Shown: positions 1 to 42,213 of the stretch, piece by piece
How positions within the stretch are numbered: position 1 is the first letter of the stretch
Layout of the letters: every line of letters starts with the position of its first letter
Origin: Deltaproteobacteria bacterium
GTDB taxonomy: Bacteria; Myxococcota; Myxococcia; Myxococcales; 40CM-4-68-19
Direction: 5' to 3'
Length of the DNA: 42,213 nucleotides
Assembly (NCBI GenBank): GCA_005879315.1
Contig: VBLC01000108.1
Span: 1 to 42,213 of the forward strand
Program-made: the position numbers and the translations under genes
Notes under the pieces: model-generated
Seen by the model: only the letters and a program-made list of their open reading frames with translations
Databases searched by the model: none
Told to the model about the DNA's origin: nothing

Positions 1-1
1 G

Positions 2-418
2 CGGTGCCTGACAGCCGGCGGCGTCTTCCTCGCTGGCGCGGCGGTCTTTCACTTCTTTGCCGCGCATCACATTGCGCCGATCCTTCGGCGGGCCGTCGAC
101 GCGAAGACCTTCGCATTCCTCGAGCCGATCGTTTCCTTCACATTCCTCCTCAACGCGGTGCTGCTCCTGCCGCTCTCGTTCACCACGCTCTACGGCGCGG
201 CCGGCGTTCGCCGCGGCGAGCGTTGGGCCTGGCGGATCGGCATCGTCAATGCCCTGACGGTGATCGCTCTCCCCTGTCTGTTGGTCTACTCGATGGGATT
301 CGGGTACTTCGCCGACGCGCCGCTCTTTCTCGCCGGCGCCGTGTCGATCACCACGGCGGGCCTCCTGATGCTGCTCCCCCTGGTCTGGGTGCGGCGAGAC
401 ATCTTGCCACCGGCCTGA
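2..418 (+). CDS. Membrane protein, 3' part only (5' end outside window)
   Basis: The reading frame is open from the first complete codon at position 2 to a TGA at 416-418, giving 138 residues of the C-terminal part of a hydrophobic protein. Four stretches look membrane-spanning: one at the beginning around LTAGGVFLAGAAVFHFFAA, one around FTFLLNAVLLLPLSF, one around VNALTVIALPCLLVYSMG, and one around ITTAGLLMLLPLVWV just before the positively charged tail. I do not recognise the family and cannot see the start codon. It is followed by a clear promoter for the next gene, so it probably ends its own transcription unit. Confidence 0.65.
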   Translation, partial: RCLTAGGVFLAGAAVFHFFAAHHIAPILRRAVDAKTFAFLEPIVSFTFLLNAVLLLPLSFTTLYGAAGVRRGERWAWRIGIVNALTVIALPCLLVYSMGFGYFADAPLFLAGAVSITTAGLLMLLPLVWVRRDILPPA

Positions 419-431
419 CGCAATGCCCTGT

Positions 432-461
432 GTGACGCCGTGACAATCGATGTGGTATCAT
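432..461 (+). promoter_or_regulatory. Sigma-70-type promoter for the 469 gene
   Basis: A -35-like GTGACG at 432-437 and a -10-like TATCAT at 456-461 are separated by 18 bp. The -10 element ends 7 nt before the ATG at 469, so the transcript would start at or very near the start codon (leaderless). Pattern seen in the sequence; activity is inferred. Confidence 0.45.
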
Positions 462-467
462 GTTACC
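454..467. promoter_or_regulatory. Palindrome overlapping the -10 element (possible operator)
   Basis: GGTATCATGTTACC is a palindrome in 12 of 14 positions (only the T/T pair next to the central CATG breaks symmetry). It covers the -10 hexamer and lies directly before the start at 469, where a bound repressor would block transcription. The cognate regulator is unknown; the RHH-like product of the gene at 907 in the same operon is one candidate by position only. Confidence 0.35.
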
Positions 468-468
468 A

Positions 469-903
469 ATGTACCCAACCCCAATGGACTCCCTCACCGA
501 CGACCAGCTCTTTGCCGCATTTGACTCCGCCACGCTTCCCAAGGAGGCGTTCCACCACCGCGAGCACGTGCGCGCCGCCTTCCTCTACCTCTCGAAGTAT
601 CCCGACCTGGCCGAGGCCGCGCTGCGCTTCCGCAGCGCACTGCGCCGCTTCGCCGAGGCGCACGGCGTCCGCCATCTGCTCCACGAGACGCTGACCTGGG
701 CGTACCTGGTGCTCATCCAGGAACGGATGCACGGCCATGGGTTCGAGACCTCGCAGGAGCTGCTCGCGAGCTGTCCCGAGCTGCTGGACCATCGGACGGG
801 GCTTCTCGCCCGCTATTATGACGTCGGCGCGATCACGGGCTCTCCGTCGGCGAGGCATCTCTTCCTCCTCCCCGGCGGGCGGGGCCTCGGCCGGAGCGGG
901 TGA
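469..903 (+). CDS. Conserved hypothetical protein with FHHREHVR motif
   Basis: 144 residues from the ATG at 469. Upstream ATG at 460 lies inside the -10 element and is unlikely; the ATG at 484 (MDSLTDDQ) is the other plausible start. The protein is soluble, largely helical, and begins with an acidic segment followed by FHHREHVRAAFLYL and later LTWAYLVLIQERM, a His-rich motif pattern I associate with uncharacterised bacterial proteins of similar length; no enzymatic function can be given. The last ~12 residues (Gly/Arg rich) look unconserved. The stop at 901-903 is followed by the next ATG after 3 bp, so the two genes are almost certainly co-transcribed from the promoter at 432-461. Confidence 0.7.
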   Translation: MYPTPMDSLTDDQLFAAFDSATLPKEAFHHREHVRAAFLYLSKYPDLAEAALRFRSALRRFAEAHGVRHLLHETLTWAYLVLIQERMHGHGFETSQELLASCPELLDHRTGLLARYYDVGAITGSPSARHLFLLPGGRGLGRSG

Positions 904-906
904 CGG

Positions 907-1179
907 ATGCCGACAGCGAAGAGCCGCCGAACCGTGGTGCGCGTCCAGACGGGCGTGCGGATGGAGAAGCGCCTTCTCCAGCTCTTGAAGGCGCTCGCCG
1001 GCACCCTCGACCTCTCCTTCGGCGACCTGCTCGAGGGTATCGCGCTGCACGCCCTCGAGGGAAAGGCGTCCTTCAGCGCGCAGACCCTGGCGAAGGTGAA
1101 GGACCTGCGCAGGGTCTACGGTCTCACGCTCTCGGCGAAGGACAGCCACCTGCTCGTCGAGCGAGCCCGCCGGCGTTGA
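907..1179 (+). CDS. Small ribbon-helix-helix-like protein (putative)
   Basis: 90 residues. After a basic N-terminus comes the strand-like RVQTGVRMEKRLLQLLKAL followed by helices LSFGDLLEGIALHALEGK and AQTLAKVKDLRRVYGL, which resembles a CopG/Arc-type ribbon-helix-helix arrangement (beta strand, then two helices). The basic N-terminus (KSRRTVVRV) would suit DNA contact. No toxin or obvious partner gene except the 144-residue protein 3 bp upstream, with which it forms a two-gene operon. DNA binding is inference from fold-like pattern; it could equally be a small structural partner of the upstream protein. Confidence 0.6.
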   Translation: MPTAKSRRTVVRVQTGVRMEKRLLQLLKALAGTLDLSFGDLLEGIALHALEGKASFSAQTLAKVKDLRRVYGLTLSAKDSHLLVERARRR

Positions 1180-1215
1180 ACGCGGGCGCCGAGAAACTGC
1201 GCTAAAAGCTTGCGA

Positions 1216-1356
1216 ATGCACCTGCCCGCTCGTTCGCCGCCGATGCGCGGGCTCGTCTTGCGCATCGTGGCCGCTCTGACCGCATGGACTCCCCTGCGCG
1301 ACCTGATCCTCTGGAAGATGCGGCGCGACGCGCGCATCTCCGAGCTCCCCGAATGA
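1216..1356 (+). CDS. Small ORF (46 aa) overlapping the amidase start
   Basis: ATG at 1216 to TGA at 1354-1356 encodes 46 residues: a basic start, a short hydrophobic stretch (RGLVLRIVAALTAWTPL), an amphipathic DLILWKMRRDAR segment and an acidic end. Its stop codon overlaps the amidase ATG at 1353 in the ATGA arrangement typical of coupled genes, and a TAAAAG hexamer sits 7 nt before the ATG, like other leaderless-looking starts in this window. The product could be a peripheral or single-pass membrane peptide. I do not recognise a family. It is too short for most automatic callers; the overlap and the length without stop are the main support. Confidence 0.45.
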   Translation: MHLPARSPPMRGLVLRIVAALTAWTPLRDLILWKMRRDARISELPE

Positions 1357-2675
1357 GCACTCTCGGTGTCGCGCCGCTCGCGAAGGGCTTTCGCGACGGA
1401 AGCGACGACCCGGTGCGGGCCCTCGAACGTGCGCTGGCCGCCGCCGAGCGCGGCAAGGACGACAAGGCGATCCTCTGGCGCGTGCCTGGCGCGCGCACCG
1501 AGGCGGAGTCGGCGCGCCAGCGCTTCGCCCGCGGAGCGCCGCTCGGGCCGCTCGACGGAGTCCCCATCGTCGTCAAGGACAGTATGAACGTCAAAGGTCT
1601 GCCCTCGACCGACGGCACCTCTTTCCAGACGGAGCCGGCGGAGTCGGACGCCGAGGTGGTCTCGCGGCTGCGCGCTGCCGGCGCGATCATCTTCGCCAAG
1701 ACCAACATGCACGAGTTCGGCATCCAGCCCACCGGGGTCAACCCGCATCACGGCACGCCGGTGAACCCGTGGGATCCATCGCGGATCCCTGGCGGATCGT
1801 CCTCCGGCAGCGCGGTGGCCGTGGCCAGCGGCATCGCGCCGATCGCGCTCGGCTCCGACGCGGGCGGCAGCATTCGCGTCCCGGCGGCGTGCAACGGGCT
1901 GGTCGGGCTCAAGCCGAGTTTCGGCTCGATCCCTCTCGACGGAGTGAGCGCGCTCACGCGCGATCTCGATCACGTCGGGCCGCTCGCCTGGACCGTCGAG
2001 GACGCCACGCTGCTCTTCGAGGCTCTCGCCGCGCGCCAGGTCGATCGCGCCGTCCGGGTCCGCAGCGCAGCGCTCCTGGTCGATTTTCTCGACGGCGCCG
2101 AAGTGGCGGTCGTGCGGGCCGTGCGCGGCGCGGTGGCCGAGGTGTTCGGCGCCATCGAGGAAGTGCAGACGCCCCTCGCCGCCTGGGCCGCTCCCGTCGA
2201 GTTCGTCATCGTCGGGAGCGACGCCGAGTCGACCGCGGGCAGGCATCTGACGGAGCACGCGCGCGAGATGGCCCCCGACACACGCACCATCCTCCGGCTC
2301 GGCGCTGGGCTGCCGGCGAGCGATCGCCACCGCGCCGCCAAGTTGCGCGCCGGCATGCGCCGCGAGATCGACGCGCTCCTGGAAAAGTTCGAGGTCCTCC
2401 TGGGACCCGCGCTCGGCTGCTATCCGCCGCTCCTCCATCGCGCTGCGCGGAGTCATGGCGTGCTGGACATGGCAGCCATCGCGCAGCTCGCCGCCGTCGA
2501 GTTCGTCGCCAACTTGACCGGCCATCCGAGCTGCGTCGTGCCTTGCGTGCGCGATGGGCTGCCGATGGGCGCCCAGATCATCGGGCGACGAGGCGACGAG
2601 GCGCGCGTGCTCGCGGCAGCTCGCTCTTTCGAAGAGAAATTCGGCCCGCGAAAGCCCGCGCGGTGGCACGGCTGA
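1353..2675 (+). CDS. Amidase signature family hydrolase
   Basis: 440 residues from the ATG at 1353; an ATG at 1284 in the same frame would add 23 unconserved residues and would bury the small ORF overlap, so 1353 is preferred. The Ser-cisSer-Lys triad of amidase-signature enzymes is complete: Lys75 in PIVVKDSMNV, cis-Ser149 in GGSSSGS, nucleophile Ser173 in GSDAGGSIR, with spacings close to those of FAAH (75 and 24 residues). NGLVGLKPS follows as expected. Such enzymes hydrolyse amides, e.g. indoleacetamide, fatty amides or Gln in GatA; no gatB/gatC is nearby, so this is not likely the tRNA amidotransferase subunit. No signal peptide, hence cytoplasmic. The true substrate cannot be read from the sequence. 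Confidence 0.9.
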   Translation: MSTLGVAPLAKGFRDGSDDPVRALERALAAAERGKDDKAILWRVPGARTEAESARQRFARGAPLGPLDGVPIVVKDSMNVKGLPSTDGTSFQTEPAESDAEVVSRLRAAGAIIFAKTNMHEFGIQPTGVNPHHGTPVNPWDPSRIPGGSSSGSAVAVASGIAPIALGSDAGGSIRVPAACNGLVGLKPSFGSIPLDGVSALTRDLDHVGPLAWTVEDATLLFEALAARQVDRAVRVRSAALLVDFLDGAEVAVVRAVRGAVAEVFGAIEEVQTPLAAWAAPVEFVIVGSDAESTAGRHLTEHAREMAPDTRTILRLGAGLPASDRHRAAKLRAGMRREIDALLEKFEVLLGPALGCYPPLLHRAARSHGVLDMAAIAQLAAVEFVANLTGHPSCVVPCVRDGLPMGAQIIGRRGDEARVLAAARSFEEKFGPRKPARWHG

Positions 2676-2692
2676 GAGGACGCCGCTCTCAA

Positions 2693-4345
2693 TCACTCCG
2701 CGAGCACGCGATGCACCAGCTGCACGCAGATCGACCCTTCACCCACCGCCGACGCCACGCGCTTGACGCTCCCCGCTCGGGCGTCTCCGACGGCAAAGAC
2801 GGCCGGGTGGTTCGTTTCGAGAAGGTACGGCGCGCGCGCGAGCGGCCATCCGCCGAGGTCGGCGTGGTCCAGATCAGGTCCCGTCTTGACGAAGCCCTTC
2901 TCGTCCAGCGCGACGCACCCCTTCAGCCACTCCGTGTGCGGGATGGCGCCGGTCATGAGAAACAGGTGATGGACAGGAAGCGTCTCGGCGCGGCCGGTCG
3001 CTTCGTTGCGGATCTGCACGCGCTCGAGGCGCCCCTCTCCCTCCAGCGCCACCACTTGATGCAACGAATGCACTGCGATGTTGCGGCTCTCCGCGATGCG
3101 CTGGATCAGGTAGCGCGACATCGTCGCCTTGAGCCCGCTGCCGCGCACGAGGATGCGCACCTGGCGCGCACGCGCCCCGAGAAAGACCGCTGCCTGACCG
3201 GCCGAATTGCCGCCGCCGACGATGAGCACGTCCTCGCCTTCGCAGAGCTGGGCCTCCATCTGGGACGCGCTGTAGTAGACGCCGAGCCCGACGAACCGCG
3301 AGAGGTTGCCGAGCGGCAGCTTGCGGTATTGCACCCCGGTCGCGATCACCAGGCTGCGCGCGACCACCGAACCGCCGTCGGCCATCTCCACCCGCGCGAG
3401 GCGCTTTTCGCAGCGGAGCCTGGTCGCAGTCCGGGCGACGGCGATCTCCGCCCCGAACTTCTGCGCCTGCGCGAGGGCCCGCCCGGCGAGCTCCTGGCCG
3501 GAGACTCCGGTGGGAAAGCCCAGGTAGTTTTCGATCTTCGAGCTGGACCCGGCCTGTCCACCGGGCGCCTCGCTCTCGAGCACGAGCACGTCGAGCCCTT
3601 CGGAGGCGCCGTAGACTGCCGCAGCCAGGCCAGCCGGACCCGCCCCGACGACGACGAGGTCGCGGACCTTTGCCGGGTCGAGGGCTTCGATGAAGCCCAG
3701 GCACTGCGCGACTTCCTCGTTGCTGGGGCTCTTCAGCACGCGCTGGTAGCGGCAGATCACGACCGGCACGTCGTCGACCCGCAGCGCGAAGCGATCGAGC
3801 AGGGCCTGCACGCCGGGATCCTTGTCCACGTCGAGATAGGCATGCGGCTCGCCGTTGCGAGTGAGGAACTCGCGGATCCGCAGGGTCGCTGCGGAGTGCG
3901 TCGATCCGATCAGAACGGTGTCGCCCTGCGATCTTGCGATCAGCGCCACGCGCCGGAGGATGAAGGCGCGCATGAAGATGTCGCTCAGCTCCACGTCGAA
4001 CTGGACGAGCTTGCGCAACGCTTCCGGGGTGATCGCCAGCAGCTCACCAGATTCGGCCATGCGCGCTCGCGCCATGCTGCGCCGGCCGGAGAGCATGTTG
4101 ATCTCTCCGGTGAACTGGCCCGGTCGGAGAACCGTGATCGGCACCTCGTGCCCGTCTCCGGGCTGCACGAGCTCGAGCGCTCCGGAGACGACGACGTAGA
4201 AGTCGGGCGTCGCTTCGCCTTGCTCGTAAAGGACCTCGCCGCGTTCGACTCTCCGGCGGTGGCCGAGCGAAGTGAGCCGCTCCATCTCGGCGGGCGAGAG
4301 GCTTGGAAACATCTGCTCTCGCCGTTCGACCACGATGTCCGTCAA
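2693..4345 (-). CDS. cNMP-binding / TrxR-like FAD oxidoreductase without redox cysteines
   Basis: 550 residues in three parts. Residues ~12-125 form a cyclic-nucleotide-binding (Crp/PKA-type) beta-roll (GEVLYEQGEATPDFYVVVSG, PGQFTGEINMLSGRRSM). Residues ~140-222 look like a glutaredoxin/thioredoxin fold (LIGSTHSAATLRIREFL, cis-Pro in DDVPVV). Residues ~228-550 are a thioredoxin-reductase-type flavoprotein: FAD GAGPAG at 234-239, NAD(P) GGGNSAGQAA at 377-386, and VFAVGDAR near the end. The usual CATC of thioredoxin reductase is replaced: Ser359 and Gln362 in GVYYSASQMEAQLC, and the thioredoxin-like middle domain has STHS instead of CxxC. So FAD/NAD(P)H chemistry is likely but disulfide reduction is not. 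Divergently oriented from the 4420-5016 genes with a 74-bp gap. Convergent with the amidase (17 bp apart). Confidence 0.85.
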   Translation of the reverse strand: MTDIVVERREQMFPSLSPAEMERLTSLGHRRRVERGEVLYEQGEATPDFYVVVSGALELVQPGDGHEVPITVLRPGQFTGEINMLSGRRSMARARMAESGELLAITPEALRKLVQFDVELSDIFMRAFILRRVALIARSQGDTVLIGSTHSAATLRIREFLTRNGEPHAYLDVDKDPGVQALLDRFALRVDDVPVVICRYQRVLKSPSNEEVAQCLGFIEALDPAKVRDLVVVGAGPAGLAAAVYGASEGLDVLVLESEAPGGQAGSSSKIENYLGFPTGVSGQELAGRALAQAQKFGAEIAVARTATRLRCEKRLARVEMADGGSVVARSLVIATGVQYRKLPLGNLSRFVGLGVYYSASQMEAQLCEGEDVLIVGGGNSAGQAAVFLGARARQVRILVRGSGLKATMSRYLIQRIAESRNIAVHSLHQVVALEGEGRLERVQIRNEATGRAETLPVHHLFLMTGAIPHTEWLKGCVALDEKGFVKTGPDLDHADLGGWPLARAPYLLETNHPAVFAVGDARAGSVKRVASAVGEGSICVQLVHRVLAE

Positions 4346-4419
4346 GGACGCCTCTCTTTTCCTGCGCGTGACGTGCGCGAGGCGGTTAGGTAGGGTCGAA
4401 CGGATGAGGAGAGCTCGCG

Positions 4420-4668
4420 ATGCGTGAGAACATCGAAGTGGGATTCCAGACCTTCGTCGACGATAGCCCGGAAGACTTCGGCGCCGTCCGCGCGATCTCG
4501 CCGGACGGGAAGAAGATCACCGTCTACGTCGAGAACGCCGGCGACTTCGTCGTGCCCGCCAGCGCGGTGGTTTCCGTGCAGTCGGAGAAGGTGACCTTCG
4601 CCTGCGGCAAGCTCGACACCAGGCTGCGCGCCGCCATCGGCCACGCGCACGACCAGGAAGATCGGTGA
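4420..4668 (+). CDS. Small PRC-barrel-like (DUF2171-like) protein
   Basis: 82 residues. AGGAGAG lies at a proper distance before the ATG (4408-4414) and a TAGGGT hexamer at 4392-4397 could be the -10 element. The sequence alternates short strands (EVGFQTFVDD, FGAVRAISPDGKKITVYVENAGDFVVPASAVVSVQSEKVTF) as in small barrel proteins that carry an 'AGDFVVPASAV' segment, and ends with an acidic His-containing tail (RLRAAIGHAHDQEDR). Function unknown. Only 9 bp separate it from the UBP zinc-finger gene, so the two are one operon, divergent from the cNMP/TrxR-like gene. Confidence 0.7.
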   Translation: MRENIEVGFQTFVDDSPEDFGAVRAISPDGKKITVYVENAGDFVVPASAVVSVQSEKVTFACGKLDTRLRAAIGHAHDQEDR

Positions 4669-4677
4669 GGTAGAGCC

Positions 4678-5016
4678 ATGGACGAGCTCTGCGCTCACCT
4701 GGAAAAGCTCGCAGACCCGGCCCGCAAACCCGTGAAGCCGAGCGGCCACGGCTGCAAGGAATGCCTGGAAATGGGTGACGCCTGGGAACATCTTCGCCTT
4801 TGCATGTCCTGCGGTCACGTAGGCTGCTGCGACGACTCCCGCAACAAGCATGCGACCAAGCACTTCCACCAGACGCAGCATCCCACCATTCGATCTTATG
4901 AGCCCGGCGAGAATTGGGCCTTTTGTTATCCCGACGAGCTTACCGTGGACGGCGTCGTCGCCCTTCCTGGGGAATCGCCTTCGCGTCATTACACCGCGCC
5001 GGTCTCCCGGCGTTAG
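4678..5016 (+). CDS. UBP-type zinc finger protein
   Basis: 112 residues dominated by a ZnF-UBP domain, the fold that in eukaryotic deubiquitinases and HDAC6 binds the free C-terminal Gly-Gly of ubiquitin. Likely zinc ligands: Cys5/His7, Cys26 and Cys29 (GCKEC), Cys42, Cys45 and Cys50/Cys51 (LCMSCGHVGCC), His58, His62/His64 and His68. The aromatic-rich end of the domain (NWAFCYPDE) and HPTIRSYEPGE are also typical. The C-terminal ~25 residues are Pro/Ser rich and variable. Bacterial single-domain versions are known but their role is unclear. I recall them next to TrxR-like/cNMP fusion genes, which is what is seen here. A zinc-binding partner or redox relay for the divergent flavoprotein is inference. 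Confidence 0.85.
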   Translation: MDELCAHLEKLADPARKPVKPSGHGCKECLEMGDAWEHLRLCMSCGHVGCCDDSRNKHATKHFHQTQHPTIRSYEPGENWAFCYPDELTVDGVVALPGESPSRHYTAPVSRR

Positions 5017-5100
5017 CCGTCGGCAGCTCTCGGCCCGAATCCTGGCCGCGCCGCAGGTATCTTTCATTGAGGTGTTGGTTGTCTCGGCGAAGAGGCGGTC

Positions 5101-5544
5101 ATGATCTATCTGCAAGATTTCGCGCCCGGGCAAAAGTACGCATCCGGAACGCTTCGCGTGGACGCAGCCGCCATCAAGGCTTTCGCCGCGCAGTTCGACC
5201 CGCAGCCCTTCCATCTCGACGAAGAAGCCGCCCGCAACTCGTTCTTCGGCGGCCTGGCCGCGAGCGGCTGGCACACGGCCGCGCTCAGCATGCGGCTTCT
5301 CGTCGAGAGCAGCTTTCGCCCGGCCGGCGGAATCATCGGCTCGCGGGCCGAGGAATTGAAGTGGCCGCGCCCGGTCCGGCCGGGCGATGAGCTGCGCGTG
5401 GAGGCGGAAGTGCTCGAGGTGCGCGCGTCGACCAGCCGGCCTGGCCAGGGCTTCATCAAGTGCCGGACCACCACGCTGAACCAGAGCGGCGAGCCGGTGC
5501 AGTCGCTGGTCATGAATCTGCTGGTCCAGGCTCGGCCCGCGTGA
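5101..5544 (+). CDS. MaoC family hydratase
   Basis: 147 residues, a complete single hot-dog MaoC/(R)-hydratase domain. The hydratase motif is intact: Asp33 and His38 within FDPQPFHLDEEAA, followed by FFGGLAASGWHTAA. Family members add water across enoyl-CoA double bonds; the substrate chain cannot be told. ATG at 5101; no strong Shine-Dalgarno, though GGCGG lies close before it. The 84-bp stretch before it (5017-5100) holds no gene and could contain the promoter. The thioesterase gene follows after 16 bp, forming a two-gene acyl-CoA operon. Confidence 0.88.
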   Translation: MIYLQDFAPGQKYASGTLRVDAAAIKAFAAQFDPQPFHLDEEAARNSFFGGLAASGWHTAALSMRLLVESSFRPAGGIIGSRAEELKWPRPVRPGDELRVEAEVLEVRASTSRPGQGFIKCRTTTLNQSGEPVQSLVMNLLVQARPA

Positions 5545-5560
5545 CGAGAGGAAACTGAAG

Positions 5561-6064
5561 GTGAGCGACATCGAACGGACTCGCACCGTGACCTGGCAGG
5601 ATCCTGCTGGCATCGGCAAGGCAGCGTTCTCGATGTCGGGCGCCGCCTTTCTCCGCGCGATCGCCGAGCGCAAGCTCCCTCCCCCCCCGATCGCGAATCT
5701 GATGGGCTTCGACATCGAGGAGGTCGGCGAAGGCCGCGTGGTCTTCGCGGTCGAGCCGCAGGAGTACCACTACAACCCCATCGGCATGGTCCACGGCGGG
5801 CTTGCGGCGACGTTGCTGGATTCGGCGATGGGCTGCGCCGTCCATTCGCTCCTGCCCGAGGGGCGCGGGTACACCACGCTGGAGATCAAAGTGAACTACG
5901 TCCGCGCCCTGAAGCACGACACCGGGCGAGTGCGGGCGATCGGCAAGGTCATCCACCTGGGCGGCAAGGTCGCCACGGCGGAGGGCAGCCTCATCGACAG
6001 CGCCGGCAAGCTTTACGCGCACGGCACCACGACCTGCCTGCTGAGCGACCTCTCTCGCCGATAG
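5561..6064 (+). CDS. PaaI-type acyl-CoA thioesterase (hot-dog fold)
   Basis: 167 residues from a GTG at 5561 (GAGAGGAAACTGAAG precedes it). The core motif HGG at 78-80 with the acidic residue Asp87 in LAATLLDSAMG matches the PaaI/4HBT-II group of thioesterases, where the acidic residue activates water for CoA-thioester hydrolysis. KVNYVRAL and GKVATAEGSL are further typical strands. The N-terminal ~45 residues (DPAGIGKAAFSMSGAAFLRAI, then KLPPPPIANLMGF) match the extended subgroup of this family. Lies 16 bp after the MaoC gene, so both may act in the same acyl-CoA route. Followed by the molybdenum hydroxylase operon after 99 bp. Confidence 0.88.
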   Translation: MSDIERTRTVTWQDPAGIGKAAFSMSGAAFLRAIAERKLPPPPIANLMGFDIEEVGEGRVVFAVEPQEYHYNPIGMVHGGLAATLLDSAMGCAVHSLLPEGRGYTTLEIKVNYVRALKHDTGRVRAIGKVIHLGGKVATAEGSLIDSAGKLYAHGTTTCLLSDLSRR

Positions 6065-6163
6065 CCGGCCGTGCCGAGGAGACTCGCTGACAGGGTTCCA
6101 GTTGACTCCCGCACCGCCATGTTCTTCGATGCCTCTCCGCTCCAGCGAGCTCGAGGAGACTCC

Positions 6164-6625
6164 ATGAAGCTGAACGTCAACGGGACCGTGCACGAAGTGG
6201 ATGCGCCCGAGGACATGCCGCTGCTCTGGGTCCTGCGCGACGTGCTCGGCATGACCGGAACCAAGTTCGGATGTGGCATGGCCCAATGCGGGGCTTGCAC
6301 GGTGCACCTCGATGGCCAGGCGACGCGTTCGTGTGTGCTGCCTGTTTCGTCCGTGGGCAGCAGGATGGTCACGACCATCGAGGGCCTCTCGCCTGACGGC
6401 ACCCATCCGGTGCAGAAAGCCTGGGCGGAAGTGGACGTGGTCCAGTGCGGCTATTGCCAGCCCGGGCAGATCATGTCGGCTGCGGCTCTTCTTGCGCATC
6501 ATCCGAATCCCACTGACGCCGAGATCGATCTGGCCTTGGCGGGCAACATCTGCCGCTGCGGAGCGTACCAGCGGATCCGCGAAGCCGTGCGCGCCGCCGC
6601 AACGCAGAGGAGGGCCGACCGATGA
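6164..6625 (+). CDS. iorA: (2Fe-2S) subunit of isoquinoline oxidoreductase-type Mo hydroxylase
   Basis: 153 residues from the ATG at 6164, preceded by GAGGAGA; a longer frame upstream is unconserved. All eight iron-sulfur cysteines are present: plant-type cluster Cys37, Cys42, Cys45 (CGMAQCGAC) and Cys57; second cluster Cys95, Cys98 (CGYC) and Cys130, Cys132 (CRC). This is the small electron-transfer subunit of xanthine-dehydrogenase-family hydroxylases, of the IorA type. It passes electrons from the Moco subunit encoded next. The TGA overlaps the following ATG (ATGA at 6622-6625). The gene symbol reflects family similarity; substrate is not established. Confidence 0.88.
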
Positions 6626-8763
6626 CCGCGCTTTCGCGACGCGAGATGTTGCGTGCCTCGCTGCTCTCGGGAGCGGGGCTGTTCGTCGCCTTCCACATCC
6701 CGCGCAAGGCGCGCGCGGCAGCGCAGCCTCCGGCGAAGCCCCTTCCCGATCCCAACGCCTTCGTGCGCGTGGCGCCCGACGGATCGGTGACGGTGCTGCT
6801 CGCTCATTCCGAGATGGGTCAAGGGATCTGGACCGGCCTCGCCATGCTCATCGCCGAAGAGCTCGACTGCAACTGGTCGAAGATCCGCGTCGAGCACGCG
6901 CCCGCCTCTCCCGTCTATGCGCATCCGGCTTTCGGCATTCAGATGACGGGCGGCTCGACCACCACCTGGTCGGAGTTCGACCGCTACCGCCAGGCGGGTG
7001 CGATGGCGCGCGCGATGCTCGTGCGCGCCGCCGCTGCGCAGTGGAAGACCGACCCGAAGAAGCTCCGCACCGAGAACGGCTTCGTCCTGCGCGGCAGCGA
7101 CAAGCTCTCCTACGGGGAGCTCGCGGTCGCTGCCCAGGCGCAAACGCCGCCAAAATCGGTGAAGCTCAAGGACCGCAAGGAGTGGAAGATCATCGGCAAG
7201 CCGACGCGGCGCCTCGACTCGCCGGAGAAGATCACCGGCAAGGCCCAGTTCGGCATGGACGTGCGCCTGCCCGGCGTGCGGACCGCGCTCGTCGCCCGGT
7301 CACCCGTGTTCGGCGGGAAGGTCAAGTCGTTCGACGCGAGCAAGGCCAAGGGAGTCAAAGGCGTCGAGCAGGTCGTCCAGGTGCCGAGCGGCGTCGCCGT
7401 CGTCGCGAGCAATTTCTGGAGCGCCAAGCTCGGGCGCGACGCGCTGACGGTCGATTGGGATCCAGGACCCGGCGCTACTCTCGACAGCGCCGCTCTCGTC
7501 AAGAGCTACCGCGAGACCGCGCGCACAAAAGGCACGGTCGCGGCAGAGAAGGGCGATGCGGAGACGGCGCTCTCCAAGGCATCGAAGCGAGTCGTCGCCG
7601 AGTACGACGTTCCTTATCTCGCCCACGCCACCATGGAGCCGCTCAACGCGACGGTGAAGCTGGAAGGCGACCGCTGCGAGATCTGGACCGGCACGCAATT
7701 CCAGACGATGGACCAGCTGACGGCGGGGCGCATCGCGGGCATCCCGCCGCAGAACGTCTCCATCCACACGCAGTTCCTCGGCGGGGGCTTCGGAAGGCGC
7801 GCCACGCCCTCCTCCGACTTCGTCGCCGAAGCGGTGCAAGTGGCCAAGGCTGCCGGCGTCCCCGTCAAGGTGATGTGGACGCGCGAGGACGACATCCAGG
7901 GCGGCTTCTACCGGCCGCTCTTCCTCCACCGCATCGAGGCCGGCCTCGACGACAAGGGCCTGCCTTCGGCCTGGAAGCACACCATCGTCGGCCAGTCGAT
8001 CCTCACCGGCACGCCGTTCGAGAAAATGATGGTCAAGAACGGCATCGATGAGACCTCCATCGAGGGCATCGTGGACTCGCCTTATTTCGAGACGGTGCCC
8101 GCCCGGCTCGTCACCGTGCACTCGCCGCGCTCGCCGGTCACGGTCCTCTGGTGGCGCTCGGTCGGCAACACGCACACGGCCTTCGCCATGGAGAGCATGA
8201 TCGACGAGCTGGCCTGGGCAGCCGGACGCGACCCGCTCGAATTCCGCACGGCCATGCTCGCCGACCATCCGCGCCACCGGCGTGCTCTGCAGACCGCCGC
8301 GGAGAAAGCGGGCTGGGGCAAGCCGCCCCCGGCGGGACGCGCGCGAGGCCTGGCGGTGCACGAGTCGTTCGGCAGCATCATCGCCGAGGTGGCCGAGGTG
8401 TCGGTGGACGACCAGAAGGAGATCCACGTGCACAAAGTCAGCTGCGCAGTGGACTGCGGGACCGCCCTCAATCCGCTCGGCATCGAGGCGCAAGTGCAGG
8501 GCGCAGTCGCCTTCGGCCTTTCCGCCGTGCTGCACAGCGAGCTGACCCTCAAGGAAGGCCGCGTCGAGCAGAGCAACTTCCACGACTACCAGGTGCTGCG
8601 CCTGCCCGACATGCCCACGGTGACGGTGCAGATCATCGAGAGCGACGCGAAGATGGGTGGGATCGGCGAGCCCGCCACCGCGCCCATCTCCGCCGCGGTG
8701 GCCAATGCGGTGTACGCGCTGACCAAGAAGCGGTTGCGCTCGCTGCCGCTGAGGTTCGCATGA
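6622..8763 (+). CDS. iorB: Molybdopterin-binding subunit, IorB-type, Tat-exported
   Basis: 713 residues. The N-terminus carries a twin-arginine signal (SRREML followed by a hydrophobic stretch and ARAAA), so the enzyme is probably periplasmic. Molybdopterin-binding GGGFGRR is at 387-393, and the family's catalytic Glu683 lies in [37 protein letters not shown] is another Moco-domain signature. Enzymes of this type hydroxylate N-heterocycles or oxidise aldehydes with water as oxygen source. There is no FAD subunit, which fits IorAB-type enzymes that hand electrons to a cytochrome. ATGA overlaps join it to the upstream Fe-S gene and to the downstream diheme lipoprotein, so all three should be co-translated. 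Confidence 0.9.
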
Positions 8764-9341
8764 GGCGCCTGCTCCTCCTTGCGCTGGTCGCATGCACGCA
8801 TGCCGAGCCCGCGCCGACGCCGGCGCCGGAAGCCAAGTCCGCCGACCCGATCGCTTCTTTCGCGACGGTGAAAACCGTCTTGCAGAGCCCGCGCTGCGTG
8901 AATTGCCACCCGGCCGGAGACCAGCCGCTGCAGGGCGACGACGGCCACGCCCATCAGCAGTTCGTGCAGCGCGGCCCCGAGGGGCGCGGCGCGATCGGGC
9001 TCGCCTGCGCCACCTGCCACGGCAAGGCCAACCCACCGGCGAGCTACGGCCTGCACATGCCGCCGGGCGTCTCCACCGAATGGCGCTTGCCGCCGCCCGA
9101 GCACCGGATGGTCTTCGCCGGCGTCGCCGCACGAGCTCTCTGCGAGCAGCTCAAGGACGTCCGGCAGAACGGCGGCAAGGACAGCGCGGCCCTCCTTCAT
9201 CACGTCTCCGAGGATCCGCTCGTGCTCTGGGGTTGGTCTCCGGGAACGGGGCGCAAGCCAGTGCCCGTCGCCCACGCCGATTTCGTCAAGGCGTGGAAGT
9301 CCTGGACGGATGCCGGCGCTCCGTGCCCGCCGCAAGGATAG
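8760..9341 (+). CDS. Diheme c-type cytochrome lipoprotein (IorAB electron acceptor)
   Basis: 193 residues starting at the ATG that overlaps the iorB stop (8760-8763). A lipoprotein signal ends in LVAC (Cys12), followed by a Pro/Ala-rich linker. Two heme c-binding motifs are present: CVNCH at 46-50 and CATCH at 83-87, with several His/Met residues that could be distal ligands. Proteins of this type are found with isoquinoline 1-oxidoreductase subunits and most simply accept electrons from the [2Fe-2S] subunit on the periplasmic side; this role is inferred from order and overlap. No predicted membrane segment besides the lipid anchor. Confidence 0.82.
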
Positions 9342-10048
9342 AAGCGGTCGAGAAGCGCGGACCATCGGCCGATCGCGCCCTGCCCGCCGTCCTTCTCACG
9401 CTCACCATGGTGACCGGCGTGGTCGACGCCGCGAGCTTTCTCGGACTTGGACACATCTTCACGGCGAACATGACGGGGAACATAGTCTTTCTCGGCTTCG
9501 CAGTTGCGGGCGCCCCGGGATTGTCATTCGCGAGATCCGGCATTGCGCTCGCGGCATTCGCAGCCGGCGCGGTTCTCGGCGGACGGATGGAGGCCCGGAT
9601 GCGCGCAGGCCGGCGACACCTCTGGGCGAGCAGCGCCTTTGCCCTGGAAGCTGCGTTGCTCCTGGCAGCGGCGCTGGTGGCGGCCGGCTGGGGGACCGAT
9701 CTCACCGATCGCGGAACGGTCCTCTACGCGGTCATCGTCCTCACCGGCTTGGGGATGGGCATCCGGAACGCGACCGTCCGCAAGCTCGGCGTTGCCGATC
9801 TCAACACCACCGTCCTGACGCTCGGCATCGCCGGGCTCGCGGGGGACTCGTTTCTTGCCGGCGGCGCAAATCCGGGATGGAGCCGGCGCGCAGGATCGGT
9901 CGCGATCATGTTCGCCGGCGCAGCGCTGGGGGCTTGGCTCTTGCGAGCTTCGCTGGCGTGGGCGCTGGGGATCGCCGGCTTCATCTCCGGAGCCTGCGCA
10001 CTCGCGGTGGCGCTCTCGAGGACTGCAGGCGGACCGGATCAGCGTTAG
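9323..10048 (+). CDS. DUF1275 (YoaK-type) membrane protein
   Basis: 241 residues if translated from the GTG at 9323, which overlaps the cytochrome gene by 19 bp; no ATG is available before the first helix. Six or so hydrophobic segments, and the family signature TGVVDAASFLGLGHIFTANM followed by TGNIVFLG, plus GMGIRNATVRKLGVADLNTT, identify DUF1275. Family members are small integral membrane proteins of unknown transport-like function. Overlap with the Mo-hydroxylase operon suggests co-transcription, but family members are usually not linked to such enzymes, so functional connection is doubtful. Confidence 0.82.
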   Translation: MPAARIEAVEKRGPSADRALPAVLLTLTMVTGVVDAASFLGLGHIFTANMTGNIVFLGFAVAGAPGLSFARSGIALAAFAAGAVLGGRMEARMRAGRRHLWASSAFALEAALLLAAALVAAGWGTDLTDRGTVLYAVIVLTGLGMGIRNATVRKLGVADLNTTVLTLGIAGLAGDSFLAGGANPGWSRRAGSVAIMFAGAALGAWLLRASLAWALGIAGFISGACALAVALSRTAGGPDQR

Positions 10049-10060
10049 CATTCCGGGACT

Positions 10061-10615
10061 ATGGCGAAATGGTTCTTCGAGCCTGGCCACACTTCGGCCG
10101 AGTTCTGTGCGCGTCACATGATGGTGAGCTGCGTCCGCGGCCATTTCAAGAACGTCCACGGGACCCTGCAGTTCGACGAGGCCAACCCGTCCTCAGGCTC
10201 GGTCGAGGTGGCCATCGACGCGCGCGGGTTGTGGAGCGGCGAACCGGATCGCGATGCGCACCTGCGCAGCGCCGATTTCCTCGACGTCGAGCATCATCCC
10301 GAGATCCGCTTCCGGGGCCGCGTCACCAAGATCGTCGGGCCGCTCGACTGGCAAGTGAGCGGCGACCTGACCATCCGGGGCGTGACTCGCCCAGCGATGC
10401 TCGAGGTGCGGTATCTCGGCCGCTGGAGGACGCCGTGGTGGGAGGGCGGCGTGGACAAGGGACCAAGAGTCCGCGCCGGCTTTCTCGCCCGGACGGTCAT
10501 CAACCGACACGATTTCGGGGTGAGCTGGAACACGGCGCTCGAGGCGGGCGGCGCCGTCGTCAGCGACGAAGTCGAGATCACCCTCGACGCCGAAGCCATC
10601 CGCCAGGACGAGTAG
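10061..10615 (+). CDS. YceI family protein, cytoplasmic
   Basis: 184 residues with a complete YceI lipocalin-like domain (FEPGHTSAEFCARHMM at the start, DARGLWSGEPDRDAHLRSADFLDVEHHPEI, GDLTIRGVTRPAMLEV, WNTALEAGG near the end). Such proteins bind isoprenoid or other amphiphilic lipids. There is no signal peptide, unlike most YceI proteins and unlike the second YceI of this window at 22445-22987. No Shine-Dalgarno is seen; a TAGCAT hexamer at 10046-10051 lies 9 nt before the ATG, suggesting a leaderless or nearly leaderless transcript of its own. The gene is immediately followed by the inverted-arm island. Confidence 0.88.
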   Translation: MAKWFFEPGHTSAEFCARHMMVSCVRGHFKNVHGTLQFDEANPSSGSVEVAIDARGLWSGEPDRDAHLRSADFLDVEHHPEIRFRGRVTKIVGPLDWQVSGDLTIRGVTRPAMLEVRYLGRWRTPWWEGGVDKGPRVRAGFLARTVINRHDFGVSWNTALEAGGAVVSDEVEITLDAEAIRQDE

Positions 10616-10623
10616 GGAACTCG

Positions 10624-10794
10624 ATATTGGATCTCGCTGACGCCGCCGCTCACCGCGGGGGCCCCGGCTCGCCACGGCGTCGCCGCGGACTTGCCAGTTT
10701 TGGCACGCAACTGTTCCCTGAAGGCGGCTCCTAATGTGGCTCACCGAAACCCCCGCGGCTATCGCTGCGGCTGCCTGTGGATCGAGTTCCGCAC
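10624..10794 (+). repeat. Left inverted arm (~171 bp)
   Basis: Aligns as reverse complement to 11529-11697 with about six differences, including one 1-bp indel near CGCAACTG versus CGCAATG. It starts ATATTGGATCTCGCTGACG and ends GATCGAGTTCCGCAC. It contains one copy of the 36-bp motif that is tandemly repeated at the right end. It has short open frames but they are not conserved between arms because of the indel, so it is probably non-coding. Confidence 0.85.
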
Positions 10795-10983
10795 GATCGA
10801 GAACGTCACGGTTTCGTGCGGTACTCAAGCCGCATAGCCGATGGCCACGCGACGGGTCGTGCTCACATCCAAAGTGGGGCTGCAAGGGTCCCCGAAGGAG
10901 CAGCCGCAGGTCGTTGAGGAAAGTGCTCTCCTGGGCATGAACTCTACAAAGCTCTCGCAATGATCAACGGCGCGCGTCTACGC
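10795..10983. other. Non-coding stretch inside the island
   Basis: Together with the left arm this makes 368 bp without a gene (10616-10983). The 189 bp here, downstream of the minus-strand lipoprotein gene, show no convincing reading frame, no clear terminator hairpin with a T-run and no repeat to the rest of the window. Base composition is intermediate. I see nothing identifiable in it. Confidence 0.4.
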
Positions 10984-11460
10984 CTACGACCCACAAGTCG
11001 ACGTGCGTAGATAGGTTGTCCCCGGTCCTCTTGCCTTCACCGTGAGGCCGTTCCCGAACCAAGCGCCAGCTGCTGGAATCGGGATCGGGACATCGCCATC
11101 GTAGAACTGAACTTGCGGTGATGGACCGGCGTCCCCGTTGATGAGTTCGAGTTGGTAGACAAATCCCTGTCGGGCGGCAAGCGCGAACGCACCGCGCTTC
11201 TTCGAAAGCGGCCCCGCAGTGAAACTGCGATACGGAAATGCTCGCGTGCATCCAGGATCAATGCGGTGAGCATCGTCTACGGCCAACACAGACTTCGCGC
11301 CGACGAGCTGAATCGAGATCACTCCCCCATCGGGTGCGTCGTCCACCATTACGTGCAGAGGCTCCCTTGGCCAAACAAGTTGCTGCGTGCAACCAATGAC
11401 CGCGGGAATCAGGATTGCGGCGAAAACCATGCCCCGAACGTTGCGCATTTCTTCAGTCAA
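10984..11460 (-). CDS. Small lipoprotein carried in the inverted-arm island
   Basis: 158 residues from a TTG start at 11460, chosen because GGAGGT (11467-11472) is exactly 6 nt upstream; the ATG four codons later is the alternative. The N-terminus MRNVRGMVFAAILIPAVIGC is a lipoprotein signal with lipobox VIGC. The mature part is beta-rich and has no recognised domain: PLHVMVDDAPDGGVISIQLV, a Lys/Arg patch, then YQLELINGDAGPSPQVQFYD, and a Cys-containing end (LRTSTCGS). Lower G+C than its neighbours and position between inverted arms suggest it arrived with the element. Function unknown; an envelope-exposed passenger such as an immunity or surface protein is only a guess. Confidence 0.65.
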   Translation of the reverse strand: MTEEMRNVRGMVFAAILIPAVIGCTQQLVWPREPLHVMVDDAPDGGVISIQLVGAKSVLAVDDAHRIDPGCTRAFPYRSFTAGPLSKKRGAFALAARQGFVYQLELINGDAGPSPQVQFYDGDVPIPIPAAGAWFGNGLTVKARGPGTTYLRTSTCGS

Positions 11461-11466
11461 CGGGCG

Positions 11467-11472
11467 ACCTCC
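11467..11472 (-). promoter_or_regulatory. Shine-Dalgarno deciding the TTG start of the island lipoprotein
   Basis: Reads GGAGGT on the minus strand, 6 nt from the TTG at 11460. The ATG at 11448 would be 18 nt away, too far, so TTG is the better start. Confidence 0.6.
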
Positions 11473-11528
11473 TAAGTGGCACCATCGCAACTCTCTGATG
11501 GCAGGCTTTGCACTCCGGGACAGCATAG

Positions 11529-11697
11529 TGCGGGACTCGATCCACATGCAGCCGCAGCGATAGCCGCGGGGGTTTCGGTGAGCCACATTAGGAGCCGCCT
11601 TCGGGGAACATTGCGTGCCAAAACTGCCAAGTCCGCGGCGACGCCGTGGCGAGCCGGGGCCCCCGCGGTGAGCGGCGGCGTCAGGGAGATCCAATAT
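11529..11697 (-). repeat. Right inverted arm (~169 bp)
   Basis: Inverted partner of 10624-10794. It lies upstream of the lipoprotein gene and runs into the tandem 36-bp repeats. The 350-bp stretch 11461-11810 holds only the ribosome binding site, this arm, the repeats and the promoter of the next kinase. Confidence 0.85.
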
Positions 11698-11772
11698 CCC
11701 GCGGTAAGCGGCGGCGTCACTGAGCTCCAATATCCCGCGCTGAGCGGCGGCGTCACGGAGATCCAATATCAG
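11665..11772 (+). repeat. Three tandem 36-bp repeats at right end of island
   Basis: Units at 11665-11700, 11701-11736 and 11737-11772 share the core AGCGGCGGCGTCA followed by GGAGATCCAATATC or GAGCTCCAATATC; they differ at about three positions each. There are no spacers, so it is not a CRISPR array. Only one copy of the unit is present at the left end. This asymmetry and the terminal position suit binding sites for a transposase. Confidence 0.85.
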
Positions 11773-11798
11773 TGGGGCGTTGAAAGGTCGGACGGGCG

Positions 11799-11804
11799 TA
11801 GAAT
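11799..11804 (+). promoter_or_regulatory. -10-like TAGAAT, leaderless start of kinase gene
   Basis: TAGAAT ends 6 nt before the GTG at 11811 and no Shine-Dalgarno is present, so transcription would start about at the start codon. No convincing -35 at 16-18 bp (TTGAAA at 11780 is only 13 bp away). It sits 27 bp past the island's last repeat, so the insertion may have replaced the original -35 region. Confidence 0.35.
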
Positions 11805-11810
11805 CCTGTT

Positions 11811-12872
11811 GTGGGCGGCGAGTTGCAGAAGACGGACCCGAGGCGGCAGCGCATCGTGGGCATCCTGGTGACGGCCGGCATCGCACTGCTCCAGCTGGCG
11901 AGCGAATTCCTCGGGGCGCACGATCTCGTCCGCCTGCTCTCCAAGAGCCTGGCTCTGCTCATCGGGTTGCCGCTGCTCATGTTCTGGGGAACCGCCGTCT
12001 TCCGCTGGGCGGCGCGACACCGCGTCGGCCTGGTCGGTCCGCTCTCGGTCGCCGCGATCGCGTCCGGGTTCTTCTTCTCCGGCCTGCTTCTGGCGACGCG
12101 GACGGTGACTGTGTCGATCGCGCCACTGCCGTTGGGTTACGAGCCTTACGGCCAAGGCGACGTCCTCCGTGTGGGGTTCGCCTTGGGGCTGAGCTATTTC
12201 GCCCTCTGGGCGTTGGCGTTTGTCTTCCCCCTCGTCGTTGAGGATGCGCGCGTTCGCGCGCTGGAGGCCGACAAGCTTCGTACCCAGGCGGAGCTCGCCC
12301 AGCTGCGCGCGCATCTCGAGCCGCATTTCCTCCTCAACACGCTCAACGCCATCGCTGGGCTGGTGACCGAGGATCCGCGACAGGCGCGCCAGCTGCTCGG
12401 CAACCTCGGCGACCTGTTGCGTGATTCGGTCGCGCCCGCCGGAGAGATGCAGACCCTCGACGAGCAGATCGAGTGGCTGCGTCGCTACGCGCAGATCCTG
12501 GAGACGCGCCACGCCGGCCATCTGGCCTTCCGCTGGGAGATCGGCGACGGCACGCCGCGCGCTCTCCTGCCGCGGCTCCTCTTGCAGCCGCTGATCGAAA
12601 ACGCGGTCAAGCACGGCGCGCTGATGCGTGCCGGCGGAGGCGAAATCACCGTGCGGACGGAGCTGGCCGGGCCGAAGCTGGTCTGCACCATCGAGGACAA
12701 CGGGCCCGGCGTCCCGAACAAAGCGACGCGGCCAGGAGCCTTCGGGCTCGTCTCCGTGCGCCGCAGGCTGGCGCTGCGCTACTCGGATGCGGCCGCGCTG
12801 CGCCTCGAGTCGTCTCCCAAGGGTACGCGATCGGTCGTCGAGCTGCCGCTCGAGCAAGGGGGCCCCTCGTGA
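11811..12872 (+). CDS. LytS-type sensor histidine kinase (copy 1)
   Basis: 353 residues from GTG. Four hydrophobic segments (about 15-33, 45-60, 73-95, 118-142) are followed by a short coiled linker and a His_kinase/HATPase module of the LytS/YehU class: phospho-acceptor His172 in LEPHFLLNTLNAIAGL, N-box LIENAVKHG with Asn264, EDNGPG and a compact C-terminal ATP lid. No separate sensory domain, so the signal is probably sensed in or near the membrane. The stop overlaps the start of the LytTR regulator (GTGA at 12869-12872), making a coupled pair. A close paralog lies at 15579-16634. Its promoter region abuts the inverted-arm island. Confidence 0.9.
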   Translation: MGGELQKTDPRRQRIVGILVTAGIALLQLASEFLGAHDLVRLLSKSLALLIGLPLLMFWGTAVFRWAARHRVGLVGPLSVAAIASGFFFSGLLLATRTVTVSIAPLPLGYEPYGQGDVLRVGFALGLSYFALWALAFVFPLVVEDARVRALEADKLRTQAELAQLRAHLEPHFLLNTLNAIAGLVTEDPRQARQLLGNLGDLLRDSVAPAGEMQTLDEQIEWLRRYAQILETRHAGHLAFRWEIGDGTPRALLPRLLLQPLIENAVKHGALMRAGGGEITVRTELAGPKLVCTIEDNGPGVPNKATRPGAFGLVSVRRRLALRYSDAAALRLESSPKGTRSVVELPLEQGGPS

Positions 12873-13639
12873 GCGAAGCGAAACTCCTCAAGGCGCTTGT
12901 GCTCGAGGACGAGTGGCCGACCCGGAACTATCTGGTCAAGCTGATCGAGGGCACGCAGCGCGCGGAAGTGATCGGCGCGGTGGCGAGCCTGGAGCAGGCG
13001 CGCGAGGCGATGGCGGGGTCGCCGGTGGACGTGGTGTTCGTCGACGTCCAGCTGGCCGCCACCGGCGATTCGCGCACCGGCCTCGATCTGATCCGCTCGA
13101 TGGCCGGCGAGCCCTCCGCGCCGATGTTCGTGCTCGCGACGGCTTCCTCGCAGCACAGCCTGGAAGCGTTCGACCTCGGCGTCGTCGACTACATCCTCAA
13201 GCCCTTCACCGAGGAGCGTGTCGAGCAGTGCCTCAAGCGTCTCCTCGAGCGCCGTCTCCCGCGAGCGCAGGGACCGCGCCGTGTGGTGGCGCGGCGGAAG
13301 AAGAGCCTCGTCTTCCTCGACCCCGCGAACATCTGGGCGTTCGAGGCGGCGGACCGCCTCACCTTCGTGCACGCGCCCGAGGGCCGCTTCGACATCGATC
13401 TCTCGTTGGCCGCGATCGAGGCCTCGTTCGGCCGCACGCTGTTTCGCGTGCACCGCAACTGGCTGGTCAACCTGGCCTACGTCAAGGAGCTGGAGCGCGA
13501 CATCGGAGGGGCGACGGTGACGGTCGGCCGCGACATCGGTCCTGAGGGGCGGAGCATCCATGTACCCGTCTCGCAGGACCGTTCCAAGGCGCTGCGAGAC
13601 GCGCTGCTGGAGAACGCGACCGGTCTGCGGCGGCCCTGA
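12869..13639 (+). CDS. LytTR-type response regulator (copy 1)
   Basis: 256 residues from a GTG that overlaps the kinase stop. Receiver domain 1-~122: acidic pair Glu13-Asp14, phospho-acceptor Asp59 in VVFVDVQL, and Lys111 in YILKPF. Residues ~140-250 form a LytTR DNA-binding domain (IWAFEAADRLTFVHAPEGRF, FGRTLFRVHRNWLVNLAYVKEL). It should bind DNA direct repeats in target promoters on phosphorylation by the coupled kinase. The receiver has an insertion after the Asp (AATGDSRTG) relative to copy 2. Convergent with the dead-protease gene with a 4-bp gap. Confidence 0.9.
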   Translation: MSEAKLLKALVLEDEWPTRNYLVKLIEGTQRAEVIGAVASLEQAREAMAGSPVDVVFVDVQLAATGDSRTGLDLIRSMAGEPSAPMFVLATASSQHSLEAFDLGVVDYILKPFTEERVEQCLKRLLERRLPRAQGPRRVVARRKKSLVFLDPANIWAFEAADRLTFVHAPEGRFDIDLSLAAIEASFGRTLFRVHRNWLVNLAYVKELERDIGGATVTVGRDIGPEGRSIHVPVSQDRSKALRDALLENATGLRRP

Positions 13640-13643
13640 GCGG

Positions 13644-14393
13644 TCAGATGTGGTCGCCGACCTGCGGCGCCGGCGAGTGAACGCTCGCTAGAATCTGCAC
13701 CAGACGCGCGGAGGGAACGAGAACGATGTCGTGCTCGCTCGGGCTGACCAGAAGGCCCGCCAGCGCTCCGCCCGCGTCGAACACCGGAGCGCCGGCGAAG
13801 CTGAGGGGCAGCCCGCGAGCAGAGCTCAGACCGAGCGGGTCCTCGGGCCGCCGGATGGAAAAGCCGATCACCTCGAGCAGGAGCGCCGGACCCTGCTTCG
13901 ACGCACGGAGGGCGAGAAGCTGATCGCCCGAAGTTCCTTCGCCAAGCGGCGGCCCTTCGAGCGAGCGGGCACCTTCGGGAAGCTCGAGCACTGCCACATC
14001 TGCATCGAGCGCGGCGTCGACGACGCGCGCCGGGAAAATGCCCTGTGTGGTCAGCACGGCAATCTCCGCGGCGGGCTGCAGGTCGCCACCGGGACCCGCG
14101 ACTTGTAGACCGCGCAGATCGGTGAGCACGAGGCCGTCTCCGACCAACACGCCGGGGAAGGCGTTGATCTTCTCTGTGCTCGTCGCTGCAAAGACCTGGA
14201 CCGCCATTCCGTGCACGCGATCGATGACGGCTACGGCGGGCGCATCGGCAGCGACCGGATCGGCGACAGGCCCAGGCCAGGGCGAAATGGCGGGGCTGGT
14301 GTTCTTCAGCGCGCCGGCCTCGCCGCGGTCGAACGCACGGTCATGGGCACAGGCGGCAAGGCCCAGGGAGAGGATGGCTGCGACGCGGCTCAT
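13644..14393 (-). CDS. Lipoprotein with degenerate trypsin-like (HtrA-like) protease fold
   Basis: 249 residues; start ATG overlaps the upstream kinase stop (ATGA at 14390-14393). Lipobox LAAC with Cys15. From ~55 the order of strands follows the chymotrypsin fold of HtrA-type proteases: FPGVLVGDGLVLTDLRGL (normally ...LTNAHVV), ALDADVAVLEL with Asp132 kept, and SFAGAPVFDAGGALAGLL (normally GNSGGPL). The catalytic His is replaced (Arg94) and the nucleophile Ser is replaced by Ala or Gly around 200-201. So it is probably a non-proteolytic binding protein. Co-transcribed with a PAS histidine kinase, it may act as its periplasmic signal module; this is inference. No PDZ domain follows. Confidence 0.7.
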   Translation of the reverse strand: MSRVAAILSLGLAACAHDRAFDRGEAGALKNTSPAISPWPGPVADPVAADAPAVAVIDRVHGMAVQVFAATSTEKINAFPGVLVGDGLVLTDLRGLQVAGPGGDLQPAAEIAVLTTQGIFPARVVDAALDADVAVLELPEGARSLEGPPLGEGTSGDQLLALRASKQGPALLLEVIGFSIRRPEDPLGLSSARGLPLSFAGAPVFDAGGALAGLLVSPSEHDIVLVPSARLVQILASVHSPAPQVGDHI

Positions 14394-15451
14394 GATTGTC
14401 CGCCCTTCTTCGGCAGCCAGACATGAAACACCGTGGCACTCTCGTCGCTGGTCAGCTCGATGCGCCCGCCGTGCGCGCGGACGATCTCCCTCACGATGTA
14501 CAGGCCGAGGTGATCGCTTGGCCACGTCCCTCGGCGCGTCGGATCGAAGAGGTGGTCGCGAAACGGATCGGGAATCGGCTGCCCGGTGTTGGCGACGGTG
14601 AGCAGCACTTCCTCGTTGCAGTCGATGACGGAGACCATGACCGGCGTGCCGGGATCGCCGTGCTCCATCGCGTTGGAGAGCAGGTTCCGCATGACCTGGA
14701 GCAGACGGTCCCGGTCCCACTCGCCGGACACTTCGTCCCAGCAGTCGAGCTGGACGGGGTGGCCGGGATACGCGAGGGATATTTCGGCGACGGCCTGCCG
14801 GCAGACATCGGCGAGCGGACCGCGTTCGCGCCTCAGCTGCACCTCACCCTCGCCCGCGCGGGCGGAGCGCAAGAGCCGCTCGATCAGGCGATCCATCGTC
14901 TTCGCCGTGCGCTGCATCGTCGAAAGGATCTCCGCCTTCGCCGGCGAATCCCGCTGCACCAGCTCGATGCCCATCGAGAGGGCGTTGAGCGGCACGCGCA
15001 GATCGTGACCCAGCTCGCCGAGATGGAAGTCGCGCTCCTCCTCCATCCGCTTCCGCTCGGTGATGTCCTCGAGCGTGCCGGCGATGCGCACGGCGCACAC
15101 GCCTTGGAAAAACGCGCGGCCCGAGGCGAACAGCCATCGCCGGGCCGGACCGACCGTGCGGAATTCGATTGAGCAGTCGCCGTCGCTCTCCGGGTCCAGG
15201 ACCTGGGCGACCGCATCCTTCCAGCGCTCGCCGTCGACGGGCTGCAGGGCAGCGAGGATGCGCTGGATGGAGATCGGCTCGTCGTCGCCGATCTCGAGCA
15301 GCCGCCTGCTCCGCAGCGAGAGGACGTGCTCGCCGGTTCGCGGACGGATCTCCCAGGTTCCCAGGCCGGCGGCTTCGAGGGCGAGCCGCGCGCCGCTGAG
15401 TTCGCGCGGTTTGCCAGCCAGCAGCAGCCTCATCTCCAGGTTTGAGCTCAT
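14390..15451 (-). CDS. PAS-domain histidine kinase
   Basis: 353 residues from the ATG at 15451, chosen because GGAGG lies 5 nt before it; an ATG 15 bp upstream overlaps that Shine-Dalgarno. PAS-like domain at ~25-132 (GLGTWEIRPRTGEHVLSL ... GTLEDITERKRM), then HisKA with His149 in ELGHDLRVPLNALSM, and HATPase_c (NLLSNAMEHGDPG, VANTGQPIPDPF, DHLGLYIVREIVRAHGG). No membrane segment, so soluble. There is no receiver gene beside it; the 4-bp overlap links it to the dead-protease lipoprotein. It lies divergently from the second LytS-type kinase with 127 bp between starts, and between the two LytS/LytT pairs; phosphotransfer to one of those regulators is possible. Confidence 0.88.
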   Translation of the reverse strand: MSSNLEMRLLLAGKPRELSGARLALEAAGLGTWEIRPRTGEHVLSLRSRRLLEIGDDEPISIQRILAALQPVDGERWKDAVAQVLDPESDGDCSIEFRTVGPARRWLFASGRAFFQGVCAVRIAGTLEDITERKRMEEERDFHLGELGHDLRVPLNALSMGIELVQRDSPAKAEILSTMQRTAKTMDRLIERLLRSARAGEGEVQLRRERGPLADVCRQAVAEISLAYPGHPVQLDCWDEVSGEWDRDRLLQVMRNLLSNAMEHGDPGTPVMVSVIDCNEEVLLTVANTGQPIPDPFRDHLFDPTRRGTWPSDHLGLYIVREIVRAHGGRIELTSDESATVFHVWLPKKGGQS

Positions 15452-15566
15452 GACGTCCTCCTTCATGCCGGGCAGGTTAGGAGGCCCGCGGCACCCGGGC
15501 CGCGAAATGACGACGAGAGGCCGATTGCTGCCGACGGGCGCCGCAGCTTCGCAGCGCCGCCGCCGC

Positions 15567-15572
15567 TACAGT
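15567..15572 (+). promoter_or_regulatory. -10-like TACAGT, leaderless start of kinase copy 2
   Basis: TACAGT ends 6 nt before the ATG at 15579, the same spacing as in front of kinase copy 1. No Shine-Dalgarno is present. The 127-bp divergent region 15452-15578 must also contain the promoter of the PAS kinase. Confidence 0.35.
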
Positions 15573-15578
15573 CGATGC

Positions 15579-16634
15579 ATGAAAATCGTTCCCGAGATCA
15601 CCGGCCGGCGCGGAGCCTTGGGAATCTCCGTGATGACCGTCGTGCCCCTGCTGCAGCTCGCCACCGAGTACCTGGGAACCGGCGACCGCGGCCGCATGCT
15701 CTCCAAGCTCGCCGTCACCCTCATCGGGCTGCCCATTCTCCTCTGGGGATCGTCGCGCGGCCTTCGCTGGGCTGAACGCCGCCGGTCGGGAACGCTGGTT
15801 GTGCTCCTGGTCGGGATGCTTTCGGCCGGAGCGCTCTACGCCGTGCTCGTCGAGGTGATGCACCTCGCGAGCTTCCCCATCGCGATGCTGCGGCCAGCGA
15901 CCGGGCAGTGGGCAACCTCCCCTGCGTTGCGCATCGGGTTCGCGATGGGCCTGACCAACTTCGGGCTCTGGGCGCTCGCTTTCGTCTTCCCCTTTGCGCT
16001 GGAAGACGCGCGCTTCCGCTCGCTCGAGGCGCAACAGCTTCGCACGGCGGCGGAGCTGGCGCGGCTGCGCTCGCATCTCGAGCCGCACTTCCTGCTCAAC
16101 ACGCTCAACGCCATCGCCGGGCTCACCACCGAGGACCCTCGCGCGGCGCGTCGTCTGTTGGCCTCGCTCGGCGACCTCCTCCGCGATTCGCTTCGCGACC
16201 AGGGTGAGATGCAGACGCTGGGCGAGCAGATCGACTGGCTCCGCCATTACGCGCAGATCCTCGAGGAGCGGCACGCCGGGCGGCTCGCCTTCCACTGGGA
16301 GGTGGGGGCCGGGACCCGCGCCGCGCTCCTGCCGCGCCTCTTGCTCCAACCGCTGGTCGAGAACGCCGTCAAGCACGGCGCCCTGGCGCGCAAGGATGGC
16401 GGCGAGATCAAAGTGCAGGCGGCCGTCGTGGACGCGAACAAGCTCGTTTGCACCGTCGAGGACAACGGTCTAGGACTTCCGGACGGGGAGACGCGCCCGG
16501 GAGCGTTCGGCCTCCACTCCGTGCAGCGACGGCTCGCGTTGCAGTACGCGGAGCGAGCGAGCTTCCGTCTCGAGTCGTCGACATCGGGGACGCGATCGAT
16601 CGTCGAGATCCCGCTCGAGGAGGCCCGCTCATGA
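15579..16634 (+). CDS. LytS-type sensor histidine kinase (copy 2)
   Basis: 351 residues; same architecture as the kinase at 11811: four membrane segments (about 12-30, 43-58, 72-95, 117-140), then His170 in LEPHFLLNTLNAIAGL and Asn262 in LVENAVKHG, with EDNGLGLPDGETRPGAFGL. The catalytic halves of the two copies are nearly alike residue for residue, whereas the loops between membrane segments 3 and 4 differ (VMHLASFPIAMLRPATGQ here), suggesting duplication followed by change in what is sensed. Stop overlaps the regulator start (ATGA at 16631-16634). Confidence 0.9.
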   Translation: MKIVPEITGRRGALGISVMTVVPLLQLATEYLGTGDRGRMLSKLAVTLIGLPILLWGSSRGLRWAERRRSGTLVVLLVGMLSAGALYAVLVEVMHLASFPIAMLRPATGQWATSPALRIGFAMGLTNFGLWALAFVFPFALEDARFRSLEAQQLRTAAELARLRSHLEPHFLLNTLNAIAGLTTEDPRAARRLLASLGDLLRDSLRDQGEMQTLGEQIDWLRHYAQILEERHAGRLAFHWEVGAGTRAALLPRLLLQPLVENAVKHGALARKDGGEIKVQAAVVDANKLVCTVEDNGLGLPDGETRPGAFGLHSVQRRLALQYAERASFRLESSTSGTRSIVEIPLEEARS

Positions 16635-17383
16635 CCCGCCTGCGCGCGCTCGTGCTCGAGGACGAATGGCCGGCGCGCAACTACCTGGTGCAGCTCATCG
16701 AGGCGACCCAGCTCGCCGAGGTGGTCGGCGCGGTCGCCACCATCGGCGAGGCGCGCGAAGTTCTGGCGGGCCTTCCGGTCGACGTCGTCTTCGTCGACGT
16801 CCAGCTTTCCGGCGGCGATAGTGGCCTGGAGCTCGTCCAGTCGATGGCTGCCTCGGGAGTCGCGCGGCCGGCGTTCGTGCTGGCGACCGCCTTCAGCCAG
16901 CATGCGCTGGAGGCGTGGGATCTCGGCGTCGTCGATTATCTGCTCAAGCCGTTCAACGAGGAGCGCGTCGAGCAGTGTCTTCGCCGCCTGCTCATCCAGA
17001 GGCCGCCGCGCCCAGGCGCGCTCCGCGTGGTGGCGAGGCGCAAGCGCAGCCTCGTCTTCCTCGATCCCGCCGACATCTGGGCCTTCGAAGCGTCCGATCG
17101 TTTGAGCTTCGTCCACTCGCGGCTGGGCAAGTTCGACATCGATCTGTCGCTCGCCGCCATCGAGACTTCCTTCGGCCGCTCCCTCATCCGCGTGCATCGC
17201 AACTGGCTGGTCAACCTCGACTTCGCCAGGGAGCTGGAACGCGAAGAAGGCGAGACCACGCTGTTCGTCGGGGCGTCGCTGGGCGACGAGAGCCACGGCG
17301 TGCGCGTCCCCGTCTCCCGCGACCGCGCCCAGCCATTGCGGAACGCGCTGCTCGCAAACGCAACCGGCCTGCGACACACTTGA
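16631..17383 (+). CDS. LytTR-type response regulator (copy 2)
   Basis: 250 residues. Receiver: Glu10-Asp11, Asp56 in VVFVDVQL, Lys106 in YLLKPF. LytTR domain ~135-245 (DIWAFEASDRLSFVHSRLGKF, FGRSLIRVHRNWLVNLDF). Strongly similar to the copy at 12869 over the whole length; the DNA-contacting region of LytTR (around LVNL and the last strands) differs more, e.g. EEGETTLFVGASLGDES against DIGGATVTVGRDIGPEG, so target sites may differ. Coupled to kinase copy 2 by a 4-bp overlap. Followed by a methyltransferase after 13 bp. Confidence 0.9.
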   Translation: MTRLRALVLEDEWPARNYLVQLIEATQLAEVVGAVATIGEAREVLAGLPVDVVFVDVQLSGGDSGLELVQSMAASGVARPAFVLATAFSQHALEAWDLGVVDYLLKPFNEERVEQCLRRLLIQRPPRPGALRVVARRKRSLVFLDPADIWAFEASDRLSFVHSRLGKFDIDLSLAAIETSFGRSLIRVHRNWLVNLDFARELEREEGETTLFVGASLGDESHGVRVPVSRDRAQPLRNALLANATGLRHT

Positions 17384-17389
17384 TAAGAT
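17384..17389 (+). promoter_or_regulatory. -10-like TAAGAT before the methyltransferase
   Basis: TAAGAT starts right behind the regulator's TGA and ends 7 nt before the ATG at 17397, with no Shine-Dalgarno. This could give a separate leaderless transcript in addition to read-through from the LytS/LytT operon. Confidence 0.3.
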
Positions 17390-17396
17390 CGCCGGG

Positions 17397-18215
17397 ATGC
17401 CCGCCGAACGAATCCCGGACGGCTACGTCCACGGCTACACCGAGCGAGAGCACGCGCGCCTCGTCGACCAGGCGACGACGCTCACGGATCTCCTGCACCA
17501 CGACACGCGCTATCCGCACGGCGCCACCGTGCTCGAAGCGGGCTGCGGGGTGGGCGCGCAGACTGTCACGCTCGCGCGCAACAGCCCGGGGGCGCGCTTC
17601 ACCTCCATCGACCTGTCGCCGCGGTCGCTCGAGGCCGCGTTCGACCGGGTGCGCGCCGCGTCGATCGAGAACGTCACCTTCGAGCAGGCGGACATTTTCC
17701 AGCTCCCTTTCCCCGAGGAGAGCTTCGACCACGTCTTCGTCTGCTTCGTGCTCGAGCACCTGCCCCGCCCGCGCGAGGCGCTCGCCAGCCTCCGCTCGCG
17801 TCTCAAGCCGGGCGGCACGCTCACGGTCATCGAGGGCGACCACGGCTCGACCTTTTTCCACCCCGACGACGCTGACGCCCACCGGGCGATCGACTGCCTC
17901 GTCACGCTTCAGGCGCGCTCGGGCGGAAACGCGCTGATCGGCCGGCAGGTCTTCCCTCTGCTCGCGCAAGCGGGGCTGCGGGAGGTGAAGGCTTCGGCGC
18001 GCATGGTCTACGTCGACTCCAGCCGCCCGGAGTGGGTCGAGGGCTTCACGCTGAAAACGTTCACCGCGATGGTGGAGGGCGTGCGCGAGCAGGCCCTGGC
18101 CGCCGGGCTCGTTGATACGGCGTCGTGGGCGCGCGGCATCGCCGGGCTGCGCCGCGCGGCCGAGCCGGACGGCGTGTTCTGCTACACGTTCTTCAAGGGC
18201 GTCGGAGTGAGATGA
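17397..18215 (+). CDS. Class I SAM-dependent methyltransferase
   Basis: 272 residues. SAM-binding motif I at 45-53 (VLEAGCGVG), acidic motif II in FTSIDLSPRSLE, motif post-I with FEQADIFQLPFPEESFDHVFV, and HLPRPREALASLRSRLKPGG as motif III, all typical of Methyltransf_11/25-type enzymes. The C-terminal ~100 residues (VYVDSSRPEWVEGFTLKTF, YTFFKGVG) would form the substrate cap. Substrate unknown; such enzymes methylate small molecules, quinones or lipids. Position directly after the LytS/LytT copy 2 operon suggests co-expression. Confidence 0.88.
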   Translation: MPAERIPDGYVHGYTEREHARLVDQATTLTDLLHHDTRYPHGATVLEAGCGVGAQTVTLARNSPGARFTSIDLSPRSLEAAFDRVRAASIENVTFEQADIFQLPFPEESFDHVFVCFVLEHLPRPREALASLRSRLKPGGTLTVIEGDHGSTFFHPDDADAHRAIDCLVTLQARSGGNALIGRQVFPLLAQAGLREVKASARMVYVDSSRPEWVEGFTLKTFTAMVEGVREQALAAGLVDTASWARGIAGLRRAAEPDGVFCYTFFKGVGVR

Positions 18216-18392
18216 CGCCTGCTCGGAGCCGTTCCCGGCCGGGCGCACGAGCAGGCTGAAATCCCAGCGCTAGTCCAACAGGCACCGGTAGGCGATCCAT
18301 GGCGCCTCGTCGCCGCGATCCGACCGCTCGCCGGATCGACGCAGCAGCACGCGGCGGGCCTCCCTACTTAACGGGCAGGAAAGGAGCACACA

Positions 18393-19097
18393 ATGATGCG
18401 ATCCGTTGCCGCTTTGTTGTCCGTCTTTGCCCTCGAGGCCTGCGTTCACGAGAAAGTCCTCGAGCCCGGCGCTGGCGCGGAGCTCGCCCCGGGCCGTGCG
18501 AACGTGGCCGAGGCTGCCGTCGCTGGCGTCAGCGTGAAGGTGACGGGAGACTCGTGGAAAGGCGACCCGCAGAACCTGGGGACCCTCTTCACTCCGGTGC
18601 GAGTCACTCTCGAGAACCACAGCGGAAAGACCTTGCGCGTCAGCTACCGCGACTTCAGTCTCGCCGGCGGCAGCGGATTCAATTACGCGGCCATCCCGCC
18701 GATCAAGGCCCGCGGCACACTCAGCAGCGCGCGAGAGACGCCGTCTTCACCCACGCTGCAGCTGGCGGGATGGGAGCACCGCGGCTTCCAGGTCGCTCCG
18801 CATTACTCCTATCTCTACCCTGGGCTCTCGCCCTGGACGGGACCCTTCGCCTACGACCCGTTCTACTACGACAACTTCTACGCGAGGTGGCCCGAGAAGC
18901 TGCCGACGCAAGACATGCTCTCCGAGGCCCTGCCCGAAGGCGTGGTGCAGGACGGCGGGAGTGTTTCTGGCTTCGTCTATTTCCAGAGCGTGACGAATCG
19001 CGAATCGGCGGTGCAGTTCGACATGAACCTGGTGGACGCGAGCGACGGGCAGACCTTCGGAGTGCTCGCCATCCCCTTCCAGACCAAGCAGGGCTAG
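18393..19097 (+). CDS. Lipoprotein of unknown function (first gene of NtrB/NtrC operon)
   Basis: 234 residues. AAAGGAG lies 7 nt before the ATG. Signal peptide with Cys17 (LEAC) suggests a lipoprotein. The mature part has a beta-sandwich look: VSVKVTGDSWKGDPQNLGTL, FTPVRVTLENHSGKTLRVSY, RDFSLAGGSGFNYAAIPPI, then an aromatic-rich segment (YLYPGLSPWTGPFAYDPFYY) and a last strand pair (GGSVSGFVYFQSVTNRESAVQF). This resembles proteins that bind at the envelope surface, but I do not recognise the family. The 177-bp stretch before it (18216-18392) has no gene and should hold the operon promoter. The next gene starts 22 bp downstream. Confidence 0.7.
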   Translation: MMRSVAALLSVFALEACVHEKVLEPGAGAELAPGRANVAEAAVAGVSVKVTGDSWKGDPQNLGTLFTPVRVTLENHSGKTLRVSYRDFSLAGGSGFNYAAIPPIKARGTLSSARETPSSPTLQLAGWEHRGFQVAPHYSYLYPGLSPWTGPFAYDPFYYDNFYARWPEKLPTQDMLSEALPEGVVQDGGSVSGFVYFQSVTNRESAVQFDMNLVDASDGQTFGVLAIPFQTKQG

Positions 19098-19119
19098 TCC
19101 CTCGAGAATGGAGACGAAC

Positions 19120-19401
19120 ATGATTCGCCGATCTGCATTTGCAGTGCTTCTCCTTACGAGCCTCGCAGCCTTCGCGCAGGAGCCGGCGGGCGGACAAGTC
19201 AACGCCTCCGTTCCTTCTGCCCCTCAGCAGGCGCCGGGGTACATCATCACGCCGTCGGGAATGATCCTCTTCCCCGACGCACCGCCGCCCACGGGCGATA
19301 CCAGCACGCTGAGCGGCGCCGGCCCGAACGTGTCGACCGGGCCAGTGGTCGGCGCGGGTCCCGAGGTCGGCACCGGTCCGGTGGTTGGGAGGGCCCCATG
19401 A
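19120..19401 (+). CDS. Small secreted protein with 12-residue tandem repeat
   Basis: 93 residues from the ATG at 19120, which has GGAGA 6 nt upstream; an ATG at 19108 overlaps that site. Sec signal peptide MIRRSAFAVLLLTSLAAFAQ. The mature ~74 residues are Pro/Gly/Val rich, contain YIITPSGMILFPDAPPP, and end in two tandem copies of a 12-residue unit (AGPxVxTGPVVG). No cysteine and no known domain. Probably unstructured in the periplasm or attached to the cell surface. Its stop overlaps the next start (ATGA at 19398-19401). Confidence 0.65.
   Translation: MIRRSAFAVLLLTSLAAFAQEPAGGQVNASVPSAPQQAPGYIITPSGMILFPDAPPPTGDTSTLSGAGPNVSTGPVVGAGPEVGTGPVVGRAP
19318..19389 (+). repeat. In-frame 36-bp tandem duplication in the small secreted protein
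   Basis: Two 36-bp copies encode AGPNVSTGPVVG and AGPEVGTGPVVG. The copies differ at several bases but only two residues, so the repeat is under protein-level constraint or was recently duplicated. Confidence 0.75.
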
Positions 19402-19736
19402 AAATCCTCTTGGCCACCTCGCTGTTGCCGTTGACCGCGGCGCTGATCGTGCTCACCGGCGCGCCGGGAGAGAACTACGCCGGCGAGCCGGCCGCGGAGG
19501 CCGCGCAGCATGCGGAGACCATCGATGCCCTCGCCACCCTGCGGCAGGCGGAGGCGCTGCTCGCCACCGGCGATTCGGACGGCGTGGACGACGACCTCCT
19601 CGGCGCCGAAGCGGTGCTCTCGGGCCGTACGCGGCTCGACGTGGAGGCGGCGCGCGAAGCTCTCGCGCGCTCCGATCTCTTCGCCGCGCGACAATACCTC
19701 GCCACGGCCTTGGCGGAGAGGCGGGCGCTGCGGTGA
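19398..19736 (+). CDS. Small secreted helical protein
   Basis: 112 residues. N-terminal signal peptide (MKILLATSLLPLTAALIVLTG), then an Ala/Glu-rich, probably alpha-helical mature part with helix-turn-helix pairs of a TPR-like look: ETIDALATLRQAEALLATGD, an acidic loop DGVDDDLL, then DVEAAREALARSDLFAARQ and YLATALAERRAL. No cysteine and no catalytic motif. It overlaps the upstream secreted-protein gene by 4 bp and the kinase starts 6 bp after its stop. A periplasmic partner for the kinase's sensing region is a plausible but unproved role. Confidence 0.65.
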   Translation: MKILLATSLLPLTAALIVLTGAPGENYAGEPAAEAAQHAETIDALATLRQAEALLATGDSDGVDDDLLGAEAVLSGRTRLDVEAAREALARSDLFAARQYLATALAERRALR

Positions 19737-19742
19737 TGTCGG

Positions 19743-21137
19743 ATGTCGGAATCCTGTGCAGCCGCCGTGCATCGTTCCGACACAGGAATGACGACCACCG
19801 AGACAATTCTGCCTGGTGCGGAATTTGCGAGACAGCCAGGCATGCCCAGCGCGGCGCAGATCGAGCGTTGGCGGAACGCGCGTGCCGCCAACGCGCAGCT
19901 CCATTGGGTGCGCTTCCAGCCCGCGTTCGCGCTGGGCATCCTGGTCGTGGTCGACGGCGTCCTCTGGCGGGCTGGCTATCCCGTCTGGCGGCTCGCGGCG
20001 ATCGCGGGCGTCTTCGCAGGCCTGATCGCGCTCGCGGTCTGGTCGGCGCACGAGGCGCGAGGCGTGCAGGCGACCGGCAACTGCGGCAGCCGCATGTGCG
20101 CCTCGCTCCGCGGCTCGATCGTCCTCTCGCTCTTCGCCATGTCGATCACCGGCGGCCTGCGCAGCCCGCTCATTCCCCTTGCGCTGGGGATGCTCGCCGA
20201 CATCGTCATGCACCACGGCTGGGGTCCGGTGGCCCGGCGGACGCTCGGTTTGATCAGCGCCAGCGCGCTGGCGATGGCGCTCTTGCCCGCCTCCTGGGTG
20301 GGACCGCCTCTGCCCCAGCCGGCTTTCTGGCTCATCTCCGGAGTGCTGATGGCGGTGGCTGGCGCGGTGTTCACCTTTCGAGCGGCGCTGCAGACGCGCT
20401 CCCTGGAAGCGAGCGACTGCGAGCTGATGCGCGTGCGCGAGGAGATGGCCGGACGGGCCTGGGCGCGTGCCCGCGAGCTCGAGCAATTGGGGGCGCGGCT
20501 CTCGCACGAGCTGAAGAATCCGCTCGCGGCCATCAAGGGCCTGGTGCAGCTCGCCGCGCGCCGGGCTTGCGATCCCGAATCCCTCGAGCAGCTCCGCGTC
20601 GTCGAGGGCGAGGTGGAGCGCATGCGCGCCATCCTCCAGGAGTACCTCTCCTTCTCCCGACCCTTCGAGGAGCTGCGGCCCGAGGCGCTGTCGCTCGGCG
20701 AGCTGTCCGAGGAAGTGCTCTCGGTCCTGGAGGCGCGCGCCGCAGCGGAGGGCATCCAGCTGCGTCGCCGCGGCGATGCGCGCATCGAGGCCGATCCGCG
20801 CCGGCTTCGCGAGGCGCTCTTCAACCTGGTGGCCAACGCCATCGAGGCCACGCCGCGCGGGGGAGAGGTCGCGGTCGAGGTCGCCGAACGAGACGGCGCC
20901 GCGAGCCTCACCGTGCGCGATTCCGGCCGCGGCATGCCGCAGGAAGTGCTCGATCGCATCGGCACCGCGTTCTTCACCACCCGCGCCCAGGGCACCGGCC
21001 TGGGCGTGGTCCTGGCGCGGGCTGCGTTCAGCCAGCACGGCGGCTCGTTGCAGTACGAGAGCGCGCCCGAGCGCGGGACCGTCGTCACCGGCACCTTGCC
21101 GCTGAGGAGAAGCGATGTCGCGCGTCTTGCTGGTTGA
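19743..21137 (+). CDS. NtrB-like membrane histidine kinase
   Basis: 464 residues from the ATG at 19743; ATGs at 19788 and 19842 are alternative starts because the first ~33 residues look unconserved. Six hydrophobic segments between ~58 and 212, then HisKA with His255 in RLSHELKNPLAAIKGLVQLA, and HATPase_c (FNLVANAIEATPRGG, RDSGRGMP, TRAQGTGLGVVLARAAFSQHGG). The membrane domain has little extracytoplasmic loop and a Cys pair (NCGSRMCA at ~113-119). The gene overlaps the NtrC-like regulator by 23 bp and follows three envelope-protein genes in the same orientation. Confidence 0.9.
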   Translation: MSESCAAAVHRSDTGMTTTETILPGAEFARQPGMPSAAQIERWRNARAANAQLHWVRFQPAFALGILVVVDGVLWRAGYPVWRLAAIAGVFAGLIALAVWSAHEARGVQATGNCGSRMCASLRGSIVLSLFAMSITGGLRSPLIPLALGMLADIVMHHGWGPVARRTLGLISASALAMALLPASWVGPPLPQPAFWLISGVLMAVAGAVFTFRAALQTRSLEASDCELMRVREEMAGRAWARARELEQLGARLSHELKNPLAAIKGLVQLAARRACDPESLEQLRVVEGEVERMRAILQEYLSFSRPFEELRPEALSLGELSEEVLSVLEARAAAEGIQLRRRGDARIEADPRRLREALFNLVANAIEATPRGGEVAVEVAERDGAASLTVRDSGRGMPQEVLDRIGTAFFTTRAQGTGLGVVLARAAFSQHGGSLQYESAPERGTVVTGTLPLRRSDVARLAG

Positions 21138-22461
21138 CGACGAGCCGGCGCTCCTCTTCACCTTGAAGGAGCTGCTCAAGGCGCGCGGCCACGAAGCGGC
21201 GCTGGCCAGATCTTCGCGGGAGGCGCTCGCGCTGGTCGAGGGCGTGGATGCGGTGGTGACCGACTTCGCCATGCCGGAGATGGACGGCGTGCAGCTCCTG
21301 CAAGAGCTGCAGGAGCGTGACGCCTCCTTGCCGGTCGTGCTGCTCACCGCGCACGGCTCTGAGCGCATCGCGGTGCGGGCGATGAAAGCCGGCGCTTACG
21401 AGTACGTCACCAAGCCTTTCGACATCGACGAGATGGGCCTGGTCATCGACCGCGCCCTCGAGGCGCGCGCGCTGCGCGTGCAGAACAGAAGGCTGGCGGC
21501 GGAGAAGGCGGTGGGCGGCGCCATCGTCGCCGAGTCGCCCGCCATGAAGCGGCTCCTGGAGGCGGTTGCGCGCGTGGGTTCCAAGGACATCACGGTGCTC
21601 GTGCGCGGGGAGACGGGCACCGGCAAGGAGTTGATCGCCGCGCTGGTGCACGCGCACAGCCGCCGCTCGGGGAAACCGCTGGTGCGCTTCAACTGCGCCG
21701 CCATTCCCGCCGAGCTGGCGGAAGCGGAGCTGTTCGGCCACGTCAAAGGCGCCTTCACCGGCGCGGACAAGGCGCGGCGCGGCTTCTTTGCCGAGGCGGA
21801 CGGCGGCACGCTCATCCTCGACGAAGTGGGCGAGCTGCCGCCGGGCGTGCAGGCGAAACTGTTGCGCGTGCTGCAGGACGGAGAGATCCAGCCGGTGGGC
21901 GCCGGGCGCGTGGAGCACGTCGACGTGCGCGTGGTCGCCAGCACCAACCGCGATCTGATCGCGGACTCGCGCTCCGGGCGATTTCGCGAGGACCTCTACT
22001 ACCGCCTGGCAGTGGTGGAGCTGGTGGTGCCCCCGCTGCGCGAGCATCGCGAGGACGTTCCTGCGCTGGCGGCCGAGTTCGCCCGCCGCTACGCGCAGCG
22101 CTTCGGCCTCACCGATTCGCGCCTCTCGCCCGAGCTGATCGCGACGCTGCGCGAGGAGAGCTGGCCGGGGAACGTGCGCCAGCTGGAGAACGCCGTCGCG
22201 CGCATGGTAGCGCTCACGGGCGGACGCGAGATCGGCCTCGAGGCGTTCGTGCGCGACGCGATTCCAGAACCCGACGCGGAGCCACCGGTCGACGGCACCC
22301 GCTCCCTGCGCGAGCAGGTGGAGGCCATCGAGCGCAACGTGATCGTGCGTGCCCTGGCCGCGGTCGCCGGCAACCAGTCCGAGGCCGCACGCCGCTTGGG
22401 GGTCTCGCGCGGGACGCTCATCGATCGCCTGCGCAAGTACGGCCTCACCTCGGCGAGTTGA
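21115..22461 (+). CDS. NtrC-like sigma-54-dependent response regulator
   Basis: 448 residues: receiver 1-~115 (Asp9-Glu10 region, phospho-acceptor Asp50 in VVTDFAMPEMDG, Lys100 in YVTKPF); AAA+ domain ~135-370 with Walker A GETGTGKE at 165-172, the sigma-54-contacting GAFTGA at 212-217, Walker B GGTLILDEVGELP, and the arginine-finger region FREDLYYRL; Fis-type HTH at the end (NQSEAARRLGVSRGTLIDRL). It should activate sigma-54 promoters when phosphorylated by the preceding kinase. I did not find a convincing -24/-12 promoter in the window, so the targets are probably elsewhere. Its last 17 bp overlap the end of the convergent YceI gene. Confidence 0.93.
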   Translation: MSRVLLVDDEPALLFTLKELLKARGHEAALARSSREALALVEGVDAVVTDFAMPEMDGVQLLQELQERDASLPVVLLTAHGSERIAVRAMKAGAYEYVTKPFDIDEMGLVIDRALEARALRVQNRRLAAEKAVGGAIVAESPAMKRLLEAVARVGSKDITVLVRGETGTGKELIAALVHAHSRRSGKPLVRFNCAAIPAELAEAELFGHVKGAFTGADKARRGFFAEADGGTLILDEVGELPPGVQAKLLRVLQDGEIQPVGAGRVEHVDVRVVASTNRDLIADSRSGRFREDLYYRLAVVELVVPPLREHREDVPALAAEFARRYAQRFGLTDSRLSPELIATLREESWPGNVRQLENAVARMVALTGGREIGLEAFVRDAIPEPDAEPPVDGTRSLREQVEAIERNVIVRALAAVAGNQSEAARRLGVSRGTLIDRLRKYGLTSAS

Positions 22462-22987
22462 CCGCCCCGCCGCCCAAGACCGCCTGAGGATTGAGTTGCA
22501 GTCGTGCGAGGAAATCGACCTCCACGCGATTGCTCGCGCCCGCAGGCGGCACGACGTGGAACGCATCGAGCACGATGACGAACGAGGTTCGCACCATCAG
22601 CCGGCTCCCCTGCCGCTCTGCGCTCAAAGGCACGTCGAGCGACTGAGCCACGCCGTGCAGCGTGACCGTGCCCTGGAAATTTCCCTCCCGCACCACGCCC
22701 TCGACGATCACCTCGGGAAATCGTTCCGACTCCATCGCCCGGCGCACCAGCGAATCGATCTCTCGATGTCCCGAAGCGAAGGAGTCGACCGGCACGCGGA
22801 TCTGCACCTGGGCTCCGCCGTCCGGCAGCGCTCCCGCGCTCCACGCCAGGGTGCGCGAGACACCCGAGATCTGCGCCGCGCCGAGCTGCGCCTGGTAGCT
22901 GAGAAAGACCTGATCGGGCTCCAGGTCGTAGAACAGGCCGTCGGGCGTCTGCGCGGCGAGCAACGCGAACATCAAGAGCGAACGCAT
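22445..22987 (-). CDS. YceI family protein, exported
   Basis: 180 residues from the ATG at 22987, with GGAGG 8 nt upstream. A short signal peptide (MRSLLMFALLAAQT) should export it to the periplasm. YceI features: WSAGALPDGGAQVQIRVPVD, SFASGHREIDSLVRRAMESE with RFPEVIVEG, FQGTVTLHGVAQSLDVPL. Family members bind isoprenoid-like lipids. It is only weakly similar to the cytoplasmic YceI at 10061-10615. It is divergent from the outer-membrane barrel gene, 202 bp between starts, and overlaps the NtrC-like gene tail to tail by 17 bp. Confidence 0.85.
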   Translation of the reverse strand: MRSLLMFALLAAQTPDGLFYDLEPDQVFLSYQAQLGAAQISGVSRTLAWSAGALPDGGAQVQIRVPVDSFASGHREIDSLVRRAMESERFPEVIVEGVVREGNFQGTVTLHGVAQSLDVPLSAERQGSRLMVRTSFVIVLDAFHVVPPAGASNRVEVDFLARLQLNPQAVLGGGAVNSPR

Positions 22988-23059
22988 GTGAGCCTCCTGC
23001 CCGTTCTGCAAGAGCAAGATCGCTGCCGCCCGCTCTCGTCGAGGGAGAACGCCGAAGAG

Positions 23060-23081
23060 TTGTGTCGATCCGCGCACACAA
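23060..23081. promoter_or_regulatory. Inverted repeat in the YceI/OMP divergent region (possible operator)
   Basis: Perfect 6-bp arms TTGTGT (23060-23065) and ACACAA (23076-23081) are separated by 10 bp, and the right arm runs into a second small palindrome, ACAATTGT. The 202-bp intergenic region 22988-23189 has no gene and must hold both divergent promoters. Such a symmetric site suits a dimeric regulator; which one is not known. Confidence 0.4.
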
Positions 23082-23189
23082 TTGTCGGGCCGCTGCACAA
23101 GAGAAGGCGCGTTCCCCTCTGCGCGAGAGGTTGGCGCGCGCGGTGCAATGCCCGCCAGCACCCGGACGAACCGGAAAAGGAGAAAGCAA

Positions 23190-23870
23190 ATGAAGAACGC
23201 ATTCGCAGCAACGGTCCTGGCGGCCATGTTCGCGCCGCCTCTGTTCGCGCAGCAGATCGAGACGACCCCCCGCCCTGCGCCCGCTGGAGCGCCGCAGAGC
23301 GCGCTCGAGATCGGCATCGGCGCCGGCTACAGCCAGGGCTTCGGCAACATCGGACCCGGCTCGCCCAGCCTGACCGATCTCACCCACGGCGGAGGCGAGC
23401 TGACCTTGAACGTCGGCTGGCGCGTCGATCCGCACTGGCTCGTCGGCGTCTACGGAAGCGGCGGCCTCTACACCACCGGCAACGCTGCCTCCAACGCCGA
23501 CAGCATCTGGAGCGTCACCGCGGGCGCGCAGGCGAACTATCACTTCCTGCCCACCGCGCAGTGGGATCCCTGGGTGGGCCTCGGCGCCGGCTGGCGCGGG
23601 AGCTTCATCAGCAAACCAGGCGGCTCCGACACGCGCCATGGCCTCGACCTGGCGCGGCTGCAGGTCGGCGTGGACTACCGGGTCTCGCCCGAGTTCTCGA
23701 TCTCGCCGTACGTGGGCGCGACGCTGACCACGTTCCTCACCCAGGAGCTGGCGCAGGACCAGACGTTCTCCAACGTCCGCGACCCCAACGTGAACGTCTT
23801 CGTGCTGGGCGGAATCATGGGCCGCTTCGACGTGCTCGGGAGCAGCCGGACCTACGTGGCAAGCAACTGA
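23190..23870 (+). CDS. Outer-membrane beta-barrel protein
   Basis: 226 residues from the ATG at 23190, with AAAGGAG 8 nt upstream. Signal peptide MKNAFAATVLAAMFAPPLFA, then a Pro-rich linker and a series of alternating amphipathic strands rich in Gly and aromatic residues: ALEIGIGAGYSQGFG, GELTLNVGWRVDPHWLVGVY, SVTAGAQANYHFLP, DPWVGLGAGWRGSF, LARLQVGVDYRVSPEFSISP and YVGATLTTFL. About eight strands, as in OmpA/OmpW-like small barrels. The end (NVNVFVLGGIMGRFDVL) is not the canonical C-terminal Phe. Specific role unknown. A strong hairpin follows at 23890-23924. Confidence 0.8.
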   Translation: MKNAFAATVLAAMFAPPLFAQQIETTPRPAPAGAPQSALEIGIGAGYSQGFGNIGPGSPSLTDLTHGGGELTLNVGWRVDPHWLVGVYGSGGLYTTGNAASNADSIWSVTAGAQANYHFLPTAQWDPWVGLGAGWRGSFISKPGGSDTRHGLDLARLQVGVDYRVSPEFSISPYVGATLTTFLTQELAQDQTFSNVRDPNVNVFVLGGIMGRFDVLGSSRTYVASN

Positions 23871-23889
23871 TCGGTGGCATCGCATTCCT

Positions 23890-23924
23890 GCGGCGGCGAA
23901 GAGACGAGTGCTCTTCGCCGCCGC
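23890..23924 (+). terminator. Strong hairpin after the outer-membrane protein gene
   Basis: A perfect 14-bp stem (GCGGCGGCGAAGAG with CTCTTCGCCGCCGC) and a 7-nt loop lie 19 bp behind the stop. The downstream tract is only modestly T-rich (GCTGTATCTTG). Most likely a rho-independent terminator; the TATCTT just behind it may be the -10 element of the next gene. Confidence 0.75.
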
Positions 23925-23967
23925 GCTGTATCTTGATCTCCGCAGCCATGCTCTCCTGAGGAACTCG

Positions 23968-24783
23968 ATGGCGCTCAGCGAGTCGTTCGTCACCCGCCGC
24001 CTGGCAGTGTTCACGCTCGGCGGCGATACGCTGTTGACGAGCTACGGCGCCAACTGCACCGCCTTCGCCGGGAGCCGCGGGACGCTGCTCGTCGATCCCC
24101 TCATCGCCCCGGCCCACGCCCGGATTCTCGCGGAGGCCCTCGCGCGGTGCGGATTTCCACCCGTGACGCAAGTGGTGCTCACGCACCATCACACCGATCA
24201 CACGCTGGGCGCCGGTTGGTTCAGCTCGCACGGCGCCGCAGTGATCGCGCACGAGCGCTGCGCCACGGAGATGTCCGTCCATCACGCGTCGATCATCGCC
24301 GAACGCCGCGCCACGCCGGCTCTGGCGGCGCTATTTGCCGATGCGGAGCCCTATGCGCCGTCGCTGACGTTCAAGGACGTCTTCCGCATCGACCTCGGTG
24401 ACGCCATTGCGGAAGCGCGGCACCTCGGGCCGGGGCACACCGCCGGCGACTGCGTCGTGCTTTTTCCGTCGGAGGGTGTGGTGGCCTGCGGAGACCTCGT
24501 CTCTTCCGGCTACCACTTCAACTATGAGGATGCGGATCTGGCGGCCCTGCCTGCTGTGCTCGCCGCGCTCGAGCGGTTTCCCGTTGCGAAGTTCGTTCCT
24601 GGCCATGGCCCTTCGGGCGGCCGCGAGATCGTCGAGGAGCAGGCTCGCTATCACCGCGTCCTCGCGCAGATCGCCGCTGGGGCGAAGTCGGCCGAGCAAG
24701 CGCGCTCCGCCATCCGCGCGGCCTTTCCCGAGCACCGGCTCGAGTTCGCGATCGAGAGCGCGCTCATCCGTCTGCGGCACTGA
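23968..24783 (+). CDS. Metallo-beta-lactamase-fold hydrolase
   Basis: 271 residues from the ATG at 23968 (TGAGGA is 8 nt upstream; an earlier in-frame start overlaps the terminator). Metal-binding HxHxDH is complete: His73, His75, Asp77, His78 in LTHHHTDHTLGAG. Further ligand motifs are GPGHTAGD, VACGDLVS and FVPGHGPSGG. The protein is cytoplasmic (no signal peptide). Best matched to the broad MBL-fold group of QuiP/PqsE-like or glyoxalase II-like hydrolases; the substrate is unknown. It stands alone between the terminator and the dehydrogenase gene 118 bp downstream. Confidence 0.88.
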   Translation: MALSESFVTRRLAVFTLGGDTLLTSYGANCTAFAGSRGTLLVDPLIAPAHARILAEALARCGFPPVTQVVLTHHHTDHTLGAGWFSSHGAAVIAHERCATEMSVHHASIIAERRATPALAALFADAEPYAPSLTFKDVFRIDLGDAIAEARHLGPGHTAGDCVVLFPSEGVVACGDLVSSGYHFNYEDADLAALPAVLAALERFPVAKFVPGHGPSGGREIVEEQARYHRVLAQIAAGAKSAEQARSAIRAAFPEHRLEFAIESALIRLRH

Positions 24784-24901
24784 TCGCGATCCCCGCTGGT
24801 CCTCAATGCACGGCCCTTCGTCGTCGCGATCTCGCCGATCGTCCGATCCGAGCAGCTTCCACGCGTCGTTCTCCTACCCTCCCCCGAAAGGAGAGCGCAC
24901 C

Positions 24902-25783
24902 ATGACCAAGGTGGCAGTGCTCGGAACGGGACGGATGGGGAGAGCGATCGCCCGCCGCCTCCAGGCAGGCGGCTTCCAGGTTTCGGTCTGGGACCGGACG
25001 AGGAGCAAGGCCGAAGCGGTGGGCGTCGGGCTCGTCGCCGATTCGCCTGCCGCGGCTACGCGGGAGGCGGAGGTGGTGATCACGATGGTTACCGGCCCGT
25101 CGGCCGTGCGGCAGGTCTATTTCGGACCTGGCGGCGTTTTCGAAGCCGCGTCCAGGAAGACCATCATCGAGATGAGCACGGCCGGGCCGCGCGTCGTGCA
25201 AGAGCTCGCAGCCGCCGCCAGGCAGAACGGCGCGAAGCTGATCGAGGCGCCGGTGATGGGCAGCGTTCCGGCCGTCAACAGCGGAACGCTGGTCGTCCTC
25301 GCGGGCGCGCCGCGAGTCGAGGATCTGGAGCCGGCGCGGCCGATCCTCGAGCAGCTCGGCGAGATCCAGTACGTCGGCGACCTGGGAAGCGCGGCCGCGC
25401 TCAAGCTCGTGGCCAACAGCTTCCTGGCCATCGTCAGCGCCGGGGCCGCCGAGCTGATGGCCGCAGGCACACTGCATGGCCTGGACCCGGACAAGGTCTT
25501 CTGGGTGCTCGCGCGCGTCGCACCCGGGCTCAAGGCGCGCGAAGCCGGCTTCGTCAAGCACGTCCACGAGCCGGCGATGTTCGCCATGCGCGACATGCTC
25601 AAGGATCTCGATCTCGGTCTCTCGCTCTACTCGGGCTCGACCGTCCCGCTCACGTCTTTGACCCGCGAGCTCTTCGCCAAAGCAGAATCGCAGGCCCCAG
25701 TCGAGGATATCTCGGCGATCGTCCGTGCATATTCGCCCAGTCCGCCGCCGGAACGGCAGAACGAAGCGTCATCGCCCCGATAG
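24902..25783 (+). CDS. NAD(P)-dependent beta-hydroxyacid dehydrogenase family protein
   Basis: 293 residues. AAAGGAG lies 8 nt before the ATG. Rossmann motif GTGRMG at 8-13 with VSVWDRT following; substrate-binding MSTAGP at 91-96; GSVPAVNSGTL, and the catalytic Lys168 in ALKLVANSFL, all as in 3-hydroxyisobutyrate dehydrogenase / succinic-semialdehyde (GLYR-type) reductases. R in WDRT points to preference for NADPH. Exact substrate cannot be told. Convergent with the TPR remnant, only 3 bp between stops. Confidence 0.88.
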   Translation: MTKVAVLGTGRMGRAIARRLQAGGFQVSVWDRTRSKAEAVGVGLVADSPAAATREAEVVITMVTGPSAVRQVYFGPGGVFEAASRKTIIEMSTAGPRVVQELAAAARQNGAKLIEAPVMGSVPAVNSGTLVVLAGAPRVEDLEPARPILEQLGEIQYVGDLGSAAALKLVANSFLAIVSAGAAELMAAGTLHGLDPDKVFWVLARVAPGLKAREAGFVKHVHEPAMFAMRDMLKDLDLGLSLYSGSTVPLTSLTRELFAKAESQAPVEDISAIVRAYSPSPPPERQNEASSPR

Positions 25784-25786
25784 GAG

Positions 25787-26053
25787 TCAGTCCACGGGCA
25801 GGTTCATCTTCTTCAAGAGCGCCGTGTACCGCGGGTCGCCGCGCAGCCCGCGCAACATCGGGTCCATCTTCACCAGGGTGAGGCCTCCGTCTCCTTGAGC
25901 GAAGGCCCGATCGAGCCACTCGAACGCAGGCTTCTTCTCGCCACGCCAGGCATAGACAGCCGCAATCTGGTAGGCGCCACCGTGGCCGTACTTGGCGATC
26001 ATCTCCTCGCCCTGGAGAAAGAGGGCGCGAGCTTCCTCGGAAGAAGTGGTCAT
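25787..26053 (-). pseudogene. TPR-protein C-terminal remnant
   Basis: 88 residues. The sequence AYQIAAVYAWRGEKKPAFEW and LDRAFAQGDGGLTLVKMDPM, then LRGLRGDPRYTALLKKMNLP, matches almost word for word the extreme C-terminal TPR unit of large bacterial kinase- or cyclase-linked TPR proteins. In those proteins it follows hundreds of residues; here the frame starts only 13 residues before this end module, and the upstream 43 bp to the SDR gene carry no further TPR. So this is probably the decayed tail of a once larger gene, although a stand-alone single-TPR protein is possible. No Shine-Dalgarno is obvious. Confidence 0.5.
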
Positions 26054-26096
26054 GGGGATCTTGCCGGTCTGCTGGGATGCAGCAAGGAAACTCGGA

Positions 26097-26750
26097 TCAT
26101 TTCGCTCCGAGCGCGCGCAGATCGCGCATCTCGAGCACCCGTTTGGGCGCGCCCTTTCGCGCGGTGCGGATCATCGCGCGGCCCAGCTCCTCGGTGCTGA
26201 TCACCGCTCCCGGGGCGAGCGCCCGCAAGAGCGGCAGGAGCGGACGGAGGACGGCGTAGGCGATCCGCGTCCAGCGCGTCTTCGAGACCTCGCCGTGCGT
26301 CGGGATCAACAGGGCCAATCGAACCATGTACGCGGAAGGGAAGAGGGCGAGCAGCGCCTCCTCGGTGCGCCCCTTCACCCGCGCCCACATCGCCTTGCCG
26401 CCGGTGCCCGCTCCTGAGACGTAAAGGAACGTCATCGCCGGATTGATCCGCGCCAGCGCTTTCGCCCAGCCCAGGGTCAGGTCGAAGGTCACGCGGGTGT
26501 AGTCGGCCTCGCTCATGCCGGCCGACGAAACGCCGAGGCAGAAGAAGCAGGCGTCGTAGCCTCGCAGGTCCGTGCCGGCCGTGGCGAAGTCAAACAGGTC
26601 CTTGCGCACCAGCTCGCGCAGCTTCGGGTGCGTCAGGCCGGTGGAGCTGCGGCCGATCGCGAGCACGCCCTCGACACCGTCATCGAGCAAGCACTCGCGC
26701 AGGACGCTCTGCCCCACCATCCCCGTCGCCCCGAAGAGGATCACCTTCAC
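26097..26750 (-). CDS. NAD(P)-binding atypical short-chain dehydrogenase (epimerase-like)
   Basis: 217 residues from a GTG at 26750 (AGGAA upstream). N-terminal GATGMVG (GxxGxxG) in VILFGATGMVGQSV, then AIGRSSTGL and DACFFCLGVSSAGMSEADYT, the pattern of atypical extended SDRs (HTATIP2/YbjT-like). YVSGAGTGG replaces the usual active-site region and no YxxxK is visible, so the enzyme may not be a classical dehydrogenase. The C-terminal half carries a hydrophobic segment (AYAVLRPLLPLLRAL) that could associate with the membrane. Function unknown. Stands 43 bp from the TPR remnant, same direction. Confidence 0.8.
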   Translation of the reverse strand: MKVILFGATGMVGQSVLRECLLDDGVEGVLAIGRSSTGLTHPKLRELVRKDLFDFATAGTDLRGYDACFFCLGVSSAGMSEADYTRVTFDLTLGWAKALARINPAMTFLYVSGAGTGGKAMWARVKGRTEEALLALFPSAYMVRLALLIPTHGEVSKTRWTRIAYAVLRPLLPLLRALAPGAVISTEELGRAMIRTARKGAPKRVLEMRDLRALGAK

Positions 26751-26801
26751 GCGCCAGTTCCTGCGATGCCAGACACTAGAGCGTCGCCAGCGCCGGCGAC
26801 C

Positions 26802-27365
26802 TCAGCCGGTCAAGCCGCCCAGCAGGCCGAGCAGCTGGTTGAGTAGATTGACCAGGCCGACGACATTGCCCACCGTCTGGAGGATGGTGCAGATCAGCTG
26901 GCCCAGAACGTTGGTCCCCCCCGATGTCCCCGACACGTCGATGGCAATCGGCTGCGTCGCGACCGTCAAACCGAGCAGGTTGAGGTTCACTGCGCCTACG
27001 TCGAGGTGCAAGACTTGGCAAGTTGAAGCTTGCGGCGCCGGGGCCGCTGCTTTGCTCGTGATGCCAGAGCCCGGTCCCACTGCCACGGGAAATTCGATCG
27101 GCCCAGCCAGTACCGTTCCTTGCGGCGCTCCCGCCGTTACGGTCCCGCTCACCATCCCGACGGCCACCACCTGGCCATCGCGCTGGCTGAACTTCTGCAC
27201 GCTCAGCGTCCCGGCGAAAGTACCTCCGCCGACGATGGTTCCGGCGATGGGAAGGTACAATTTTGCTCGGAGGCCTTCGACTTCATTGTCGTGTTCGGCT
27301 GCTGCTGCCTTGCAGAGCAGCAGTCCAATCGACAGCGCCCAGGCAGTCATTCGCCGCATCGTCAT
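26802..27365 (-). CDS. Secreted hydrophobic protein of unknown function
   Basis: 187 residues. AAGGA lies 5 nt before the ATG at 27365. Signal peptide (MTMRRMTAWALSIGLLLCKA with AAAE). The middle part looks beta-rich (GTFAGTLSVQKFSQRDGQVV); the last ~75 residues contain CQVLHLDVGAVNLNLLGLTV, ATQPIAIDVSGTSGGTN and a Leu-rich tail (LVNLLNQLLGLLGGLTG). I have seen this 'LHLDLG..NLLGL' pattern in unannotated secreted proteins of soil bacteria; no function is known to me. It follows the large propeller gene in the same direction with 207 bp between them, so its own promoter is likely there (27366-27572 holds no gene). Confidence 0.7.
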   Translation of the reverse strand: MTMRRMTAWALSIGLLLCKAAAAEHDNEVEGLRAKLYLPIAGTIVGGGTFAGTLSVQKFSQRDGQVVAVGMVSGTVTAGAPQGTVLAGPIEFPVAVGPGSGITSKAAAPAPQASTCQVLHLDVGAVNLNLLGLTVATQPIAIDVSGTSGGTNVLGQLICTILQTVGNVVGLVNLLNQLLGLLGGLTG

Positions 27366-27572
27366 TGGAGTCCTTTTCTCGCAGTTCGGGCCGGCCGCAA
27401 CATCGGACTCCCTTCCCGCGATCGCGCATCGGTGGATCCGGTGCGGCGTTTTCTCCTACTCGGCTGGTGAGATTCGTCAAGCGGTGCCAGCGAGGGCACG
27501 GCCGAGCCGTCGAGCATTCAACGCCGACGGGAAAGGGCGGCCGTCCAAGCCGTCCACCTCACCCTGGCCGGA

Positions 27573-30167
27573 TCAGAAGAGCGTGATGATTCCGTCGAGA
27601 AGATTGCCGGCATTGGTGTAGCCGTCGCTCAACGTCAGGCTGAAGGTGCTGAGCAAAGGCTGGCCGCCGTCGAACGCCACGGCCGTGAAGGTCACGGGCA
27701 GGCCGTTGTCGAGCCCGGTGCCGACGATGGTCATCGTACGCGCGACATCGTCGAACCCGACCGAGAGGAACTGGGTTGAGTGGAAGTCCATGTTCGAACC
27801 GGGATCGCTGGCATCGACGCCCTCGACCCCGCCGTCTTCGCAGGCGTCCGCGTCGAAGTGGAAGCGCATCTGGCCGGTGTGCTCGCCCGCGATGTGGCCA
27901 TCTCCGTCGGCCTCGTGGCAGCCGCCTCCCCCTCCGCCGCCTCCGCCCGCGCCAGGGACGAAATCGTAGGCGCGAACGACGTCGATCAGATCGAAGAGCA
28001 CACCGCCGATCGGACCCGTGAAGATTCTGAACCCACCCGGGTTCGGCGGAACGCTCTCCGGCGGAACGGTCAAAGTCATCGTGCTCGCGGTGACGCTGAA
28101 GAGCCTGTTCGTGAGCGGCGCAACGCCAGCGTCCAGGCTGACGTCGGCAATCGGAACGTCGATGGTGATCATGCCGAACGACCCGAGCGCGAACGAGCAG
28201 GCGCCGGGCGCCGCGATCTGCTTCGTGCCCGGATAGGTCAGCGTCACGCCTCCGCCGAGAAGCAGCGCCGCGTTCTCGCCTGACCAGCAGGTCCCGTTCG
28301 ACTCGAAGTAGACGAACGGGTTCTTCCCGCCGTTCTTGCACGACGCGGCCGTGGAGGTGCAACCCGGGTCGGCCGGCACCAGCCACTGCGTCAACCAGAC
28401 CGCAACCGCATCGGGAGCCGGTGGGGCGAGAGTGAGGTTGTTGACCGTCATCTTCACCCGGTAGCAAGGCGTCCCTGCGGGGTGGCAGCTTGCCGGCGCA
28501 GGCTGGGAGAAGCTCGACTGCAGGATATCGAGGTTCGGATCGTTGGGGCCGGTGACGCTCGCGGACTCGCGTCTTCCGTCGCCAGAGGGATCGCTGGCGG
28601 CGTTGATCAGGATTGCCTCGCCGCTGACCTGCGGCGTCGAGACGAAAACGCTGCTGCCTCCGTTCTGTTTCACGTACATGGCGTGGGGAGCGAACGGCTC
28701 ATCCGCGTTGTTCGAGTCGGCGTAGGAGATCTGCGCCTCGCCGCGGCTGCCGATGCGCAGCTGGAGAAAGTCGCCCAGCGTGCGGTCGCCGCACTGGCCC
28801 CCGAGCACCGTCTGGATGGTGCCCTTGTGAGCGTAGTGTTCGCCCGCGAGGATGGGCGGGGTGAACTTCGGCGATGTCGAGTGCCCGTTCAGCGTCTGCA
28901 CCATGAACAGGCTCCAGATGCCGTTCGTCGTCGCGTCGGGCCCGCCCTTGCCGCCGTGATTCGTGCCACAGTTCGGGTCGTCCGGATTGGCCGTGGCCGG
29001 CGTTCCGTACCAGGCGATGTCGACCCGCCCGTCGTCGCCAGCGGCTGCCCAGGCGAAGACGTTGTTGTGGAGTCCTGGCGTCGGAATGGTGATGGGCGTC
29101 GACCAATGATCGCCCTCGTCGGTCGAGAAGCTGTACTTGAGCAGCGTATCTCCGGTGATCTTGCAAGAGTCCGGGTCCTGCGGTGCTTGTTCCCAGACGG
29201 CATAGAGGTTGCCGGACTTGTCGATCGCGAGGGTGGGGAAGTTGCCGCCGGTCTTCGCGGTCGGGCAGGTCTTTCCCGTCGGAATCGTGCCGAGCGTCGC
29301 CACTGGCAGATCCCTGCAGCTGAGACCGCTCGGCTCGCTAAGCGTGAACGGCACCGGGAAGCAGCGCCCGATCAGGATCCGGCTGAAGGTCGCGTCGTCG
29401 TGGATGACGTAGACGTGCTTGACTGGCGCAGGCGCTCCATCCTTGGTGCTCGGGATCGGGCTCACCTCATTGTTCCCCATGATTCCTTCGTCGCAGCTCG
29501 ACGGGGCGGACACTTTCTTCGCAGGCCCGAACTCGACGCCGGCGGTCGCGCCACCGGCCGGAGTCGGCGAGCGATACATCGCAAGCACGTTGTTGACGAG
29601 GCCCGACACGGGACAGGTGACCGCGCCCGGACCGATCTCGTCGTTGGCGAGGTAGATGTTATGGCCCGCGCCGGTGCCCGAGCCGTCCCCGGTGCGAGGG
29701 TTCCCGTCGACCGCGTACCACTGGCGATCGACCGCCGTGTCCGGCACGCCGGTGTTGCTGCAGAGGAACGTCGCCCCCTGGTCTTCGGATCGGGCGGTGC
29801 TGAAGTTGATGAGCGTCAGGTCATTGAAGTAGAGGTTCCCACCCGTGTCGACGGCGAGCTCTGTGTCGCCGCCACCGGCGCACGAGTTGACCTTTCCCGT
29901 CTTGGGCGCCGAGGCGGTCACCCACTTGAATGTCTTTCCGCCGTCCCTCGAGTGCCAGATCCAGCTGGTGTCCGAGGAGAGGGAGCCAGGAACGCTCGTG
30001 TAAACCCGGCTCGCGTTCGTCGGGTCGAGCCGGATGTCTTGCTCGAAGCCGACGCCCTGGACGCCGCTGATCGTCGGCTGACCGAAGGTGGGTGACGTCT
30101 GGGCATGGATTGCGACGGGGATGAAGAGCAGCAAACCTTCTGCCAAAAGCTTGAGCTGTCGCTTCAT
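27573..30167 (-). CDS. Large secreted beta-propeller (BNR/sialidase-like) protein
   Basis: 864 residues from the ATG at 30167, with GAGGAGA 7 nt upstream; a longer frame is unconserved. Signal peptide MKRQLKLLAEGLLLFIPVAI with HAQ. Residues ~30-500 contain BNR-type repeats of propellers (WIWHSRDGGKTFKWV, YSFSTDEGDHWSTPITIP, ARSEDQGATFLC) and repeated short D-x-G-N-LY units (VDTGGNLYFND, IDKSGNLYAVWEQ). The sialidase catalytic residues cannot be confirmed. A second beta domain follows, then a run of Gly (~residues 739-750) and a C-terminal domain CHEADGDGHIAGEHTGQMRF ... LSDGYTNAGNLLDGIITLF that resembles the 'post-COAP-1' type C-terminal module. Extracellular; substrate unknown. Confidence 0.75.
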   Translation of the reverse strand: MKRQLKLLAEGLLLFIPVAIHAQTSPTFGQPTISGVQGVGFEQDIRLDPTNASRVYTSVPGSLSSDTSWIWHSRDGGKTFKWVTASAPKTGKVNSCAGGGDTELAVDTGGNLYFNDLTLINFSTARSEDQGATFLCSNTGVPDTAVDRQWYAVDGNPRTGDGSGTGAGHNIYLANDEIGPGAVTCPVSGLVNNVLAMYRSPTPAGGATAGVEFGPAKKVSAPSSCDEGIMGNNEVSPIPSTKDGAPAPVKHVYVIHDDATFSRILIGRCFPVPFTLSEPSGLSCRDLPVATLGTIPTGKTCPTAKTGGNFPTLAIDKSGNLYAVWEQAPQDPDSCKITGDTLLKYSFSTDEGDHWSTPITIPTPGLHNNVFAWAAAGDDGRVDIAWYGTPATANPDDPNCGTNHGGKGGPDATTNGIWSLFMVQTLNGHSTSPKFTPPILAGEHYAHKGTIQTVLGGQCGDRTLGDFLQLRIGSRGEAQISYADSNNADEPFAPHAMYVKQNGGSSVFVSTPQVSGEAILINAASDPSGDGRRESASVTGPNDPNLDILQSSFSQPAPASCHPAGTPCYRVKMTVNNLTLAPPAPDAVAVWLTQWLVPADPGCTSTAASCKNGGKNPFVYFESNGTCWSGENAALLLGGGVTLTYPGTKQIAAPGACSFALGSFGMITIDVPIADVSLDAGVAPLTNRLFSVTASTMTLTVPPESVPPNPGGFRIFTGPIGGVLFDLIDVVRAYDFVPGAGGGGGGGGGCHEADGDGHIAGEHTGQMRFHFDADACEDGGVEGVDASDPGSNMDFHSTQFLSVGFDDVARTMTIVGTGLDNGLPVTFTAVAFDGGQPLLSTFSLTLSDGYTNAGNLLDGIITLF

Positions 30168-30421
30168 TCGGATCTCCTCGAGGGCCGACTGCTTGATCGT
30201 CCAAGGCGCGGCGCCTCTCATTGCCGCTCCTGTCAGGAGGACGGGAGGCGCATCACTGCTAGCTCTCGCTCGAGGTTGGGTGTGGCCGCGGCCTCTTCAG
30301 TTGCTCGTTGAACAGGTCCCGAGGACGATCGGTGCAGTTCCCAACTCGAGACGCGTTCGATTCCTCGCGCTCCGCGGGACTGGGCGCCGCGGGCCGCGCA
30401 GAGGCGAGCTGGCAGCGTTTG

Positions 30422-31732
30422 TCAGGTGTAGGTGAACGGATCGGGGAAGGGGAAACCGAACGGCCTTCCTTGCCGGATCGTCTTGATCGGATCGAGATAG
30501 ACGTTTCCGCGCCGCTCGTGCTTGTTGGTATCGACGAACGCGACTGGCCCCTCGACCAGCTTGAACACCGCCACATCGGCCGGCGCGCCGACTTGAAGGC
30601 TTCCGAGCCCCGGCACGCGGCCGATGATGCGGGCCGGCTCGGTGGTCGCCTTGGCGATCACTTGCTCGAGGGGCAATCCCAAGCTGAGGAACTTCGACAG
30701 CACCCAGGGCAAGAGCGGCTTGCTCGGGCTCTGGATGCTGACACTGTGCACGTCGCTGGAGATGGTGTCAGGCGGGAAGCCCTGCTCGAGCGCTGGGGCG
30801 GCGACGGTGAAATCGAAGCTACCGCCGCCATGGCCGACGTCGAAGAGGACACCGCGCCGGCGGGCCTCGAAGGCTTGCGGCAGCACTTTGCCGCCGGCGA
30901 CGATGGCATTGGTCTCGCCCGCATTGGAGTAGGCGTGGGTGACGATGTCGCCCGGGCGGAGCGCTTCGAGGACTTCGCCGAGCGGAACCGGCGCATTGCC
31001 GATGTGGCACATGACGCGTGCCCACGGGCCGGCGATCTGCGCGGCGCGGATGGCGCGGCGAAGCGGCTCCATCCCGTTGGACCCGACGACGTTTTTCGAC
31101 ATGCGCACTTTCACGCCCAGGCACACGTCGCGGTTCTCCGCCACGGCCTTGGCGCAGGCGTCGACGTCGGCGTAGTCGATGTTCATCATCTCGCCGACCT
31201 TGATGGGATTGCCGGCGAGACCGATGGCGGAGATGTGGATGAACCCGAACAGCCGCGTGCGCGTCTGGCCGATGACGTGATGGCGGAAGCCGGGAAAGCT
31301 GGCATAGCCGGCGTCGCCGGCGTCGACGCCGGTCGTGGTGGCGGTGAGGCCCATCATCTCGTCGGGAGGAAGGCCGATGCCGGAGACCTGGTGGTAATAG
31401 TGGCAGTGCAGATCGATCAGCCCGGGCGTGACGATGGCGCCCCCGGCGTCGAAGACCTGGACGGCGCGCGCCGCCGGGATGCTCTCGGCGACCGCCGCGA
31501 TCTGCCCGTTCTTGATGGCTACGTCGCGGTGCGCGTGCAGCTTCTGCGAAGGATCGACGACGGTGCCGCCCGTCACGAGCAGGTCGAACTTCAAGTTGGG
31601 ATCGCTGCGGTCGAAGAGGAGGGGTAGAGTCTCCCCCGCCGCGGATCCGGCCCGCGTCTCCGCGCCCGCAATCTTCGTCGCCGCTGCCGCAGCGACTCCG
31701 CTGCCGATCAGCCCACGCCGCGAGAGCGTCAT
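30422..31732 (-). CDS. Tat-exported amidohydrolase/deacetylase family metallohydrolase
   Basis: 436 residues. Twin-arginine signal (MTLSRRGLIGSGVAAAAATK) suggests periplasmic location. Amidohydrolase signature: GGTVVDP near 55-61, metal-binding His109 and His111 in LIDLHCHYYH, Lys in CLGVKVRMS as possible carboxylated lysine, CHIGN, and SSDVHS as Asp/His near the end; GLGSLQVGAPADVAVFKL closes the beta-sandwich. This matches the dihydroorotase-like D-aminoacylase/deacetylase subgroup. Substrate is unknown. AAGGGG precedes the start by 8 nt. The gene is 254 bp behind the start of the propeller gene, in the same direction; the gap (30168-30421) shows no gene. Confidence 0.85.
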   Translation of the reverse strand: MTLSRRGLIGSGVAAAAATKIAGAETRAGSAAGETLPLLFDRSDPNLKFDLLVTGGTVVDPSQKLHAHRDVAIKNGQIAAVAESIPAARAVQVFDAGGAIVTPGLIDLHCHYYHQVSGIGLPPDEMMGLTATTTGVDAGDAGYASFPGFRHHVIGQTRTRLFGFIHISAIGLAGNPIKVGEMMNIDYADVDACAKAVAENRDVCLGVKVRMSKNVVGSNGMEPLRRAIRAAQIAGPWARVMCHIGNAPVPLGEVLEALRPGDIVTHAYSNAGETNAIVAGGKVLPQAFEARRRGVLFDVGHGGGSFDFTVAAPALEQGFPPDTISSDVHSVSIQSPSKPLLPWVLSKFLSLGLPLEQVIAKATTEPARIIGRVPGLGSLQVGAPADVAVFKLVEGPVAFVDTNKHERRGNVYLDPIKTIRQGRPFGFPFPDPFTYT

Positions 31733-31833
31733 GTGATGGCCCCTTTGCGCGGGGACTCTAGATCGCGGGAAGGTCGTGTCAATCGCGGGCTCGGAAGCGG
31801 CTCCGCGACGGGCAGGATCGCTTCATCCCGCGC

Positions 31834-31983
31834 ATGGTCGGCCTGCTTCGCGCAACCGACTCGCCGGAAGCTCGGGCGAGGATGAGGCAGTGGGCGCGTC
31901 TCAATTCCGTCCGGCTGTCGTTGGTCCTCATCGCATGGCTCGCCGCTCTGCAAGCCTTCGCCCTGCACCAGCGCTCGGCGTAG
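31834..31983 (+). CDS. Very small membrane protein, probable C-terminal remnant
   Basis: 49 residues: polar RATDSPEARARMRQWARLNS followed by one clear membrane helix (VRLSLVLIAWLAALQAFAL). The frame is open for another 24 codons upstream (KRLRDGQDRFIPR reads on into it) but has no start there until a TAG at 31759-31761. 'RMRQWARLNSVR' followed by a last helix is the typical end of DUF1772-like four-helix membrane proteins, so this is likely the tail of a lost gene; a true single-helix small protein is the alternative. It fills the otherwise empty 261 bp between the amidohydrolase start and the YkgJ gene end. Confidence 0.35.
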   Translation: MVGLLRATDSPEARARMRQWARLNSVRLSLVLIAWLAALQAFALHQRSA

Positions 31984-31993
31984 CGCGACCGGG

Positions 31994-32764
31994 CTACCTC
32001 GCCTCCACCGCCCAGGCGACTGCCTCGGGGAGCGGCAGCGGATGCTCCTCTTTTCCTAGCCGGCGGGCGCCCTCGGCGCCGAGGGCAGCCGCCTGCCGCA
32101 GCGCTTCGTCGAGGCGGGGATGGCTCAACACCGCTGGAGAGCCTCCCGCGTCGGGCACGCAATACTCGGCGGTGTCGATCACGTTGTACGCGCGGCAGAT
32201 GCCGGGGCGGATCGGGTAGATCTCGCAATTGCCCTGGTGGTTGAAGGGGCAGAAGTTGCGCTTGCGGACATAGCGCGCCTCGAGTTCGCGGAAGCGCTCC
32301 CAGGCTGGACCCTCCTGCGGTCCGCCCGCTTCGGCCGCCATCAGCTGTGTCAGCTCGCCTGTCTCCGGCTGCGCGGCCTCGCGCCAGGCGGGCAGCTTCT
32401 CCTCGAAGCGGGCCCGCACCGCGGCGTTCTCGGGCAGCCGCAGCCAGTCGGCGATGAGCAACGCCTCGGGCAGGCTGGCGCGGACGAACTGGGCGCAGCA
32501 GGCGTTGCAGCCCGCCTTGCACGCGACCTTGTGCTCGCCGCGCGACTCGACCAGCGGCAAGAGGACGCGCACGACGCTCTCGATCTGCTCCAGGCCGCTG
32601 CGAGCGGCGCGCCGCGCCTCCTCGCCGGCGCGGTCCTGCGAGTAGCAGCAATTCCGGTACTGCCTGCCGCTGCCGCAGCGGCAGCTCGCCTTCCGATCCA
32701 CCCCGCGACGATGCGCCAAAAAGCCGGGCCGATCCAGCGACGACCGCGCATCGGTGGACACCAC
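31994..32764 (-). CDS. SEC-C motif plus YkgJ-type cysteine-cluster protein
   Basis: 256 residues, probable GTG start at 32764 (a GTG at 32701 is an alternative). A SEC-C zinc motif CRCGSGRQYRNCC (Cys28, Cys30, Cys39, Cys40) is followed by a YkgJ domain: ACKAGCNACC (Cys82, Cys86, Cys89, Cys90) and NFCPFNHQGNCEIYPIRPGI with CRAYNV, then EYCVPDAGG. YkgJ-type clusters are thought to bind zinc or an iron-sulfur cluster; the SEC-C motif is a nucleic-acid/protein-binding zinc hook as in SecA. The combination is recurrent in Proteobacteria but its function is unknown to me. Divergent from the MASE1 kinase with only 27 bp between starts. Confidence 0.8.
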   Translation of the reverse strand: MVSTDARSSLDRPGFLAHRRGVDRKASCRCGSGRQYRNCCYSQDRAGEEARRAARSGLEQIESVVRVLLPLVESRGEHKVACKAGCNACCAQFVRASLPEALLIADWLRLPENAAVRARFEEKLPAWREAAQPETGELTQLMAAEAGGPQEGPAWERFRELEARYVRKRNFCPFNHQGNCEIYPIRPGICRAYNVIDTAEYCVPDAGGSPAVLSHPRLDEALRQAAALGAEGARRLGKEEHPLPLPEAVAWAVEAR

Positions 32765-32791
32765 AGCCAGTCCGAGCGAAACAGTTGGGAA

Positions 32792-34351
32792 GTGAAGGAC
32801 CGGTACAAGACCGCACTCGGCTGCGCGCTGCTCTTCGCCGCCTACTTCGTCACGGCGCGGCTGGGGCTCCTGCTGGGCGCCGAGGCGGGCTTCGCCACGT
32901 TGGTCTGGCCGCCGACCGGGATCGCGCTCTCAGCGCTGTTCCTCTTCGGCGCCCGGCTCTGGCCGGGGGTCTTCGCCGGCGCGCTCCTGGTCAACCTCGC
33001 GGCGGGTGCTCCCGTCGCGGTGGCGCTCGGCATCGCCTGCGGCAACACCTTGGAGGCAGTCGGTGGCGCCTGGCTGCTGAAGCGGCTCGGCTTCCAGGGG
33101 CGCCTGGATCGGATCGACGGCGCCCTCGCGCTCGTCTTCGCCGCGGCCATCGGGAGCACGGCGCTGAGCGCCTGCATCGGTGTGGGTAGCCTGTGGCTGG
33201 GCGGCATCGTCTCCGGCGACGGTGCGGGCCGGGCGCTGCGCGCCTGGTGGATCGGCGACATGCTGGGCGATCTGGTGGTGGCGCCGCTGCTCTTCGTCTG
33301 GTGGCAGCGGCCGCCTTTCCGGCCGCGCCCGCTGATGGCCCTCGAGGCGCTGCTCCTCGCGAGCGCGTTGGTGGGCTTCAGCGTGCTCGTGTTCGGCAAT
33401 CTGTACGGCGGCGGGATGGGTATCTTACGCCAGTCGTACATGCTCTTCCCGCTCCTGGTCTGGGCTGCGCTGCGGTTCGGCCAGTACGGCGCGGCCACCT
33501 CGGTGTTCGTCGTTTCCGGCCTCGCCATCGCAGGAACGGCGATGGGCTTCGGGCCCTTCGCCGGGAAGGCGCTGGCCGATTCCCTCTTCGGCCTCCAGAC
33601 CTTCATGGGCGTCGCGGCGGCGACCGTGCTGCTCCTCGGTGCCGCCATCGCCGAGCGCAACCGCGCGGTGGACGCCCGCGACGAGTTCCTCTCCATCGCC
33701 TCGCATGAGCTGCGCACGCCGCTGACCGCGCTCTCGCTCCACCTCCAGGCGCTGTTCCGCCGCCTGCAGGGGACCGGGAAAGGGCCGAGCCGTGAGGAGA
33801 TGCAGCAGGCCGTCGAGTCCGCCAACCGGCTCCTCTCCCGGCTGGCGAAGCTGATCAGCGAGCTCCTGGAAGTCTCGCGGGTGGCGGCGGGCCGGCTCCA
33901 GCTGACGCGCGAGCAGGTCGATCTGCTCGCGCTCGTGCGCGAGAGCCTCTTGCGGCTCGAGCGCCCGCTCGCGGATGCGGATTGCCGCGTCGAGCTGCAG
34001 GCCGACGGAACCCTGACGGGGCATTGGGATCCGGACCGGCTCGACCAGGTGGTCGACAACCTGATCAGCAACGCCGCGAAGTACGGCGCAGGAAAGCCCG
34101 TCGTGGTGAGATTGCGCGACCTCGGGGAGCGGGTGGTGCTGGAAGTCGCGGACCGCGGCATCGGCATCGATCGAGCGGACCAGGCGCGCGTCTTCGAGCG
34201 CTTCGAACGCGCCGTCTCGCGCCGCCGCTTCGGCGGTTTCGGCCTGGGGCTGTGGATCGCGCGCAGGGTGGTGGAGGCGCACGGCGGCACGCTCACGCTC
34301 GAGAGCGAGCTGGGGCACGGCTCGACCTTCACTGTCAATCTGCCGCGCTGA
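32792..34351 (+). CDS. MASE1-domain sensor histidine kinase
   Basis: 519 residues from the GTG at 32792; there is no strong Shine-Dalgarno and an in-frame ATG upstream would overlap the divergent gene. MASE1 membrane sensor at ~1-285: eight or more helices with LVWPPTGIALSALFLFG and WWIGDMLGDLVVAPLL, the family hallmarks. HisKA with His in FLSIASHELRTPLTALSLHL (~residue 309), and HATPase_c (VDNLISNAAKYG, VADRGIGIDRADQARVFERF, GGFGLGLWIARRVVEAHGG). No partner regulator is adjacent, so it is an orphan kinase. Convergent with the MAPEG gene with 1 bp between stops. Confidence 0.9.
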   Translation: MKDRYKTALGCALLFAAYFVTARLGLLLGAEAGFATLVWPPTGIALSALFLFGARLWPGVFAGALLVNLAAGAPVAVALGIACGNTLEAVGGAWLLKRLGFQGRLDRIDGALALVFAAAIGSTALSACIGVGSLWLGGIVSGDGAGRALRAWWIGDMLGDLVVAPLLFVWWQRPPFRPRPLMALEALLLASALVGFSVLVFGNLYGGGMGILRQSYMLFPLLVWAALRFGQYGAATSVFVVSGLAIAGTAMGFGPFAGKALADSLFGLQTFMGVAAATVLLLGAAIAERNRAVDARDEFLSIASHELRTPLTALSLHLQALFRRLQGTGKGPSREEMQQAVESANRLLSRLAKLISELLEVSRVAAGRLQLTREQVDLLALVRESLLRLERPLADADCRVELQADGTLTGHWDPDRLDQVVDNLISNAAKYGAGKPVVVRLRDLGERVVLEVADRGIGIDRADQARVFERFERAVSRRRFGGFGLGLWIARRVVEAHGGTLTLESELGHGSTFTVNLPR

Positions 34352-34352
34352 T

Positions 34353-34754
34353 CTAGTGCGCGACGAGCACCTGCCAGGCGATGATCATCTCGGCGACCCA
34401 GGAAGCCGTCCAGATGAGCGTTCGCAAATAAGGAATGCCGAGGGTGAGGACGACGAAGTGGCCCAGCCGTGTCCAGAAGTAGAGCGCGGCTGCGAACGCG
34501 GTCACCTGGTTGCTGACGCCGGCGAACTGGGCGACCGTGACCAGCGCGGCGAACACGACCAGGTTCTCGACGGCGTTGGAATGGGCGCGCTTGGAGCGCT
34601 GGGCCCACTCCGCTTCGGCCGTCGGAGCCCCCATCATCGGCGTCGCCAGGGCGCCGGCCAGACCTGAGCGCATGGCGCGATTCAAGATATAGGGGATCCA
34701 GAAGAGCCCCGTCATCGTGGCAGTCAGGGCAAGCCAGAACAGTTCGGGCTTCAT
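34353..34754 (-). CDS. MAPEG family membrane protein
   Basis: 133 residues, four membrane helices. The motif RSKRAHSNAVENLVVFAAL (Arg-x-x-x-Ala-x-x-Asn-x-x-Glu) with the preceding WAQ is the glutathione/eicosanoid-metabolism (MAPEG) signature; RLGHFVVLTLGIPYLRTLIW is the third helix region with its Arg. Eukaryotic members are microsomal glutathione transferases; the substrate of bacterial members is unknown. AAGGGAG lies 8 nt before the ATG at 34754. In one direction with the lipoprotein gene 37 bp upstream. Confidence 0.88.
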   Translation of the reverse strand: MKPELFWLALTATMTGLFWIPYILNRAMRSGLAGALATPMMGAPTAEAEWAQRSKRAHSNAVENLVVFAALVTVAQFAGVSNQVTAFAAALYFWTRLGHFVVLTLGIPYLRTLIWTASWVAEMIIAWQVLVAH

Positions 34755-34791
34755 TGCGCGGCTCCCTTCGAACGTGGGCCGCCAGAATAGC

Positions 34792-35535
34792 TCAACCGGA
34801 ATGCCCCGCCTTGAGGTGCGCCCTGCTCTCCCTCAAGGGACTGCAGCCGTGCGGGTTGCGCGATCGAACGGCGCTCGGACCAGAACGCCAGGCGATCTCC
34901 GGCTCCCAGCCGGCCTGCTCGACAAGAATCTGGCTGGCGCGGCCCTCCGTCGCGCCGAAGAAGGTGATGCTCCCCTCGATGGGCCCGGGGATGAGATAGC
35001 CGGGGCCAAAGTAGAAAGTGTTCTCCGAGCTGGGAAACAGCGCCTTCCGGCCGCCCGAGCGATCGACGTAGATCAACTGCTGCCAACCGAGCTCATCGGT
35101 GCAGTCTTCGATCGCGCGGGAATCGCCGTTCCGCTGCAGGTAGGTGCCCGCGTAGACGTCGAGCAAGCGGGGATCGATCCGCAGCGTGCGATGCAGCTCG
35201 AAGGTCACCTGCTCCCCGCCATGGTGGACGCGCCCGACGATGGACTCCTCGCGGAAGGCGCCGACGAAGACGAACTCGTCGTCTCCTCGCCTCATCTCGA
35301 AGTAGGCGTGGCTGCTGCTCTCGCTCGCCCGGACCAGGAGCAAGTCTCCCGCGCCGGCGAGATGGAGGGCGCCCCTCATTCCCGAGCGGGCGCGCGCGAA
35401 TTCCGCGCGGATGAACTTCAGGTCGCCTCCCACTTCCAGCGTTCCTACCCAGAGGCCTTGCAGCCGCCCGGGCGGGGCTTCCCGACGGCAAGCGGAGAGC
35501 GAGAGAAAAGCCACAATCAGATGGATGCAGTTCAT
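34792..35535 (-). CDS. Lipoprotein resembling an orphan N-terminal domain of secreted hydrolases
   Basis: 247 residues from the ATG at 35535, with GGAGG 7 nt upstream. Lipoprotein signal MNCIHLIVAFLSLSAC (Cys16). The mature part follows the strand pattern 'GLWVGTLEVGGDLKFIRAEF ... FREESIVGRVHHGGEQVTFEL ... RIDPRLLDVYAGTYLQRNG', a beta-rich domain that I associate with the region in front of alpha/beta-hydrolase or serine-hydrolase domains of larger secreted enzymes. Here no hydrolase domain follows: the frame ends after ~40 more residues that look unconserved and basic. A truncated gene or a stand-alone binding protein are both possible. Confidence 0.6.
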   Translation of the reverse strand: MNCIHLIVAFLSLSACRREAPPGRLQGLWVGTLEVGGDLKFIRAEFARARSGMRGALHLAGAGDLLLVRASESSSHAYFEMRRGDDEFVFVGAFREESIVGRVHHGGEQVTFELHRTLRIDPRLLDVYAGTYLQRNGDSRAIEDCTDELGWQQLIYVDRSGGRKALFPSSENTFYFGPGYLIPGPIEGSITFFGATEGRASQILVEQAGWEPEIAWRSGPSAVRSRNPHGCSPLRESRAHLKAGHSG

Positions 35536-35625
35536 CGTCAGCCTCCGCAGGCAGCATTGCTCAGGGAGAAAAAGCGGCAACCGGATTGGGACGAGCGGGA
35601 CTGGCGGCGGGATCAGCGGGCCCGC

Positions 35626-36387
35626 CTACTGGATGATCTTCCGCAGCCGCTCGCTGTAGGTGCGGCTCGACATCAGCTTCGTCCCGTCGCGGAGGACGAC
35701 GGCGTACTCGCCGTGGAACCAAGGCTCGAGCCGCTGGATGGAGTCGACGTTGACGATCGCGGAGCGATGCACGCGCAGGAAGCGATCGGGATCGAGCCGC
35801 TCCTCGAAGCTCTTGAGGCTGTCGCGCAAGAGGTGCTCCTGGCCGCCGGCGTGGATCTTCACGTAATTGCCCGAGGCCTCGAGCCACTCGATGTCGGCGA
35901 TGCGAACGAAGTACACCGCCTCGCCGGCGCGGATGGCGACGCGTTCCTGGGTGCGCCGCTCGGCGCGGATCGCTTCCAGGAGCGAGAGGACCTCGGACCC
36001 GATGCCGCTCGGCGCGGATTGCGCCAGCTTCTTCAGGACGTGGCCCATCGCCTTGCTGAAGCGCGCGCGGGTGAAAGGCTTGAGCAGGTAATCGACGGCG
36101 TGCACCTCGAAGGCGCGGAGCGCGAATGCGTCGTAGGCGGTGACGAAGATGACGGCCGGCGTCGCTCCCGGAGGGAGCTTCTCCAGGACGCTGAAGCCGT
36201 CCCCCTCCGGCATCTGCACATCGAGAAAGAGGAGGGAGGGCCGCAGCTCGCAGACCTTCGCCAGCGCCTCGTTTCCATCCCGCGCCTCGCCAACCACGGC
36301 CACCTCGGGGAAGGCGGCCAGAAGCGTCCGGATGCGCTCCCGCGCGAGCGGCTCGTCATCCGCGATCACCGCGCTGAGCGCGGTCAT
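35626..36387 (-). CDS. LytTR-type response regulator (third pair)
   Basis: 253 residues; start ATG overlaps the kinase stop (ATGA at 36384-36387). Receiver 1-~120: Asp10-Asp11, Asp56 in LLFLDVQMPEGDG, Lys103 in YLLKPF. LytTR DNA-binding domain ~145-253 (IADIEWLEASGNYVKIHAGG, DPDRFLRVHRSAIVNVDSIQ). It is of the classical LytR/AlgR type and more distant from the two paralogs at 12869 and 16631. It is expressed with the LytS-type kinase encoded immediately upstream. Ends 90 bp before the start of the lipoprotein gene. Confidence 0.92.
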   Translation of the reverse strand: MTALSAVIADDEPLARERIRTLLAAFPEVAVVGEARDGNEALAKVCELRPSLLFLDVQMPEGDGFSVLEKLPPGATPAVIFVTAYDAFALRAFEVHAVDYLLKPFTRARFSKAMGHVLKKLAQSAPSGIGSEVLSLLEAIRAERRTQERVAIRAGEAVYFVRIADIEWLEASGNYVKIHAGGQEHLLRDSLKSFEERLDPDRFLRVHRSAIVNVDSIQRLEPWFHGEYAVVLRDGTKLMSSRTYSERLRKIIQ

Positions 36388-37526
36388 TTGCTCGCCTCGC
36401 CGGCGCGGGGGATCTTGACTGCCACCTCGGTCCCCGATTCCGGACTGCCCTCGAGCGCGATCGAGCCGCGGGTTCCGTAGAGCTGCTCGAGCCGGAGCCT
36501 GATGTTCGACAACCCGATGCCCTCGCGGAACCCGTTGCCGGAAAGTCCGGCGCCGTCGTCGGCCACGCTGATCTCGATGGAGTCCCCCGCCGCCCGCGCG
36601 CGGATGTCGATCCGGCCTGCGCCCGCACGGCGGTCGATGCCGTGGCGGATGGCGTTCTCCACCAGGGGCTGGAGGATGAAGAGCGGGACGGTGACGTCGA
36701 GAAGCGCGGAATCGACCTCCACGCCGATCGAGAGCCGATCGCCGAAGCGGATGCGGAGGATGTTGAGGTAGGGCTCGAGCACCGAGAGCTCCTCGCGCAG
36801 GGGAGCTTCCTGGACGCTCTTCCGCTCCAGGCTGAGGCGCAACAGATCGCCGAGCTGGGCGAGCATCTCGTCGGCGGCCTCGACATTGCGATGCATCAGG
36901 GTGGAGATGGAGTGCAGCGCGTTGAAGAGGAAGTGCGGCTGCAGCTCGTTGCGCAGGATCTCCAGCCTGGCCTTGGTGAGGTGGTTCTCCAGCTGCGAAG
37001 CGCGCAGCAGACCTTCGCGCACGGACCTCTGGTACTCGACGGCGTGCACCACGCCGACCACCAGCGCCAGCATGAAGCCTTCGTAGAAGAAGCTCTCGAT
37101 CAGGTGCTGCTTGATCATCATCGGCGGCGAGGGGAACCACCACTGGCGGATGGGGATGTAGATGGCGTACTTGATCACCACCAGTACGGAGATGGCTGCG
37201 AGGTAGAGGGGCGCATACCGCCAGCGTCCGGCGCCGAGCGGCCAGCGCCGGACGCCCCAGAGCAAGACGAGGGTGCTGCCGGAACAGATCTCGAAGGCGA
37301 GCAAGTTGAGCGCGAGCGCGCGCTCCCACTCGGGCGGCTGGTTCGAGTAGATCCGGTTCAGCGCCGAGAATCCGGCCGAGATGACCGCGACCACCGCCCA
37401 GACGGCAATGACAACCGCCGCGTCGCGCACGCCGCGTCGCCGCCCAGGCGCGAGAGCCCGAGCCGGCGCGAGCGGCGACGGGGTCGAGACGTTCGCGGTG
37501 AGGACGGAGCCGTCCAAGCGCTTCAA
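36384..37526 (-). CDS. LytS/YehU-type sensor histidine kinase (third pair)
   Basis: 380 residues from a TTG at 37526 (start uncertain; no ATG is available close to the first helix). A ~33-residue basic, Pro-rich N-terminus is followed by four membrane segments (about 37-55, 70-90, 105-125, 147-165), then His198 in LQPHFLFNALHSISTLMHRN, N-box LVENAIRHGIDRR, VADDGAG and GIGLSNIRLRLEQLYG. No extra sensory domain. 4-bp overlap with the LytTR gene. Distinct from the two tandem paralogs, since it carries the more common 'QPHFLFNALHSI' variant of the phospho-acceptor motif. Confidence 0.9.
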   Translation of the reverse strand: MKRLDGSVLTANVSTPSPLAPARALAPGRRRGVRDAAVVIAVWAVVAVISAGFSALNRIYSNQPPEWERALALNLLAFEICSGSTLVLLWGVRRWPLGAGRWRYAPLYLAAISVLVVIKYAIYIPIRQWWFPSPPMMIKQHLIESFFYEGFMLALVVGVVHAVEYQRSVREGLLRASQLENHLTKARLEILRNELQPHFLFNALHSISTLMHRNVEAADEMLAQLGDLLRLSLERKSVQEAPLREELSVLEPYLNILRIRFGDRLSIGVEVDSALLDVTVPLFILQPLVENAIRHGIDRRAGAGRIDIRARAAGDSIEISVADDGAGLSGNGFREGIGLSNIRLRLEQLYGTRGSIALEGSPESGTEVAVKIPRAGEASK

Positions 37527-37569
37527 CCTATCCGCGAATGAGGCTGCGGAACAATCCGAAGGGACGACC

Positions 37570-37587
37570 CGCCCCTCTGGAGGGGCG
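37570..37587 (-). terminator. Possible terminator hairpin after the asparaginase gene
   Basis: CGCCCCTCTGGAGGGGCG is a 7-bp stem with a 4-nt loop, 37 bp beyond the asparaginase stop (transcription runs right to left). No T-run follows, so it may be a weak or rho-assisted terminator. Confidence 0.35.
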
Positions 37588-37624
37588 AGCCGGCCTGCGG
37601 ACAGCGCAGACTTCCGATCGGGAC

Positions 37625-38707
37625 CTAACGGTCGAACGTCTTCTGCAGCTCGGCCGGCTTGCTGGTCGTCTGCAGCGCCAGCATGAGCAGGATGCGCGCC
37701 TTCTGCGGGGAGAGATTGTCGGCGAAGACCGCTCCCGCCTGCTGGAGCGTCTTGCCGCCGCCTTCGAAGCCGTAGGTAGGCAGTACCCGGCCGTTCCAGA
37801 CGCGCGTCGTGATCACCACCGGGATGCCCTTGGCGATCTGCTCCTTCACTGCCTCGAACATCGGCACATTCATGTTCCCCCAGCCGAGCGCCTGGATGAC
37901 GAGGCCTTTTGCGCCGGCCGCCACCGCCGCTCGCACCAGCGCCCCGTCCGCGCCGCCGTACATGGCGACGATGTCCACGCGCGGCAGGTGCTGGCCGTCT
38001 GCCAGCCGCAGGGCGACGTGCTGCCGGCGCAGCGGCGCGCGATAGAAGACCACGCGATCGTTGTCCGCCATGCCGAGCAACCCGAAGTCGCCCGACTTGA
38101 ACGTCTCTACGTCCGAGGTGTGCGTCTTGACGGCCTCGCGGGCCGCGTTGATCTGGTTGTTGAGCGCGATCATCGCTCCCATCCGACGCGCGCCCGGGGC
38201 GACGCAGATGCGCGCCGCGTTGAAGAGATTGCGCGGGCCGTCAAAATCCTTCTCGCTGGCGTTGCGCTGGGCGCCGATGAGGACCACCGGTTTGTCGCTC
38301 TCGACAGTCAGGTCGAGGAACCAGGCCGTTTCCTCCAACGTGTCGGTTCCATGCGAGACGATCACTCCGGCCACTTCGGGCCGCGTCAGCGCCTCGCCGA
38401 CGGCCTTGTGCAGCTGCACCCAGCGGTCCGGGTCCATGTAATCGGAAGGCACATTGGAGAGGTTCTGCACTTCCATCCTAGCCACCTGGGCGATCTCGGG
38501 AACGGTCGCGAGCAGATCCTCGCCCGAGATGGCGGGGACCGGCGCCTTCTTGACGGGATCGATCTTCATCGCGATGGTCCCGCCGGTGGCAATCAACCGC
38601 ACCACGGGAAGGTCCGGACGCTGGGCGGCCGACTGCTGCGCGTGCGCCGCGGCGAAAACCGCTGAGGAGAGAAATGCTACGAGCGGACGAACGGGTGACT
38701 GGCACAT
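37625..38707 (-). CDS. Exported type II asparaginase
   Basis: 360 residues from the ATG at 38707; an earlier in-frame start adds 11 residues without signal-peptide character. Signal peptide [20 protein letters not shown] then AHAQ, so periplasmic. First active-site Thr in [11 protein letters not shown] (Thr44) and second in [16 protein letters not shown] (Thr121, Asp122), both intact; [20 protein letters not shown] and [12 protein letters not shown] are further family motifs. It hydrolyses Asn (and perhaps Gln) to Asp and ammonia; relative Gln activity cannot be read. Divergent from msrB, 38 bp apart, so the two share one intergenic promoter region. Confidence 0.92.
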
Positions 38708-38732
38708 GGCGGACACCTTGGGTCGGGGAGTG

Positions 38733-38738
38733 TAGAAC
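38733..38738 (+). promoter_or_regulatory. -10-like TAGAAC before msrB
   Basis: TAGAAC ends 7 nt before the ATG at 38746, within the 38-bp space to the divergent asparaginase gene; no Shine-Dalgarno is present. A leaderless transcript is likely if this is the -10 element. Confidence 0.35.
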
Positions 38739-38745
38739 ACGCTGC

Positions 38746-39201
38746 ATGAGCTTCCGCAAACCCTCCGATGCCGAACTGAAAAAGCAGCTCAGCCCGGAGC
38801 AGTACCGGATCACCCAGCACGAAGGCACCGAGCCGCCCTTCCGCAACCAGCACTGGGACAACCACGAGGCGGGCATCTACGTCGACGTCGTCTCGGGCGA
38901 GCCGCTCTTCAGCTCGCTCGACAAATTCGATTCCGGGACGGGTTGGCCGAGCTTCACCCGGCCGCTCGAGCCTGGGAATCTAATGACGCGCACCGACCGG
39001 ACGATGCTCCTGGCGCGCACCGAAGTCCGCTCGCGGCAAGCAGACTCGCATCTCGGCCACCTCTTCGAGGACGGTCCCGCGCCCACCGGCCTGCGCTACT
39101 GCATGAACTCGGCGGCGCTCCGCTTCGTACCCGTGAGCCGGCTCGCCGAGGAGGGCTACGGCCAATATCTGCCGCTCTTCGCGAAGGCCCCCGCAAAGTA
39201 G
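38746..39201 (+). CDS. msrB: Peptide-methionine (R)-S-oxide reductase, zinc-free type
   Basis: 151 residues. Fold signatures [40 protein letters not shown] and [10 protein letters not shown] are intact, with catalytic Cys119 in RYCMN. Both structural zinc CxxC pairs are absent (VDVVSGEPL instead of a Cxx[10 protein letters not shown] instead of the second), and the usual resolving Cys in DSGxGWPSF is Thr65. The reductase therefore would have to regenerate Cys119 by another cysteine or directly by a reductant. It reduces methionine-R-sulfoxide in proteins; cytoplasmic. Confidence 0.92.
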
Positions 39202-39304
39202 AATCGCCCGCTGCGGCGAAATGCGCACCTCCACGCCTGTTTGCGGGGGGTTCCTTTCTTGTCCGAATGCGCCGCTCGGGTATCGTCATCGCAGGAGGTC
39301 CACG

Positions 39305-39610
39305 ATGTCGATGCGGCTCTTCTTCGTTCTCGTCACCCTTGCGGGCTCGATCTACCTCTTCGTCCGGGAACACAACGACCGTCGTTTCGCCATCGCCGCC
39401 CTGGTGGCGTCGTCGATCGGTTTTCTCCTCCAGCTCAACGTGATCGCGCTGCGCGTGCACTATGCCCGGAGCGTCGTCTGGGCTGCCATCGCCATCTGCG
39501 CTGGGTTGATGTGGACTCGCGAGGGGTCGAAGAATGGGGCCACCGTCGCGGCCGCGATGGCGTTGGTCTCCACCCTGACCGTGGCGCTCTCGCTCAGGCT
39601 GCTGCGGTAG
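39305..39610 (+). CDS. Small four-helix membrane protein
   Basis: 101 residues from the ATG at 39305, with a perfect AGGAGG 6 nt upstream, which fixes the start. Four hydrophobic helices: RLFFVLVTLAGSIYLFV, AIAALVASSIGFLLQLNVIAL, VVWAAIAICAGLMW and GATVAAAMALVSTLTVALSL. Loops are short and charged (REHNDRR; TREGSKN). No family recognised. It lies 103 bp behind msrB and 106 bp before the ABM-like gene, with no sign of a shared operon. Confidence 0.75.
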   Translation: MSMRLFFVLVTLAGSIYLFVREHNDRRFAIAALVASSIGFLLQLNVIALRVHYARSVVWAAIAICAGLMWTREGSKNGATVAAAMALVSTLTVALSLRLLR

Positions 39611-39716
39611 CCTGCGCCTGACCGCAGTGCGCGCGGGAAGGCGCTCAGATGCACCTCCGGTTGGAGCTCGCTAGCCAATACATAGATTGGGGGAATCCTT
39701 TCGCCCCGGGGTCCCC

Positions 39717-40085
39717 ATGTTTGCGCGAATCGTTTCCATGCAACTGAAGCCGAACAAGAGCTCCGATTTCCACCAGCTCTTCGAGAAAAAACTTCTCCCT
39801 GTCCTGCGCAAGCAGAAAGGTTTCAAGGACGAGATGCTCTTCGAAGTGGCGGGCGGCCCGGAGGTGATGGCCATCAGCATCTGGGAGTCGAGAGAGCACG
39901 CCGAAGACTACGCGCGCGATGCCTATCCTGCGGTCCTCGAGGACATCGAGGGAATGATCGAGAAAACACCCGCGGTGAAGACTTACCTGCTGGCTTATTC
40001 GACCTTCCACAAGTGGCGCGGGCCGGCGATGTTCCCCGCGCAGTCGCCCAACATGACGCCGGCGCCGGGCGTGGGCGGCGGATGA
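39717..40085 (+). CDS. ABM-like (dimeric alpha/beta barrel) protein
   Basis: 122 residues from the ATG at 39717 (MFARIVSM); a TTG at 39687 would extend it by 10 residues without conservation. The pattern ARIVSMQLKPNKSSDFHQLF, LPVLRKQKGFKDEMLFEVAG and EVMAISIWESREHAEDYARD is the beta-alpha-beta repeat of antibiotic-biosynthesis-monooxygenase-type small proteins. Typical ABM domains end near residue 100; the last ~20 residues (Pro/Gly/Met rich) are an unstructured extension. Catalytic role uncertain; many ABM homologs have no cofactor. No clear Shine-Dalgarno. Confidence 0.75.
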   Translation: MFARIVSMQLKPNKSSDFHQLFEKKLLPVLRKQKGFKDEMLFEVAGGPEVMAISIWESREHAEDYARDAYPAVLEDIEGMIEKTPAVKTYLLAYSTFHKWRGPAMFPAQSPNMTPAPGVGGG

Positions 40086-40188
40086 CACTCCCGCGCTGAC
40101 CGCCAGGCGCAAGGCCGCCCGTCGCCGCCCGATAGCGCGCCAATTCGGCGGTTTACTCGAATCCCTCGGGCGCCCCGCGGCATCCGTA

Positions 40189-40214
40189 TCGAAGAGCAGC
40201 GCGCAACTCTTCGA
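40189..40214. promoter_or_regulatory. Inverted repeat just upstream of hpnH
   Basis: Perfect 8-bp arms TCGAAGAG (40189-40196) and CTCTTCGA (40207-40214) with a 10-nt loop end 11 bp before the hpnH ATG. It could be an operator or a 5'-UTR hairpin affecting translation. The 140-bp gap 40086-40225 contains no gene and should hold the promoter of the hopanoid genes. Confidence 0.45.
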
Positions 40215-40225
40215 CTGGTGAACGG

Positions 40226-41242
40226 ATGTCGATTCCAGTAGCGCAGATGGCGGCGGTGGCGCGGTACGTGCTGAAGCAGCGGCTCTCGGGCCGGGAAAAG
40301 TATCCGCTGGTCCTCATGCTCGAGCCGCTCTTCCGCTGCAATCTCTCCTGCACCGGCTGCGGAAAAATACAGTACCCGGTCTCGATCCTGAAGAAGAACC
40401 TTTCCGTCGAGGAATGCGTCGGCGCCTCCGACGAGTGCGGCGCGCCGGTCGTCAGCATCGCCGGCGGCGAACCCTTGCTGCATCCGCAGATCGCAGAGAT
40501 CGCGCGGGCGCTGGTCGCGCGCAACCGGTTCGTCTACCTGTGCACGAACGCGCTCTTGCTCGAGCGAAAGCTCGACGAATTCCAGCCCGACAAGCACTTG
40601 AGCTTCTCGGTGCACATGGACGGGCCGCGCGCGGAGCACGATCTGTCCGTCTTTCGCGAGGGCGTCTACGACGTCGCGGCCAAGGCCATCGCCGCTGCCG
40701 TGAAGCGCGGCTTCCGCGTCACCACCAACACCACGCTCTTCGAGGGCGCCGACCCTGCGCGCATGCGCCGCTTCTTCGACGAGATGATGGAGCTGGGCGT
40801 CGAAGGCATGATGATCTCGCCGGGCTACTCGTACGAGAAGGCGCCCGACCAGGAGCACTTCCTCCGCCGCGAGCGCTCGCACAAGCTCTTCGCTCGCATG
40901 CTGGAGGACCCGAAGCGCAGCTGGCGCTTCAACCAGTCGCCCCTCTTCCTGCAGTTCCTCATGGGCAAGCGCGACTTCGAATGCACGCCTTGGGGCAACC
41001 CCACCTTCAACATCTTCGGCTGGCAGCGCCCCTGCTACCTTCTCCAGGACGGCTACGCGCGCAGCTTCCGCGAGCTGATCGAAGAGACGGAGTGGCCCAA
41101 GTACGGGCGCAAGAGCGGCAACCCGAAGTGTCAGGACTGCATGGTGCACTGCGGGTTCGAGCCGAGCGCCGTGCGCGCCACCTTCGACTCGCCCCGCGCG
41201 ATGGGCGAGACCGCGCTCGCGATGATGACGGGGCGCCTGTGA
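40226..41242 (+). CDS. hpnH: Radical SAM adenosyl-hopene transferase
   Basis: 338 residues. Radical SAM motif CNLSCTGC with Cys38, Cys42 and Cys45 coordinates the [4Fe-4S] cluster; further features SIAGGEPLLHPQI, SFSVHMDGPRAEHD and the C-terminal cysteines in KCQDCMVHCGFEPSA match HpnH. HpnH uses S-adenosylmethionine to attach a 5'-deoxyadenosyl group to diploptene, giving adenosylhopane, the first step of C35 hopanoid side-chain synthesis. Its TGA overlaps the next GTG by GTGA (41239-41242), which couples it to the nucleosidase that acts on its product. No squalene-hopene cyclase is seen in this window. Confidence 0.92.
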   Translation: MSIPVAQMAAVARYVLKQRLSGREKYPLVLMLEPLFRCNLSCTGCGKIQYPVSILKKNLSVEECVGASDECGAPVVSIAGGEPLLHPQIAEIARALVARNRFVYLCTNALLLERKLDEFQPDKHLSFSVHMDGPRAEHDLSVFREGVYDVAAKAIAAAVKRGFRVTTNTTLFEGADPARMRRFFDEMMELGVEGMMISPGYSYEKAPDQEHFLRRERSHKLFARMLEDPKRSWRFNQSPLFLQFLMGKRDFECTPWGNPTFNIFGWQRPCYLLQDGYARSFRELIEETEWPKYGRKSGNPKCQDCMVHCGFEPSAVRATFDSPRAMGETALAMMTGRL

Positions 41243-42213
41243 GCGATCCGCGGCTCTCCGAGCTGGTCGAACGCGCCTTCGCGTATCGCGGCTACGTCAC
41301 CGTGCTGCGGCGCGACGGCTCCGAGCTCGTCGGGTACCTCTACGATCGCGGGCCTGCGCACGTCGATCTGTTCGACGAGACGGCGGCGAAGCGCACCCGG
41401 CTGGCGCGCGAGGAGATCGAGGACATCCGCTTCACCGGCGACGACCCGGTGCGCAAGTCGCAGGAGATCTGGGAGCGGCGCAAAGGCACGCTCGAGCCGC
41501 GCGACGCACCCGCGTACGGACTGTGGGGCGAGGCGCGGCCCTTGCTGCTGGTGGTCGCGCTCGAGCACGAGCTTCGCCAGATCTCGGGCGCGCTGGGATT
41601 GCGGCGGCGCGGCGCGACCGCTCGAGGGCGCGCCTTCGGCCGAGAGGTCGTCGCCCTTGCCGTCGGAATCGGTGGCGGCGCAGCCCGCGCGGTCTCGGCC
41701 GAAGAGCCGCGGATGGTGATCAGCTGCGGGTTCTGCGGCGCGCTCGACCCGCGACTCGAGACGGGAGATCTGGTGCTCGCGACCTCGGTGCGCGACGAGG
41801 GCGGCGACCAGATCGAAGCACCCTCCGCTTCCTTGGAGGCGGCCCGCCGCGCGCTCTCGGGCTTGCGCGTGCTCGAGGGGCAGATCCTCTGCACCACCTC
41901 GGTCGCCGCCACCCCGGCGGAGAAGCTCGCGCTGGGGAGCAGTGGCGCCATCGCGTTGGACATGGAGACCCATCCGATCGCGCGGGCGGCGGGGCATGCC
42001 GGCATCCCCTGGCTGGCGGTGCGAGCGGTGATCGATCCGGCGAGCTCGACACTGCCGTCGTTCGTGGTCGAACCGCGGCGGGGCTACGTCGCGCCCGCCC
42101 TCCTGCATGCGCTCTCCGGACCGAGGCGCGCGATGGAGATCGTGCGGATCGCAGCGCAGGCACGGCGCGCGGGCCGCTCGCTGCGCGAGGCGATCCATCG
42201 CTTGATCGAGGCG
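41239..42213 (+). CDS. hpnG: HpnG-like nucleosidase with extra N-terminal domain (3' end outside window)
   Basis: 325 codons are open from the GTG at 41239 to the window edge, without a stop. Residues ~98-310 are a PNP/UDP-phosphorylase-like nucleosidase (LLLVVALEHELRQISGAL, VALAVGIGGGAARAVSAEEP, VISCGFCGALDPRLETGDLV, ALDMETHPIARAAGHAGIPW with the catalytic acidic residue). In the hopanoid pathway HpnG cleaves adenine from adenosylhopane. The first ~95 residues (YRGYVTVLRRDGSELVGYLY, then REEIEDIRFTGDDP) form a small beta-rich domain with an acidic end that is not part of standard HpnG. It starts at the overlap with hpnH, so start choice is well supported. The real C-terminus cannot be seen. 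Confidence 0.82.
   Translation, partial: MSDPRLSELVERAFAYRGYVTVLRRDGSELVGYLYDRGPAHVDLFDETAAKRTRLAREEIEDIRFTGDDPVRKSQEIWERRKGTLEPRDAPAYGLWGEARPLLLVVALEHELRQISGALGLRRRGATARGRAFGREVVALAVGIGGGAARAVSAEEPRMVISCGFCGALDPRLETGDLVLATSVRDEGGDQIEAPSASLEAARRALSGLRVLEGQILCTTSVAATPAEKLALGSSGAIALDMETHPIARAAGHAGIPWLAVRAVIDPASSTLPSFVVEPRRGYVAPALLHALSGPRRAMEIVRIAAQARRAGRSLREAIHRLIEA

Follow-up and report, generated by a model that had tools for sequence, protein, structure and literature searches.

Paired hairpin arms without a transposase: a dispersed element family, with passenger genes in some copies, in a myxococcal draft genome

Introduction

REPINs are inverted doublets of hairpins whose movement is attributed to RAYTs (PMC3116915), and TIMEs are Tn3-derived, transposase-less repeats able to mobilize the DNA between them in a composite-like manner, with 38-bp Tn3-type inverted repeats and target duplications of 5–6 bp (PMC4133298). 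Mobile insertion cassettes (MICs) hold a passenger gene between inverted repeats without a transposase, and both they and transporter insertion sequences (ISs) are recognizable derivatives of a known IS. The ERIC/RU and YPAL elements are structured palindromes of about 100–170 bp that are intergenic, transcribed, and often located near stop codons.

Here, we describe an element in a Deltaproteobacteria bacterium of the Myxococcales that resembles an oversized relative of these hitch-hiking repeats. The window, by which we mean the whole 42,213-nucleotide stretch that was analyzed, is contig C14 (VBLC01000108.1) of a draft assembly (GCA_005879315.1) of 4.43 Mb in 125 contigs that is 97.6% complete. 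Similar to REPINs, the element is an intergenic inverted doublet of hairpin arms that lacks an enzyme of its own and resides in a host that encodes RAYT-like proteins; unlike REPINs, its arms are about 175 nt rather than about 20–40 nt long, its copies are few (13 arms), some copies contain passenger genes, and no RAYT adjoins the family. It shares with TIMEs and mosaic transposons the short transposase-less inverted repeats that flank DNA, but the arms are not 38-bp repeats and no duplication of 5–6 bp was seen. The passenger between inverted repeats is reminiscent of MICs, although no parent IS of this family was found in the assembly. Finally, it is a structured intergenic palindrome often near stop codons, as are ERIC/RU and YPAL, but one of 370–490 bp, with two self-folding halves and with genes in some copies.

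Results

The sequence-only reading had placed at 10624–11772 an island with inverted arms of ~170 bp at about 96% identity, three 36-bp tandem repeats at one end and one at the other, a single lipoprotein gene of low G+C, and no transposase. These features were borne out with minor adjustment of the boundaries, as the true extent is 10623–11770. The left arm (type A, forward strand, 10623–10797) has the terminus GATATTGGATCTC, can be folded into a hairpin, and matches the covariance model with 183 bits; the right arm (type A, reverse strand, 11525–11698) is its inverted copy and matches with 188 bits (96% identity). The arms, 95–96% identical overall, pair in two segments, 10623–10710 with 11611–11698 (88 nt, 98% identity) and 10712–10797 with 11525–11610 (86 nt, 95% identity). 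The core of the left-arm hairpin (10656–10765, forward strand), delineated by covariation and folding, has a CGGGGG...CCCCCG stem and conserved internal loops. Tandem Repeats Finder (TRF) revealed a single tandem repeat in the window, the array of three 36-bp terminal units at 11662–11770 on the reverse strand (D1 repeat family; 3.0 copies, 89% matches). The first of these units is part of the right arm and the outer two are extra, while the left end has one unit; such extra units were found in the window copy only, with one unit in the other family copies. The chance expectation of even a 20-bp piece of the unit in the window is 0. Just inside the left arm (10816–10840, forward strand), local alignment identified a segment that partly repeats the right arm's inner end, GTGCGGTACTC..AGCCG (permutation p about 0.006), and a similar scrap is present at the same place in another copy, on contig C50 (permutation p below 0.0005). 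No transposase was found between the window arms.

The only clear gene between the arms (10984–11448, reverse strand) codes for a putative lipoprotein of 154 amino acids with a lipobox-like N-terminus, MRNVRGMVFAAILIPAVIGC. Its G+C content is 59.6% (56.7% in 11221–11460) compared to 68% for the window, and its GC3 is 62% in comparison to 86% and 88% for the neighboring YceI and histidine kinase genes, respectively. Searches of Pfam, NCBIfam, and PADLOC gave no match to this protein, searches of 60 related genomes gave one marginal match (E 0.009) and no convincing relative, and none was found in viral contigs. We also observed that positions 11811–17244 contain, at a short distance from each other, two related pairs of LytS-like histidine kinase and LytTR-type regulator genes (74% identical DNA), the first of which directly adjoins the element.

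The sequence-only reading had proposed that the rest of the genome be searched with the arm and the 36-bp unit. Searching with the left arm returned 13 further places, namely the partner arm, both arms of elements on contigs C88, C50, C48, C62, and C39, a solo arm on C21, and the extra terminal unit; thus the arms are not unique to the window. The family in this genome comprises six two-arm elements, one solo arm, and one decayed remnant, counting those copies that exceed the search thresholds, with a sensitivity limited by the first step of the search such that remnants may be missed. A 31-bp end pattern, allowing up to 3 mismatches, occurs at 14 places in the genome, and 146 other genomes of the class lack it. 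The genome_contigs and viral_contigs collections contained no exact match to the end or core patterns, searches of plasmids and phages for the element returned none, and Rfam holds no matching family. Weak matches to arm DNA in relatives (L027–L033) and at L118 were set aside as apparent chance matches, mostly in coding DNA.

The two-arm elements span about 370–1076 bp between their outer arm ends. The arms can be aligned over their full length, while the cores vary in length and content: the lipoprotein gene in the window; a P-loop kinase-like gene in C50 (205 aa, measured from the preceding stop), whose homologue in G005 is 54% identical and has no arms around it; small ORFs in C48; and almost nothing in C39, which is almost a pure palindrome. 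The remnant, on C45, is a decayed piece directly past a stop codon. The solo arm (type B; L026:2049–2228) lies after an ABC transporter ATPase gene, and no partner was found within about 2.3 kb. When aligned, the 13 arms fell into type A (both arms of C14 and C50, the right arms of C88 and C39, and the left arm of C48) and type B (both arms of C62, the left arms of C88 and C39, the right arm of C48, and the C21 arm). Three of the six two-arm elements, C88, C48, and C39, combine an arm of each type, as expected for left and right ends. Copies are mutually 68–92% identical, whereas the two window arms are 95% identical and are sisters in the arm tree (support 0.999).

RNAalifold predicted one long imperfect hairpin per arm. 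In the MAFFT alignment 93.5% of the cells were paired, compared to 31.7–47.2% when the partners were slid. Double-sided compensatory changes were seen at 7 pairs, a number reached in 31 of 500 shuffles, and double-changed cells numbered 26, which none of 500 shuffles reached. The clearest covariation lies in one helix with GCCAC/GTGGC, GCCGC/GCGGC, and GCCAG/CTGGC, and in another with CCGCGG/CCGCGG, CCGTGG/CCACGG, and CCGGCG/CGCCGG. Upon addition of two arms from the congener G003 (see below), 94.6% of the cells paired and 53 were double-changed (0 of 500 shuffles), in an alignment that is model-fitted and has an opposite-strand arm among its 16 rows, and so leans towards structure. In single-sequence folding, the left arm of C62 was more stable than shuffled sequences (z −4.2), and the window arm was no better than shuffles (z −0.4). 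Template-switch correction of quasi-palindromes could account for part of the covariation instead of selection; the preservation of the internal loops speaks against this process as the full explanation.

A stop codon is located no more than about 15 bp from one end in C14, C88, C50, C48, C39, C21, the C45 remnant, and the palindromes of G003 and G002 described below. In C50, C48, and G003, this codon is a TGA that overlaps the first bases of the element or immediately adjoins them. No clear target-site duplication was apparent; only TA/ATAT is shared, and it lies inside the conserved ends GATATT/AATATC. Empty sites in relatives had been suggested as a check. At the C88 position, the same pair of convergent genes occurs without an element in the congeners G001 and G002 in this between-species comparison, and G002 is shorter there by about the length of the element. 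No such site could be demonstrated for the window copy, since its flanking genes lie apart in those relatives in which they were found. G003 was uninformative as an empty site for a C50-like position, with a peptidase-like gene there instead. In the congener G005, a different palindrome (TAGAGCGCATCTCATAACCCC and its complement; L093:532–639) occupies the position equivalent to the C88 insertion, which suggests a hot spot.

The family is old and genome-specific, with a relative in the genus. In G003, the stop codon of a gene resembling that for ribose-phosphate pyrophosphokinase is followed by a single-copy palindrome of 484 bp that is 81% identical to its own reverse complement and displays the same anatomy in diverged form. 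Its arms scored 46 and 38 bits under the 13-arm model built without them, and 99–105 bits under a model that includes them. A third, weaker case by model match is in G002, where a palindrome of about 291 bp (L123:1386–1676) with GTGACGCCGG near its ends directly follows a stop codon. A hairpin in G009 (L122) was rejected as a relative, having only a terminator-like fold in common.

This genome has 13 Y1_Tnp loci, and several congeners have 13–21. RAYTs are normally single-copy, and eight close relatives in one genome are unusual; here, eight of the 13 loci form a close group of intact RAYT-like genes (L166–L168, L170–L172, L174, and L175), each with about 60 conserved bases upstream that end in ATATATCCCCAATC, and no shared sequence was seen downstream. 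One tested Y1 copy scored 25 bits, below the cut-off, against the NCBI model for REP-associated tyrosine transposases (NF047646). Two further loci, on C5 (L169:1650–2207) and C123 (L173:117–712), are decayed Y1 elements, about 80% identical, that lie inside inverted hairpin arms (CCCCAGGCTGAAGCCTGGGG), and the one on C123 has a tandem 28-bp terminal unit that parallels the window element. They show the same architecture in the same genome. There was no clear match to the arm family near the 13 Y1 loci.

Discussion

We consider it likely that the island belongs, as one copy among several, to a non-autonomous, transposase-less family of mobile elements that is mobilized in trans. Counting for this reading are the unrelated sites of the six two-arm copies, the solo arm, and the remnant, the differing cores between arms that can be aligned end to end, the element-free C88 site in G001 and G002, the covariation within the arms, the palindromes of G003 and G002, the ends at stop codons, and the cargo of foreign composition, together with the kinase homologue that lacks arms in G005. 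Counting against it are the TA/ATAT duplication, which is the only one and is ambiguous, the lack of an enzyme with matching ends, the possible contribution of template switching to the covariation, the z of the window arm, and the missing empty site for the window copy. The proposal of a MITE-like or transporter-type element that moves a passenger with help in trans thus holds in part: it is transposase-less, carries a passenger, and has related copies and an empty site at C88, but no full-length IS with the same ends was found in the assembly.

The basic unit would be a palindrome of about 370–490 bp made of two inverted arms of about 175 nt, each of which, judging from sequence and covariation, appears able to fold on itself as an imperfect hairpin whose internal loops are conserved. 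A transposase acting in trans would have recognized the ends or the hairpins and inserted copies just downstream of stop codons. In some copies, a short foreign gene of low G+C may have been captured in the loop or between two half-elements, which is what the right-arm scraps just inside the left arms of C14 and C50 fit. In the window copy, the two arms would later have been homogenized with each other and one terminal unit amplified to three.

High arm identity had been taken to suggest recent activity or ongoing gene conversion. Given that the copies are 68–92% identical to one another while only the C14 arms are 95% identical and sisters, the first of these lacks support and the data point to the second: the identity of the window arms is best read as local homogenization and not as a fresh jump, and the family is old and now probably immobile in this genome.

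Two versions of mobilization in trans differ in the enzyme. In the first, a DDE transposase would mobilize the family as a classical MITE or mobile insertion cassette, with the complete DDE element being absent from the draft. The terminal inverted repeat GATATTGGATCTC would suit it, as would the possible TA duplication, and low-copy derivatives with cargo have precedents in MICs, transporter ISs, and TIMEs. TA duplication is typical of IS630-type elements. Yet a full-length IS with the same ends, which the sequence-only reading had suggested looking for, was not found: the 31-bp end, allowing for 3 mismatches at most, belongs to no IS in this assembly or in the 146 other genomes of the class, and the structured A and B arms far exceed the length that DDE inverted repeats need. 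We view this version as possible, with somewhat less than an even chance of being right.

In the other version, the family is a giant REPIN, in which a Y1 (RAYT/IS200-like) transposase moves the doublet, with or without cargo, as folded single-stranded DNA. Because of the 13 Y1 (RAYT-like) transposases, two of whose loci lie in hairpin arms, such a REPIN-like mechanism deserves serious consideration; a DDE insertion sequence that did not assemble is no less possible. The tested Y1 copy is RAYT-like at a sub-threshold score, the Y1 remnant on C123 even has a tandem terminal unit, arm pairing is conserved, and described REPINs are likewise inverted hairpin doublets thought to be RAYT-moved (PMC3116915). 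On the other hand, no Y1 gene of the genome sits beside the arm family, the arms are several times longer than REPs, the copy number is low, and we found no published description of REPINs with passenger genes. Taken together, we hold this version only tentatively. Its fullest form, a gene-carrying REPIN built as a long covarying single-strand hairpin doublet and moved in trans by the Y1 RAYT family, capturing single foreign genes and spreading them behind stop codons, strikes us as rather improbable.

Alternatively, the elements would be immobile bidirectional terminators or structured RNAs at gene 3' ends that recombination duplicated, trapping genes in between. Their location by stop codons, often between convergent genes, would agree with this reading, as would further long palindromes in similar locations in congeners and the fact that the G003 palindrome is single-copy, but it is unlikely given that the ends of the six copies coincide although their sites are unrelated, and that one orthologous junction lacks the element.

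In its apparent mode of action the family thus resembles a MITE or mobile insertion cassette, or else a REPIN with large arms, and we claim membership in neither. It has the terminal inverted repeats, multiple dispersed copies, and lack of an internal transposase of the former, and we do not place it there since no autonomous IS sharing its ends was found in the draft assembly or the 146 other genomes. With REPINs it shares two inverted hairpin arms, indicated by covariation and in part by single-sequence folding, and a RAYT-like gene in the genome (at a sub-threshold score), and we do not place it there since its arms do not lie beside a cognate RAYT and are not REPs of about 20–40 nt in high copy number.

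If a RAYT does move this family, it would extend the role of RAYT-type Y1 transposases to the spread of passenger genes, for which we found no published description. The family shows small transposase-less repeats that carry genes, and it adds a case in which whole arms, and not the ends alone, appear to be structurally constrained.
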